Positions 1 through 64,000 of a stretch of DNA of 64,000 nt are shown here, in pieces. The stretch is from positions 679,497-743,496 of the forward strand of contig JAJOHG010000012.1 of the NCBI GenBank assembly GCA_021029095.1, in the 5' to 3' direction. This DNA comes from Phellopilus nigrolimitatus (Eukaryota > Basidiomycota > Agaricomycetes > Hymenochaetales > Hymenochaetaceae). The notes under the pieces were generated by a model. The model was not told the origin of the DNA, ran no database searches, and saw nothing but the letters and a program-made list of their open reading frames with translations. Each line of letters starts with the position of its first letter. Within the stretch, counting starts at the first letter, position 1. A program made the position numbers and the translations under genes.

Positions 1-611
1 TGTGGCTCGCAAACTTGAGTTTGCATTGCGACTGGGAGACTGGGTGAGACTTCGCGATTCAGAGCACGAGGATCTGGGCCGTCATTGGTGAGTGCATGTA
101 TCGTTTTTCAAATAAAAGGATTTCATTGATTATTACACACGCATAAGGAGAAGAGGTTATCATAGTGTGAGCGGATTTCATCGGGCACTCGCCATCGAGA
201 ACGCGCCGAGCATGATATATCAGGTCGGAGAACGGGCGAAACACGGAAGCCCGAAGGGAAGGCCGGCGATCACCAGTAGATGCATCATCTTACAGAAGCT
301 ATACTTAAAACTACGGCCAGGTCTTGAGTCTCGAGCTACGTGTCATATTCCTGCTTAACGTGATCGAAAACTGCCTCTTCGTGCCAGTCACTTAGGCATT
401 TGCACCCTCTAGAGGTTCTCGGATTGTGCGTTCGCGCGGCTTTGATCCCAATTTCTTTGTGCTCGATACGGAACGTGCCTGCCTGTCAAACAATGTAGCG
501 AAGCCGTGGTGGAAGAAAACTGGCGAGAGTCTCTACAAAGTTTGGGGGCAACGGCTCTGCGAGGGGGTCAGAGATGGAGATGGCCAGCAGGCTGTTGCTA
601 GTCCTGAAACA

Positions 612-1115
612 TTATAAAATTGAACACTGAGCCTGAAATCAGTTAAAGTGCAGGATTGAACAAGAAGTTCTGTACATACCACGTCAAATGCAACATTTTC
701 TTCACAATCGACTTTCCACCTCGGGACTTCAAGCGACAGCTCGACCAACTCAGGAAACATCTTACTCGCATTTTCGAGCACTGGAAAGAGCCTTACTACC
801 ATACTATCAGTTCGAGACAGCGGAGCTGCTTCCCAAGCGGCGCTATAATTTGTTGCACAATATCAAAGTTCAGGTCAGGCATCGTAACACATAGATGACG
901 AATAGGCTGCTTTCTCAATGAGAAGGGGGCCGCCAGGACGTTCTGTAACCAACGGAGAGCCAAGTAGTTCAGTTGCAGAGCCATGAGAATCGGCAGGTCG
1001 TGTACAGTAAGTGGCTCGTCGTCACTGCCGGTACACACGTCTAAATATCGAATCGATGAGTGCTTTGTGACAAACGGCTTTAACTCGAAGCCTCGGGTTT
1101 TGGAAATAAGCATGG
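612..1115 (-). pseudogene. F-box/LRR-type protein, 3' relic
   Basis: On the minus strand a leucine-rich pattern (repeated L-x-x-L-x-L spacing, for example around RYLDV, LRCLELIV and LVELSLEV) resembles the C-terminal region of the F-box/LRR proteins that are abundant in agaricomycetes. The frame breaks near 800: one frame stops right after LRCLELIVW and the leucine-rich pattern resumes one base out of frame. A good 47-nt intron (633-679, GTATGT to TTTCAG) follows and the joined frame ends at 612-614. No F-box was recognised upstream, although open stretches continue to about 1310. The family assignment rests on the leucine pattern only; a short missed intron instead of a frameshift is possible. 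Confidence 0.4.
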
Positions 1116-1950
1116 AAAGACGACTGAAGTTTGGGAAGTAAAGCTCCGACAGTCTTCTGCTTCTGCATGTAACACGATTTCTTCGTGTTCCTGGACCGAG
1201 TCACTCGACGCTATCGCACCTATGGTGAAGGTCGTGCGAATACGCCAGCCTCCTGCAAGACCCGCCGCCAAGAATCCGTACAGCGCGGGACAGCAACGTC
1301 TTGAAGACACATCAATTCATCGTAGAACTGGACGACGCGAGCAAGACAGGAAGACGCCCGTGCATCTGCCGTTTTCTAGCACATAAACGGGAAGCCCACA
1401 GATGTGGCGTTCCGCCAGTATCAATAAACAACGTTACGTCGACTCGGTAGGCAGAAGACTATCATATATCCGCTCCTTGGAATGAGGTGGGTTGGGGCGG
1501 TAGATCTGAAGACAGGAATGACCCAGCATTTTGTGTGCATGTCTAGCGAATGAAAATCCAGGCCGTTTCTCCAGAGTGATAAAGGCCTTGACTCCATTCT
1601 GATCAGTAGCGAGGCCATTAATCGTCACAAACGACAGCGTTGATAGCTAGACATAGCGGATTGACACGAGAGTGATCACCTTCAAAACATGTAATAGAGT
1701 CTACATGGCCACGTGGCTGGAGAATACGAGAAACCGTGAAGTACATGACAAAGATGATGTTCGAGTTGGGTTCGAGGACAACGGGAAAGTCGAACGTGTC
1801 CACAATTCTCTATACGATTATCCGCGCGGGCCTCTGAGCGTGACGCCCGCGAGCCTAGCCGACACATCGAGAACGATTTCTCACCTCAAATGTCTTTCTT
1901 CGGTGTACAATCATACACTCTTACGCTCCTACGACTACATCGTCATCTGC
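1116..1950. other. No supported gene
   Basis: Short open stretches occur on both strands, including two minus-strand pieces at 1434-1628 and 1618-1803 that could be upstream exons of the F-box relic. None shows a recognisable motif or a convincing splice chain. The last part is probably the promoter and leader of the gene starting at 1951. The first 600 bases of the window are equally uninformative. Confidence 0.4.
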
Positions 1951-3232
1951 ATGAGCCTCAACTGGACCTCCAGCGACTCTTCACGACTCGAAAACGCTTC
2001 CGGTAACGGTGTGCAGCCAGTAGCTGGGCCATCTCGCACGGACCGTGCAAGGTCAAAGCCAGGTGGCTTGCAGGATATAAACGACTTCGATTTCGAGACG
2101 CTTATCGAGCTCCTGGGCACGAGCGGCGAGGGTCTTAAACACGCCGACAACGACGGTGGCAATTTGCAGGTTCGCGAAGAACGGCGGTCATTTCTTGACG
2201 AAGGGACGTATCTTGTAGACCCGACGCCCCCGGTCTCGCCTCCTAGAGAAAACCCTCCCGGCACGGCCGACGTTGATCTGCTTTCTGCAGGACACCCTGT
2301 AGCACCGAAAGCACCTAACCTCGTCGGAGCTCGCGAGTCAACGACGCCTATTTCTCCTCTTGACCTACCTCCCACTGACTTGTCTCCGGACGATCAGCCC
2401 GCACCTCGCGAAGAGCAGATGTCGGACTTAATCGAGTTAAGCGACGGACGAAAAACAAAGGGGAAGTCTATGGTATGTTCGCATTCCAATTTACAATAAA
2501 AGCGACGAACGTACTGAGTAGATCTCAGGCCTCTCCAACTGGCTTCTCAAGTTTAAACAAAGAGCTCGGCACTTCTGTGAGAGAGACAAAGCAGCACGTC
2601 GCTGACCTACGAAGTCGAATTCAATCTCTGAAAGACGAAGTGAAGGAGTTCGCGCCGCATCTATATCGCAGGGCCTTCGACTCCCCTCAGACTCGACCTA
2701 AAGCACGTGAGCGCGTACGTTTCTCGCAGGATCGCAGAAACGATGGTGATGGCAACGACCTCGAGCCACCCGTGGTGCCCTCTCTAAAAGAGGATGCCCG
2801 CATCGAGCAGCCCAGAACCACTGTACACGATACGGTCGCGCAGCTAAGCGGCAAGGAAGCCAAAAACGCTCTTGCTGTAAGTGATTTCTTCATTTGATCG
2901 ATCATAGTCGACGCTTATAGCCCGCGTAGAATATCTGTCAAGCACTGCACGTAGACCCTTTAGATTTCGTCTCACCCACTCAACAGGACCCCTTTACCAT
3001 CGATCTTCCTCGAAATATGGCAGACCTGTCCAGAGCTTTACATCTCGTGTCTGACATGGACGAGTTGGTATGGAGGCGGAAGAACATGCGTCCTGAGCAA
3101 TCTAGAGACCAGGAAGGCCAAGACGCGTATAATAACATCTACAGTGAAGAGAACATCCGGGCGCTTATGGATCGTGTGCGCCTTTGGGAACGCACGGCTA
3201 GATCGCGTGCGGGCCGCTCGTCGGGATCATGA
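1951..3232 (+). CDS. Coiled-coil protein of unknown function
   Basis: Not recognised. Three exons are proposed: 1951-2472, 2529-2876 and 2987-3232, giving about 371 residues with all joins in phase 0 (GTATGT/CTCAG and GTAAGT/AACAG sites). The first 180 residues are rich in Pro, Ser, Asp and Glu and look disordered. The second exon opens with a likely coiled coil (heptad pattern around ETKQHVADLRSRIQSLKDEV), and the last exon has a helical charged segment around MDELVWRRKN. The start is the ATG at 1951; the same frame is open upstream to 1672, so an earlier start is possible. Near 3180 a second frame reads like a further coiled segment (RVRAARRDHELQ), so the 3' end may be longer through a missed intron, or a frameshift may be present. 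Confidence 0.5.
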
Positions 3233-4522
3233 ATTACAGGTTTTACCTAGTACTACGATCAATCGTCTTAGGGACGTGTCTCCCTCGAGCGTGCGAGCTA
3301 CAGAAGCACGCCAGCTGGTTTGTTTGTATTTATCATGATATATTATTTGGGATGGCAATGTCTATTATTTCGCCAGTCGTAGGCCGCTTGAGCTTGTTTT
3401 ATTTTGTTTATTGCGATAATGCAGTTATTGACAATCGGTGCAGGCTCAGGTAGAAAATCTATACGGATCGGTAAGACACTATTTGCAACTTCCAGTTCCG
3501 TCTCGGGTATGAACGGCCTGCCCAACCCTTGAAACTCGGTAGCCTAGATTATTGCGCCCTCTTCACCCGTTGAAGAAGTTGTGAAGTACAGATCTCAGCT
3601 TCTTCTGCTTCGCAATTTGCTAGAAAGTATATTATGATGGCCTTGTGGCAAGTAGGTAAGCTTAGACGTGCTCCCAAGTGTATGGTATCTACTTTCCTGC
3701 TTAATCACGAATATTCGTCTAAAGTGCGAAATGCGAAATAAGTGAAGCATCTTGATGCCTGATGTGCACGCAGCTATCAGTTGTTTTTGCGTGTGGTTGC
3801 TTGTTATTCCGTGCATGACGAGACGGGGACGCGTTTCGAGACAATAGGTAGACAGCCGCCCAACAGCGCAGCATATCGCCCATCATTCTTGACAAGTACC
3901 ACGTCGCGCCTTCTGCTATTATCACACACCTTCATACGTCAAAATTAGCCTTGTCCTTTCTTTTGTTCTGACGACTTGGTTTCCAAAGTGCTAAGGCCTG
4001 CGGCGCAATGTCAATGCACTGAAGGGCGGAATTTAGAAGCCTAGTCAGAGACTGCGCCTTAATGATACGAGATGCCGCTTTCAATCAGCTCTCCGCCTCT
4101 AGCACCTCTACTGACGCTGAGATGCGAAATTCCTGGCACGCTTTTCGTCTTCTTTACGCCTGGCGAGCTTCGGTGAAGTCGGAAGCGGTGCCTTGCGGCG
4201 TGTATTAAGTTCTCATCACGAGCCGCCAACAACATCATTCTCGCCCGCTCTTCACCTCTATTGTCTATCCTCCTTCAAGTCAAGCAACCACTGAAGCAGG
4301 CACTAACTTAGCAACAAGATCATGAGTACTGAAAATAGCCTCTGCTAGGAGTCACGAAGTCCTGGATGCGTATAATAGCACTCTAGCTGGCTGGTTACCA
4401 GATATCTTTCCCTCAAACTTGAACAGAACCCCTGCAGCGCAGAGTCTTAGAGAGCCAAGTGCTCCAGTGCCTTTTATTCCCTTCTTCCCCCCCACTCGTC
4501 TTCACGACTTTTCACGACCCTC
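3233..4522. other. Intergenic region, nothing recognised
   Basis: About 1.3 kb, moderately AT-rich, with only short open frames (under 75 codons) on both strands. The pyrimidine-rich stretch at about 4470-4520 (cttccccccc-type runs) just before the ATG at 4523 looks like a basidiomycete core promoter and leader of the next gene. Confidence 0.5.
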
Positions 4523-5032
4523 ATGGCTCCTACACCCGATGCCGCCACTGGCACCACACCCGGCCCAGAATCGTCACAAGCCAGTTCACAAGGCGGCGGA
4601 TTCCACGCAACGCCCACAGCGGCTGTCGTCGTTCCGGTAGTTTTGATCATGCGTGAGCCCGATCCATAATCTCAAGTTTCGTCCGTGGATTGACCAGAGA
4701 GATGCTCAGTGCTCATGATTGCCGCCGTCCTGGCCATCCTTTACATCCACCGGCGGCGGCGGAACGACCGCGATCGCCTCATTTTCGCAGAGACCACAAA
4801 GACGCGGCCCAAGCAGCTCCCCGGGTGGCTGAGTAACTGGACAGGGTCGCGTCCCGTTTCAGTTTCTGACCCAAATAAACCTGGCTTTCTCGTCGACGAA
4901 GATTCTGACGCGATCGCACTTCGCCCAGTCTCCGTCTCCACGGGGCCACTCCCGCGCCCACCGAGGCCTGTGTACGATCCTCATGATGCTATACGACCGA
5001 AGAAGCTTGCCGTAGGAACTCGGATTTTCTGA
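4523..5032 (+). CDS. Small single-pass membrane protein A
   Basis: No named family recognised. Two exons, 4523-4652 and 4710-5032, join in phase 1 across a 57-nt intron (GTGAGC to CTCAG), giving 150 residues. The N-terminal 30 residues are Thr/Ser/Pro/Gly-rich, followed by one hydrophobic helix at about residues 33-54 and then a strongly basic stop-transfer patch (HRRRR). The remaining tail is Pro-rich and acidic/basic. This implies a short lumenal or outer N-terminus and a cytosolic tail. The intron falls inside the codons of the membrane helix, as in three other small genes in the window (6579, 31867 and 37966). The start is the first ATG after a pyrimidine-rich leader. Confidence 0.7.
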
Positions 5033-6578
5033 AGAGGGACTTCAGGGCTTTGAGGTGCTTGTGTGTTCTTTCCTGCGAGTCCGCGGCTCTGCCTCAGGAG
5101 GTGCGTTTTATCCCTTGGCATTGTTGCATATGTGCTGACGAAAACTGCACTATTGAATAGGCTTCTTTTCTCTCGCTCACTGATCACGGCGCTGCTTTGG
5201 AAGATACTACATTCCTTCTCTCAGGTGTTCATTTTTCTTCTCATCTTGGCGCACCTTCCATGTTCATGTTCAAAATCTCATCATGTTTCTTTGCATTTTC
5301 CCATTCGATGTTCGACAGTATATGTATCCTCTTTCACATATGCTCAGATGTTTACATGTTCTTCTGGTGTTTTTAATTTGTTCATATACTAGGCAGGGCC
5401 TTCTGTACTTTCTTAATGTCTGAGATGCATTTGTATGTACGTACAAGCTTTATATAATTGACATGTACTGTCGCTTTAGTTTCCAGCCTTTGGCCAAGAC
5501 ATTTCCCAACTCCCTGGGCTCAACCCCTTTTTTCTCTCGTGCAGCGCCTTGTTTCTCACATTCTTCATCGCCAACTCCGAGGTCGTATGGCAATGCAGGG
5601 TCGTATGGCAAAGCATTGCCAGGGACCTTTAGAACTACTGACTTCCGTCCAGAGAGTCGGACACACCGAACACCACAACAGGGGGTACAGTGGGTGTCGG
5701 TGTTTAGGACAGCATCGGTATTTCCGCCATTGCAGAAGCACAGAACATTTCAAGCCATCTCTCAGTATCTTCTGCAAGCTTCGTCTGGGGCACACGCCAG
5801 TGGGAGTCCTTGACTCCTTGGAGGTCCGTGATCCCATGATCGCTCGCTGAGAAGATTCTCATCGAACAAGTGGTCGCGATGATCGACGCGTAAAGAGCCT
5901 ATAATGTCTAATTGGCGTGAAGGCCTGGACCTGATTTGCGATAACAGAAATTGAGCGTTGCTCGCATAAGTCTTGCTGGCAGGCCGTCTGGAAGGTAAAC
6001 AGAACGCGAAAAATCGCCGATCTCATTGATCTCGGGAGCTACGAATCATGAAACGCGTTCATGGCTTGGTGTCAACGTCTCCCGCCATCGCATTTAACTT
6101 CTAAGCAGACAGACGTTAAATTCGTGAAGTCACCGTTAGTCAATCGCATTCTTACATTCACTCTTTTAAGTCCTTTCAATCTCCCCCTTGCGTATGTGCG
6201 GATCGCACAACTTTCCTTTGTTCGCATCCTCTCGCGTTCTTGCGTCTGCAAAGACGTGTGATCCCGAAGGAGCAACATACACGTACCACATCAGAATGTC
6301 ACATGCCACGTGCGATTACATGCGCGCGCGCACATCCGGCCTTCCATGCCGTTTGTTTGGTGTCTGCGCTGGCCTTCTAGCACTCAACACTGCTCTGGAG
6401 CGAACACCGCACCTCAGAAAATGTTCTGGCAATAAAATTAAGTCATTCTTAATATCCGCACAATTTCCACTTACATAAAATGGACGAGTGTACCATGAAG
6501 CTGGATCCCGGGTCAAAACTCCTGTCCACTCCTTAGCCTTTAAATTTTTCTCTTTCTCTTCTTGTCTTTCTTATTGCG
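5033..6578. other. Intergenic region with overlapping weak ORFs
   Basis: The first 400 bases are AT-rich and probably the 3' untranslated region of the preceding gene. At 5458-5850 there are overlapping open frames on both strands (116-130 codons plus, 90 codons minus), and a 13-bp direct repeat (ggtcgtatggcaa) near 5580-5605. No motif or splice chain supports any of them. The end of the interval is a pyrimidine-rich leader. Confidence 0.4.
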
Positions 6579-7733
6579 ATGCCTGCTCTGTACATTGCAC
6601 TCCACACGCGAGACAACAGCAGCACGCCATCTGCATCTAGTCAAATGATTAGTGCAGACGGGGGCATAGACAACAAGACGAACATCATCGCGATGATCTC
6701 AGCACTCTGTAAGTAAATGCAAAAAGCGAGTTCCGATGCATTGGAAACTCACCAACATATCAGCCCTATTCATACTTGTGTTGATACTATATCAATACAT
6801 ATCCCTCGTGATGACACGCCGCTCGGCGCGCACTCGTCCCAGGCCTGTACCCATGCGCTCGAAAAGCCGGTCGGACATGACCTTCCCCTCGCGACTGGCG
6901 GGGCGGTTCAGAGGCCTTTTTGTTTTCTTCAGGCGTGCCATACGACCACTATCGGGCGCCACCTCCAACGTATCGAACACCGGCTCAACGGAGGGACTCG
7001 TAAGGACGTCCCCGTATCGGCCGGCGGGAGCACGCTTGCCGCTGAGCCTTCCCTGCACTGGTCGAAGCAAGGCGTATCCGAAGTCGAGAACGGAAGCGAA
7101 ACGACCTCTGCGCCCGCTCTTCCTAAATAAAGATCCCAAGGGAGCGCCTCCTCGCCCCCCTCGAGCCCCTATTGACGAGAAGACGCTCGAATTCCTGCGC
7201 TCTCCTCGCGCGTTCGCAGAGCTTCCCTCTTCCGATCATATGACGGCATTCGAGCGCTCCCAGAACGAATCCGAGCATCGCCGAGCTAAGCACCACGGTG
7301 CCTGGTTCGACGAACCGGCACGCACGCCGGGAAGGCTCCCGGTAGTGTACACCTCGCCGCTGAGCGTTCACAAGAAGACTGAAATGCAGGGCCGAGAAGG
7401 ACCAGCAGTTAACCTGCGCATGCCTTTGTCTCCCGTTCAATTCTGCTCGCCCGCCTTGCACCGCTGGACTTGCACTTGCCGCCACACGCATACTTCTGGG
7501 ACGAGCCAGCACCTTCACCGACTCTGACGCGCAGGACATCAAGTCTCTCCATCATTGATGAAAAAAACAGCCCGCACCGAAGCTTTTTCGACACCGACGA
7601 TGAGGACAACGTCCGCAAGAAGAAATTCTGTTTCAAATTTCCGCTACCGCACTCAAAGAAACCAAGAGAAGAGGACGCGTTCACCATTGGAGAATTCAGC
7701 GACTGGGACGCGGAATCTAACAATGGACGCTGA
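6579..7733 (+). CDS. Single-pass membrane protein B with long basic/disordered tail
   Basis: No named family recognised. Exon 1 is 6579-6708 (130 nt, the same length and phase as exon 1 of the gene at 4523); exon 2 starts at 6764 after a 55-nt intron (GTAAGT to TATCAG). The helix at about residues 36-60 is again interrupted by the intron, and a basic patch (TRRSARTRPR) follows it. The tail is rich in Arg, Pro and Ser. The 3' end is uncertain. The frame can run on to a stop at 7527 (297 residues), or an intron at 7408-7505 can lead to a convincing acidic/Ser-rich tail ending at 7733 (333 residues). The stretch just before 7505 also looks coding in the second frame, so a frameshift is a third option. 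Confidence 0.6.
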
Positions 7734-8601
7734 GTGTTTTCGTCGTGTACGTCGTAGTGCCCCAAAGACAGATTGGTTATTAGCTGATGCGCTGCTCATT
7801 TATAGGTCTTATCCTAATTTCCAGCGTCAACGAGAAGTTCCTACAAATAAACTGTAAAACCCACCTTCGTTCTTTCCTAGACTCTTTTCGGAATCACTCA
7901 CCAACTGGATGATCAATACTTTCATTTATTTCTCTGTAGTTATCTTGGTTTGCCCTTGCCCAGATTCCGCCTTTCCTTTTCTGTTTTCTGAAACTGTACT
8001 TGTACAATCCCGAGGATATGTTGTAGAACTAGATGCTGAGTCCTGCCAGCCACCCTGCGCACCAAATAGACTCAGAAGTATACCGAGGACGTGTAGTTGT
8101 TTTTAACAAGGCAGATCCAAAGTCGCCGCTTGTCACTTTCGTCGAGATCGTTGACGAACTCGTTAATTTCACGGGTCGCATCGAACTAACTCAGAATACC
8201 AGAAAAATGCGTCGAAAATCGGGATCAAGTTCAAGCCAAAAAGCAGCCAGAGAGCTCATTTCAAATGGAATGGTTTTATGTCAATTGAATCGAAGTAGCC
8301 ATAGAAAGGATGTATCGAATTTTTGAGCGAGTGCTGATTCAGATGAAGTTCATATCGACCGGTTGTCGACGTCCGGGGAAAAGGCGAGTGTGTGTGAACT
8401 CGCGTGCGACTCGGGGCTGCTCAGCGTGTCAAACCGCCGGTATCATCTCGCTTGTCCCATCACCACCACCGACGCTCGTTCCTCCTATCTGACCTCGTCG
8501 ACCTCTTCAAAGTCGTTAGCGACGACAAGCGCATAACAAGCAGCATCGACAGAGGCAGAGGTTAGCTCTATCGTCTATTCTAGACAGTGTAAAGGGCGAC
8601 A
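7734..8601. other. Intergenic region, probable promoter and leader of next gene
   Basis: Only short open frames are present (65 and 97 codons), with no recognisable motif. The interval probably holds the 3' end of the preceding gene and the promoter and leader of the membrane protein gene that starts at 8602. Confidence 0.4.
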
Positions 8602-10057
8602 ATGGCGCACAACAACATCGAGTCCGACCGACGGTCGGCCGTCTCATCATTCTACGGCGGGCGCAAGTCCTCGCTTGACATGCTCAACTCCGACTTGGGT
8701 ATGCGCTCGGGCACACCGGGCGGGCAAGCGGTACCACGCCACGACCGGGACGACGCCTCCTCCTTTTACAGCTCGCAGCGCGGCCCGCGTGGGTCTGCGG
8801 ACATGCTCGTGAACGGGAGTGGCACGGCGGGTTACAACCGAGCCTCGTACTTTGCTGTCGGGCGAGAGGCGCCAGTGAAGGGCGTACGAGACGAAGAGGA
8901 TGCGGCATTTCTCGGGGGGAAGCCAGGTGCGGGCGGGCAGGATGAGGAGGCAGGATGGAACGTCTTCGCGGACTTCAACAATGCAGGTCCACGCTACAGC
9001 GCCGCGTTTGTTAATTATGACGAGGGGTTTGTGTTCTGTATTACTCGTATCCCTTTCGTGTTAACTCTACGTCTAGCTACCAACGGCTCCCACCAGACCA
9101 TGCTCCCTCCGTGCACACCCCTTCCAAACTTGAGGGAGACACATCTATGAGCACCATAGGCGCACCGGTTGAACTCGTCACTGTACCTGCACTCGGTGCT
9201 GAATGGAAGAAAGAGGAACTGCAGGCGATGACCAAAAAAGGGCGCAGTCAGCAAAAGGACGCTGAGCACATGGCGAACTTCCGAGCCTGGACGCGCGACC
9301 AGCGTGGATGTTGCGGGAAGTGGGGAACGCGCAAGCACATTGCCATCGGTCTTTTCATTGCTTGCGTTATGTACGCACCCTTTGTCACATCTATCTGAAC
9401 AAATGTTTGCTAATACCAGTCTGTTGCAGCATCGCCATTGTAGTCGCCTTCTGTCTTCCTCGCGTCCCTAGTTTCAACTTCAATGGGACCAGTCCTCTCC
9501 TGAATGGCACAGCACCACCTGAGACGATTTTCTCGCGCACGCCTGCCAATTTCTCCTTCGCTGCAAAACTGGACCTTCAGGTCGACACGAGCAGCGGCTT
9601 CCTTCCGCTTAAGTTTAATGACATCGGTGCAACTGTGTTCGACCTCGATACAAACTTTCAAGTTGGGACAGGCAATCTGTCCACCACAGTCCCTGCGAAA
9701 GCTCTCACTGAGATATTCCTCCCGCTGAACTTCACTTATGTGGCGGGCAACGACACTGATGTAACATGTACGTGCTCCGTCTATCTATCACTTCTTTGCC
9801 TTACTGACTGGTATCGCCATTGCGCAGGGTTAAATTGGTACAACGCGTGCAAAAGCAAATCATTGTACGCCGACGGCAAGCGACCAGGTATGTCCTCCTC
9901 TTTCGCAGTCCATACTTGCGTTACCAACCTTTTCTCAGGCTTGAACTTCCGAGTGACACTGGGTTTGAACATTGCGGGCCTCATTGGTTCGCATCAAACC
10001 AGTACGCAGATCACGAATGTCGACTGTCCAGTCGAGCTTTCGCAAAATAATGCCTAA
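8602..10057 (+). CDS. Type II membrane protein with LEA-2-like extracellular domain
   Basis: Five exons join cleanly: 8602-9026, 9077-9370, 9430-9767, 9828-9887 and 9939-10057, giving 411 residues. The N-terminal 235 or so residues are cytosolic, Ser/Gly-rich and then charged, with a short Cys-Cys-Gly-Lys motif just before the membrane. One helix (about KHIAIGLFIACVIIAIVVAFC) spans the membrane at about residues 230-250. The C-terminal part carries N-glycosylation sequons (NGT, NFS, NLS, NFT) and a beta-rich pattern. In it a conserved-looking N-x-N-F-x-V-G-T-G stretch is followed by a long T/A/L segment, which resembles the LEA-2/NDR1-HIN1-like fold. The fold is an inference from pattern, not a search. 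The gene is intact and marks the left border of the decayed block. Confidence 0.75.
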
Positions 10058-11107
10058 ACTCCGTGACTTTCGTCTCATGCAACGTTGTGTCATCGTATTT
10101 TTTTGCCTTGTCTCAATTCGCTTTCCCCTCGCTATGTTTTTCTTGCGTATTGTTGGCTGCATTCGTGTCTTATTCCGGCTCTTCATCTCCCACATCAATG
10201 CTTTCTCTCTTGGACTTCATACGAACGGACAGAGACAGTCTCGCATGCTCCACATCTCCGTACATTTTCCTGCTCGCATCGCATCTCGCTCTTTTTATCA
10301 CTAGTCGTGTCGGTTTATCATACCGAATCTATTTTGAAGAAGCCCTACGACCTGAGATGTATGTAGTCGCTTCCGGGCCGGCAACACTTATGCCAATCGT
10401 CCAGTTACGATTCCTGTAAGGGAAGCGTTCTTTCCACCTGAGCGTTTTCACCCCCAGTGGCTGTGTAATTTGTCACGGTCACTATTACAAAAATGAACCG
10501 GCAAGTGCCGGAATGTGTACAAAAAGTGTACAAAATATTTTGTTACAGGGGGGGTTCGCATCGCCACATAGCACCGCCACATGTCACATTCTTCCTCACG
10601 AGCTTTTCGCTACGTACTTTCACGTTTTAGATTTATTTTGTGCTCCTGTGTGCTTTCTTTCTTTTCGGTTGGAATGGCCTGTGTCTAGGCTAGGCTTGCA
10701 TGTAATTTTTTTGTGCTTATGTTGTACCATGACTTCGTGAAAAATCGTTCTGTCGTGCACTCCTTGCGTGACGCCTTTTTTCCACCCACACAACGCTGAC
10801 TCGAATCCTTTTTTCTATCATACTTGGGTGCCTCTGCATATAAAAGCTTGATTTATTCTTTATTATGAAGGCTCATGTCTGAGCTATATATCCATGTATA
10901 TTTTTGTGCATATATGTGGCTGAATGATATGTAAGAACTGACTGACTGGGCACCGCTCTGGTGACAACAAATTAGAGCTCTTTTTTCCACGTTCCTTACT
11001 TGCACGTGCATTCCCGGAAGCCCAGTAAATTGGTGTGCAAACAGTCAGAAGTACATATTACAGTAAAACAAAAGCGCCATCCAGACCAAATAGATAAATA
11101 GATATTC
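10058..11107. other. Intergenic, AT-rich
   Basis: About 1 kb of AT-rich sequence with T-runs and ATGTAT-type motifs, consistent with the 3' region of the gene before it. Short open frames at about 9972-10740 overlap on several frames and carry no motif. No gene is supported. Confidence 0.5.
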
Positions 11108-12083
11108 CTATTCTAATTTTCTACGACCCTCCTCCGACTCCGAATGATATAGCTCGGCGTGCACTGAGAAGCTCAGTCGTCTCTGCGTTTTGGGTGCCTT
11201 CTGGCCTCTGGTATACCTAAGAAAAGGCCACTAGTTTAGTATTCATAACAAGAAGATGCCAAGAAAGACGTACCGCTGTTCTTGGCAGACGAAGCTCTCG
11301 GGCGCGTCATCCCAGTCGTCCAGCACATACTTCTCGCGCGAGCCAGGCCCGTCTTGCTCGTCCTTGTCCGGCCCGAACAAGTCGAGCGCGAGCTGCGCAT
11401 GGCTCACCCCCGCGTACGTCGTCACGCACCACGGGTTCACGAGGATTCGCGCCGCGCGGAACACGCCGTTCAGGATGGAGAACGCGTCCGCCAGCGCATC
11501 GTCTTCGCCCGCCGCCGCGTTGTCCGCCTCACCCTCCCCCGTGTCCGGCATCGCGTCGAAGTCGGAGCCAAGGTTCGCGTCCAAGTCGCCCGGTGGCCGC
11601 TGGCGCTGTACGTGTCCCTCATCTACGCGGCTTCCACGCTCGCCTTCCCGTCCTCCTCTGCGCGACTTGCTTCTTCGCCCTCCTCCGCAGCTTCCTCCGC
11701 GCGCTTCGCGTGCCTCCGGCGTGCGTTCTCACCGGCTGCGACTGCGGCTTCCATGGGCTTCGCCGCGCCCCAGCCGAGGTTGAATTTAAGCCCGAGCCCG
11801 CCGCGCCCGCGTGCCTCTCGACGGCACGCAACGCCCTCGTGCGCGGCGCTCAGCCAGAGGTCGCGGCAGAAATACGCCTGCGAGCTGTCGAGGCACGGCG
11901 CGGTGTCCGTCGAGCTGAGGTTCGTGACCTGCACGCCCGCGCGGTAAGGCCGGTGTAGAACGTCTGCGCGTGGTCGACGACGTGCGTGCCGGACTCGCAG
12001 CAGAAGACCTGGAACGGGAGGTGCTGCGCATAGCGCGCGGCACCTGCGAGGTCGCGCGGCGGGCCTGTGGAGGCGGCGGAGGA
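11108..12083 (-). pseudogene. CMT1-like alpha-1,3-mannosyltransferase (GT69), C-terminal relic
   Basis: On the minus strand the landmarks of the Cryptococcus CMT1/CAP59 family appear in order: LPFQVFCCESGTHV, then CLDSSQAYFCRDLW, then RILVNPWCVTTYAG, then PESFVCQEQR. A 57-nt intron (11217-11273) and a basic last exon ending at 11108 follow. Intact enzymes of this family transfer mannose in the Golgi. Here the N-terminal half, with the membrane anchor and donor-binding part, is absent. The frame shifts between FCCESGTHVVDHAQTFYTG and the next block, and a roughly 80-residue Ala/Glu-rich stretch of uncertain frame separates FCRDLW from ILVNPW. The sequence homology begins at a possible splice acceptor at about 12083. 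The relic abuts the exchanger relic that starts about 110 bp away in the opposite direction. Confidence 0.75.
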
Positions 12084-12191
12084 CTATTTGAACTGCCGGA
12101 ACTGTCGCCGTTGTTGTCGCGCGTGCGCCAGCGGACGGAGAAGATGAAGAAGCCGTTGTCGGTCTACTTGGCTTTGGCAGTGCTAACCCTA

Positions 12192-13257
12192 GTTCACATA
12201 CTCACCCACTCTCATACCCACGTACCCGACCCCAGCGCATAGCGCACACCATCCAGCACATACTGCACGTGCTCTTCCCGACTTTGCGCGGCTTCCGCGA
12301 GAAGAGCGTCGCGGGCAAGCTCGCGTTTGTAGCACCGGCGGTGTTGGCACTGACTGTGACGCTCCCAGTGCACGTGACTCCGCGCGGGTCAGCGGGCGCG
12401 GGGGAGAAAGAGGGTGTCCAGGTGGGGAGCACCGTTCCGGAGGCCCGCCTCGTCGATTTCGAGGAGGAAGGTGTCGAGCGCGTGCTGACGGCCGAGGAGG
12501 ACGTGCAGGAGGAGATGTACGAGCTCAAGTTCAACAAGTGGCTCATGGCCGTGCAGATGGTCTTCGGCCCGCTCTTCTGTGTCGCTGTGCTCTTCCGCGG
12601 TATGCAGGCGACATTGCGAGGCGTAGTTGCTTGCGGCAACAGCAATTGCAGGCAGCACCGCGGCGGCCTTCGTGCTCATCTTTGCAGGTCGCGGGACCAA
12701 CTCCGTCGCGCAGATGGCGCGCTGCTCCATGGGCTTCTTCGTCGCCGTCGTGTGGATCATGGCCATTGCGGACGAAGTCGTCAATGTCCGCAAGGTGTGT
12801 CTCCTTCAGGTTCTCCTGCTGTATTTGTTTTGACTTGTACCACAGACATTCGGCTTCATCTTTGGGCTGAGCGACGCGATCATCGGGCCCAGTCTTCGCT
12901 GTGGGAAATTCGCTCGCGGACTTCGTCGCGAACGTCTCTGTCGTGGCGTTTGCGCCCGTCATGGGCTTCTCCCCATGCTTCGGCGGGCCGATGCTCAACA
13001 TCCTACTTGGTGTCGGCGTGTCTGGCACCGCGGTCATCCGCAGCGCGGGTGGCGTGCCGTTCGAGGTCGACTTCAGCGCGACGCGGCTCGTGAGCACCGT
13101 CGGCCTGCTCGCGCTGCTGCTCGCAACGCTCTTGTGCGTCCCTCTGAACGACTACCACCTCACGCGTCGCTGGGGCGTGTTTCTTGTCGTTTCGTATATC
13201 ATTATCATGGTCATCAACATCGCCGTCGAGGTCAAACGGTGGTGCTTTAGTAGCTGA
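12192..13257 (+). pseudogene. Na+/Ca2+ exchanger superfamily protein, C-terminal half relic
   Basis: The second alpha repeat of a cation/Ca2+ exchanger is easy to read: MARCSMGFFVAVVWIMAIADEVVNV, TFGFIFGLSDAIIG, then GNSLADFVANVSVV and FGGPMLNILLGVGVSG, and two last helices. This matches fungal NCX/NCKX-type transporters (ECM27 group) of internal membranes. The whole first half, including alpha repeat 1, is missing, because the upstream DNA is the CMT1 relic on the other strand. Two frame breaks are visible: after VAVLFR near 12600-12625, and at AIIG near 12890, where the frame of GNSLADF resumes one base out. One intron remains clear (12796-12846, GTGTGT to CCACAG). It is therefore a truncated, frameshifted copy. 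Confidence 0.8.
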
Positions 13258-13573
13258 CTTTCCCTTCCTCTTGCCTTTCCCTGGCTTTTTGATTAATCTT
13301 ATTTGTTCCTACTGCTTTCATATATTGTGTCGCCTCCCCTCGGACGGCCAGATTTATTCACATATACAGACTATACAAGATGTATACAATCACGGACATT
13401 TTCGCATGTGTGGCTACTAAGAAAATTGCAATGAATCACTAAATCTTGTTTCATGATCTATTCGGTATAATGAGATAGGTAAACAAACAACGTCCAGTTG
13501 AACAACTACGGATATCCAAAGAATATGCGTAAATCAAATGGACCGCTCTCCAAGCACGCTGTGCAATACGGAT
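13258..13573. other. Intergenic, AT-rich
   Basis: AT-rich sequence after the exchanger relic, with no open frame or motif of note. Confidence 0.5.
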
Positions 13574-14085
13574 TTACATAGATACCAGTCTTCGCTTTCG
13601 AGTCGATCGTAGCCTTTTTTCTCTCTTTTGATCTATCTCTTCAGGGGCCATGACAGAAAATAGCGGGCACCGCAGCGTTCCATTCAGATCATGTGGCGAT
13701 TTGGTACCCGGAAATCTCGTGGCTATTGGCGATGGGGCCGTAGACTTGGTGCGTTCGGTAACCAGCACGCTCTGCAAAGTTACGGAGCGCGGAGACGACG
13801 CGATTAAAGTTCTGCATCTTTTGCTATCGTCGGAGGGTGACTGACAAAACCAGGATGGTTCCCCAAATTGAGTACGATGCAAGTAAGTGGCAGAAAGGTT
13901 TCTTACAGTGTACTTCAATCGAGATTGTGCTAGGAGCCATGCGAAGTCGACAGCAGCTTCCTGGGGCGTCTGGCCGACCATCTTCAGGCCCTCGGACTAC
14001 AGCTGTGCGGGCACCGTTTCGGGCATGTAGAACGTGGCCGGGTGCTCGCTGGCGTCGCCATGTGGTGATGTGCACGCATACCCGC
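13574..14085 (-). pseudogene. Unrecognised gene remnant
   Basis: Two frames on the minus strand read like protein but are separated by a stop: GYACTSPHGDASEHPATFY followed by a TAG, then SEGLKMVGQTPQEAAVDFA. A plausible intron of about 66 nt (ending TTGTCAG near 13842) leads into a Ser/Arg-rich stretch ending at 13574. I do not recognise the family. The stop inside an otherwise continuous reading matches the decay of its neighbours, so I list it as a possible pseudogene only. Confidence 0.3.
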
Positions 14086-14127
14086 TTACGGACCACATTC
14101 CATGGAGAAAGCAACGTTTAGTACGGA

Positions 14128-14673
14128 ACGAGAAACGCTGACGTGAGCTGACCTAAGACGCTCAGGGTTCGCACCCCTGGGCAGACCCTGACGGTCGCGT
14201 GCGTGCCGCTTCGGCAGCCGCCACCGCCCCCACTTGGGCCAGCTGGACCCCGGGGCACCAAACCAGCTCGTTATCGCGCTCCCGCGCGGCGCGATTTTTT
14301 TTTTGCAAGGCGCGTCGGGATCCGCGCTCGCCCGCCCCATCTCCCGCCCTCACAGCTCGACGTCGAGGAGCCGCTCGGTCTTTGCACTGGACGTCGAAAG
14401 TCGCTGCCCCGTCCTGAAGGCCCCGCAGGGCCGCTCCGGCGGCTGTACTGACTCTCTGATCTCGCCTACTGGCGAGCTTCCTTGCCGACAGGTTCTTCCC
14501 ATCGCTTGGCTTCGCTTTCCCTATAAGTCGCTACCCTGTGCTCGCCGGCCTTCGCCGCGTTTCTCGTTCAAAATCGAAGACTTTTTCTTTGACGAGAAAC
14601 GCTGACCTACAGTGGGGAATCCGCGGAATGCGTTTCTCGTTCAAAATAGAAGACTTTTTCTTTGACGAGAAAC
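14128..14673. repeat. Palindromic repeat cluster, arms GCGTTTCTCGT/ACGAGAAACGC
   Basis: Perfect 11-base arms occur at 14128-14138 (ACGAGAAACGC), 14557-14567 (GCGTTTCTCGT), 14592-14602 (ACGAGAAACGC) and 14630-14640 (GCGTTTCTCGT), with a truncated fifth copy at 14665-14673. The unit from GCGTTTCTCGT through tcaaaat, a T-rich loop and ACGAGAAAC is repeated twice in direct order about 73 bp apart. The 440-bp span 14128-14567 itself has arms facing each other, like a small inverted-repeat (MITE-like) element. The same arms recur at 30032-30077. The cluster lies just upstream of the importin-beta relic. Confidence 0.7.
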
Positions 14674-14967
14674 AGGGTCTCCCCAGGGTGGCTGTAGTAT
14701 CCCTGTTGCTTTGGTAAGTCTCTGTCTTCTATTGCTCCTGCAGCCGGCTGATCTCACACGGCTCACAGGCTTTGTCCGTCGTCGCCATCAACGCCCATCA
14801 ATTCCTGTTCCCACCTTCTCTGTCCCCGCCTCTTCCGTCTTTGCCGCCATCAACGGCGCACGATGAGCTCGCTCCCCACGATTGTAAGCTGGTTTTTGCG
14901 ATTTCTTTCTATTTCTTTCTATTTTTTACCTTAAAATGCTGATATTTATCTGCTTTTGAAGGTTTGA

Positions 14968-17900
14968 ATGCACTTTCCGGACCCTACGACTCCAGCCAAG
15001 TGCCCGTCAGAACTCGCAGACGAGGCGCAGACAACCACGATCCGGGCTGCGGCTGGTATCGCGCTCAAGAACGCGTTGAGCGCACGCGTATGTGTCTCGC
15101 TGTTGCTTTCACGTTCCTCCGATTCTCGCAGCTGAAGCACATCATTCAGGAATCCACCCGCCAACTAGACTATTCTAACCCTTCCAGCGGAGCCGAAGGA
15201 GCGGGTAAAGCAGGACGTGTTAAGGGCACTTGCATCGCCCTCGCAGAAAGCCGGCGGCGTCGCCGCCCAGATTGTTGCTGCGATCGCTGCCGTAGAGCTC
15301 CCCAACAGCCAGTGGCCAGAAATCATCGAGATTCTACTTCGCTTTATGGACGGCCCCGACAATGTGAGCCTCAAGATCGTGACGCTCCAGGCGATTGGGT
15401 ACATTTGCGAAACTATCGTGCGTAGACGGCTTTTTGCTTGTCCATGCTCGCTCTAACTCTCGCTTAGAAACTCGAGATATTGAGCATGCGATCTAATGAG
15501 ATCCTGACGGCTGTTATTCATGGTGCCCGCAAGGAGGAAACCTCGGTTGACGTTCAGCTTGCCGCCATCAACGCTCTTTACAATTCCTTAGAGTTTGTTC
15601 GCGACAACTTTAAGCGCGAGGTATGTGCCGACCGCTTTTTTCGGCGTTTTTACTGACTTTTCTCGCTTAGGGTGAGCGCAATTACATTATGCAAGTCGTG
15701 CGAGGCGACACAAAACCCGTCCGTACCCGTGCAAGTCGGCGCGTTGGGAGTGCCTTGTCCGAATAATGAGCCCTGATTATGATAAAATGGCTCTTTGAGG
15801 TGAGTATCGGGCATCAAACATCAAATGAATTTTTGTACCTCAACATTAATCTCAACAACTTACTTTCAGCTGACTATCCTCGGCATGAAACACCCTGAAA
15901 AAAGCATCTCGTTACAAGCCGTTGAATTTTGGTCGACTGTATTCGAGGAAGAAATTGAGCTAGCCATCGAGGCCTCAGAGGTGCGTTTTCGGCCTTCCGA
16001 ACCTGGTTATGTTTATACGAAAACAAGGTATCTGACTTGTTTCTCTAGGCTGCGGAGTATGGTGAAGCACCGGAGACCGAATCCAAGAACTTCGCAAAAA
16101 TTGCCCTACCTGAAATCCTCCCGGTTCTGCTTGGTTTACTGACTCGGCGAGACGAGGATGCCGATGAGGATGAATGGAACGTGTCCATGGCGGCGGCCAC
16201 CTGCCTCGTGCTACTCGCCCAGACCGTCGCGGACGCTATTGTGCCCGCCGTGATCCCATTCACCGAGGCGAACATCAAGGCTGCCGACTGGCACCAACGC
16301 GAGGCGGCCGTGATGACGTTCGGCTCAATTCTCGATGGGCCGGACCCAATGATACTCACACTGCTAGTCACTCAGGCGCTACCGATCCTCGTCGACATGA
16401 CTCGGGATGAGAACTTACTCGTGAAGGACACCGTCGCCTGGACGCTTGGCCGTATCTGTGACCTGCTCCTCGTCGTACTCAAGCCCGATGAGCACCTCCA
16501 TCCGCTTATCTCCACACTTGTGAACGCGCTCGAAGACAAGCCGCGAATCGTCGCGAACTGCTGTTGGGTGCTTATGAATCTCCGCGATCAGCTTGGTTCG
16601 TTCTACGAGGAGGAAGGCCCAACGTTGAGCAGCGGCCCGCTCGCACCGTATTACGAAGGCATTGCGACTGCGTGTCACTGACGGGTAAGTGCAAAAGAGA
16701 CTTACTCCTTCATGTCAGTCAACTTAATTTATTGCAGGACTGACATCGAGTCCAACTTCCGTACGTCTGCGTACGAAGCGCTGGTGTCGTATGTTACGCA
16801 CGCTGGCCCTGAGTCGATCACCGTAGTTCCGAATACGGCCCTCGCTATTTTGTCGTGCATGGAGCATCTCCTCGGCATGCAGAACCAGCTCCTCGGCATT
16901 GACGATCGCAACAACTGGAATGAGCTGCAGAGCAACCTCTGCAGCGTTTTGATCGTGCGTTCATATTTCTAAATATTAACTCGTTAAAAAGATGGTGTGG
17001 ATGCTAATACTAAGATAATTGCTTGCGATCCAGAGCGTTGTCCGCAAGCTTGGCGATGGCATTGAGCCTTTGGAGGACCAAATTATGACCGTCTTTTTGA
17101 GTCTTATCCAGTCTAGCAAGACATCAACCGTGCTTGAAGATGCTTTCCTCGTCGTGGGCACCATGGCCGCCGCCCTCGAGGTTAAGTTCTCGCCATATAT
17201 CCAGGCCTTCTTGCCATTCCTCTACCCGGCACTCAAGGCGCACGAGGACACGCAGCTGTGCACGGTCGCGATCGGTGTCATCGGCGACATTTCGCGCGCG
17301 CTCGGTGAGCGGAGCGTGCAGTATGCGGGTCCATTCATGTCGGTGCTGCTTGAGAGCCTGTCAAGCGAGACGCTTAACCGCAACGTGAAGATCCCGATTT
17401 TGTCGTGCTTCGGTGACATCGCGCTCGCGATTGGCCCGGGTTTCGAGCCATATCTTGACCATACCATGAATGTCCTGCGCTAGGCAGGATCAATCATGCC
17501 GAACCCGTGGGTGTTTTGACCCTTGAATCTTAAACAAGCAGTATCTAACAACTGACCGGTATAGATGGACTATGAGCTCGTGGACTACGTCTCCCAGCTC
17601 CGTGAAGGCATCCTTGAGGCATACACTGGTACCGTGACGGGCCTGAAAAATACTGAGAAAGGTAGGCCGTCGATTCACCTAAGAAAAGAGTCAAATAAGA
17701 AATGACGATTCATATTCCACAGTGCAACTTCTGCTTCCCTACGTACAATCGATGCTGGAGCTTGTGCAACGATGTCTCGCAGATGAGGAGTGGCCCGAGT
17801 CTGTTGCCAGGCTGTCTTTGGGCCTTGTGGGCGACCTTGCGGACGCCTTCCCGAACGGCGAAATCAAGCAGCTTCTACTGGCGGAGTGGCTGGCGCAGAT

Positions 17901-18003
17901 ACTGTTTCTTGGACAGAAAACATGCAGAATATGCGCAAAAGTTGGATCCTCGCATGGGCCTTACCCTGTCGACCAACGCATTGCTACCGCGCTGAGGTGC
18001 TAA
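14968..18003 (+). pseudogene. Importin subunit beta (karyopherin KAP95), decayed copy
   Basis: The HEAT-repeat protein that carries cargo with importin alpha through nuclear pores can be followed over most of its length, across about ten exons. Readable blocks are ELADEAQTTTIRAAAGIALK, then EPKERVKQDVLRALASPSQK, GERNYIMQVV, LTILGMKHPEKSISLQAVEFW, WHQREAAVMTFGSILDGP and VKDTVAWTLGRICD. It is broken many times. About 30 N-terminal residues are missing or scrambled. Single-base shifts lie near 15695 and 15752, with a TGA at 15796. A small deletion with TGA lies near 16680, and a TAG at 17481-17483 stands where the family has a glutamine (LRQAGS). The last HEAT repeat is out of frame after about 17890. 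KAP95 is normally essential, so a working copy must exist elsewhere. Confidence 0.9.
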
Positions 18004-18383
18004 GTCTCTTGGACATCTGATTACACGCTCTAGTGGTACTGTGCCAAGTTCGTCTTACGCCTCGCAGAGAACCAGGCGCGCACAAAATGCCAGGTTCTCA
18101 GTTGCAGTCTACCCGCCCCACTTTGTGTAAGTAATTGAGCCATTGTCCTGTACACATTAGATGCGACTCCATTATATTTATTCTGATACTTCTCTACACT
18201 ATGTAATGTTTTGCTTCGACTTCGCGGACTTGGTAGAAGCGAAAGAAGAGGTCGATCCCGACTTAGACTTTGGTGGCTGTGTCCGTGCACCGTCTTTTCG
18301 TCGCTGTTCATGCCGGCTGTTGCTGCTGTTGCTGCTCGTCTACACTGTCAACTGCCCTTTCGACTACTCTTTTACATTTCAAT

Positions 18384-20039
18384 ATGGCTTCTGCTGAAGA
18401 AGTCTTTGTCAATCTGACCTTGGAAAGCGAGGTCATCTTCTCTCAGGCTGATGGACAGGTAAAGAAAAAAATGTTGTCGTTTCGGAGTGCTGGCACATCT
18501 GACACCCCGCAATTGTGCAGATTCTTCACCAGCAAGACAATGAAGATGATATCTGGGCTGTAGAGAACCTTAATGAAGCTGTCATGGAATGTATCAATGA
18601 CTTCCATGAGGTGGACAACTCTCCGGCAGGGAAGTTTGCTGAGCAGATGGCTTCTAATCACATAGCAGAAGGGACATTCAAGGGCTATAGAAGGTGAGCA
18701 TAGTCAAGCTTCTCTTTATTTATTTACCAATTAGAGTGCACTTTTCAAGGATTATATGTGATTATATTATGACAATGCGTACAATGAAGGGAATTAGGTG
18801 GAACCCGGTGATCACAACAAGGGACACACCAAAGGACATTGTCCTGATGATAGCTCATAAATGTGGACCCATTGAGAGCCGGTGTGAAGGAAAGAAGGTG
18901 TGTAAACTATTAGCTTTCTTTGGTGCTTTAATAATTTTATAAAAGTTTGCAACTGCGGTTTCAACTCGGGCAGCTCTATCATATTGGTACGGTGCTGTCC
19001 GCCCAGGAGAGAGCACCTCTACCTGGACTGTTGACAAGTATGACATCTGGTAAGGACATTAGCTCACTATCTATTTTATAATTGATATACCCACATTTTT
19101 TCACAAGTCATGGTCTTCCGACGCGTGCGGAGCTCGTCTCAAGATTCATGCGTGGATTACAGAAAAGAAAGGCAAAGCTTGGTGACAGCTCAACTTCTGC
19201 CCGTGCTGTCACATATGAAGATATGATCAACCTCTATTCCATTTGCATTGAAGATCAGAGCCTCACCGACGCTCAACGTCGTGCTGGAGTTGTTCGTTAT
19301 GTTTGTCTTTTCTTTTACATTTCTTGATGCATACAATAGACTAATGATATATACTACAGGCTGTCTACCTTTTTGCATGGCTTCTCCTTGAGCGGCTTGG
19401 GGAAACACTTGAGCTGGAGTTCAGAAACATCGATTTTCGAGGTATGTTCTCCAGTCTGTCAGAAATCTACAATTTTAAATTGTCTTTACAGGTGCATGGT
19501 TTGGTGTACAGATGCTTACACGGAAGAACGCACAGACCGGTGAGACGCATGAGATGCGACTCTATGCTAATGATCTTGATCCAAAGATTTGTCCAATGCG
19601 TGTCCTTCTGCGGATGGTTGGTCTATATGGCAAATTGGTCTCAGCAACAGGTCCACTCTTTCTGTCAGTCAGTGCATCTGGGAAAGTTGAGCCTCATAAA
19701 AGAATGGTCAGTCCTTTTCATTCAAATCAAAGGTCACTTTCTAATTTGTATATACAGACGGCTAGTTCAATCAGCCGCATGCTTCATAGTGACCTCCAGA
19801 AGCTTCACTACAAATCATGGTCTGCATTTGGTACCCATTCTTTCCGTCGTGGAGGGTGCCAATTCCGCATGAAGCATCGGAACTGGTCGCCAGACATGGT
19901 AGCTGCTTGGGGGGGTTGGTCACAACAGGAAGCAGTGACTATGTTTCGCTACTTTTTCTCACCCAATGACAATCATGAGCTGTTGAATGAGTATGATCTT
20001 GTTGGACTCCCAGTTGCTAAAAGGCAGCGCCTTTATTAG
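18384..20039 (+). CDS. Tyrosine recombinase of a Crypton-like element
   Basis: Eight exons join without a single lesion: 18384-18458, 18521-18693, 18735-18897, 18946-19049, 19108-19300, 19360-19441, 19492-19706 and 19758-20039, giving 428 residues. The catalytic pattern of tyrosine recombinases is present. A likely first Arg at about R248 lies in LERLGETLELEFRNID. A Lys lies in the hairpin MLTRKNAQTG. The H-x-x-R box GTHSFRRGG gives H362 and R365, a Trp at 389 sits in WGGWSQQEA, and the nucleophile Tyr is about Y400 in MFRYF. The N-terminal 200 residues are mostly helical and probably bind DNA. Such enzymes cut and rejoin DNA to excise and insert their element. It could instead belong to another fungal tyrosine-recombinase group; the active site makes the enzyme class itself secure. 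Confidence 0.85.
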
Positions 20040-20121
20040 TTACTTTCTGATTTTGTTCATTGATCAAATCTATGCCCAAGTTTTCAAAATGTACAAAAAT
20101 TGTATTTACTTCATTGATATC

Positions 20122-21418
20122 TTAAACTGTGGTTACTGTGCTGATTCTCTTTTCCAAAATGCGGCCTATTAAGTACCAATGATCAGTTGGGAAGACAGAA
20201 TCCCACTTAGTCTTTGAAAACTCCATGTCCTCCAAATATTCTTCCTTCTGCTTCTCCTCCTCATTTCTGGCCTTCCAAAGCTCCCTCCAAACCTCAAATT
20301 TGTTCTTATCACCCCAAACTCCAGCCCAGGCCACCTTTGAGAAGTCCCCCTGATCCTTGTACCTGTCATCTTCCATCTCAGTCCCAACTGCTGATTCACA
20401 CTTATTCAGCATGTAGTCAGCAACAGTGTTGAATGCAAAACACCCATCATCATCTGTCTTCTTCCTCCCTCCTCTCCCTGAGGATGTGCTTGAAGGTCGC
20501 TTGAAGAATTCGAAAAAACGGGTGTCGTCGCTTTTGAAATCATCAACGAATGTCCTGTAAACACGGGACCGACGGCTCATCACTGGCTTGATTGAGGTCC
20601 ATCTACCTCCCTTTCCCTTCACATTGTCCTTGTAGTGCTGGATTTCGCCTCTCTTTCCCTGCCCAATAGCCTCACGTAGACCACTAGCCCTGTCAAGACC
20701 TTCAATGAATATGTCGATGGAAGCAAGAATGTGTGAATTTGCTGCAATTGAAGGTTCGACTGGTTCAGCCTCTGGGGAACTCGAGCGAGTAGTGCATGTA
20801 AGAGCTGATGCGGAGTTGCGCTGCTGGGTTACTGATGGAACAGGACCTGCCAGGAATGTGGCATGAAGTGACTCCAAGTCTCTTCCAGGCTCCTGCACAC
20901 TGGGTCTTGCTGTTGCAGGGATTCAAAATGGATATTTGTGTATAATGAGAGATATATGGCTCACCCAGTTTCTTTAAAAAATCATAGGGCTCCTGAAAAC
21001 CCCAGTCCCTATATGCATCCAGCATAAGATCATACTGCTCCTGGCACATCTTCTCTTCATCTCGAGTGATAGATATTTGTGGCTTTACGTCCTCCGGGCT
21101 AGCAAAGGCAGGTGGGGGTGGTGGCAGGGCATTGAGATCAATAGAGAAGTATGTAGCAAGTTTTTTAGACAGTTCTTCCTTGTTTGCATTGGAGACGTTA
21201 CGGATTGGTTTATCGTGTCGTCCTCTGATGCGGAAGTGGGTGGCATTGATCTCGTTAGCCCAATATTTGAGGTCCCGGCCCTTTGCCGCTTTGAGATCAG
21301 CAGCAGTCGCGGGAAACCCGTCGCAGCCGGCTTCGACAAGTCTGTCCTGCTCGGCTGACACCATGCCGCTGGAAGAAGGCTGGTGCGTGCCGTGCTCAAA
21401 GCATGGGAGGTCCGACAT
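20122..21418 (-). CDS. Unknown protein paired with the tyrosine recombinase
   Basis: Two exons, 21418-20965 and 20909-20122, join in phase 1 across a 55-nt intron (GTGAGC to CAACAG), giving 413 residues with no lesion. Residues of about 36-88 (around TAADLKAAKGRDLKYWANEI and NVSNANKEELSKKLATYF) resemble a helix-loop-helix of the SAP/HeH kind that binds DNA. This is only a pattern impression. A Pro-run (LPPPPPA) and a disordered Ser-rich linker follow. The C-terminal half is charged, with many Trp and Tyr residues and a Lys/Glu-rich helix near the end. It faces the recombinase gene tail to tail, so it is probably carried by the same element, perhaps as an end-binding or accessory protein. Confidence 0.7.
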
Positions 21419-21932
21419 AAGTACGAGGATAACAAGCCCGCAGATGATATCAGAGGTGTCGAAGATGAGAGACGAAACGAAGTAACGACCACGCCAAAAA
21501 CACGACTGTATATACTCAAAACCTTCTTTATAAATTATTAAATTAAATTATTATAACATATCATTCGGTCAGATGTAAGATGTAAAGAGCTCGTGTATGG
21601 AGATGGGAGGAGGACGAGTGCGGCCACCTTGGCCAGGTGGCTGCCCGGACACGAAGACGAAGTGCTTGACATGTGTCGGTACCCTCGCAAAAGCATTGAC
21701 ACAGTTCCCCGTGCGACCGCCCTTCCTCATCGCTAACCACCCAGCCGCCGCTGCCATGATCACCTTGTCGGTGTACCATAAGTAATAGTGTGCGGTGGTG
21801 CGGTGCTTAGTGCTTGTGTAGCCTGCCGGCTTGGTCGTTCAGCAGCTGCGCGTGCGACTTCATGTGCTGTGATGCATGGCATGTATGGTGGTCGACAGTC
21901 GGCTCCAGTAACGTAAATCGAGTCCAGCACGT
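21419..21932. other. Spacer between the recombinase element and the CDH1 relic
   Basis: AT-rich at 21500-21560 (aattaaattattataac), then GC-richer with short overlapping open frames on both strands. It should contain the right end of the Crypton-like element and the old 3' region of the CDH1 copy; neither boundary can be fixed by eye. Confidence 0.4.
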
Positions 21933-22373
21933 TCACCGAATTTGTCGTCCAAAATCGAGCTTGCTCTCCTTCTTCGACTCCCGGTTCTCCTTCGTCGAAA
22001 ACGCGTTCCAGAACCGCAGCGTCTCGTCCCCCCGCCCCCGTCACGATCGTCTCCCCATCCGGGCTCATCGCGAAGTACAGCACTCGGTGCGTGTGCCCCG
22101 TCAGCGATGCGACCATGTCCAACGACGGGTACTTCCAGATGCAGATCTGGTTCTGCGCCGTCGCCGACAAGAACCCATGGGTCGATACCAGCTCGTGCGA
22201 TGTTAGCGATCACATCAGGTTACACACCTGCTCTCCCACAAATTATCTCAGCACAGCGTTTTTTGCCTGGAAGAAGAAATTACGCACCTGACTTCCCGTG
22301 TCCAAGTCGTTCAGCATCGTCCCATTGAACATGTTCCAGAACCGGATCGTCTTGTCCTGCGTCCCCCCACCCA
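21933..22373 (-). pseudogene. CDH1/Fizzy-related WD40 protein, 3' segment (split copy)
   Basis: The last WD40 repeats of an APC/C activator are readable on the minus strand: GGGTQDKTIRFWN, an intron (about 60 nt), VCNLMWS with HELVSTHG, QNQICIWKYPSLD, LTGHTHRVLYFAMSPDGETIVTGAG, then DETLRFWNAFS. It ends in Ile-Arg, the C-terminal IR tail by which CDC20/CDH1 bind the APC/C. One extra G in a G-run near 22040 shifts the frame before DETLRFWN. At 22374 homology stops abruptly at the left end of a 6590-bp insertion and resumes with the preceding residues at 28964. CDH1 normally directs the ubiquitin ligase APC/C to mitotic substrates; this copy cannot make a full protein. Confidence 0.85.
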
Positions 22374-22385
22374 CATCAGGAAAAT
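22374..22385 (+). repeat. Left terminal inverted repeat of the 6.6-kb insertion
   Basis: CATCAGGAAAAT, the exact reverse complement of 28952-28963. It lies at the point where the CDH1 reading stops. Confidence 0.8.
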
Positions 22386-22499
22386 TACCAAAGCTATACA
22401 GACCTATATAGGACTATATAGAAAATATAGCTCCATAGTACTCCATAGATATCCCCCCCTTATATAGCGCTATATAGGAGCCCATAGTGCCATAGTCTG

Positions 22500-22640
22500 T
22501 AGGTGTCTGTAGCTCTGTAGGCCTGTAGCACTGTAGGCCTGTAGCACTGAAGTTCATAGTTACATAGCACTGTAGGCCTGTAGCACTGATGTTCATAGCA
22601 CTGTAGGCCTGTAGCACTGAAGTTCATAGCACTGTAGCTG
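22500..22640. repeat. Left subterminal tandem array
   Basis: About three to four imperfect copies of a roughly 30-bp unit built on TGTAGGCCTGTAGCACTGA and GTTCATAG. Short open frames across it are a by-product of the repeat. The core CTGTAGCACTG reappears as its reverse complement CAGTGCTACAG near 28930, on the other arm of the insertion. Confidence 0.75.
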
Positions 22641-22973
22641 CATAGTCTGTTTAGTCTGTTGGCCTGTAGTTTGTGCAGAATATATAGGGGCAGTGCTATT
22701 GTGAGAAATGTTCTATATTGCAGCTCTACATACGGACATTGGGAAGCCACTACATATGGGTAATTTAAATTAAATAAAAAAGGGGGGGAGGGGGGTGAGG
22801 GGGAGGGAGAAGCTTCATAAGAGAAAGCGGAGGAAATGGGATGGGAAGATACAGGATAGGCACTCACCTCATACTCAAGAGGCGGCGAGCCGTGAACCCC
22901 TGAGACCTAGATAGAAAATGTCGTAAACATTTCTGCTCCCCTTTTCTGCAGCTCTATACAGGCTCTCCATTAT

Positions 22974-24930
22974 CTACTTCGACTTCGCGAGCTCGCGCGC
23001 GGCCTTGATGAGCGGTGTGAGCGTGCGCAGCGGCTCGGATAGCTTGAAAAATGCATGCTGCAGACGTTTAGGGGGGAAAAGATAAGCAGTTAGTGCTCTG
23101 AGACGAAACGCAAACAAGTATCTAGACAACTAAAATCCGAAAACAAAAAGAAAAAAGGGGGGCCTCGGAATGAACAAAGAAATCGAAGTGACGCACCTGT
23201 AGTAACTGTGCGGCGTTGGGCCTCTTCTCCGCGTCCACCTCAAGCGTGCGCGCGAGGTAATCACGGAACGTCGGCGACAGCGACTCCGGATTTGCGATCG
23301 TCGGTGTCCCATTCGTTGCGATCAGGTACAGCGCCTTCAGCGGGTACTAGTTCAGATAGGGCGGCTCGCCTTCGACCTTTTCTAGTTTTGTAATTATTAA
23401 TCAAAGGGGGAATTCTAAGGTATTAGAAGTTAGCTAAATGGAAGGTCAAGTCGCAGGGACGCACCAATGACCTTGATGCCGAGACCCCAGATGTCGACCT
23501 TTGGGCCGTGCTCTTTCCGGGTGACGACCTAGCGCGCCATCCAGTACGGCGTGCCAACCATCGTCGTGCGCTTCGAGTGCGCGGGGTCCGAAATCTGCGC
23601 GCAAGAATCTGAAGTCGGCTGGAGGCAAGTTCAATCAGCTAGGCGCAGCGCACAAGCGCGACGGGTGGCACGCACTGAGTTTGATATCACCCGTGAGGCT
23701 GAGGAGCACGTTGTCACTCTTGTTGTCGCGATGAATGACACCGTGGCGGTGGAGGCACTCGAGACCCTGGCATGTCTCGCGGCTGACGGCCGCAATCTGC
23801 CCCTCGGTCATGAGGCTGGCGGTGACGACGTCGGTGAGCGAGCCGCCTTCCATGTATTCCATCATGACCCAGAGCTCGTTGCGGTGGAGGAACGAGTCGA
23901 TGTAGTGACGATGTTCGGGTGGCGCGAGGAGCCGCACCACGTCCTCCTCGTTCACCTTGTCCTTCTTCTTCTCGCGCCGCCGCAGCATCGCACTGTTGCC
24001 CTGGCTCGACGGCGCGACATTCGGGGGCGGGGGCGCATGCGCATGCGGTGGTGGCACGTGGGCGGACGCTGACCCGGAAGAGGGAGGCGGCGGGGGCGGC
24101 GCCGGCGTCGGGCTCGCGGGCGCCTGCTTCGCGGGTAGCCACGGCGGTGCCGAGGTGGGTGGAGCTGCGTATTGCGGGGCATGAGGTTGCGGCTGCGGCT
24201 GCGGTACGGGAGAGCGCCGCGCGCCGCTCGTGGTGTTGCTCCTGCCGACGCCTCCAGACAAGGAGGGCGACTTGGGCAGCCGCTGCGACATCGTGCGGTC
24301 GAGCGCGGGGATACTAGGTAGCGACGGTGGAGGAGCAGGTGCGGGGCGGTATGGGGACGGTGCCGAAATCGGTTTCTTTGGTGGCGGCGGCGCAGTTCTG
24401 CCGATCTCGTAGATCCTGGTGATCTTCATGACGGCCTGCGGGTTCTTTTGCTACACCGGGTCCTGCAGCAGCAGCTGCCACTTGCATGGCAGGGCCGTGA
24501 ATTCGCCCGAGCTCGCGTTGAACCGTCAGGTGCACGGGGTCGTACGGAGTGCTAATCTCGGGCTTCTTCGCGCTGCTCATGAAGTGCGTACCCTTCTTGC
24601 CCGAGCCCGAGATAGAGCCTGAGGCCGACCCCGAAGCGCTCGAAGGGCCCGACTTGGACGTGGAGCGCGAGCGCGGGGCGAACGTGTGCTCGGGGGAAAC
24701 GTCGATGTGGGTGGGAGCGGAGGCAGGCGGGGGCGACGAGTGGAGCGCGGGCTCGGCGGCGTAGTACAGGTCAGGGGCAGGCGGCGGTGCACTAGGCAGC
24801 GAAAGGCGGCGCTGTGCTGCATGCTCTGGGGGTTCCTATTGTGGTGTGAATAAGTCGTTGAGGTTGACGGTGCTCTGGCACGAGAGGGCGAGGTCGCGGC
24901 GGCCATGCTGCTGTCGCCGCGGAGGGTGCG
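22974..24930 (-). pseudogene. PAK/STE20-type protein kinase fragment (captured, decayed)
   Basis: In order on the minus strand are a Ser-rich N-terminal segment, the CRIB start EISTPYDPVHLT, a Pro-rich linker, and kinase pieces: YIDSFLHRNELWVMMEYMEGGSLTDVV, HGVIHRDNKSDNVLL, KRTTMVGTPYWMA and VEGEPPYLN. Closing blocks are [19 protein letters not shown] and the last exon LRTLTPLIKAARELAKSK ending at 22974. PAK kinases act downstream of Cdc42/Rac in polarity and MAP-kinase signalling. Here the CRIB frame is shifted, and the kinase N-lobe with the glycine loop and ATP-binding lysine is missing. The catalytic loop has HRDNKSDN instead of the usual HRDIKSDN, and stops stand at 24451-24453, 23529-23531 and 23347-23349. 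The upstream limit is uncertain. Confidence 0.85.
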
Positions 24931-24980
24931 GAGGGGAATGTGAGCAGCAGACGCGGGCACGCAAGAAAATGGCTTACCGT

Positions 24981-25330
24981 TCATGTGCACGCGGCGGGTA
25001 CGCGAGCGAGTCGAACACCGACACGTCGACAATGACGTCCGCGCCCGCGCGCCTTGCCCCTCCTGTTCGCGTGCCCATTCGCACCGGAACTCGCGCGCGT
25101 GCGTGGCGTGCCCTCCCCGCACGTTGAGCACACGTAGCGGAACGCGTCGAGCAGGATGCCGTACGCGGAGCAGTTTGTGCACGCGGGGGGCGCGAGCTGT
25201 CGGACCTCGGGCGGGGTGTCCACGGTGCGTAATCGACGAGGACGCGGATTGGCGATTCGACGACGAGGGGAGTGTGTGTTTCGCTCGATGGACTCGGGGG
25301 ATTCGGACAATTTCAGCCGCTCGAAAACTG
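24981..25330 (-). pseudogene. Cys4 zinc-knuckle fragment, unassigned
   Basis: A minus-strand frame contains ACTNCSAYGILLDAFRYVCSTC, two CxxC pairs separated by 15 residues, preceded by a Glu/Arg-rich stretch (TPPEVRQLAPP). It could be an upstream exon of the PAK relic or a separate captured piece; I cannot name the parent gene. Frames shift on both sides, so it is not an intact gene. Confidence 0.35.
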
Positions 25331-25639
25331 CAGAATATACCAAGAACGTACCGATCAGAACGAAAGAGACAGCGAAGGATCGTTGGTATTGCGGTCCTTG
25401 TCCTCATCCAGTCTTACGAGCGACGAGGTGGCGGAAAAGCTTGAGTCGTCGCGATATTCACGCGCAGCGTTATGCGCCTGCTTCCAAAGCTGCGTCCGGA
25501 CAGGAAGACAGATGGGAAGCAAGAGAAAAAGACGTGTGGCAAGAAAAAGTCAAGTTCAACGTGTCCTTTTTGGGCCGTAACCGTTACATTTGTGACATAT
25601 CACAATTTTACGAAATTTTGCTTAAGTCCTGATCTCTCA

Positions 25640-25800
25640 GTTATCGATGCTCACCGGAACGCAGGCGCTCCTGCTCGTCGTCTCTGAGACCGGGCTCGTG
25701 TATAACTTCACCACCGCCAAGCTGCAGCCGCTCGTCATGCAGCCCGAAGGCAAGAACCTCATCTAGGCCTGCCTCAACGTGCCGCACGGCCCGCTCCCAG
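25640..25800 (+). pseudogene. MADS-box (MCM1/SRF-type) fragment
   Basis: The second half of a MADS domain reads LTGTQALLLVVSETGLVY, then TTAKLQPLV and PEGKNLI, the dimerisation strand pair of MCM1/SRF-type factors. A TAG at 25764-25766 stands where these proteins have glutamine (LIQACLN), and the reading continues for about ten residues. The DNA-binding helix that should come first is not found in the roughly 150 bp upstream. The fragment is joined directly to the RTF1 fragment near 25800 with no spacer. Confidence 0.8.
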
Positions 25801-27462
25801 GACAAACGCAATCTCGATCAGATGCTACGCGCATAGCGCAAGGACAACGTGTCTAAGGCTGCAAAGTGTGACTACTGGATTCTGTGCACTAATTACTTCT
25901 CTTTGATAATGCTTCCTAGGCGCTCATCAAGTGAGGGGAGCAACGAAGGAGAAGACACGTAAGTTGGACGAACTGAAGGCGAAGAGGAAGGCGAAGAGTG
26001 AGAAGAAGCGGGTGCGTTGTTCATTGCTGGTCCGCATCCTTCTTCTAAACTGCCAACAGACGAGGATCAACTCGCCGAAGAGGGAGCGTTCTTCGTCACC
26101 GATGGACATGGAAATGTCTTCTGAAGACGAGGAAGACGGGCAGATCAGCAAACTCGAGCAGCAAGAGGAGCGCGAATCGTGCCTCCTAAACAAGGCAAAG
26201 CCCGAGGACGAAGATCTCACTCTGGAAGACCTCGAGAAGTGCCGACTTTCACGCAACAAGCTTGTTAAGTACGCATTGATGCCGTGGTTCGAGGATTTCG
26301 TCAAAGGTAACTTGCCCGACATTCTGTCGTCCCTCGAACCTTTTGACGGTTGGTGCACTGCAAAGGTTCATGGGTGCGCTACCTTATTGGTGCGGACCAA
26401 GGCCAGCCCGTGTATCGAATTTGCGAGATCGCAAGTATGTGTTGCGTCCTCGCCTGTGTCTTGTTTCTAGTGTTCTGAGCGCGCGCCTCCCAAAGACCTC
26501 GGCGCAAACCCAGCTAAGCCCTATAAGATTGAAAACGAGTACTTCGACACCAGCCTCGAGCTGCGGCACGGCGCGGCTATCAAAGTGTTCCCGATGGACA
26601 AGGTTTTCAATGCGGCGTTCACAGAGGTAGGATCATCGACCTTTTGTTCCGATGCCTGGTTGCTGGACAAACAGTCCGGTACAGGACGAGTGGTGCCGGT
26701 TCAAAGCAACATGTGAACATGAGAAAGTCAAGCTCCCTGCGAAGCGCACGATCAAGAAGAAGCTGCAACAGTTCGCCAAGCTGACGAGCCATTCATTAAC
26801 GGAGGTACGTGCTTGCCCCTCTCCCCCAGAGAGCTGCTGCTGGAAACGCGCGCACAGGCGGACGTCGCCGCGATCCTCGCGCGCAAGGCGGAGCTGAACC
26901 GCAGCCTGCCGAAGTCGCGCACGACCGCGACGAAGGCTGCACTTGAGCGCGCGGAGCTCGTGCGCATGCGCGCGCTCGCCCAGATGCGCCGCGACTTCGC
27001 GGAGAGCGCGGCGCTCGAGGTGCAGCTCGCCGCGCTCGACGCGCGGCAGGGCGTGGGCGCGCCCGCGCGCTCCGAGAAGGAGGACATCCTCGCGAAGGTG
27101 AACGAGCGCAACCGGCAGGTGAACCGCGACGCCGTGCGCCGTGCGGAAGTCGCCGAGGCGGAGCGCAGGAAGAAGGCGCGCCTGGCGCGCGCGGCCGCTG
27201 CTGCGAACGGCTCGCGGGCGGGCACGCCGGGCGTTTTCAAGTGCGTCCTGTTTCTGCTTTTTTTTTTGCTGCTGCGCGCGTTCGCCGACTGACTTTGCGC
27301 ATCGCGTGATCTCCGCAGGGACTCGCCGAACGGGACGACAATGCTCGGCGCGTCGCTTGCGCTCGGGGACGGCGCCCGCTCCGTGTCGCCCGCGCCCTCG
27401 GGAAGCGTGCGTTCAAGAGCATCGTCGCGAGCTCCGTCGAAGTGGACCTGGTCGACTTTTAG
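25801..27462 (+). pseudogene. RTF1 (Paf1 complex subunit), 5'-truncated copy
   Basis: From KRNLDQMLRA onward the transcription-elongation factor RTF1 can be followed to its acidic C-terminus. The blocks are TKEKTRKLDELKAKRKAKSE, an acidic linker and a complete Plus3 domain. The Plus3 domain runs KLVKYALMPWFEDFVKGSW, RYLIGADQGQPVYRICEIAN, PYKIENEYFDTSLELRHG and DEWCRFKATCEHEKVKL over four introns. The coiled region ILARKAELNRSLPKSRTTATK and the end VEVDLVDF with stop at 27460-27462 follow. Lesions: the first third is absent, a TAG at 25834-25836 replaces a probable glutamine, a frameshift lies near 25930 and another near 27405. Inside the native complex RTF1 promotes histone H2B ubiquitylation; the long open Plus3 region here is only a remnant. 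Confidence 0.85.
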
Positions 27463-28639
27463 GCGCTGCTTTCGGCGGGCGGACGCGGGCGGGGCTCCTT
27501 TTTTGCTGTGGACCTGGGGGCGTACATGTGTAGATTATGAAGCATATTAACCATACATACTGTACATACATACAATATACAATTAAATGTACCTTGGCCA
27601 TTCTAAGCTTGAAAACCTGTGTGAATTACCCACAGGTTTTAGAAAAACTCTCAACCCGGACCCACGAAAACCCGTTTCCCACGGGTCACCGTGCACGGGT
27701 GATCCATGAATACGGATCTGTCCAAGTCGGGCCACGGGATACCCACTGGTTCCAGGGAGTCATGCTAGACTCTACAGTGTGGCTAGCCATAAAATTCGCA
27801 AAAGTGTGACATGTCACATTTGTGACATGTATCGATCTTCACATTAAGATTGATACAAAACATCTGTCTCCACACCTGTGCCTGCAGCCCGCAGCTATTC
27901 TTTCCCAGTGATTGCCCATTTTGCCTCTGTGTGTAATATTGATAATGGATAACTTGCCTGCATCCATCCTAGAGCATAGCACGGGTTGATCTGTGGTTTT
28001 AGCATTTTGCTAAAAGTACTGCATGTTCTGCTCCAAATTTTGTGATTGTATATGCGAAATGTGTGTGCTGTTAAGGTCCACAGTATGCAAAAACACATAT
28101 TTGCATTGGTGCAGTACCTGTAGCAGGAGAGGCAAACAAGTTATCAAAACCTGCGGGTATTGTCCACATTCTTGCACATGAAGAACACTATGAAAGAGCT
28201 TCAGACACTGGAGAAACACTTAACAAATGCCACATACAGATTCCCCCTCAATTGTATCAATAGCTTGCTGCCAGGGTCTGGGCCAGCAGTGTTTTCCCAG
28301 TGACTATGGGCTATGAACATGTATTGCTGACTTTTTCAAGGTTCAACTGTGCATTCATTGTCACCAAGCCATCTGGTAAAGACCACCACCTCCTGCCATG
28401 AAGCTCTGTCTCTCTTGTTTCACCCTTCTCTCCCTCATCCTTGAGTTGGAGGCTGTAGACTTTTTTTTCCCTCCAGGGATAATGAAATTGTGTTTAAAAG
28501 AGGTCTTTGCAGCCCAGAGAGATATTTGCTACAAATCATTTATATGCTTCTGGATCTCTAAGCTATTTTCTATGAGCCTTCCATATGCTTCCCAGTCAAC
28601 AAGCTATTTCCTATGGCCCTTCCATATGCTTCCCAAGCT
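27463..28639. other. Non-coding right arm of the 6.6-kb insertion
   Basis: AT-rich sequence with no gene. It holds a short inverted repeat (acctgtg...cacaggt near 27618-27640) and direct repeats of ccatatgcttccca near 28580 and 28620. Short frames on both strands have no motif. Confidence 0.5.
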
Positions 28640-28940
28640 GGCAAGCTATATACTACACAGCTACAGAGAGCTACAGACTCCTACAGTGCTGCCAAGCTAT
28701 ACAACTATACAGCTACAGGTGCTACCAAACTATATACTACACGGCTACAGGGAGCTACAGACTGCTACAAGTGCTATGAAGCTATATACTACACAGCTAC
28801 AGGGAGCTACAGACTCTTACAAGTGCTATGAAGCTATATACTGCACAGCTACAAGGAGCTACAGACTCCTACAGTGCTATATGTGCCTATGCACAATGTG
28901 CAATTGACACTACAGACACTACACAGTGCTACAGTGCAAT
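28640..28940. repeat. Right subterminal tandem array
   Basis: About four to five imperfect copies of a roughly 50-bp unit containing GCTATATACTACACAGCTAC, GGGAGCTACAGACT and CTACAAGTGCTATGAA. Its core CAGTGCTACAG is the reverse complement of the CTGTAGCACTG core in the left array. The long open frames across it (up to 169 codons) are translations of the repeat, not genes. Confidence 0.75.
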
Positions 28941-28951
28941 GCAGGAAATAC

Positions 28952-28963
28952 ATTTTCCTGATG
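28952..28963 (-). repeat. Right terminal inverted repeat of the 6.6-kb insertion
   Basis: ATTTTCCTGATG, the exact reverse complement of 22374-22385. It is followed at once by CATCGCCAG, where the CDH1 reading resumes. Confidence 0.8.
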
Positions 28964-30005
28964 CATCGCCAGAATCCCAGACATATGCGGGTCCCATGCC
29001 AGTGCTTTCACAGCAGCAGTGTGTGCTCGTGGAACCTCCACAGTGGCTGGTCGCCCGGCACGTCGTCCATCGCGTTCGTGCTCCCGTTTGCAGTTGCGAC
29101 TACGCTCCCGCTCGCGCCGGTACTCATGCCAGGGTCAGCGACACTCGCGCCTGTGACAGAGGCAATGGTCGCCCTCCCTCCACTTAACGAACTCCCGCTC
29201 CCGCTCGCGAGCATTGCGTTCTGCGGACCGCTGCCGCTCCACTTGAGCCCACACCTCCTGCCGGTGCCCCACGCACTGCCTAAACGGCATCGTGCCCGAC
29301 TCCCGCACGTCCCATTGGTGCACCATCCGGTCCCGCGAGCCCGATGACAAGATGTGCGCGTTCCACGCAAGCACCCCGATGCGCTGCGCGTGCGCCTGCA
29401 GATATGTCCGCAAGACTTGTAGTGTGTGGGCGTCGTAGATGTGTAGACGCCTAGATAGTGTCCCAATAGCTAGTGTGGTGCTCTGCATGCTGCGATTCAG
29501 AATGTATCGACGGAAAAGAAAGAGGGGAGACGCAAACTCACCTACTGGTTCTGCAAATCACAGTTTTGACACGGCTGCTGTGTGCGCAGTCCATAGATAG
29601 ACACACGAACCCAACCCGACACCGAGTACGTTTGTACTCGACCAATCCACCAGGTTCGAGTAAAAGTCATCTGCGAGGTCCGGTGCGTCCAGGACGCGAT
29701 ATGGTGTTTTGCAAACGCTCCGCAATTGCCGCCATGGTCTCTCCAGAAGGTGCTGGCTCTCTGCGCACAGGGCTAAGAGAATAGACCTCGTCGGCAGGTG
29801 TGTCCAATCGGCGTGTCGGAGTGGCGGGATTGAAGTTGCTGGGCGAGTTGAAGTTGAAAAAGACCCTTCCTAGAGGGTGTGGATGGGAGGGCTGATGTCG
29901 AAGCGTCGTTGTTATCTCGTCTGGGGTGCGAGAGGTCCGCGCGGTGCCGGGCATACGAGCGGCCTGATGCCAGCCGGCACCGGCGATCACCGGAGGAAGC
30001 GGTTA
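28964..30005 (-). pseudogene. CDH1/Fizzy-related WD40 protein, 5' segment (split copy)
   Basis: The upstream part of the CDH1 copy interrupted at 22374-28963. Readable on the minus strand are NPATPTRRLDTPADEVYSLSP, then CKTPYRVLDAPDLADDFY, NLVDWSSTNVLGVGLGSCVYLW, HIYDAHTLQVLRTYLQAHAQ, SSGSRDRMVHQWDVRE, LKWSG and HEHTAAVKALAWDPHMSG. Frameshifts lie near 29735, near 29575 (with a TAG soon after), near 29243 (single-base loss before LKWSG) and near 29020 (a 2-base CA slip). The very N-terminus with the C-box was not recognised. The copy stops about 30 bp from a palindromic repeat at 30032. Confidence 0.85.
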
Positions 30006-30031
30006 AGCGACGGCAGACGTGCCTGGTTTCT

Positions 30032-30077
30032 CGAGAAACGCTGAGGTAAGCACCCCCCGCCACCGTGGCGTTTCTCG
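30032..30077. repeat. Palindromic repeat, arms CGAGAAACGC/GCGTTTCTCG
   Basis: Perfect 10-base arms at 30032-30041 and 30068-30077 with a 26-base GC-rich loop, the same arms as in the cluster at 14128-14673. It stands right beside the 5' limit of the CDH1 copy. Confidence 0.7.
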
Positions 30078-31866
30078 TGAAAGAAAAGCTGTTTTGAACG
30101 TTGGTTTACCGCTCGCTCGTGATGGAATTGATTGTTGGATTTGTCTCACAGGCTGCTTTACATATGGCTTCATGGCATACATAATGGCTGTTTCTGACTT
30201 TCCATAACCACTGGATCCTTTTCTGTTTCTATTCTGAAGATGAATGATGGTACATACATGATATTTATTCACCTATGCTCTCGATAAAGGACGAAACTCG
30301 GCATTTCTTGGTCCCTTTTGTATCGTATAGCCAATTCTAATAATAAGTATGAAACCTAATATATACTAACACAAATGGCAAGAAGAAGAAGAAAAAAGGA
30401 ATCGTAGCTTGCCATGCGGAGTAATGGCCCACTACCAAAGTTGGTATCTGAATCGTACTGTACTATATTATTACTGGCATCCGGGTACGATCTATATTTT
30501 CCTTGTACATGTACACGGCCGCGCTAATTAGCAAGAAACATTCTGTGAGTGGTAAGTGCTTCAAGCTCTGTGCTTCTCCATAGTGTTCATCACTAACGAA
30601 AAGATGTAGGACTCGGGCGCGCATCCAGCTGCTACGGGCGCTGGGGAAATAACTTGACCGGTGCGGATAGTATTCAGCGATTGGAGACTTGCTGAAAGGC
30701 GCACGAATATTGGCAGGGACTTGGTTATTTGTTAACCTTCAATTCGAAATATCTCTAGTCGACCAGACTCCTTTCAATCACCTTCTAAACGAAGCTTACA
30801 TATTTCAGCCCATTTCAATATCGCTAAAATAGTGAAGCCTGCAGACCTGCATGTTGATCGGCACCACTAAGCGCGTAAATCCTTGGCAGGATTTGCAGAT
30901 CGTCCTTCTCATTTTCCGCAATGAAATTCACCAATCATCTGTGCGCCGTGCGGGTAATCGTAGTGCGGCCAACTCAAGCAATTGAAAGTGAGCACAGCGG
31001 ATAGATGCGAATGTGGATTATACTTGGACATGCATAGATGAAAATGATGCGACGTGACTATAGACATGAGACGGACAGTAATGGACATAAAAATGAGGCT
31101 CGTGTAATAAACAGAGTAAACGGCGTGTGGGAGTTGGGGAACGACACTCCCGTGTCGATTTACAGACTAAAAGAAGATTATAGGAGAGCAAAGCACAGTG
31201 TACTGCGTATGTGGTACTAGTGAGAGATTGAAGTAGCCAAAGGGAGTATATGGTGATACAGATAGAAAGAAGAAAGCAAAAAAGGGTAACTTTATCCCTC
31301 AAAATTCCTTCAAAATCGCAGTTTCCAAAAATGTATAAGTCACAGACTGTACTCTCGCAGCCAGCAAGATGAGGTCGCCGTTATTAATTCCATCGAGGAT
31401 TTGACACGCGAAAGTCGACGTCGAAACGGGCGAGGAAGGTCCGGGCCGTCCGGCCCCTCCGACGCCTTGTTTAGGCGCCAGAGCAGAAGAGCCGCCTGGG
31501 CATCGGTATGGGAGACTCCTCCGCCATCGGCAGGTGACTAAGCATCTGCACACGTCGGCGAACGAGAGGAAGGCGCAATGGTGGTCGAACCATATACGCG
31601 CTGCGGTGTGGAGCTAGAAAATGAAAGGAAGAGGGATGGAGGTGAAGAAGGGCTTCGGAAGAGTTCTGGTTCACAGGGTATAGGCGCGGTTGCACCGCAG
31701 ACACATGCCGACTACCTGTATAAAATACGACAAAATGATGAGAGCGAGCGAAACGACCGACAGCCGAATGTGTCGGATATTAATTATCGGGGCGATAGAT
31801 CTTAGTCTAGTCGACGAATGGCATGGTCCACAGGCCTCCGTTCGTTGCATTCGTGTCCTGCCCCCT
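30078..31866. other. Intergenic region, nothing recognised
   Basis: About 1.8 kb, AT-rich in its first half, with only short open frames and no motif. It separates the decayed block from the intact right arm. The last 60 bases or so are probably the 3' untranslated region of the minus-strand gene ending at 31867. Confidence 0.5.
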
Positions 31867-32720
31867 TCAGAAAGAAGCAGAAGCAAAGGCAATCTGGCGC
31901 TCAGGCACAGCGCACACGTGGGCAGGCTCTGTAGAGTATGCGGCTTCCTCCACGCTGTGCGCATAGTAGGAAGGCGGTTGAGCGTCTATGTCCACTTCAC
32001 CATCACCAATCGTCCACGTCGTGGTGGAAGTGCACGTATCGAAGCTCGCCCGCACTGGTGCTGCGTACTCAATCGGACCTGGAGCGGATCTCGCAGCGCC
32101 ATAACCACTGCCATAGTTGCTGCGCAGGAGAGGCGCTAAGCGCGCAGGGCCACGACCCGCTGGAATGTAGACCGGAGCGCTGCGCATCGCAGGAGCGACA
32201 ATCGGGCGGGCCCTTCCGTGTACGTCCTTCACAGAGGATGTCAGAGGGTAGTCTGCGGGGCGAAGTCGGCTGGCTGTTGGGGAGCTACGCGCAGCACGAC
32301 GTGCGCTAGGACGGGCAGTGGGACAGCAGTCCGGGTGTGAGAAGAGGTAGAGAGCCAGAAGAACACTCGCCAGGAGTGCTTTCAATAGTCGATCGCAAGG
32401 GATAATGGGGATTGTGAAAGCATTGGCAGGAGGACAGCGGTGTCAGAGAAAGTATCCCGAAAAAAGGAGTGATCATGAGCACGCGTCATTGTCGGTAACA
32501 GAAAGGGTAATAGAGAGAACTAACCTATTCCAAGGATAATAAGCACAATTGTCCTGGTTGTGAGCGGGTCCTCTTCAGCAACGTCGCTGTGGTCCACTAC
32601 GTCCTCTGACTGTGGAGTTGTCGGTGATGGAAGCGAAGCGGACTCGAAAGTGTACGATGCCTGGCCCGGCGCCGCGACGTCGAGGTAAAGCGACGAGAGG
32701 ATAGTAGTGAGTGGGGCCAT
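31867..32720 (-). CDS. Single-pass membrane protein D
   Basis: No named family recognised. Exon 1 is 32720-32525 and exon 2 is 32378-31867, joined in phase 1 over a 146-nt intron (GTTAGT to GAAAG), giving 235 residues. The N-terminal 55 residues are Ser/Thr/Asp/Glu-rich, then one helix (TIVLIILGIALLASVLLALYLF) lies at about residues 57-78, and a basic Arg/Ala/Ser-rich tail follows. As in the small genes at 4523, 6579 and 37966, the intron falls inside the helix. The intron is longer than usual and its acceptor has a weak pyrimidine tract, so a small extra exon cannot be excluded. The in-frame stretch before 32720 is open, but the first ATG with the right context is taken as start. Confidence 0.65.
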
Positions 32721-34398
32721 GGCTAGAGAGGGAGGGGTGGAAGGGAGGGAATTAGCTGACAGGGCTCGTTTATTACCGAAGAGGGTGATATACGTTGAAG
32801 ATATGAAGTGAGGATTTACGTCCCGGCCTTTTATACTGGTCGGGAGCGCAGCTGTGGTCACAATGTCCGGAAGTAATCTGAGGTTGATAATTTGTTGCCG
32901 CGCGGCCCCTGCTTTTTGCCTCGTGTCCGTGAAACGATTGCAGCTGGCGAAATTGTGTAGTAGGATTGGAGCGAGGTCACATACAGACACGACGATAATG
33001 TACGCCTTAGAGAAGCAAGGCTGTGCGCGCTTGAGTCAGGGCTCCGGTTGCATAGCACGGCCGTGTCCAGCCTGTGAAAATGAGTGGCAAAGCTTATATC
33101 ATTCGAAGCAGCACTCACCCAATCGTGCTTGTTCTCAGGACTTCGCCTCCAGAGAGCCAAAGACGGCAGACCTATAGTACAACAGAGTCGGAACAGAACG
33201 GAACCAAAGGTAAGGCAGATCAAGAGCAGGGTCGAGTCGGTAGTTTCGCGATAGATCATGAGTTCGCATTTGTACAGCGTCAAACTCTTGATGTTCGGCA
33301 AGTCGGTATACAATTCCTAGCAAGACAGAATAGTGCGAAGGTCAAGAGCGATCTCGTCTCATTTAGATATGCCGGATGTTCGGAGCGGAAGCCAGACTAA
33401 TAAGACGCCTTTGCAATCTCGTTAATTATTCTTATGCTTCCCACCGATAGCCGATGGAGAAGTGGCGGAACTTGGAGAAACGGCAGTTATACGACCCTCA
33501 GAGGTTCGTAAGTAAATCCTATAATCCCACACCCGCTTCGCCGAGCAAATCAAAAGTTCTTCGCGCTGCGGCCGCCGAAGGACCGAGCGAAAAGCGCTCT
33601 CCGACGTCGAATCCGGCCATGTCAGTGAAAGAGACGTGAAGAAGGTGCCGAGTCTTTGTACACGCCCCATTTTTGTCGCGCTCAGTAAGACCCTAGTCTC
33701 TTAGGTCAAGTGTTGCGCAGAAAACTAGACTATGTCGTCGATCTTCGTCGATCTGTCAAATACAAATGTAAGCGTGTAAATCAGGCTCCGGACAACGAAT
33801 CTCCATTTTTTCATTTGTCAGAATCTCCAAAAGATCAATGAAAATCGAAAGCATGTCGAGGATCCAGATTCTGTCCTTGACTCCGTCAACCAGACGATGT
33901 TGTGTTAAGCACGCGGAAGTCGCTTGTGGCATGTTCAAGCAATCCATCCCATCGCCAAAACCGTTCCTGTTCGTTTCAGTTAGATACTCCAGCTCACCTT
34001 TACATGGTCATCATATCATCCCCATCCTTCTCTGCATAAGAGCCATCGTACTGTGCAAAGGGAAGATACTAGCAATCCCAAGTCACGAACTTCCTCGAAT
34101 AAAGCAAGACGACGATGACCCAACATCAGTCTCGGTACTTTTTATCTTGATTGTTCAGAAAGACCGTATGTAGTTCCCAGCTTTAAGGGCCTCAAGCAAG
34201 GATGCAATGCGATATTACCGAATGTCACATGTCACGGTACACGTGATTACTGTCACGAACGCGTGCTTGATTTAGCCACACTATTAGAGTCTATTTTAGA
34301 GATCATAATATCCAAATAGTCTTCTTCCTCTGTACACGACAATGGTATGATGTAGCATATGTTGTAGTTAGGAGGAATGTTAATTGTTCTCTAGTTAT
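32721..34398. other. Intergenic with weak minus-strand remnants
   Basis: At about 33210-33313 a minus-strand stretch (LPNIKSLTLYKCELMIYRE) has the leucine spacing of an F-box/LRR protein but stops on both sides. A 62-codon plus frame and an 83-codon minus frame overlap at 33422-33670. A short spliced plus-strand reading is possible at 33732-33908. None is strong enough to call a gene. Confidence 0.3.
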
Positions 34399-36513
34399 TC
34401 AGTCTAAATCCACGTCCATGCAGTAACGTGTAAATTCGTCACGATCGTTATAAGAGCAGTCCTCAATTCTCCTAGTATGGTTGGATAGGAGGTTTGTTAA
34501 AGCTTTATGAAGTCTGAGGTCCACTTGCAAATCTTCTGTCTCAAAGACTTGTCCATTTGAAGACCCATTCGTGGCAGGAGGGTCGGTGCAGAGCGATGTA
34601 TCAATAGTGCGTAAGGATGAATAGACGTCGAAAGCACAACTCGATGATGTCCCAGTTACGGCGAACCTGTCAGGGAGGGTATCGTCCATGGAAATGTCGT
34701 CGTCGAATTTATGTGCGAAGAAATCCCGGGACTTCCTCCGCTTGCCTGGACTATCTAACTCTCTGTGCCTAGACAATGTTTCAACATATTCAAACAGACC
34801 TTCTGGAGCCAGCAGAGTGAGATTCCACTCTTTCGGAGCCAGTGAAATGGACTTCCATTCTTCCGGAACATCAGGAAGGGGTGGCCCCCTGCACAGTATC
34901 GAATCGCTCTCTGTACGCTTGAAATCGTCCATCATTTTCTGATCAGACCAGGCTTCGCTGGTCCAGACGACGCGGTGCATAAGTTCATCACCTACGATGC
35001 GCTCAATGGCCTCTTGTGTTAGTAGCGGGCAATTGTCTATCTCCAGCTTCTCGAAACGTGCCAACCCGCCGGCAGCCTGCAGGCTCTGCAAAACCGATGA
35101 GATGAAAGGCGGCGTAAGGCGGTCGCAGTTTTTCAATGTGAGCGTGCGCAAAGGAGAAAAGGTGTTTGAAGTCCTAACGCTTCCTTGGAACGAGCCTGGT
35201 GCGCAGTCTATAAAAATTTCTTCTCCCTCGACCTGGAAATGCTGGAGTCTCGGATGATAATGGATTGGTAGGTCGAGATAATGAAGCTGTTGTTTTCGAC
35301 TGTCACTGGCAAGCGCGAAGGCGAACGTAGAAAGCGACGGGTACGCGTACTCATTAACGAAGACAGAATCGAGCCACGGACCCAGCTGATTATCGCCATC
35401 GGAAGCTGAATACGTATTGCACTCGGAAAACATGCGAGTCATGTTCGGCATATAGATACTTTTGAAGAAGACCTCAGCTGCGTCGCGCTCGATGTCCGAC
35501 GGGGCATTGAAAGTAAACGTCTCAAGAGCCTCCAAGCACAGGTACGGGAGCCTGTCCTCCGGCGTCTCGACTACAAAATTAAGGAAGCCAATGTCCAATT
35601 TCAGATGCTTGAGATTTGAGCAAAGACCAATACCTATGAATAGGTCATTCCAGTCTGGGAGATGTTGGGCGTTCAGTGAGAACTCGTATGTCGTTACCGT
35701 GTCAGAATCCTGCACATCGGGTATAATGTCCATGGATTTCAGTGTTCGGAGTTGTGGCATCGTCCAATCATAGTAAAAGTGGACAAGCTCAACCGGGGGG
35801 AAATCCTCGAGATCCCCGTACCCCTCGTATGACAAATCGATGACCTCTAATTTTGGAAGGTATGCCGTTGTGTGCTCACGGAACCCTTCATATGCTCTAG
35901 ACCATACACTATCATCATCATCAAACTCCTCTGGTGGATGAACAATGAGCTCTTTCCATCGATCGCAAGCAGCCCACAGCGTACAAAGCCTGTCATCTTT
36001 GACCACTTTCAAATTCAAAGCAACGATAAGGCCGGCGCTACCACTCCGGTGCAGGTAAGCGCTTAATTGGTCTTCGAACATATCGTTATTGACGTGTACC
36101 CATAGATTGCGACATGACAGTGCAGCCCTACGGAAGCGCCGTGAAACATGCGAGAGCGTCACTGGGGTCGAGAAGATAGGTTCGCCATGCCCCCACTCGT
36201 TGAGTTGAGTATTGTCATGAGAACGACGAACGGCCTCGTTGAAAATATTGAACAGTATATCGTCGGGGAGGGTTTGGATAGTCCTGCGGGCGAAAACGCT
36301 GCGGCAAGACGATATGTACTCCCGCAAAATGATCGCCCGATCGTGCGTTTCTGGACGGAAGAGATTTCGCGTGCTACGCATATACGTAATCAGCGGTCGT
36401 TAATACCAAAGGTCAAGAAATGCTGCGTACTTGTACTTCAGTGGCAAATTTCCTCCTTCCCAGAACCGCCTAATTGCGGCAGCTCTCTCTTCATTTGTCA
36501 GCGCTAGATCCAT
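34399..36513 (-). CDS. F-box/LRR protein, 685 residues
   Basis: A short first exon (36513-36431, reading MDLALTNEERAAAIRRFWEG) joins in phase 2 to a single long exon (36373-34399). The F-box-like helix set TLPDDILFNIFNEAVRRS with VSRRFRRAALSCRNLWVHV lies at about residues 60-125, the site that binds Skp1 in SCF ubiquitin ligases. About 500 residues with spaced leucines and short hydrophobic strands follow, as in the LRR-like target-binding part of this large agaricomycete family. The last 130 residues are charged and less regular. Substrates of such family members are mostly unknown. The frame is intact over almost 2 kb. The splice to exon 1 is inferred from a GTACGC donor and TAG acceptor. 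Confidence 0.85.
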
Positions 36514-37965
36514 TTCTTTCACATTCTAAAGAATAAGTCAGTGTGACCCATAGCTCTACTACTTTATTTTGAATGTTATTCACTTACTACAAGTTCCGCG
36601 CGCGTTTTTCCAATAAGTTAGGCCTGTGAGATGGGCGAAAGAGACAGAGGGACGATTGAACAGAAAGGAGCGAGTAAAACATGTAGCCTCGTTGCAGCCA
36701 CCACGTGTTCGGATATGGTCGCTATTGTACTTTTGACTCCTGGGAGGCTCCAATTCGACGAAAAGGACAAGTGTGAAACCGCGCAAGTTCGCACGCTCAT
36801 GCCTGTTGTAGTGCCGACGAAGCAACAAAAGGGCATTAACTTTGCAGCGGCAGTGGATGCGCCGCGTAAGTTCAAAACATTCCGATCACAGCAGTTTCAC
36901 TACAACGCATAATATCGCGCGCGTGATTAGGAAACGACATTACTCGACACGCGAGGGTTTCAAAGACGGGTAAATGGATTCTCGATATTTGCGTCAGCAC
37001 CTGAGCTTTGCTACATGTCCCAACAATACTGCGCTTTACGAAGCAGAGAGCGGTTTACGCTGTAGGTCTGCCCATTGCCGCTGAGCCAAGAACGTATACA
37101 GAACAGTGTTGTCGTCTGTTGACTTATTGACTTGAGTTGTCTTGGTGAAGTTTGATGAATACCTGGAGTAGATATATCAACCTACCAGGGTCGGAAGAGG
37201 GCAAAGTTGTCTGGAGCGCCCAGCACGTCAGGGGGATGCCAGTATCACAGCGGAAGCTCGAAAGCCCGTGCAAGATAACGAAAGAAGAGAGCGCAAGAAG
37301 CTTGGGTTTCGGCATGCGCTGTGAATCCTGCGTCTCGATGTCGGCTGTCGCTGATGACGCTAAAAACGATCGCCAAGCGATCCTTACCATTCGCTCGGGC
37401 GAGCTCATCATCATCAAGAAACCCGAGCGCCCCCCGGTTATTTTGATCCTATATGACGACAAGAGCAATGATAGATGGAGAGAGCCGAATCCAAGAGGAT
37501 ATTTCGCCTTGGATCACTTTGAGCACAGGTTTCGGCATAAGACGAGCCACGACTTGAAGGAGATGACTCAGTTGAATGCGGCGACATTCCAGATGTTTCG
37601 TTTGCCGAATTAAAGGAGCGCATGCTGTCAGTGTTTAATTCTTGACCACTGTCGAGAACGTTGACGGATAAGTCTACGTACCAAGCGGTAGCTGAGGTAA
37701 GGTAATCACGGGCGGAAGACAGACAGAACACCCGAAATCAAACTTCGTCCTAATATGGCTTTGTATGAGCTTGCCGAGCATAATGTGCATTTTCGTTGAG
37801 CGCGCATTTAAACGCCCTCCGTAACCTTCGGGCAGTGCAGCGCGGGAAAGGCCAAGAGCCTCGACCAGCTTAAGAGTTCGCGCGGCTCATATGCATCTCT
37901 CTTTCCAGCTCCCAACAGCGTTTCCTTGTCCGCCGCTCTCGCTCAACAAAACGCGCACCAACACA
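36514..37965. other. Intergenic with unassigned open frames
   Basis: Open frames occur on both strands at 36580-36912 and 37124-37731 (up to 154 codons plus; 97 and 114 codons minus), overlapping each other. None shows a motif, signal peptide or splice chain that would decide for a strand. The last 80 bases are the pyrimidine-rich leader of the next gene. Confidence 0.4.
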
Positions 37966-38449
37966 ATGCCCGTCATCCTCACTAAACGCGTCCTAGACAA
38001 TCACTTGAAGAGGGCCGAGCAGCTATTCGCCAGAGATGGGGATGGGAATGACGATGGAGGCTTGAAGCAGAGTACGAAGACTGGAATTGCCATAGGTCTG
38101 AGTGAGCATCTCCGCACCGCTCGACGTGGTATAGTCTAGAGCTTACTTGTCGTTAACCCTAGTATGCCTTTTCGCGCTCCTGCTCGGCTTCTACGCCGTC
38201 TCCCAATGGCGGAGGCAGAGACCGCCGCCCACGAGCGAAGATATACGGGCCAACGAGACGCTCGACCGATGGCTGTATAACGTCTCCCACCCTGCGGGCA
38301 AGCACTCGCGGCATACGCACGACAACAACAGACCGACGCGACGCGATTCTGCGAGCACGAGCTCTACGTTGGCGAGCCTGAAAGATTTCCGGCACGACGA
38401 GCACGACCCATTGCCCCCGCCGCACGCGTATATGGGAACACGACGATAA
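37966..38449 (+). CDS. Small single-pass membrane protein C
   Basis: No named family recognised. Exon 1 is 37966-38101 and exon 2 is 38163-38449, phase 1, with a 61-nt intron (GTGAGC to CCCTAG), giving 140 residues. The first 38 residues are charged with a Gly/Asp-rich patch. One helix (GIAIGLICLFALLLGFYAVSQW) covers about residues 40-60, followed by a basic stop-transfer patch (RRQRPPP). The tail contains His/Asp/Ser-rich segments and one N-glycosylation sequon (NVS) on the probable cytosolic side. The intron again splits the helix codons. An in-frame ATG 75 bases upstream would add 25 residues; the inner ATG is preferred because the extra residues look like translated leader. Confidence 0.7.
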
Positions 38450-39166
38450 CACACCTGCCTCTTCCGTCTCCTCGTCTGTCTTTGGCTTGGTAATTAACTC
38501 GCCACGCACACATTGACGACCTCACGACATCCACGTCTGGAATCCACATTGCACTCGCGCCCTGTATTTGCATCGATCGCGCGTCCTCTTTTCTTTCCTA
38601 ATTTCCAGCCATAGTTCATGTACCATCATCACACTTTTCGTCTGCTCTTATTCGCGGCTGCTCCATCTTGTTTCAATTTTGCTGTGTATGCTGTAGTTGT
38701 ATTGTATTCGCTGTCGCGCTGTCACAAGCTTGTTGAAGTCTTCCTAGCGTACACCTGTTTCGTTCCTTTCCGAATAGTAATTGGCGCGTGAGATGCGGTG
38801 TCCAGGAAACTCACGTCACAATAAATCCGAGCTTGCGGCCTGAGCGGACCCGAGAACTGAAGTTTAGGTGCATTGGTTGAGAACAGCTTCGAAGGCAAGC
38901 GATGGACGACATTTCAAAATCAAGACTTGCGGAGACCTCAGTCGTCGTGAAACGTGTTGTGACGCGACACTCACCTTCCTATTTGGTGGTTATCACGTGC
39001 TATCCTCGCCACCGTTGTGCTCCTCTGAGTCCTCATCGTCGACGACGTTGTAGGTGTCAGTATCTCACTACGGAAGTCCAGCCATGTCTGGCTCAAACAT
39101 GTTGACGAAGAAAGTCGTTTTGGAGGGTGTGTTGTCAGAACGTCGTATTTGTCCAGATGCTAATGT
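38450..39166. other. Intergenic region
   Basis: Mostly the 3' region of the preceding gene and the promoter of the following one. Short frames at 38868-39105 have no motif. No gene is supported. Confidence 0.4.
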
Positions 39167-40636
39167 ATGAATTTACGTTCCCAGTTGCCATGCTCCTCGC
39201 GTCTCAAGTGAGAAGAGTTACTCCATATTTTATCCTGAATTTATTTTGACAGTTCATGTTGCAAGGTAGCCGCATATTATACACTCCGAGTGAGTGTTGT
39301 GCAGCTCAGACATAGACAATCATATTGACGTACGGTGAAGTGGGTGCTGGACTCGATGGGCCCGACCGCGGAACGGAAGTCTGCAAAGGCGAAAAGTGGC
39401 GATATCTTGAAGCGTCTCGGACACAAGAATCTTCAGTTGAACGAGTATGAAGGTGCGTCATTCATAATTGGCGCGATTGCGGACTGACAGACGCGTTTGC
39501 AGAGGCTATAGCAGCGGAAGTGATACATCCAGACGATATTGACGTCCGATTCACCGGTACGTCTAGCGGCTTTTTTTTTCTCAGTTTAGTTCTACATGGA
39601 TTCCTACAGACATCGGTGGACTGGACTCCATTGTCTCCTCTTTACGCGAGTCCGTTATATATCCGCTCGTCTACCCCTCTCTTTTTCGCTCTTCCTCCTC
39701 GCTCCTCAGCGCGCCGAAGGGCGTGCTCCTGTATGGTCCACCGGGATGTGGAAAGACAATGCTCGCTCGCGCGCTCGCGAAGGAGAGCGGCGCGACCTTC
39801 ATCAACATTGCCGTCTCCGCGCTCACGAACAAATGGTACGGCGAGTCGAATAAGCTCATCGCGGGCCTCTTTGGCCTCGCACGCAAGGTGCAGCCGAGCA
39901 TCATCTTCATTGACGAGATCGATTCGTTCCTTCGCGAACGGAGTAGAGGCGACCATGAGGTGACTGCGATGATGAAGGCGGAATTTATGACGTGCGTATT
40001 ACTTGTGGTTTTTGCTTCCGTCACGGTGCCAATGGGAGGGTTGCAGTCTTTGGGACGGCCTCCTTTCGGGTTCTGACCGTATTCTCGTCCTTGGCGCGAC
40101 GAATCGTCCGATGGACATCGACCAAGCAATTCTTCGCCGGATGCCGAAACGCTATCCTGTCGGATTGCCAGACAAGCAGCAACGTCGCAAGATTCTCGAT
40201 CTTGTGGGTGCTTCTTTCGTTTGTGCACAGTTCTAGTCTGATACATACTCTCTTTAGATGCTCAAAGATACAGAGCTTTCTAAAGACTTCTCAATGGATA
40301 AGTTAGCGGACCGAACGGAAGGTCTCTCGGGCTCAGATATCAAAGAGATATGTCGCGACGCAGCTATGATTCCGGTGCGCGAGTTTTTGAAGAAAGCTGG
40401 CGGTGACCGCGAGGTCCTTGAAAGGAGTCACGAGGAGGTGAGTGTTGTATGCGCAATCTCCTGGACCCTCCGTTCATTAATTTGGTAAATTTACTTCGCG
40501 TGAGCAGAACTTCACATACAGACCTTTGGTATTATCCGATTTCTCTGGGGAAGCCGACGGTTCATCGACACCAATACCTGAACTAAGCGACAAGACGCGA
40601 GCGGACGAGTCGCTCGAGCTGCCGGACCTAGACTGA
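39167..40636 (+). CDS. Msp1/ATAD1-type AAA ATPase (mitochondrial outer membrane extractase)
   Basis: Eight exons (39167-39207, 39253-39289, 39341-39452, 39503-39556, 39610-39991, 40047-40203, 40258-40437, 40508-40636) give 363 residues in one clean frame. Msp1 pulls mistargeted tail-anchored proteins out of the outer mitochondrial membrane. Seen are the DIGGLD linker, Walker A GPPGCGKT at about residues 124-131, Walker B IIFIDEID, the sensor ATNRP, and the Arg-finger region RRMPKRY. The lid has [15 protein letters not shown]. The length is typical. The first two exons are short and the least certain. They yield [14 protein letters not shown] before the AAA part, and the expected membrane anchor is weak, so an upstream exon may be missing. 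A Glu/Asp-rich C-terminal tail follows the ATPase. Confidence 0.85.
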
Positions 40637-41494
40637 TACCAGGAGAGAGAAGCGGATTGTGGCGTACGAGAGAAAGGTAACAGGCTAGGGGCGCCTATTT
40701 ATTAATCCTGTATCCTTCACGGCGCCTCCTGTCTTCGCCGCCAGCCGTGCATATGCCGTGATTCTATCGTCTCGCCATGTCTGAGACGAGCGTCGTCTCT
40801 TTTTGCCATCACTCCGATCGAGTAGAACAGTCGCCTGTGCGGGATGCATCGGCGGCGTTCGGGACAGAGTATGCTGGCACGTTTTGTTCGTTATCCTACG
40901 TGTATACTCAATCTAGATTATTAATTCAGCTCATCGCATATACCATGATAGAGACACCTCGCCACTTTGCTTCACTGTCTGGAAAGTTCCAGTGTTCGAG
41001 ATTTCGGACAGCATCGTACATTACTAGTAATGCGGCGCACCGTCTCTTTCCTTGGTTTCCCGCACTCACTTTGTCTGATTCTTCTTTCTTAGTCAGTATG
41101 AAACAAACATACATTGGCAGGGCTTCATGACCAACTACTTGAATCGGCAGTTCCTGTGCGCTTGTTGTGATCTGTGAGAAGCCTGCCAGGTTCCGAGTCC
41201 CGCGCCGCTGACGTGTCGGGATTTCGGAATGGCGTATCAAAGCACACCGTGGATGACCCAGAAACTATTTGCACTGTCATCTTCGGCAGCCTTGAAACGA
41301 GCTCATACGCCATTCGTCTAAATCTGTCCAGTCAAAGCATCCAGACAGCAGCTTCGGACCGCAGTTTACTAAGTCACAGTTAATAAGTCCTGATGGGGCT
41401 TTGTCAGGGTCAGCGATTCAATACAACTATAAAACAGGTATAAACGCCCTTGCCCTTTTTCTTCGCACGTTTGTTCTGAGACTCGTCTGAGAGT
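40637..41494. other. Intergenic region
   Basis: An ATG at 40777 opens a 117-codon plus frame (MSETSVVSFCHHSDRV...) that carries no motif and no good splice signals; minus frames overlap it. The last 40 bases are the leader of the hydrolase gene. No gene is called. Confidence 0.4.
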
Positions 41495-42753
41495 ATGCTG
41501 TCACCGAACGAGATGCAGACTGCTCGAATAGACAGTGATGGGACACAGCTCGCGTACATCGATTCAGGTGCTCCACAATCCGATACGTACACGACGCTGG
41601 TCTGTGTGCATGGGCACACTTTCCATGCGCGTAAGCTTCAAAGTGATATTTAAACTTCTGCCTATCTGACATTTTGGTATTCGACAGAGAACTTTTCTCG
41701 TCTACTTCCCCTCGCTCACAAGCACGGCCTTCGCGTTATTGCGTTGAATCGGCGAGACTATGTTGGTTCGACGCCATTTTCCAACTCTGATCTCGATGTA
41801 ATCAACGGGAAAGATGATCGCGCACATAGGGATTTCCTTCGCAAACGCGGCCTCGAGATAGCTCGCTTTTTGGTCTGGGTCATCAAGGAGAAAAAGATCC
41901 CGCATGCCAGTGAAGATGGGACGTCGGGAGGACTGGCTTTGCTGGGCTGGTCACAAGGAAATGTTACGACGTTGTCGTTCCTCGCTCACCTGAACTCATA
42001 TCCGCACGAAATAGTAGCTATACTCGAGCCCTACCTTAGAACATTTTTTCTATATGGTCAGTGAAATTTTTAACTGTACATTCTAGTCTTGCTATTCACC
42101 GTCGTCTCGTAGATGCCCCGAACGCATTTTTGGGATACTCGAGTCCTGAAGGTACCTATCGTCCCTCCTTGGATCCAGATATCCCGGAAGACAAGCTCGG
42201 CTTGGTTTTCGCAAAATGGGTATCATCTTATTACGCTCACCCTGCTTACTCCGACACTTTTCCGGGAGAAAAGTTGCACCATCGTTCCATAGGCTCCTTG
42301 CAGGACCGCTTACCCGAGAATCCGTACCGCGCCTCCACGTCAGACACTCTCACTGCTGAGGAGCTCGTCTTAATAACCGACGCGGCGCCAGCCAATCGCT
42401 CGGAGCAGCCGCTGTCCTTCAACGTACATCCCTCTACCTTTCATGACCAGGCACGGCGAGCGCTACTCAGGGATAACAGAGACTTGCTTCCAAGACTAAA
42501 GACTCGTCTCGTTTACGGACTGGCTTCGATATCGGGTATACAGAGGGCAGCGTGGGAGCTCGAGAAGGACTGCACTAAGTGGAGAACGGAGAGTGGACAA
42601 GTTAGACCAATCGAGTTCATACCTATTAAAGGTGCAAATCACTTTGTGAGCACTGGACTGGCCTGATTTTGCACCCAATTGACGAATTTACAGATGCATT
42701 GGGATGATGCTGATATATTTCTGAAGGTCTTAAAGGATGCAATCAGGTCTTGA
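41495..42753 (+). CDS. Alpha/beta hydrolase fold protein
   Basis: Four exons (41495-41630, 41688-42056, 42113-42645, 42694-42753) give 365 residues. The fold landmarks are in order. The HG oxyanion motif VCVHGHTFHA is at about residues 38-47, a strand-turn ALNRRDYVGS follows, and the nucleophile elbow LGWSQGN has the Ser in G-x-S-x-G. A late acid/His end, GANHFV at the third intron, supplies the catalytic His. The substrate cannot be told; relatives in fungi include esterases and epoxide-hydrolase-like proteins. No signal peptide is seen, so it is probably cytosolic. All introns are short and in normal phase, and the gene is intact. Its start is the ATG at 41495; an internal Met seven codons later is an alternative. 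Confidence 0.85.
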
Positions 42754-43574
42754 TGTCAAACCTCCTGAATAAGAGTCCATGCACTCGATTATGTTTATTA
42801 TTATCAGCTCACTTTGTTTCCTGTTATATTTTCTCCTGATCACTGGAAAGGCAGCAGGTCAAAGACCACACTTCATCACCAGTCGAAGGGCGCCACATCC
42901 CGAATAGGTCGGGTCAACGCCGAATATGATCTACAGGTGGGTGTACATGTAGTAGTCGATCACATTTGAATCGGAGACCGAACATGGTTTGGGTCCGCAT
43001 GAAATCGCGTTCCTTCGTGTCTTCCCCCTGGGAAATAAGCTCTTGCTTAGCATCAGGACTCTTTTTTCTGCTTCTCATCACTCCAGGTAAGCGGCTCTCC
43101 TCCACCCATCACAGCCTCCACCGACGTCTCGTTGGAAATCTAAACCAGAGTTACTCTACCTGATTTTTCATTGTCAAAGCAGGAAAAGAAGGCGTAGCAC
43201 ACGGGATGCTCTTTTCATCATGTCCTCCTATACTACTAATCTCAATCATGCACATCACCTCATGCTAAGCATTTACTTTGTACGTCGTGCATACGTACAT
43301 ATACGCCCCAAAGCTCAGAAGTACATTGTACATAGTCAATATAATAAACAGGTGACTAAGGTCCGAGAACGATCTAGAAAGCAAGAGAGCTCAGAAAACA
43401 GGGGGGAAGGTAAGCATGAGTCCATGAATTGTGATGTAATCCGATCCTCTCCCGCCGCACTACTTGTACCACACCGCATGCTGTGGCTAGATCATCAACT
43501 TTAAGATGAGCGTCCACTATTTTAAGAGCCGTTCGCCCTCAACGAAATCGAAGGCAAAGCAAGTGCGAGGCACC
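42754..43574. other. Intergenic region between convergent genes
   Basis: The 3' regions of the hydrolase (plus) and the Aurora kinase (minus) meet here. AT-rich; open frames are under 95 codons, without motifs. Confidence 0.5.
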
Positions 43575-45201
43575 CTATTGGTTTGCGGATGAGCTTGCTT
43601 TCCGCTTGCGGTACATAGTGATCCACGGGTGCTGCAGCACATCAGAGAGGGGGAGACGCTTCTGGGGCTCAAATTGGAGCAGCTGTGCAAAAACAAAAAC
43701 AGGAAGTCAGGGACTGGAAGACCCGTCGACTTCTACGCGAAGCAGAACTGACCCGTTGTATCAAGTCCTTAGCGGCCACGGACACCTTCGGAGGGACCTT
43801 CAGGTCCACCTTCGCGATGCGCTTGTATGTCGCTATCATTTCGTACGCAGCGTCTCAGCCATTCTGCTCAGCATTCGAGACATTAAACCAAGCGCACCAT
43901 TATACCCGGAGAGGTCCTCGAACGGCGGTGCGCCGACGAGGAACTCGTACGTCAGCACACCAAGCGCCCAATAGTCGACCTTTTCGTTGTGCTCCTTTCC
44001 AAGGACCATTTCTGGCGGAAGGTAGTCGAGCGTTCCGCAGAGCGTCTTACGGCTGGATTCAATTGTTAGTTGAAAGACGTCGTGATTTATACTGAGCACA
44101 TCAGGCACGTACCGGTTACCAGGCGCATGCACACTCCATCCGAAGTCGCCGATCTTGAGCTCTCCGTTGATGCCCAGGAGCAAGTTCTCCGGCTTGATGT
44201 CGCGGTGGATAACATGCTTCGAGTGCAGGTAGAACAGCGCGTCCGCCATCTGGTCGATGTAACGCGAGCTGCGTTTCTCGGAGAACGAGCCGGCCTTGTT
44301 TAGCTGCTTGTACAGCTCGCCCTTGCCCGCGAACTCGAGCATGAGGAAGATACGCTTCTCGTCGTGGAAGTAGCCATACAGGCGCAGGATATGCGGGTGG
44401 CGCAGGTTCTGCTGGATCTCGATCTCGCGCCGAATCTGCTTCTCGACCTTCGATTCGACGATCTCGGACTTGTACAGGCACTTGAGCGCGAGGATGTATA
44501 GCGGCTCGCGCTTCGTGCGCACCATATACACGCGCCCGAATTTGCCTTTGCCGAGGCCCCGCCCGATGTCGAACGAGTTCAGGTCCCAGTCTCGGGTGGG
44601 GAGCGTTCTAACCAAAAAGGTCAATATTTCATTGAGAACGGACGGGAAATAGGACGCACGTCGATAAGCTCGAGTCCAGCGCGAGCAGCTCCGCCGCCTC
44701 CCCGAACACTGCCGAGCCGCGCTTCTCGTTCTCGATCTCGAAGCCGCCGTCGTACTGCCCGATGTCCATCGTCGGCGGCGGGCGCGCGGGCGGCGAGGGC
44801 GCCCGCGCAGAGTGCGTCGTCGCAGTTGAGACCGTGCGCAAGCGCTGCGTAGCCGTGGACGCCGTCGTCGCCGTGGAGTTCGTGCGCGTATGCTGCGATT
44901 TAGTGGTTGAGGCTGAAGTCGTCCGCGTGCGCGCCGGGGCGGCGGCACCAGTCCCGGCAGAGGTGCCAATAGATGTTCCTGCAGCGAGTTTCACTGCGGC
45001 CGACATGCCCGCAACGCCCGAGGCACCTGCGGCGTTCGCGTCCTTGCCTGGCGCGTACTTGGACGCGAGCTTCGAGTTGCTCGGCGTTTTCTTGTGCAGC
45101 GTCGGCTGGCGCGGCGGCTGCGGCGCCTTGTCCTTCCCCGCGAGGTCGAGGTTGGAGAGCTGCCGCGTGAGGCTCGACATTGTCGCTGTCTTTGTCGTCA
45201 T
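43575..45201 (-). CDS. Aurora protein kinase (Ipl1/Ark1 type)
   Basis: Five exons (45201-44660, 44607-44113, 44052-43898, 43853-43753, 43682-43575) give 466 residues from the ATG at 45201, or 459 from the one at 45180. Aurora kinases correct kinetochore attachment and act in the chromosomal passenger complex. The N-terminal 180 residues are Ser/Thr/Ala-rich. The kinase domain has the glycine loop [17 protein letters not shown]-equivalent LALKCLYK and [11 protein letters not shown]. It also has DFGWSVHAP and the Aurora activation-loop signature [16 protein letters not shown], ending with the last helix [11 protein letters not shown]. All catalytic residues are present. An in-frame ATG at 45309 would add 36 Pro/Thr-rich residues. 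Confidence 0.9.
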
Positions 45202-45595
45202 CTTTACCGTCGCTGTCGTCGTCGGCGATGAAGGAGGAAGACGTGGAGGACGAGAAGAGGCTGTCAAGAGCTTCAAGTTCAACGCGACTCGACTCGGTTC
45301 GTTTTTCAAACGTCACGCTTCCGTCACGTGGCCGTGTGCAAGCCTCTTCGCATTTTTGTGGCTCACGGCTCGAAGGCTGCAAAGAAAATCCAGATAAGTG
45401 CTGATAGTGTATGTGTGTCTAATGTACATGATGCTAAATATGAACAATGCCGGTGTTGTCTACTCTACTACTGAAAGACGGTGAAAGAGGGCGAAAGCAT
45501 GATGTCGAGTAAAGAAAATAATATCTCCAAAGAAAGGGGAAGAAAGAAAAGGAGCTATAAACAAATCGAAAGTGAAAGAAAAACACATCGAACGC
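45202..45595. other. Spacer between Aurora and SUN genes
   Basis: About 390 bp, the 5' region of the kinase gene and the 3' untranslated region of the SUN-domain gene (both minus strand). It contains several purine-rich stretches (gaaagaaaaag) near 45530-45590. No gene. Confidence 0.5.
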
Positions 45596-48577
45596 TCACG
45601 GACTCCGGTCGCTCACCTCTGAGCCTTCGACGTCCGTGTCCACCCAGCTCTCCGACTCCGTGTCGATCTCAACGACCTTTGGCCCCGCCCTCGAGGTGTC
45701 ATTCGGCTGCCATGGCGAGCCCAGCGCGAGGCCTTCCAGCGTCGTCGTGCCGTCCTGCTCGCGCGCGCGATTCTGTAGCGCCGAGACTGAAAGCGGCGCA
45801 CGCCCACCGTCGTGCTCCCGCAGCCGCCCTTGCTCCGCCGTGTCCGGCGGCGTGCTCGGCCAGAACACGTGCCGCCCCTCCTCCTGTCGCGCATTCTCAG
45901 GTTCCTCCTGGTTCCGCTCTTGCTCTACAGGCACGCCCGATGGCCGTTCCTGCTCCCGCTCCGGGGTACCAGCGCCCGGCCTCGGGTGCTTGCGGATCTC
46001 GTGCAGGTGCGCGCTCTTCGCCCACTTCTTCGGCGGGAGCGGGGAGAGGAGGCCCGTGGAGACGGAGTGCGCCATCGCCGCCGCCGCGGGCGAACTGTGT
46101 GAGTTCGCACGGCGCAGGCGAGGGCGCGCGGAGCCGCCGCCGCCGGACGAGCCGGGAACGGCGTACGCAGCGATGAGCCCGGGCGCGCGGGGGACGTGGC
46201 TGTAGATGGAGAGGGCGGCGGAACTGGGCGTCCCGGGCCGGTGTGCGACGAATTGGCGCGCGTGCGGTGTGCGGACAGCTGCTGGCGTGCGCGGCTTTGC
46301 GGGGGATGAGAGAGCCAATGTGCTGCCAGTGCGTTTGGGAGTCCGCTCTCCATCATCCCGAGATCGTTCTGTTGGAAACTTGACTTTTTCTGCGCAAGTC
46401 ATAAGCCAAAAAAAAAAAGGCGATCAGTAAACGGCACTCACCAGATTGGTTCGCAGAAACAGGGCTTTGGAAATAAACAGGCCTCGGAGTCGGGCTCCGA
46501 TTTCTCAGCTTCGACGCCCATTCCCCGCTGCTGAAGCTGCTCAAATGGCGCCGTCCCCACTCCTTCAGCGAATCACGCCGCCCGTTCGAAGACATTGGGC
46601 CGATGATTGGCTCGCCACGCGAGCCGCGCGTAAGCGCCATGAAGACTAGCACGGTAAGCAGGAGGCAAAGCTGGGCGATGCCCAGACGCTTTTCGAGGAC
46701 GACCTCGTCCGACAAGATATTCACGCGCGTGAGCAGCTCGCCATGCTCGCGTTCCAGTCGCTTGCGCTGCCTCTCCCATTCCTGCACAGTTTTCTGCAAG
46801 AACTGGGAGTGTGCCTTGCCCTAACGTGACACTTTGAGTAGCTGGCTCGTAGAATTTGAAAAAAAAAAATTATGACTTACAATCCCCTCCAGCCTGCCCA
46901 CATCTTCTTCTAGCCTCCTCAGCGCGTCTCGCATGCTCCGAGCCTGTTCCTCTACATACCGCAAGTGCAACGTCGAGTTGCCCTCGAGGAGGCTCAGGCG
47001 CGTCATGATCGTCCGATAGATCGACTCGCCCGCAGACGTCACAGCAGGGGCAGCACGCGTTTCGTGTGGAATAATTGTAGAGATGGAAGAGCTCGCGAGT
47101 TGAGATGATGCAGAGCCGAGTTTTGAGCTTGAAGCGTGCGAGCTAGAGGCAGAGGAGTTAGAGCTCTGAGTGATAGCGGATACAGAATCGGGCTGGGAGG
47201 GTGAACCCGATGCAGCTGATTCAGGGGGTAGATGAGTCGATGATGGCGACGAGTCTGAAGAGTTAGAAAGGACGGGGCTGCCACTTTCTGCAGCAGAAGA
47301 AGTCGATGATGTATCGCTGTGCGAGTCCTCTTCACGAGAGGACTGCTCGGGTTTGAGCGTGGATGTAGATACATCGCTAGCCATGCTATTTGGCACCGTC
47401 GTTGCTGAATGCATTGTGACGCTCGTAGGAGCCTCGTCGTTTGTGACGGGATGCTCTGCCTTCGTAGGTGATACGGACACATCGGCGGTCTCCGGAGATG
47501 CATTTTCCGCTGAGGTGTCAGCCGGTGCGGGACTGTCGTCCGCTGTCTCCCTGACCGCCTGCCCAGGATCCTGTGCAGCAGGTGCGGCAGGGGATGCTAT
47601 CGAGCGGGCCACAGCAATTTCGGCATCGCCCTTCTTCGCCTGCGACTCGGCCTCCCATTCATCCCATTTCCATTGCTCGAGGTGCGTGAGGCCGTAGACG
47701 CGGAGAAGGGACACGGGGCAGTAGTACTCGTTCCCGAAGTGCGAGTGGAAGTCGATGCGGATGAAGCGGTAGAAGTCGCGTAGCGAGGTGGGCGGGTGGA
47801 ACGACTGCACGGGAGGGTCAGAATCACGTTATAAAGCGCCTACAAAAGACGCACCTGGATCCCGCGGACATTCTTCGCGCGGTACGTCCCCGCGGGCGTC
47901 CACGCGGCGGGGTCCGTCTCGTACGTGCGCGCGACGGACACGCTGAAGTCGCGGAACACGCCGCTGAAGAATTCGAAGTTCGCAAGCTGCACGGTGTCGA
48001 TGCGCACGTCCTCGCACAGCTCGACGACAACGAAGCGCGGCTCGCCCGCACCCGCGCCCGCGGCGCACGGGCTGAGCATATAGCGGTCCTTCTTTTCCGA
48101 CAGGATCGCGGCGGGTGCGCGCGCGCTGCGGTGCGCGTGGTGCACGCGCGCGGAGCAGTCGAGGCTCGCGTAGTTGAAGCGGTCCGTGAGCGGCACACGG
48201 AAGTGTGGCGGCGCCTCAGACGGCGGCGGCGGGTCGGGCGGCGCCTCTGCGGGGTCTAGCTGCTGCTGCTGCTGCTCCTGTGCGGCGGGCGCGGGCTGTT
48301 GCTTCGCCTTCGTGGCGGCAGCGGCGTCCTTGAGCTTCGCGCCCTCCGCCTGCTGCTGCTGCAGCTGCTTCGCCTTCCAGTCCTCGAACGAGAGGATCTC
48401 GCCCGCGGGCTCGCTGGGCGGCAGCGGCGTCAGGCAGCATATTGGCGGCTCTGGTGGGCGCTGTGCGAGTTTGGAGATGTCGTGGAAGGGGTCGTGCGGG
48501 GTGACGGGCTCGGCGAGTGCAGAGGCGGACAGGAGGAGTGCGAGGAGACCGGCGGGCAGGAGGTACAGCCTGTGCAT
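45596..48577 (-). CDS. SUN-domain membrane protein (SLP1/Opt type)
   Basis: Four exons (48577-47855, 47804-46881, 46820-46442, 46389-45596) give 939 residues in one frame. A signal peptide (LLPAGLLALLLSASALA) is followed by a Gln-rich linker. The SUN domain at about residues 125-285 includes FNYASLDCSARV, KDRYMLSPC, FVVVELCEDVRIDTVQLANFEF and YRFIRIDF. A Ser/Thr/Pro-rich region of some 220 residues, a coiled coil (QARSMRDALRRLEEDV and EWERQRKRLEREHGELLTRV) and one membrane helix at about residues 595-615 come next. A long disordered cytosolic tail ends the protein. This layout matches the ER SUN-like protein Slp1 rather than nuclear-envelope SUN proteins, which have the SUN domain last. Slp1-type proteins stabilise membrane proteins together with Emp65. 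Confidence 0.85.
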
Positions 48578-48917
48578 GGCGCGCAGACGAACGTGTCGTC
48601 CGCGGGCTGTCGTCGGCGTTGTCGTTGCCGGTGGCGGCGTCGTCGTCGTCGTCGTCGTTAAAGGTCAGGGTCGTGCCACGTCGGCTTGTGGAGGTCGCTG
48701 TCGGCGACGAGGTCATGAAAGTTACAGATGCCTTAGAATGCTCAGAATGGCATGTGATCGTCGCCTATGTTTAGCATAGGGGCGGCTAATTATGTAATCG
48801 CATCCCGCAATCTTATCCAGAACATATTTTCTAGCTACCTAAATCTTTAGAATATATCTTCATTTTTACATCTCACACACAAGAACTTTATACATTTACA
48901 TTTCTGCATCTCCGAGT
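48578..48917. other. Spacer upstream of the SUN-domain gene
   Basis: Includes a GTC/GTT trinucleotide-rich stretch (about 48600-48660) directly upstream of the ATG, then AT-rich sequence that should be the 3' region of the FMN enzyme gene. No gene. Confidence 0.5.
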
Positions 48918-50510
48918 CTACAACTTCGCCGTAGGCACCTTGACCAACGCGCTCCTCTTCCCTTGCACGCCCTTGATATCGCTGTACCCGCTCAGGCCGA
49001 GGGTGATTTCGAGGTCCGATAGGATCGAGCGGACTTGCTCCGCAACGCCCTGCTCGCCCGCAAGGCAGAGGCCGTACATAAACGGGCGACCCACTGCCAA
49101 TTTCACAGTTTAGTTAGCTTCCCGCTTTCCATGCATGATAAAATAGCAGAGGGGGCGGAGAAGACTCACGCAGAACGCCCTGCGCGCCGAGTGCGAGCGC
49201 CTTGATGATGTCGCTCCCCGTGCGGATTCCAGAATCGAAGAGCACGGTGAACGTCCCCGCCGCCTGCGCGGCCCGCACTTTCTCCGACAGACAGATCGCG
49301 TCGAGCGCGTCGAGCGACGCCGTCGCGCCGTCGACCTGTCGGCCGCCTTTAATCATTCATCCTCGTCAGCGTCTAGTCATGCAAATTTTTTTTTTCAAAG
49401 GAGAAGGTCACCGTGGTTGGAAACGACGATCCCGTCTACCCAGTCTACAGCGGTCTCGGCGTCGTTGACACTCTGGATGCCCTTCAAGACGATCGGGCCC
49501 TCCCAGTTCTTCTTCAGGAACGCGAGGTCCTCCCACGTCCTATATACACCAGAGTTCGTCTCCGCCAGCCATGCCGTGCCGAGCGTCTTCCGTGTCTGCA
49601 CCTCCACGTCTCCCTGCGCGGCGCGCACCTCCAGCGCCGCAGGGTCGTACGGGAACTCGACGTGCTTTCCCACAGGCCAGACCTCCTGCCCCATCCGGCG
49701 CATAAACACGGGGTCGGAGAGGCCGACCGCCGCGCCCGTGCCGTGCAGGAACGGGAGGTACGTGCGGTCGAGGTCGTGCGGGCGCCAGCCAATCGTCGGC
49801 GTGTCGAGCGTCACGACAAGCGCCGTGAAGCCCTCCTTCTTCGCGCGTGCGAGCACAGAAAGGGTGACCTCGGGGGTCTTGGGCCAGTAGAGCTGATACC
49901 ACCGCGGCGAGCCCGGCCCGCTGGCAGCGGCGACGGCCTCGATGGAGCGCGTGGACGCAGTGCTCATGATCATGGGCACGCCGAGCGACGCGGCCGCGCG
50001 GGCGGTGGCGAGTTCGGCCTCGGGGTGAACGATGCCCTGCACGCCGATTGGTGCGATGAGTAGCGGGGAGTTGAGCTTCGCCCCGAATATCGTGGTCTGC
50101 GCAAATCGTCAGCCATGTTACACCACAGCAAGGGGGACGCGCTACGCACGCCGATGTCGCGAGAGGTCGCGTCGCGCAGCATGTGCGGGACGATGCGCCA
50201 TGTGTCGAACGCCTCGCGGTTGAAGCGCTCGGTCGAGCACGTGCCGGCGCTCCCAAAGACGTAGAGGTATGCGTCTTGAGAACATTTTTAACAGACGGAC
50301 ATACAAAAAACGGGAACACGCACCCATGTGATCCTTCAACTTCTCCCTCGCGAGCTCCTCGATGCGTTTGACTTCGACGGTCGACAGCGCGGGCGGGCGC
50401 CGCTCCTTGTAGATGCTGAGCATAAAGGCGGACCAGTGGTTCGAGCCCTGGCTGACGATCGAGGTGGCCTCGGCATCGGATGACTTGTTGTTTGCGTCGT
50501 TTGCAGTCAT
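48918..50510 (-). CDS. FMN-dependent 2-hydroxyacid dehydrogenase/oxidase
   Basis: Five exons (50510-50324, 50274-50150, 50096-49412, 49346-49170, 49093-48918) give 449 residues. The family oxidises L-2-hydroxy acids (lactate, glycolate and similar) using FMN. The TIM-barrel landmarks are complete. The N-terminal Tyr-Val-Phe-Gly-Ser-Ala-Gly motif is followed by [18 protein letters not shown] and WYQLYW. Next come the substrate-binding VVTLDTP, the FMN Lys in IVLKGI, the catalytic His-Arg pair in SNHGGRQVDG, and the phosphate site [18 protein letters not shown] with GRPFMYGL. No cytochrome b5 domain precedes it, so it is not a cytochrome b2. The last residues are PTAKL; a peroxisomal signal of the strict SKL type is absent. 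An upstream in-frame ATG (50666) is considered leader. Confidence 0.9.
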
Positions 50511-51882
50511 GGTTGCAGGAAGGAAGTGAGGGCGAAGTCGTGAGACTACGCTATTTGAGTGCTGATAAGTTCCTACTCCATGACCCGTGTTCTCCAAGTC
50601 CGGCCCTCCAAAATATAAGTCCGATCGACGTGGCTCGAAATCTGCGAACAAACTCAACGTTCCCAAAGGTCATTGTGTACGATTGCGGTGTAAGTCTGCA
50701 GAGCAAATACATAAGTTAGAGAATAAAGCAAAGCTCGTCAGTTCTCGATGCTGCTATTTGTCGTTGACGAACAACGTCTGGAAACGGCATCGTCGATCAT
50801 CGTCGGAGTCAGGTTTGCGTCACCAGGATTATATAATACCTAAAACGTTTCGTATTGCAATATGAGCACAATTTCTTTTGATATGTACATAAGATTTACA
50901 GACGGATTTCATCCCACCAAACATGTACGTGGGGCGGGGAAAATAAAAAAACTCACTGAAAAGAACCAATGACCGCCGACGGTAAGAGACTGCAGTATGT
51001 GACAACTGATAAAGCAGTCAGCTATTTAGAAATGCGAGCCCAGTACATGTGCAGGTTTCAGCATGCATTGAAAGATCCTTGCCAGGGTTCATGAGAAATT
51101 TCAGAGCATCATTTCATCATCTGCTGCATGTAAGTAGTAGAGCGACTTCCTGAGAGTCCATTAGTTCACTTTCTAACTGACGAGACCTGAACTTACTCCT
51201 ATTTCCAAAACATTTATCACCCTACCGAGCACCGGCCTCTCTTCTGTGCCTTCTCCATGTCCAACTCGTCTTGAGATTTTCTTCGCATTCTCCTGCTCAA
51301 ATACTTGCGCTATCGCTGTGGGAAGCCCATACATCTCCGGACCGCTGTTGCATCCTTTCCCGCATATTCGAGAATAATCTTTGCTCTTCGAAGGTGCTTT
51401 AAATTTAGAAAACAGAAAGTCAGAGCTTGCTCCAGCAGAAATGCCTGCCAATAAGAATTCAGAGACGTTGTGTACTTTTAGTTGGGAAGCTTCGCTCCCC
51501 GTTCACACGGGTAAGGATGTGGCAAATGCCTACAGATGGCAAATCTGACACAATCCAGCCTCATATCAGCCGAAATTTCACCAGCTTAAATTGTGCAGAA
51601 GGAGGAGAATTAAGACTGTTCTGTAACATGAGCCACCAAATTTCCAATCCCGGTAAATATGTAAACAACTACAAATGCACACTCTTTTTGGCAGAGGCTG
51701 CCCCTTGCAACTTTGTCCGGTTGTCTTGCCCACAAATATGCTGCACTCCTGGCTTGCAGAAATCTTTGCATAAATAAACTCATGCATCGTGGAAACGGTC
51801 GTGTTTCTCACAAATTTGCTACACTCCTAGCTTGCAGCAATTCTTGCAGTGGTACAAGTAAGCTCATACATCATGGAAATTC
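50511..51882. other. Intergenic, with F-box promoter repeat at the right end
   Basis: Mostly AT-rich. A 92-codon minus frame at 51173-51451 (MAGISAGASSDFLF...) has no recognisable domain. From about 51690 the sequence resembles the stretch before the second F-box gene, so it belongs to the tandem duplication described there. Confidence 0.4.
51690..51882 (+). repeat. Duplicated upstream segment of the F-box pair (copy 1)
   Basis: Contains TTGCAACTTTGTCCGGTTG and, twice, a unit reading TTTGCTACACTCC or TATGCTGCACTCC followed by GCTTGCAG. It ends with CATCATGGAAATTCTTGATG before the F-box start. Copy 2 at 53577-53677 has the same order with one unit only. Confidence 0.65.
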
Positions 51883-53205
51883 TTGATGATGCAACATTCT
51901 TTTCTCCCGCCAGAAATATGGCTGCAGATTTTCTATTGGGCCACGTTCAATCCCGCAAGAGATGTCAACACGCTCGTGGCGATTCCTGTCTTTGACTCGG
52001 TCTCGCACCATGAGACAGAAGAGCAATATGCAAACACTCTACGCGTCAAACTGAATCTGGCCCTGGTTTGTAAATGGTGGCGTGACAACACAAGAGAATT
52101 TTTGTACGAGGATGTGCACCTGCGGCATGAGGCTGAAAGTCTAGCGAATCTGTTCGAGCAGTCGAAAAGAAACTGTCCGCTTTCCCTTGGATATGGAAGA
52201 TACGTGCGTAAAATCGCACTCCCGCTCGTGCGGAATCGGCCGTCCGGTCCAGTGCATGGTTGGGCTAGGAAAGAAGTACCCCGCATAATCAAATGCTGCC
52301 CGAACCTCCTTGTGCTTTCACGCTACCACCGCGACAAAATAAATCCCTTCGAACCTCAGAAGATGAGCGCCCCCGGTGCATATGGAGACCTTGACAGTGA
52401 GATTCGCGGCGTCCTTTCTGCAATCCGGCGTATCGACTGGAACAGCGGACTCATGCTTAACCAGCACAACCTGGTGGCTGGGCCACGCGTGACATGGTTT
52501 GCACAATCACTCGAGGTGCTTTCGCTCAGCGAGGAGGTCTTCTCCCGCCCGCCAGACGTGCTCCAATGCACGTCCACTGTGCGGCTTCCGCGCGTGCACA
52601 CTCTTCGTGTGGGCCTCACCCGCATTTCAGGAGACCCAAGTAATGTCTATCGCATGACCTTGGAGCTTCCCGCACTCCGTCGTGTTGTGCTAGACAATGC
52701 GTCTGCGCTAATGCCTGTAGTTAACTGCTGCTTGCGTGTGTGGGGGCGGCAAGTGCGTGTGCTCGAGATCGGGTCGGACTGGTTCATGACTTCAAGCCAC
52801 CTGTCGCATCTGTCGCAGTACTTTCCAAATATAGAGACACTGCATTATGCTGGCCGTTTCATGCTACGCGAACCACCCGATCGCGAATTTCGCAAGCTGA
52901 GGCTGATTGTCTGGCGCGCGTCCCAAGATGGCTGCCAGGACGTAACTGGCGGCTACGTTCTGGAAGCCGGGTTCAGTACTTTATTAGGAGAACAATCGAA
53001 ATTCCCGTCTATCCGAAAGATTGAGCTGCACGGACCGGAATGGACGACGCTGGTGTCCGACGCGCGCTTCCAGGATGTGCTTCGTCTTTCATACATCCAA
53101 GGAGTCGAAATCTCCTGTAAAAGTGAAGCTGATTTAGCCTTGGACGAGGCGAAGCTGAAGTATCAAGACACTTGCCCAACTGACATTCGGGAAGGCACAT
53201 TCTGA
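51883..53205 (+). CDS. F-box-like protein, tandem copy 1
   Basis: A single-exon frame of 440 residues begins with the F-box-like start HSFLPPEIWLQIFYWATF, continues with LALVCKWWRDNTREFLYEDV, and then shows a regular pattern of hydrophobic strands (VRKIALPL, CCPNLLVLS, LEVLSLS, RVHTLRVGL, ALRRVVLDN, IETLHYAG) typical of the LRR-like part of agaricomycete F-box proteins. It may serve an SCF ubiquitin ligase through Skp1. It is closely similar over its length to the next gene (53678-55039). The start is one of three near-adjacent Met codons (51883, 51886, 51889). The frame is fully open. Confidence 0.8.
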   Translation: MMMQHSFLPPEIWLQIFYWATFNPARDVNTLVAIPVFDSVSHHETEEQYANTLRVKLNLALVCKWWRDNTREFLYEDVHLRHEAESLANLFEQSKRNCPLSLGYGRYVRKIALPLVRNRPSGPVHGWARKEVPRIIKCCPNLLVLSRYHRDKINPFEPQKMSAPGAYGDLDSEIRGVLSAIRRIDWNSGLMLNQHNLVAGPRVTWFAQSLEVLSLSEEVFSRPPDVLQCTSTVRLPRVHTLRVGLTRISGDPSNVYRMTLELPALRRVVLDNASALMPVVNCCLRVWGRQVRVLEIGSDWFMTSSHLSHLSQYFPNIETLHYAGRFMLREPPDREFRKLRLIVWRASQDGCQDVTGGYVLEAGFSTLLGEQSKFPSIRKIELHGPEWTTLVSDARFQDVLRLSYIQGVEISCKSEADLALDEAKLKYQDTCPTDIREGTF

Positions 53206-53576
53206 GGAGCGCTTTGCAAACTTGACTCCTTCATCTCGCCTTCGATCCTGTTCCCTAATCATTATTCATTACCCTTTGCGTAGTTTTCTTGTAATAAAAG
53301 CTTTTATTTGTTGCCTTATGACGAGTGCACATACGTAAGCCGCCAAGAAGTGTTTTATAGACGACTTTGGGAAACGGAACCAATGACGGTCATGGCCTGG
53401 ATTGTAGGTTCCAAAATAAGTGGTAATTTCTGATGATAAAAACTTTTGTCCATGAGAGCGGAGAGCACTGAGCTGCTATTACGACTTCCGCGCGTCCTTA
53501 TTGCCCGGGAGGGACAGCACAGCTTTAGGTGCATAGTCACATGATAGCTTTTTGGGAGCCCAATAATTTTGCTGGT
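53206..53576. other. Spacer between the two F-box copies
   Basis: Starts with the 3' region of copy 1, which shares the stretch GCTTTGCAAACTTGACTCC and following bases with the 3' regions of copy 2 and of the third relic. No other gene. Confidence 0.5.
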
Positions 53577-53677
53577 TAACTTGCAATTTTGTCCGGTTCG
53601 TGTTGCGCGCAAGTTTGCTACCTGACTCGCAGCCACCTTTGAAGTACAAGTAAGCTTAACCATCATGGAAATTTTTC
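53577..53677 (+). repeat. Duplicated upstream segment of the F-box pair (copy 2)
   Basis: TTGCAATTTTGTCCGGTTC, AAGTTTGCTACCTGACTCGCAG and CATCATGGAAATTTTTCTTG in the same order as before copy 1, but with the middle unit once instead of twice. Confidence 0.65.
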
Positions 53678-55039
53678 TTGATGCATCATTCGTTTCTTCC
53701 GCCAGAATTATGGCTGCAGATTTTCTACTGGGCCACGTTCAATCCCGCAAGAAAGCTCAACATGCTCGTTACGATTCCCGTTTTTGACTCCATCACACAC
53801 CATGAGACAGGAGAGCAATATGCAAACACTTTACGCGACAAACGGAGTTTGGCTCTGGTCTGTAAATGGTGGCATGACAACACAAGGGAATTTCTGTACG
53901 AGGATGTGTGTCTGCGGCATGGCGCTGAAACTTTAGCAGATCTGTTCGAGCAATCGAAAAGAGACTGTCCACTTTCCCTTGGATATGGAAGATACGTGCG
54001 TAAGATTTCACTCCCACTCGTGCAATATCGGCCGTCCGATCCAGTGCACGTTTGGGCCAGGAAAGAAGTTACCCGCGTAATCAAATGCTGTCCGAATCTC
54101 CTCGTGCTTTCACGCTACCGCGACCAGGTTATGTTATCCGGACATGATCAGGAGAGTAGAAGCGAAGCAAGTTCCCCCGTTACAAATGAAGAATCTGGCA
54201 ATGACATCCACCTTGACTCTGCTGCAATCCGTCGTATTGACTGGGACAACGGACCCAAGCTTGACATGCCACGTACTGTGGCGGTTGCGCCGTGTGCGAC
54301 GTGGCTCGCTCAATCCCTCGAGGTGCTTTCGCTCAGCGGAGAGAATTATCTATGGCCGCCAGATGTGCTGGAGCGTATGTCCGTCGTGCGGCTCCCTCGT
54401 GTGCACACTCTTCGCGTGGCCACACTCTGCGCTTTCGGCATTCGAGGCATATATCACTATAGAATGGAGCTTCCTGCGCTCAGGCGTATCGTGCTAGACA
54501 GGGCGGAGGCGTTATACCAGCTCCTCGACGGCTGTCTGCGTGTGTGGGGACCACAAGTGCGTGCGATCGAGATCGGGAGGAACCCACGGTTCTTGCTCTC
54601 AGACTATTTGTCGACACTGGTGAAGTTCTGTCCAAATGTAGAGACGCTGCATTACCCCATCTTCTGGGCTAAGGTTTTGGGCTGGCGCAGTCTGCTCGAA
54701 ATGCCCGACTTCAGGTTTCGCAGTCTGAGGCTGGTTGGCTTGCACGCGTTTCAAAATACTAACGTGGAATTTGCTGGCGAACCATGGCAGCAAATCGAGG
54801 GCCATTTCAATGCTCTACTAGGAGAACATTCAAAGTTTCCGTCTATCCAAAATATCAAGCTGCACGGAATGGAATGGGCGACATTGGTGTCCGACGTGCG
54901 CTTTCAGAATGTGCTTCGTCTCGCAGACATCCGAGGAGCCGAAATCTCCTGCGAAAATCGGACAGCTGCTTTAGCCTTAGAGGAAGCGAAGTTCGAGAAC
55001 CATTCAAAAACTTTGTCTGACCGGTATCCGGCGAACTAA
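53678..55039 (+). CDS. F-box-like protein, tandem copy 2
   Basis: A single-exon frame of 453 residues paralogous to the gene at 51883. The first 150 residues are nearly the same (HSFLPPELWLQIFYWATFNP, LALVCKWWHDNTREFLYEDV, CPLSLGYGRYVRKI). The middle contains an acidic insertion (DQESRSEASSPV...) that differs from copy 1, and the C-terminal part diverges more. Faster change in the target-binding half is usual for this family. Both copies are intact, so the duplication is fairly young. No introns are seen in either. Confidence 0.8.
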   Translation: MMHHSFLPPELWLQIFYWATFNPARKLNMLVTIPVFDSITHHETGEQYANTLRDKRSLALVCKWWHDNTREFLYEDVCLRHGAETLADLFEQSKRDCPLSLGYGRYVRKISLPLVQYRPSDPVHVWARKEVTRVIKCCPNLLVLSRYRDQVMLSGHDQESRSEASSPVTNEESGNDIHLDSAAIRRIDWDNGPKLDMPRTVAVAPCATWLAQSLEVLSLSGENYLWPPDVLERMSVVRLPRVHTLRVATLCAFGIRGIYHYRMELPALRRIVLDRAEALYQLLDGCLRVWGPQVRAIEIGRNPRFLLSDYLSTLVKFCPNVETLHYPIFWAKVLGWRSLLEMPDFRFRSLRLVGLHAFQNTNVEFAGEPWQQIEGHFNALLGEHSKFPSIQNIKLHGMEWATLVSDVRFQNVLRLADIRGAEISCENRTAALALEEAKFENHSKTLSDRYPAN

Positions 55040-55439
55040 CCCTTCACGAGTATTCCAAGCACTTTGCAAACTGCACTCCACCCTGTTTTGCACCTTTTTT
55101 TCCCCATTCCACTTTGCATAATTTTCGGTTGTAAAAATTCCTTTGCTTTGTAATGAGTACGCGTAAAAGTCAACCTATAATAAATGTATAGTAGATGTCG
55201 ACGACTGAGCAATGTACATTGTGAGCCACAGAAAACCCATCGTGGTCGCATTTCAAGCGCTCTCGAATGCCTAGACTTTTAAGTTAAAAAATACGCAAGG
55301 ACTCACGATAAATATAGTAGTTGAAGAGCACAATTGAAGACCTGTCGGCGCTATCATTTTGTCGCAAAGTTATAGAGTAGGGGGATAAGCACTTTAGTCT
55401 TCAGTATTCGAGGAATCGATGACTGAGCCACTCGACGAA

Positions 55440-55640
55440 GGCTGTTTGGAAATGCTTTCTTAGGGGAGCAGTCGAACTGTCTGTCTATCCGAAAGGTCGA
55501 ACTGTACGGAATGGAATGGGTGGCACTGGTATCCAGCTTTCAGAATGTGCTTCGACTTGCAGACGCCCAAGAAGTTGAAAACTCCTGCAAAAAAATCGGA
55601 CAGCTACTTTAACCCTAGTGGACTCGGAGACGAGATTCGA
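55440..55640 (+). pseudogene. Third F-box copy, 3' end only
   Basis: A short stretch reads LLGEQSNCLSIRKVELYGMEW, then FQNVLRLADAQEVENSC, the same order as the C-termini of the two copies upstream, and is followed by the shared 3' flank (GCTTTGCAAACCTCACTCC at about 55694). Everything upstream of about 55440 is lost and the frame has small deletions (the residues between ALVS and FQN). It shows that the array once had three members. Confidence 0.75.
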
Positions 55641-56458
55641 GTATCTTATAAGAAGTTCGTCTGAATAAACTGACTTCTTCACGCACATTTCGGGCGCTTT
55701 GCAAACCTCACTCCATCTCGCTTTGATTCTGCTTCGCGTTCTTATCAATCATTACGCCTTGTATAACTTCCTGTAGTAAGATCTTGTTCTTGCCACCCAC
55801 AGTACACTTGTTTGGGGCTGGCTTTCCCGCGCGCTCCTCATAAGCCGATGCTCTGAGCCACAGAAAATCCATCATAACTAATTTCTACTTATTTTTGAAC
55901 ACCTGAGCAGAAGATACAGTGGTTGGCAGAGTAATAGAGTACATCACTTGAACACAAGATCTCGCAGTCAAATGATAGGAAAGTAGGCCTAACAAGAAAG
56001 GATGCCCTACAAGGGCCCAAGAGCGGTTAAGTAAATCAGACTGAATCACGCATGAAAAGTCAATGATGGGAGGGATTTCATAATTTGGACTGGAAAAAGA
56101 TGGGTCGCTAGCAGCACGATACAAAGTAGACAAAGTAGAATCAGGTGCTCGCAACGCTGTTTTTACACTGCCATGTCTTGGAATATCCTCTGGAAGCGCC
56201 AAGGGAGAACAGCGGATTATTATGAGGGTTTTGATAGAGATAAAGCTCAGTTGTCTGATCGCAGAGGTTGCGTAAATTTCAAGTCGGCGTGCGACTACAA
56301 TGATGGAGCAAAATAATCTTACAGGGAAAATACAGGCACAAAGCTACACAGGATTATACAGCAGATGTTAATCTTACCCCACGGGGCCCCACGCGCCCCT
56401 CTTTTCAGCGCGGACAATCCAAAAAAACCCTCGACATCAGAAAAAAAAAAGAGAACAA
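55641..56458. other. Intergenic region
   Basis: The first part is the duplicated 3' flank of the F-box relic. A 105-codon minus frame at 55885-56202 has no motif. The end is the AT-rich 3' region of the DUF6533 gene, with poly-A-like runs at about 56440. No gene called. Confidence 0.45.
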
Positions 56459-58681
56459 TCACTGCCTTGCCACCCTCGACGGTCGCAGTGAGCGCAGCTC
56501 GTATGCATCCCGGACGCTCAGCACTGCCCGTTCCGGCGCGTGCGGATCTCCGTGCTCCATGGCTCTCGTCGCCCAGCTACGGACGTCAGCTGAGCGGATA
56601 TCAAATGAGAATCCGCCTTTCCTTGCTGAAACGTCCGGTGCAGGGCGCCCCATCGCTTCCTCGAAAGAAACATCAGTAACGCGCCTGATAGAGGTGCGCG
56701 ACAAGCTCTCTAACTCCCTTCTCTCGAGTTCCCTTCTTCCAAGTGAGTGATACTCTCTATCATTATCAGAGAAAGTGATGTGGCCGCCACCGGGCGACCG
56801 AGGATACAAGTAGCTGTCGTAATGTTCAGGATCCGAACCCGGGTCGTACTGACCCTCGCGCCTGAGGCTGAGCGTGATACGGCTCATCATTGCAACCTGG
56901 TTAGAGATATCAATTTGATTACATCTTCTTTAGCCAAAGGCTCGAAGCATTGCATACCGTTAAACTAGGAGATAGAATGGTAGAACTGCTTCAGGATAAT
57001 GATCAGATCCAGGAGTCCAAATAGACGCACAATTGCTCCAGTCTGCACCAGATACAATGTGTCAGTCTGGAAGTCTAACGGCCGAGATGTGAACAGGAGA
57101 GATGCGTACTGGGCTGCGATGTTTTCGACTCCGGCCTGAAGAAGAAAAAGCAACTCTCGGCTATGTTGATATGAAGAATTCAGTGGCAAGTACGCACAGG
57201 GGTAGACATGATCATGACAGCGAGCACTAAATTCACCGCGAAGATCACGCTGGCAGAGGCAAACGGGGAATGGCGTGAATTTCAGGAAAACGGGCCAGCA
57301 CAGGGAGGACGCACCTATAATACATAAGTCCATCTTTAAGAAGTGTGCGTACGATGTGGCTCGCAGTTTGCTGCTTCACGATCTCAATGCATCGGAAGAG
57401 GGTGAGCAAGATGACTACGGTGTCATACAGTAATGGAACCCAGGCAGAGAGGGATGGGAGGAATCGCCTGTGTGCCTAGCGATCAGTACAAGACAAAGTA
57501 ATAGTGACGCTAAGACGTCAGCACACTTACAGCCTCATAACAAAAACCATTGAGCAGGCTAAAATTGCATGGCCTATCACTTAACATCATTGAAGCCCAG
57601 GAACAAACAGGAATGAACACACCATGGATTCCTGGGCCATGCTGCACAGCTGTCATGCGCTGGTTGAGCGGGACAGGACTGCATTCCAAATATATACCCC
57701 CAAATGTACGCACCTTCTCCATAGGTGAGTAGCCATGCAAATACCCCGGCTTCCACTAAAAAAACTGTGCCTACGAGCCATACAACTTTTGGTTTGTCAT
57801 TGTATAAGGCTCTTACTCTGTTTCAGATATCTCAATGACTTGAACGCCATTCATCGGGGCGAAGAAAGGCACGTACCGTATCAACATCATCAGCCCACTC
57901 ACCAGTACAGCGATGGCTACAGTCGCCCCTTCAAACCGTACAAAATGGGCGCAGCTGTCAACAATAAACAGATACGGTATCTGTCAATCATCCGTCTCAT
58001 GAATGATGGTTGACACGACTCACCTCTAGAAGACCAGAAGAATAAGTCGACTATTTAAGTTTCTTATGATGAGATTTGAAATTTTACCTCCGAAGACCAG
58101 TCAGAAAAGTACGCTGCAAAACAACACTTACTATTTCATTTTCCTTTAAGATGGGCTTGAATCGTACCTATGAAATTACCAATGAAACTTAATGGCGTGA
58201 AGTATCGGTTCTAAACCGAAGCGTAAGAATCTATGAAGGAACGAATCAAAATAATTCTGAACACGTACGAGGAAAAACAAGTAGACAACTTGATGTTGGA
58301 GCTGATTAGTTGGAGACGTTAATCTTCCTACGAAAAGGAAGAGCATACGAAAACTTTTCCGCCCTCGCCAAATGTAACGAACCTAGAACACAATAAGAAT
58401 CTGCGGGCATATCGGCCAACATTGCCTACTTGCCTCATCCTGAAGCGTGATAATATGGTCCCAAACCAAGATAGTGAACCCAATAAATGCGACGTTCTGA
58501 TAGAAAGTTAGTCTATGCAGGTATATTGTGCAGCTTCGTTGACGTACATTCGTGATTCTCCTAGAATAGTCCAGTCAGTCAGTAACTACAGACTCGGGAG
58601 GAAGAATAAAGCTAAATAGGTCACTAACGTATCCAACGCATCCTTGTACTCGGACTCTTGCCGTAGATAAAAGTTAGACAT
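56459..58681 (-). CDS. DUF6533 family seven-helix membrane protein
   Basis: The start reads MSNFYLRQESEYKDALDT and the family landmarks follow across many short exons. They are NVAFIGFTILVWDHIITLQDE, VRYIWRGRKS, HFVRFEGATVAIAVLVSGLMMLI, VVWLVGTVFLVEAGVFAWLLTYGE and AWVPLLYDTVVILLTLFRCIE. Next come SHIVRTLLKDGLMYY and VIFAVNLVLAVMIM, then the last conserved box MMSRITLSLRRE before a disordered Arg/Ser-rich tail ending at 56459. DUF6533 proteins are abundant in agaricomycetes; their role is unknown. One intron after LQDE seems to use a GC donor (GAG then GCAAGT). Not every exon join could be fixed (around 57640-57680, 57060-57130 and 58020-58150), so small lesions are possible. Confidence 0.75.
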
Positions 58682-59675
58682 CCTGGCTTTGAAATCAGCA
58701 CCTCACGGTGGCGCAATTATTAGTAAAGGGATTCCGGGGCGTATGTGGCAGAACCGCTCCGCTCATGAGGGTAACTGAATTTCGGAGTTGTTCTCCTCTC
58801 TCCGCGTTTTATGTTGTCATCCGGGCGCTGATAATTAAATTTCCCCAGCCTGGGACAACGGGTACAGCCATAAACCTGTGACGAATCAGTATTTTACGCG
58901 TGATCATCTGCCAATATCGAGATCCAGCTGCCAGCTGCCAGATATTTGCCTCCGGCACTCGACGCACAGATCTTGGACAGGGTCGAAAAGATTGATATTA
59001 GATTTTTGCGCATATGAAGTTAGTATTTGGATTCCCTTACTCAATAGCTAGATAGCTCGGGGAGGGGTTTTGTGAATCAATTGTACCTGGAGTAAGACGC
59101 CCCTGATAGACGCCGGAACATGGCTTGGTTATCGATCACCTTGAAAGGACCCATGACTACCTAGAAATCAATATACAAGTATGACCTCGAATCGGAAAAC
59201 TAGGTTTCACTGAGAAAGTCATGGTCTTGGTAATACCATTGGTAATGGTAGTAAACTAAGGAACACGTGACCTTCGTGTATGTCCACAAATAGAGGCAAA
59301 CTCAATACAGCTCGGTACGGAAGAGCACACTTGAAGCTTGCCGCCTCATATGCAGCAAGAAGTTGGTGTTCGACCCTTTGTTTCCGACTTCCTTGTTGGT
59401 CTTATCATTTTTGCGATCACGCAGCAAAAGCAAAAATCAAACTGAAGTGGCATAGGAGTGAACAATCGAGCACGCGTTTAGACTTGTATATATCAACTTG
59501 ATGGATACATAGATCTATGCATACCGCCCGCACAGGTCTACTCATTTTGCTTCGCCTGGGTTATCCGTCGCGCCGCTTCCCTCAGACCATTGTACGAACG
59601 TAGCCTCCTCAGGCAGCTGCAACGGCACAATCGAGTGCCTGAAGTCCAAAAACGTTCCTTTTCCCCATGCTGACA
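58682..59675. other. Intergenic region
   Basis: AT-rich sequence with no open frame above 75 codons and no motif. The part next to 58681 should be the promoter of the DUF6533 gene (minus strand). Confidence 0.5.
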
Positions 59676-59815
59676 GTGCGTTCTGGTTTCAGAGCGAACC
59701 TGCGTGCGGGCCAGGATATAGATACGAATTCAGCTCCCATTCCTCTGCGTTCGAACCATAAATAACCTCGCATTTGAGGTTGATAGTGATACGACTCATC
59801 ATTGCAACCTACTTA
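59676..59815 (-). pseudogene. Relic of a second DUF6533 gene (last exon)
   Basis: On the minus strand the conserved box VAMMSRITINLKCEV is followed by a tail (WELNSYLYPGPHAGS) that parallels the one of the intact DUF6533 gene (DSYLYPRSPGGG), then a stop. No other parts of the family are visible upstream on this strand (59816-60400). It is the remnant of a tandem copy. Confidence 0.6.
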
Positions 59816-60404
59816 TTGTAAGAAACAGGGTCAAACTCCGAGAACAAGTGGTGATTGATGTACCGTTAATCTGTAATTTCAGATGCAAAAGGAATCCATT
59901 AGTTTCTGATTGAACATGAAGATTTAGATACATTACAGTTGGGCGAGTCTGATATTTAAGAAGGGATTTACGTCAGCTATGGCTGTTGACTCAATGAAAT
60001 ATACTTACTGACCAGTAATATTCTTCACATCAGCCTGAAAATACGAGGAAGCAGTTCGCTCAGCTCTGGGACAGAAAGAGGTCCTTAGCAGACCTGCGCG
60101 AGTCAATGCATAATTCACTCTTCACACAATAGAGCAGAATAAAGCGCCAGAATGCACCAGTATCTTGTTGCTTGTGTTCACATCAATTTTTCTTTGAGAA
60201 CTGTGGGCTTCAAGCCTCAAGTATCGTCATGAAACCCAGTAGCAGATTAGACCAGTCAGAGGTAAACCAGTAGATAAAGAGGTGATACATATTAAAAATC
60301 CATAAGAACATGCGTAATAACGTCCAGAAATCCAGAATAATCGGCGTATCGATTGTCAGCCATGAAGTCTAGTCTTCAGGTATCTGTTGACCTCATGAAA
60401 GTAC

Positions 60405-61579
60405 CTATTTCAAACGTGCGCAAAACTGATTAATGCCAGAAAAAATGAAAGGCACTCATTACTTACAGCTAACAGAACCACGCAGATAACGATAACCAAA
60501 ACGATCATCAGACACGCTGCCCTGCGACCCGCTTTTCGTTGGTATGCATGTGCCGTGGAAAGCTCCTCAGCTGCGCCTGAAGTATCTACAGCAATGGAAG
60601 TGATATTGGACTCGATGTTATCTGGATATTCGCGATATGTATTTAGTGAGTTTCCAGCTTTAGCGATGTAAATGGAACCCACCAAGCATCCCGCCTTGTT
60701 CGCTGACCAATGTGCCCAAGTCACGAAATATTTCTGACAGTTCATGAATACCACCTTCGATCTCCAGAATCTCCGCTTCACGCTCTTCTATTAATGATTC
60801 TTGATGCGCAAGTTCGTGGGGGGACAGCTGTCTAAGCAGCGTAATACGCGGGATTGTGAACGACACCTTAGTTTTCGTTCTGTTCGTGGCGCAAGCACTT
60901 ACTGTTGCAGGACGAGAGCTTGACGTTGCTGGGGAGAGGAGCCAGGCTGTATTTCAGAACTAGAAGTAGCTGTGAGTGCGTGATGTATCCTGAAAAGCTG
61001 ATTTGACGTACGGGCCGGCAGTTTGTTCATCGTCAACAGCAATCTTTACACCTTGCACGACCGATCTTTGGCGCTCCGCGCTGACTTGCTGAGCGCGCTG
61101 GAATGCTACTAGCGACAGTTGAAAGTCATGCGACACCTTCTGCAATGCTGTCTTCTGACTTGGCTACGTGTGATGCGGCGAGTAAGCTGGCTACCTCAAT
61201 AAATTGAATTGAGTCATACCTACCAGAGTACTCTGCAGCGCCGCCAGCTTCTTGAGATCCTCTGAGCCACGCTTCGCCATATCTCGCGTCGTCTCTGTCA
61301 GATTGTGCCTTCAGAACGCACATCGTCAGATAGCTGTATTTGGAAAGAGCAGGAGACGCGAACGTACAGGCCCGAGCGGACAGAGCCAGTATCGCGGTTT
61401 GTGCCCAGCTGGTCCACGAGTTTCAGAATTCCTTGCACGTTCGCATTGATCTTGAACACCTGCAGCGACAGAGACGACTGGAGACTCGTGAAAGCCGCCT
61501 CTTCCCGCGACTGCGGCACGGACGACAACGGCGAGCGTGGAGGCTGCGCCAAACCGGTTTCAATGTCTTGGAAGCTCAT
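60405..61579 (-). CDS. Qa-SNARE (syntaxin, Pep12/Tlg2-like endosomal type)
   Basis: Seven exons (61579-61368, 61308-61224, 61163-61012, 60959-60903, 60831-60683, 60621-60467, 60425-60405) give 276 residues in one frame. It would fuse vesicles with endosomal or vacuolar membranes. The N-terminal Habc bundle includes SLQSSLSLQVFKINANVQGI, NLTETTRDMAKRGSEDLKKL and SHDFQLSLVAFQRAQQVSAE. The SNARE motif spans ELAHQESLIEEREAEILEIE to SEQGGMLDNIESNI with the central Gln in EQGGM. One C-terminal membrane helix (LMIVLVIVICVVLLA) ends the chain. The very short last exon (FCARLK) is inferred. All parts of a syntaxin are present, so the gene is intact. Confidence 0.9.
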
Positions 61580-61880
61580 CGCGCCGATTGAACAGATGCA
61601 AGGAAGGAGGAAAAGTTGAAGGACGCGAGCACGCCGGTTACACGGTCCTCGTCGCTGTGGAGCACGGTGAAGGTTGGGCACACTCAGCACAGTTGCGGCA
61701 ACTTTCCATATTGGGCAGCGCCGTATCTGGTCCGGTTACCTAAGCTGTGTTCTTTATCTTTATATGTACTTTTAAAGCGGGTATCCCGTCGTTGCGCTCA
61801 AGATATCAGGAACAGGAGAGGAACTACGTAGAATAACAAGAAGCTGCCTTCGCAGCCAAGTGCACAAATTTATCCACGTT
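61580..61880. other. Spacer between syntaxin and the last gene
   Basis: About 300 bp, the promoter of the syntaxin gene (minus strand) and the 3' region of the next gene. No gene. Confidence 0.5.
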
Positions 61881-63966
61881 TTACACCTCACGCGACTCGT
61901 GAATCATAATTGGATCTTCCGTGAAGGCCGACCTTAAAACATCATCTGCTCGTCTGCGAAGGTTGAATTGATCGCCGAACGGAATGTAATCCTCAGGAAG
62001 GTCCCGGATTTGCATTAAATATTCTCTGACATTCGAAACCTACAAGAATAATTGGTCAGTCGAGCCCATAATCGCACGGCACGGGGTTGTTGCACACTCA
62101 CCAGTGCCGTAATGACCGCTTCGCCCGGCAAAGCCTGAATCATTTCCTCGAGCGACATTATCTTGCGGTCGATGTCCTCAAGGTCGGCAAGCCATACACG
62201 GTTCTTTCCCGAAATTAACTTGCGAAATGACCTTTTCCAATCATCTAGGTTGTGCCATTTGATTTGGTGGACGGGCCCATTCGGGCCCATAGAGGCTTCG
62301 GCTTCCGGTAAAAATCCGTCTACGGGCATGCCCAATGCAGAACGTCGAATCACAACGTCTCGTACGGATGTAGTCTTTGAGGAGTCGAATGCCGGGACTG
62401 GAGACGTGAGGGCTAATAAGTCGCCGTCGATGCCGAGAGGGGAAGGATGTTCAGAAGTATCAACAGTTTCTGTCGGCACGGGACCAATTTCAATCTCGCG
62501 TTCCATGTGCGGAGGCTGCTCGGGAGAGTCGACGATGGCAGGTGCGTGGAGAAGAGTCGCGCTGCTCGAGGAAAACAGAGCCGGGTCAGGCGGAGTAACA
62601 GGCGGCGCACTCGACGAATCGTCAGAGCGCAAGTTCTCTTCCTCGCCTGCCGCTATTTCCTCATTTTCGTCGTCTGATTCCACATCACTCGACACGACGG
62701 GTCTACCGACTTCTGAGTGCACCTGTTTTCAATCAACGACTCAGCTCCTGCACGTCTTCCGAAAACAGTTGCCACTTACCTTGCCTGGCCTGCGTCCATT
62801 CCCTCTCCGCACATCGCCTGGACCGTACAGCTGCTCAAGTATTTCGGTATATCGCTGTGCGGGTGTCTCCGAGCGCGTAAGGAAGGGCAGCCGATCCGGA
62901 ACGCGAGACAGACTCTGCCACCCTGGTGTGGGATTATAGCGCGTCGCAGACGATTTAGCCCTCTCGGCGCTAGTCTTTAGAGCATCGTCGAGGATGCGCT
63001 GCTCTCGTCTACGATAATAAGCGCTCCTGCGTACCGGCGGCTCGCGCACATATGCATGAAGCGGCGGACCACTCCATTCGTTCCTGTCTGCCCTTTGGAC
63101 GGCGACATCCGTTTGAAGATCGGACGCGTGTGAGACGGCGTCCAAACCCCGCTCCTTGGAATGGTACTCGGCGTGTTGATCGGGCTCTTTAGAACGACGT
63201 TGATCGACATCCTGTAGTGGTTCCGGCTGCTCCGGCGAAGCCGAATTAGCCGCAGATGCCGGTCCGGAAGGGGTTCCTGACTTATCCGATGCTATTCTTG
63301 TGCTTGCCGTCACAGTGGGAACCTCCAACTCTGGTGCGAGCAGGAGCACATCCGGTGAAGAAGCTTGTGATACAACTGAAAATGAACGTTTTTGGGGGAC
63401 CGAGCTTGGGGAAACAGGCATGGAAACCTGTTGTGCAGCCGGGGCAGCCGGAGCAGAGGGCTTTTTAGAAGCTTCATTAGGTGCTGTGTTGTGTGAGAAC
63501 TGCTGGAAAAGAGCTGCAGCAACTCCATTAGGTCCCTTGGAATGAGCTCTAGGTTTTGCTCCAGACTGTTTGATTCTACTTGGAAATGTGTGGTTCTTGA
63601 TGGGAGTAGCTGGATGAGAGACAGTAGGGACTAGGATATAAGGCTGGAGCCTGCGCCTCTGATTGAGGGCTCAGAAGACCTGATAAATGCAACATTGGAG
63701 TTAGAAACAGAAAAAAAAAGACAAAAATAGACATACCCCATTGAAGCAGATGAACTGGAGTGAGTCATGTCAGACAATGCCTGCTGATGAGGCACAGGCA
63801 TGTTCTCCTTGCTGACTTTCTGCAGATGGTTCTGGAATGTAAACAGACTCTCTTTAGGAGGCAAGACACTGTTCTGGGAGTGAGGAGACAGCTGTTTGAA
63901 TCTGTGGAACTGGGGAAATTCCATTCTGCTGCCCAGATCAGGTTCCATATATTCTGAGATAGCCAT
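61881..63966 (-). CDS. Long disordered protein of unknown function, possibly partial at the window edge
   Basis: Not recognised. Exons can be chained on the minus strand. A first exon from the ATG at 63966 (MAISEYMEPDLGSRMEFPQF...) is followed by an intron near 63674-63740. A long Ser/Pro/Ala-rich exon contains NPTPGWQSLSRVPDRLPFL and AQRYTEILEQLYGPGDVRRG. A phase-0 intron at 62782-62726 leads to an acidic stretch (ESDDENEEIAAGEEENL). The compact part WHNLDDWKRSFRKLISGKNRVWLADLEDID follows, and after a last intron near 62040-62100 comes NVREYLMQIRDLPEDYIPFGD, ending at 61881. The two compact pieces suggest a small folded region or binding motif within a mostly disordered chain. The acceptor at about 63670 is uncertain, and the gene may start beyond the right edge. 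Confidence 0.55.
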
Positions 63967-64000
63967 GAGAGGTGATTATGAAGAGCAAGTGCAAGGTGAA

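Follow-up and report, generated by a model that had tools for sequence, protein, structure and literature searches.

A recently moved, very probably PlavakaB transposon carrying fragments of several host genes interrupts a duplicated CDH1 copy in Phellopilus nigrolimitatus

Introduction

Pack-TYPE elements have terminal inverted repeats (TIRs) and target site duplications (TSDs), and the gene pieces captured by them contain introns. These non-autonomous DNA transposons, including Pack-MULE and Pack-CACTA, capture and shuffle host coding DNA, as does the element analysed here, but the excerpted account describes them in plants (PMC8903248), and their transposase superfamily is a different one, whereas our element is from a fungus and points to Plavaka. 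In fungi, hAT and Tc1/mariner elements, likewise bounded by TIRs, carry and multiply host coding sequence; the cases set out in the available portions of the reports come from Ascomycota and concern one captured region each (histone H3-like; coiled-coil domain), one of them derived from a transcript, with no four-gene chimera among them (PMC3538342, PMC6710886). Given these cases, fungal gene capture by a TIR-bounded element is less unusual than a sequence-only reading of this locus had supposed. Among basidiomycetes, gene-capturing Helitrons of Pleurotus are also mobile elements with host genes (PMC4289320, in extract).

In one well-assembled mushroom genome, about half of the DNA elements belong to Plavaka or KDZ, and the available part of that report regards these as understudied (PMC8290104). 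PlavakaB (PF18759) has a published signature of CATCA..TGATG termini and a 2-3 bp TSD, and capture of a TET/JBP gene has been reported for it (PMC12730594, in extract). We analysed a window, that is, the whole stretch of 64,000 nucleotides of the Phellopilus nigrolimitatus genome, containing an element that resembles PlavakaB in its termini, its 2-bp TSD, its occurrence in a mushroom-forming fungus and the presence of Plavaka transposase in linked relatives. The TET/JBP case, as far as that extract goes, involves one gene, whereas the window element carries several broken host gene fragments and no transposase (PMC12730594). We found no earlier case in the literature of a Plavaka element with several host gene fragments.

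Results

A transposon inserted into a CDH1 copy

Segment 22374-28963 of the window (C24:701870-708459; 6590 bases, 6.6 kb) is a non-autonomous DNA transposon (Table 1). As the sequence-only reading had stated, its 12-bp inverted ends are perfect, with CA outside both. The terminal 12-mer, CATCAGGAAAAT, occurs 42 times genome-wide, compared with a single occurrence of the pattern read backwards and ~6.7 occurrences expected under equal base frequencies. Joining the flanks of the element and removing one CA yields a sequence identical at 1198 of 1202 positions to a locus on another contig of the same genome (C101, L055), which has no insert and carries a single CA. A chance origin of the inverted ends is ruled out by the 12-mer count, the matching 2-bp flanks and this uninterrupted site. 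One extra match to CATCAGGAAAAT in the window, with one mismatch, lies at 18838.

The sequence-only reading had proposed to look for an empty site in related strains; one was found within the same genome. The proposal that a WD40 reading resumes exactly once the segment is removed holds for the match to the C101 locus, but not for an intact gene: the CDH1 copy carries a frameshift that predates the insertion, being present in the uninterrupted version as well. The interrupted copy was probably non-functional.

Table 1. Features of the element and its target site (positions in the window)
Feature	Position	Strand	Basis
Target gene, downstream side: C-terminal WD40 part of the duplicated CDH1 copy, frameshifted before insertion	21763..22373	-	CDC20/Fizzy WD40 in 21763-22209; frameshift common to C101
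Left 2-bp target site duplication CA	22372..22373		Letters outside end; single CA at uninterrupted site
Left terminal inverted repeat CATCAGGAAAAT	22374..22385	+	Exact match
Left backbone with subterminal repeats	22374..22862		12 CTGTAG within first 590 bp of element
Captured part of PAK (p21-activated, STE20-type) kinase gene with introns	22863..24919	-	Pkinase in 23638-24450; 93% to C457 copy
Captured fragment related to ZZ/PB1-type zinc-finger gene	24918..25505	-	Similarity to copies elsewhere (C603 parent-like)
Captured part of exon 2 of MADS-box (SRF/MCM1-type) gene, truncated by RTF1 piece	25644..25798	+	92% over 155 bp to C35
Captured 3' part of RTF1 gene, starting within exon, and downstream repeat DNA	25797..27774	+	Plus-3; RTF1 name on homologue; C101 copy similarity
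Right backbone with subterminal repeats	27777..28963		12 CTACAG within last 590 bp
Right terminal inverted repeat	28952..28963	-	Exact match of CATCAGGAAAAT
Right 2-bp target site duplication CA	28964..28965		Letters outside end; uninterrupted site
Upstream side of same CDH1 copy	28964..29557	-	CDC20/Fizzy WD40 in 29138-29557

A family of related insertions

Genome-wide, all seven convergent exact pairs of CATCAGGAAAAT no more than 10 kb apart have matching 2-bp flanks (CA, GA, AA, CT, TG, AT and TT; chance of 7/7 ~4e-9), with a mismatch already at 3 bp in every pair, so that the family numbers at least seven separate insertions whose 12-bp ends are identical, as a search for further copies had been expected to reveal. 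A near-identical copy on C249 differs at 3 of 6590 bases (99.95% identity) and lies at a different site with different flanks and its own GA duplication; the window element has moved recently. Besides these two, five more related insertions share the same ends, and the 2-bp flanks likewise match (GA, TT) in two additional elements of 2.0 kb in which one of the ends is imperfect. A wide pair on C18, 60 kb apart, was rejected, having no matching flanks. Uninterrupted related sites were recovered for four of the six other insertions (C249, 99%; C25, 94%; C68, up to 99% in many places; C2, 91%). No such site was found for the C457 insertion, where a match at C179 covers the left flank but stops 8 bases past the junction, or for the C146 insertion, where a high-copy repeat starts at the duplication.

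Alternatively, the segment could be a composite or scaffold artefact: an assembly error or a segmental duplication would have brought the gene pieces together, and the inverted ends would be there by chance. Many duplicate pieces of RTF1, PAK and zinc-finger genes are indeed dispersed in the genome outside this family, and PAK and RTF1 copies are adjacent on C625. The relative orientation of the two copies there differs from that in the window, however, and no MADS match was found, so C625 was rejected as a side-by-side parental source. An artefact is further contradicted by the single CA at the C101 site, by the C249 copy with its own duplication at another site, and by the backbone and ends common to seven insertions; we regard it as highly improbable and retain transposition.

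Probable assignment to PlavakaB

Among 18 Plavaka and 73 KDZ transposase matches genome-wide, the two families searched, none lies in the element, in agreement with the earlier statement that no transposase is encoded inside; membership of a family therefore rests on the ends and on linked relatives. Plavaka transposase genes were located at ten loci, four of which (C83, C113, C390 and C555) are less than 8 kb from an exact 12-bp end, with the Plavaka gene 4.9-7.4 kb inside one identical end; ~1.2% of the genome is that near. These four are not independent, since they seem to be copies belonging to one family; at the other six, no exact end lies that close. The C113 locus has a 602-residue open frame with PF18759, and its end, the one transposase-linked end at which the hexamer array was compared, contains 51 CTACAG in 800 bp versus 1 in the next 7 kb, the same hexamer in the same orientation as in the window element.

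A full-length relative with both ends and a transposase, which the sequence-only reading had proposed to look for, could not be delimited. At C113, a search of 12.4 kb for the second end (up to 2 mismatches, inverted CATCA-like form) gave no match, and at the four close transposase loci the W-type left end was not found among the 29 matches. At C346, W-type ends flank a Plavaka gene, but they span 31.8 kb with CA and CT outside, and we do not put this candidate forward as the complete autonomous element.

MULEs have a TSD of ~9 bp and long TIRs, and MULE or Pack-MULE identity is excluded by the 2-bp TSDs with flanks that part at the third base. Helitrons lack TIRs and TSDs and insert at AT; the 12-bp TIRs and 2-bp TSDs of seven different dinucleotides do not fit, and the Pleurotus Helitrons, going by general Helitron features, would lack both. 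In the available part of the family description, KDZ (Zisupton) has an 8-bp TSD, as does hAT, and fungal EnSpm/CACTA proper has CAC..GTG ends with a 3-bp TSD, compared with CAT..ATG ends and a 2-bp TSD here (PMC12730594).

We therefore place the element in PlavakaB, because the ends (CATCA..TGATG) and the TSD (2 bp in all seven pairs) fit and Plavaka genes sit inside one identical end at four loci; the placement is by ends and neighbouring transposase genes, and that between PlavakaA and PlavakaB by the ends only, not by a tree. Conceivably, the element is of the Pack type but belongs to a different TIR superfamily (MULE, hAT or CACTA/EnSpm proper) and resembles Plavaka at its ends only: it encodes no Plavaka or KDZ transposase, and most of the CMCT group, to which CACTA belongs, shares CA..TG ends and TSDs of 2-5 bp (PMC12730594, in extract). 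The termini and TSDs of all seven pairs, the Plavaka genes inside the same end at four loci and the hexamer array shared with C113 make this very improbable. We thus consider it very probable that the element is a Pack-kind transposon of PlavakaB (CACTA-related), non-autonomous and moved recently. The comparison drawn earlier with Pack-MULE, Pack-CACTA and Helitron elements stands as to gene capture, but the family, left unnamed then, fits PlavakaB instead.

The captured genes

The cargo list of the sequence-only reading (PAK, MADS-box and RTF1, at least three unrelated genes in both orientations) was confirmed, with Plus-3 (RTF1) a weak match below its cut-off (21.2 bits versus 27), but it had overlooked a fourth, ZZ-type zinc-finger fragment, and the introns that it ascribed to all pieces were established for PAK only. 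Parent-like copies, in the sense of related copies not identified as the working host genes, were found elsewhere in the genome for each piece, as anticipated (PAK, C457; MADS, C35; RTF1, C101; zinc finger, C603). The C457 copy (168400-173500) is a fuller PAK gene with PBD and kinase domains. The zinc-finger piece of the window has no Pfam match, and at least 27 other copies of the gene exist in the genome. The RTF1 piece is 91.7% identical to the C101 copy over the 265 bp compared, and one RTF1 piece, compared with PDB sequences, gave no match. An SRF-TF domain is present in a sister element (L036).

PAK intron sequence in the window aligns with the genomic copy inside a 93.5% alignment, which rules out capture of this piece from spliced mRNA; no observation spoke for retroposition, and its probability for the pieces is close to nil.

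The cargo is passenger sequence and not a working protein. Relative to the fuller C457 copy, the reading of the PAK piece stops prematurely within 23337-23376 and changes frame by 1 base, and the RTF1 and MADS pieces each contain an in-frame stop where the compared copy has none. Retention for function, in which the PAK, MADS or RTF1 pieces would give rise to chimeric transcripts or small RNAs that act on the parent genes, would be in keeping with the regulatory nature of the source genes, the recurrence of the pieces across family members and the sister elements, where kinase, PBD and MADS domains still lie in open frames and in one of which a SEC31-like piece is matched by predicted proteins in public records. 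Set against the stops, the frame change and the truncation of MADS within exon 2, such a role seems quite improbable.

Order of capture

The joins between the left end and PAK and between PAK and the zinc-finger piece are common to several family members, whereas the MADS/RTF1 join was found only in the window copy and the C249 copy; capture therefore went stepwise, and RTF1 entered last. Microhomology at the MADS/RTF1 junction is ~2 bp, which could be chance. The SEC31-like piece is part of the cargo of one relative, and another carries a ribosomal L5 (L5e) piece; many reading frames of the sister elements match no Pfam family, so that much of their cargo is unnamed.

Discussion

The analysis supports the earlier proposal, in which a transposase from another locus moves a non-autonomous element that is bounded by TIRs and captures genes; the autonomous partner is inferred. 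A Plavaka transposase from related elements would recognise the CTGTAG subterminal array together with the 12-bp ends and move the element by cut and paste. New pieces may be gained during repair of an internal break or gap, with host genes copied through very short microhomology. For animal Pack-TIRs, gap-filling and fork-stalling template-switch models have been put forward, with a median microhomology of 2 bp; in the available part of that report, 323 of 370 are hAT or Tc/mariner, whereas for the window element we infer the capture mechanism only (PMC8277862).

Going further, one PlavakaB lineage might act as a standing gene shuffler that picks up, exchanges and multiplies PAK, MADS, RTF1, SEC31, ribosomal L5 and ZZ-type pieces, and that also made part of the dispersed RTF1, PAK and zinc-finger duplicates, some of which would be expressed as chimeric transcripts or regulatory RNA; we offer this tentatively and consider it unlikely.

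The order of capture can be read from the near-identical copies, from the uninterrupted sites and from sister elements without the RTF1 piece, which makes the mechanism testable in one genome. The results suggest that Plavaka transposons can shuffle gene pieces around the genome in the manner of plant Pack elements, and if one Plavaka lineage captures several host gene fragments, fungi would have a TIR-based route of exon shuffling comparable to that of plant Pack-MULEs.

Insertion into a CDH1 copy and a family of related insertions

The exact 12-bp ends of the element are each flanked by CA, and its insertion into the CDH1 locus is demonstrated by an uninterrupted related site on contig C101 of the same assembly (56.4 Mb, 635 contigs), in which the window is C24:679497-743496. 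The joined window flanks match C101 in 1198 of 1202 alignment columns, with a single CA at the place of the element, and the right flank is 99% identical over its first 1127 bases; C101 may represent either a second haplotype or a recent duplicate. The C101 match ends near the start of a dispersed repeat, copies of which (94-100%) are found at C401, C68, C2 and C90. The CDH1 stretch shared by C101 and the window is 91-93% identical to that of C268, where the reading reaches a stop after FGRQIR (IR is the C-terminal pair of CDH1 proteins). C101 and the window have in common a 1-base shift close to the end of CDH1 and lack the FGRQIR-type tail, indicating that the copy was already damaged when the element inserted. 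Thus, the sequence-only reading was right that a CDH1 copy is interrupted, but this copy was not intact.

Genome-wide, 42 instances of the 12-bp terminal repeat were counted (18 forward, 24 reverse), versus one of the backward control. A search for further copies with the same ends and 2-bp duplications had been suggested, and all 7 convergent exact pairs no more than 10 kb apart, including that of the window, have matching 2-bp flanks, with a 3-bp match in none; wider pairs on C346 (31.8 kb) and C18 (60 kb) had no matching flanks. The window element inserted with a 2-bp duplication. Uninterrupted related sites, defined by one alignment spanning the joined flanks, were found for the insertions on C249 (99%), C25 (94%), C68 (many, up to 99%; 40 of 241 candidates scored) and C2 (91%; 40 of 137 candidates scored). 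Scoring of 40 of 137 candidates gave no such site for C457, the nearest case being C179, which matches the left flank but continues for just 8 bases past it, or for C146, where a high-copy repeat begins at the duplication. The C434 insertion is the same as that of C146, the left flanks being identical at 499 of 500 bases.

The C249 insertion is a full-length copy at another site with 3 differences in 6590 bp, showing that the window element was copied recently; the C25 and C68 elements are 98.9% alike. Two 2.0-kb elements (99% alike, near-same ends, one end imperfect in each) likewise have 2-bp flanks and are a second non-autonomous family.

Positions of the element, its cargo and related sequences
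Feature	Position	Strand	Remark
Exact 12-bp ends	22374; 28952		
PAK piece	22863-24919	minus	kinase domain
Zinc-finger piece	24918-25505	minus	kinship to C603 copy
MADS piece	25644-25798	plus	92% identical to C35 over 155 bp
RTF1 piece	25797-27774	plus	Plus-3 match below cut-off
Start of dispersed repeat; end of C101 match	30085-30163		
Fuller PAK copy	C457:168400-173500		PBD and kinase domains
Fuller PAK copy with adjoining element	C457:168400-180745		within about 2 kb
PAK and RTF1 copies	C625:200800-206000 (L052)		<1 kb apart
Zinc-finger copy	C603:685703-686887 (L058)		
RTF1-like loci	C141, C101, C9, C244, C446, C611, C290, C301, C124 (two places), C625		
2.0-kb elements	L043:501-2498; L044:4483-6466		duplications GA; TT
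~200-bp repeat	L054:588-797; L052:4558-4759; L030:654-841; L047:1721-1905		
2-bp duplications	window; C249; C25; C68; C457; C2; C146		CA; GA; AA; CT; TG; AT; TT

Captured gene pieces and their order

The PAK, MADS-box and RTF1 fragments named from the sequence alone are present, the PAK piece with its introns, and are accompanied by a zinc-finger piece; the RTF1 call rests on a Plus-3 match below the cut-off, on the name carried by 1 of 9 homologues, and on likeness to the C101 copy (91.7% over 265 bp), the start of which we take to resemble RTF1. Because PAK, MADS and RTF1 are each broken within the element, the cargo looks like passengers. The PAK piece is 93% identical, with intron sequence aligned, to the fuller C457 copy, the kinase frame of which best matches PAK1 structures; at the position of YLNQNPL in that copy, the window piece is interrupted by a premature stop. 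The fuller copy lies about 2 kb or less from the PAK-bearing C457 element, a proximity that may reflect chance or be a trace of local capture. C625 has a single exact 12-bp end, about 60 kb away from the PAK/RTF1 pair there. The window zinc-finger piece matched no Pfam family; copies of the gene family, about 76-82% identical to it, were found at 27 or more other places when 40 of 94 candidates were scored, and fungal proteins related to the C603 copy have precomputed ZZ or PB1 domains. RTF1 is usually a single-copy gene; besides the two elements, 11 further long matches (82-93% identity, 1.3-1.7 kb) were found.

Junctions were compared among the window copy, C249, C25, C68, C457, C2, C146/C434 and the fetched stretches L038 and L045. 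Both the left-end/PAK join and the PAK/zinc-finger join are common to the window copy, C249, C25, C68 and C457; the former is also present in the diverged L045 and the latter in C2, and C146/C434 show a gap at the PAK/zinc-finger position. Of the sequences compared, just two, the window copy and C249, have MADS joined to RTF1, making RTF1 the latest piece; the match stops at the join base in C25, C68, C457, L038 and L045, and in the first three MADS sequence continues past it. The sister element on C146 carries a SEC31-like piece, and L038, which has a right end of the window type, carries a ribosomal L5e piece within a stretch 90-91% identical to the C25 and C457 elements. The cargo has thus changed stepwise.

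Candidate source of transposase

According to a 2025 survey, PlavakaB elements have CATCA..TGATG termini and 2-3 bp duplications (PMC12730594). Plavaka transposase matches were found at 10 loci, 4 of which (C83, C113, C390, C555) have an exact 12-bp end 4.9-7.4 kb from the gene; about 1.2% of the genome lies no farther than 8 kb from an exact 12-bp end. Profile scores are equal among the four, and the members that were compared proved near-identical, so that they do not count as independent cases. Open frames with the Plavaka domain encode 602 (C113) and 601 (C346) residues. The C113 end contains 51 CTACAG hexamers in 800 bp versus 1 in the next 7 kb. Within the window element, CTGTAG is found 12 times in the leftmost 590 bp and twice in the middle, and CTACAG 12 times in the rightmost 590 bp and once in the middle. 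A shared transposase would require a common end sequence and a hexamer array of like orientation, as found here. No second end of the C113 element was found in 12.4 kb, and a left end of the window type was not found at the four loci, so that we can only infer the autonomous partner, which would be a related Plavaka element. Two RTF1 copies have a ~200-bp repeat upstream, which is also found at Plavaka loci.

We propose that Plavaka transposase supplied in trans would move the window element and that the pieces may have been captured when repair synthesis switched templates, a model put forward for the Pack-TIRs of animals, in which the reported median microhomology is 2 bp (PMC8277862). At the MADS/RTF1 join the source sequences have about 2 bases in common.

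Transduplication by fungal hAT and Tc1/mariner elements (PMC3538342, PMC6710886), Helitron gene capture in Pleurotus (PMC4289320) and a PlavakaB element bearing a TET/JBP gene (PMC12730594) have been published. Searching titles and the beginnings of abstracts, with most subscription journals outside the search, found no report of multiple host gene fragments in a Plavaka element. Gene capture by fungal TIR elements is already known, and we call its occurrence with several host gene fragments in a Plavaka element a new variant.
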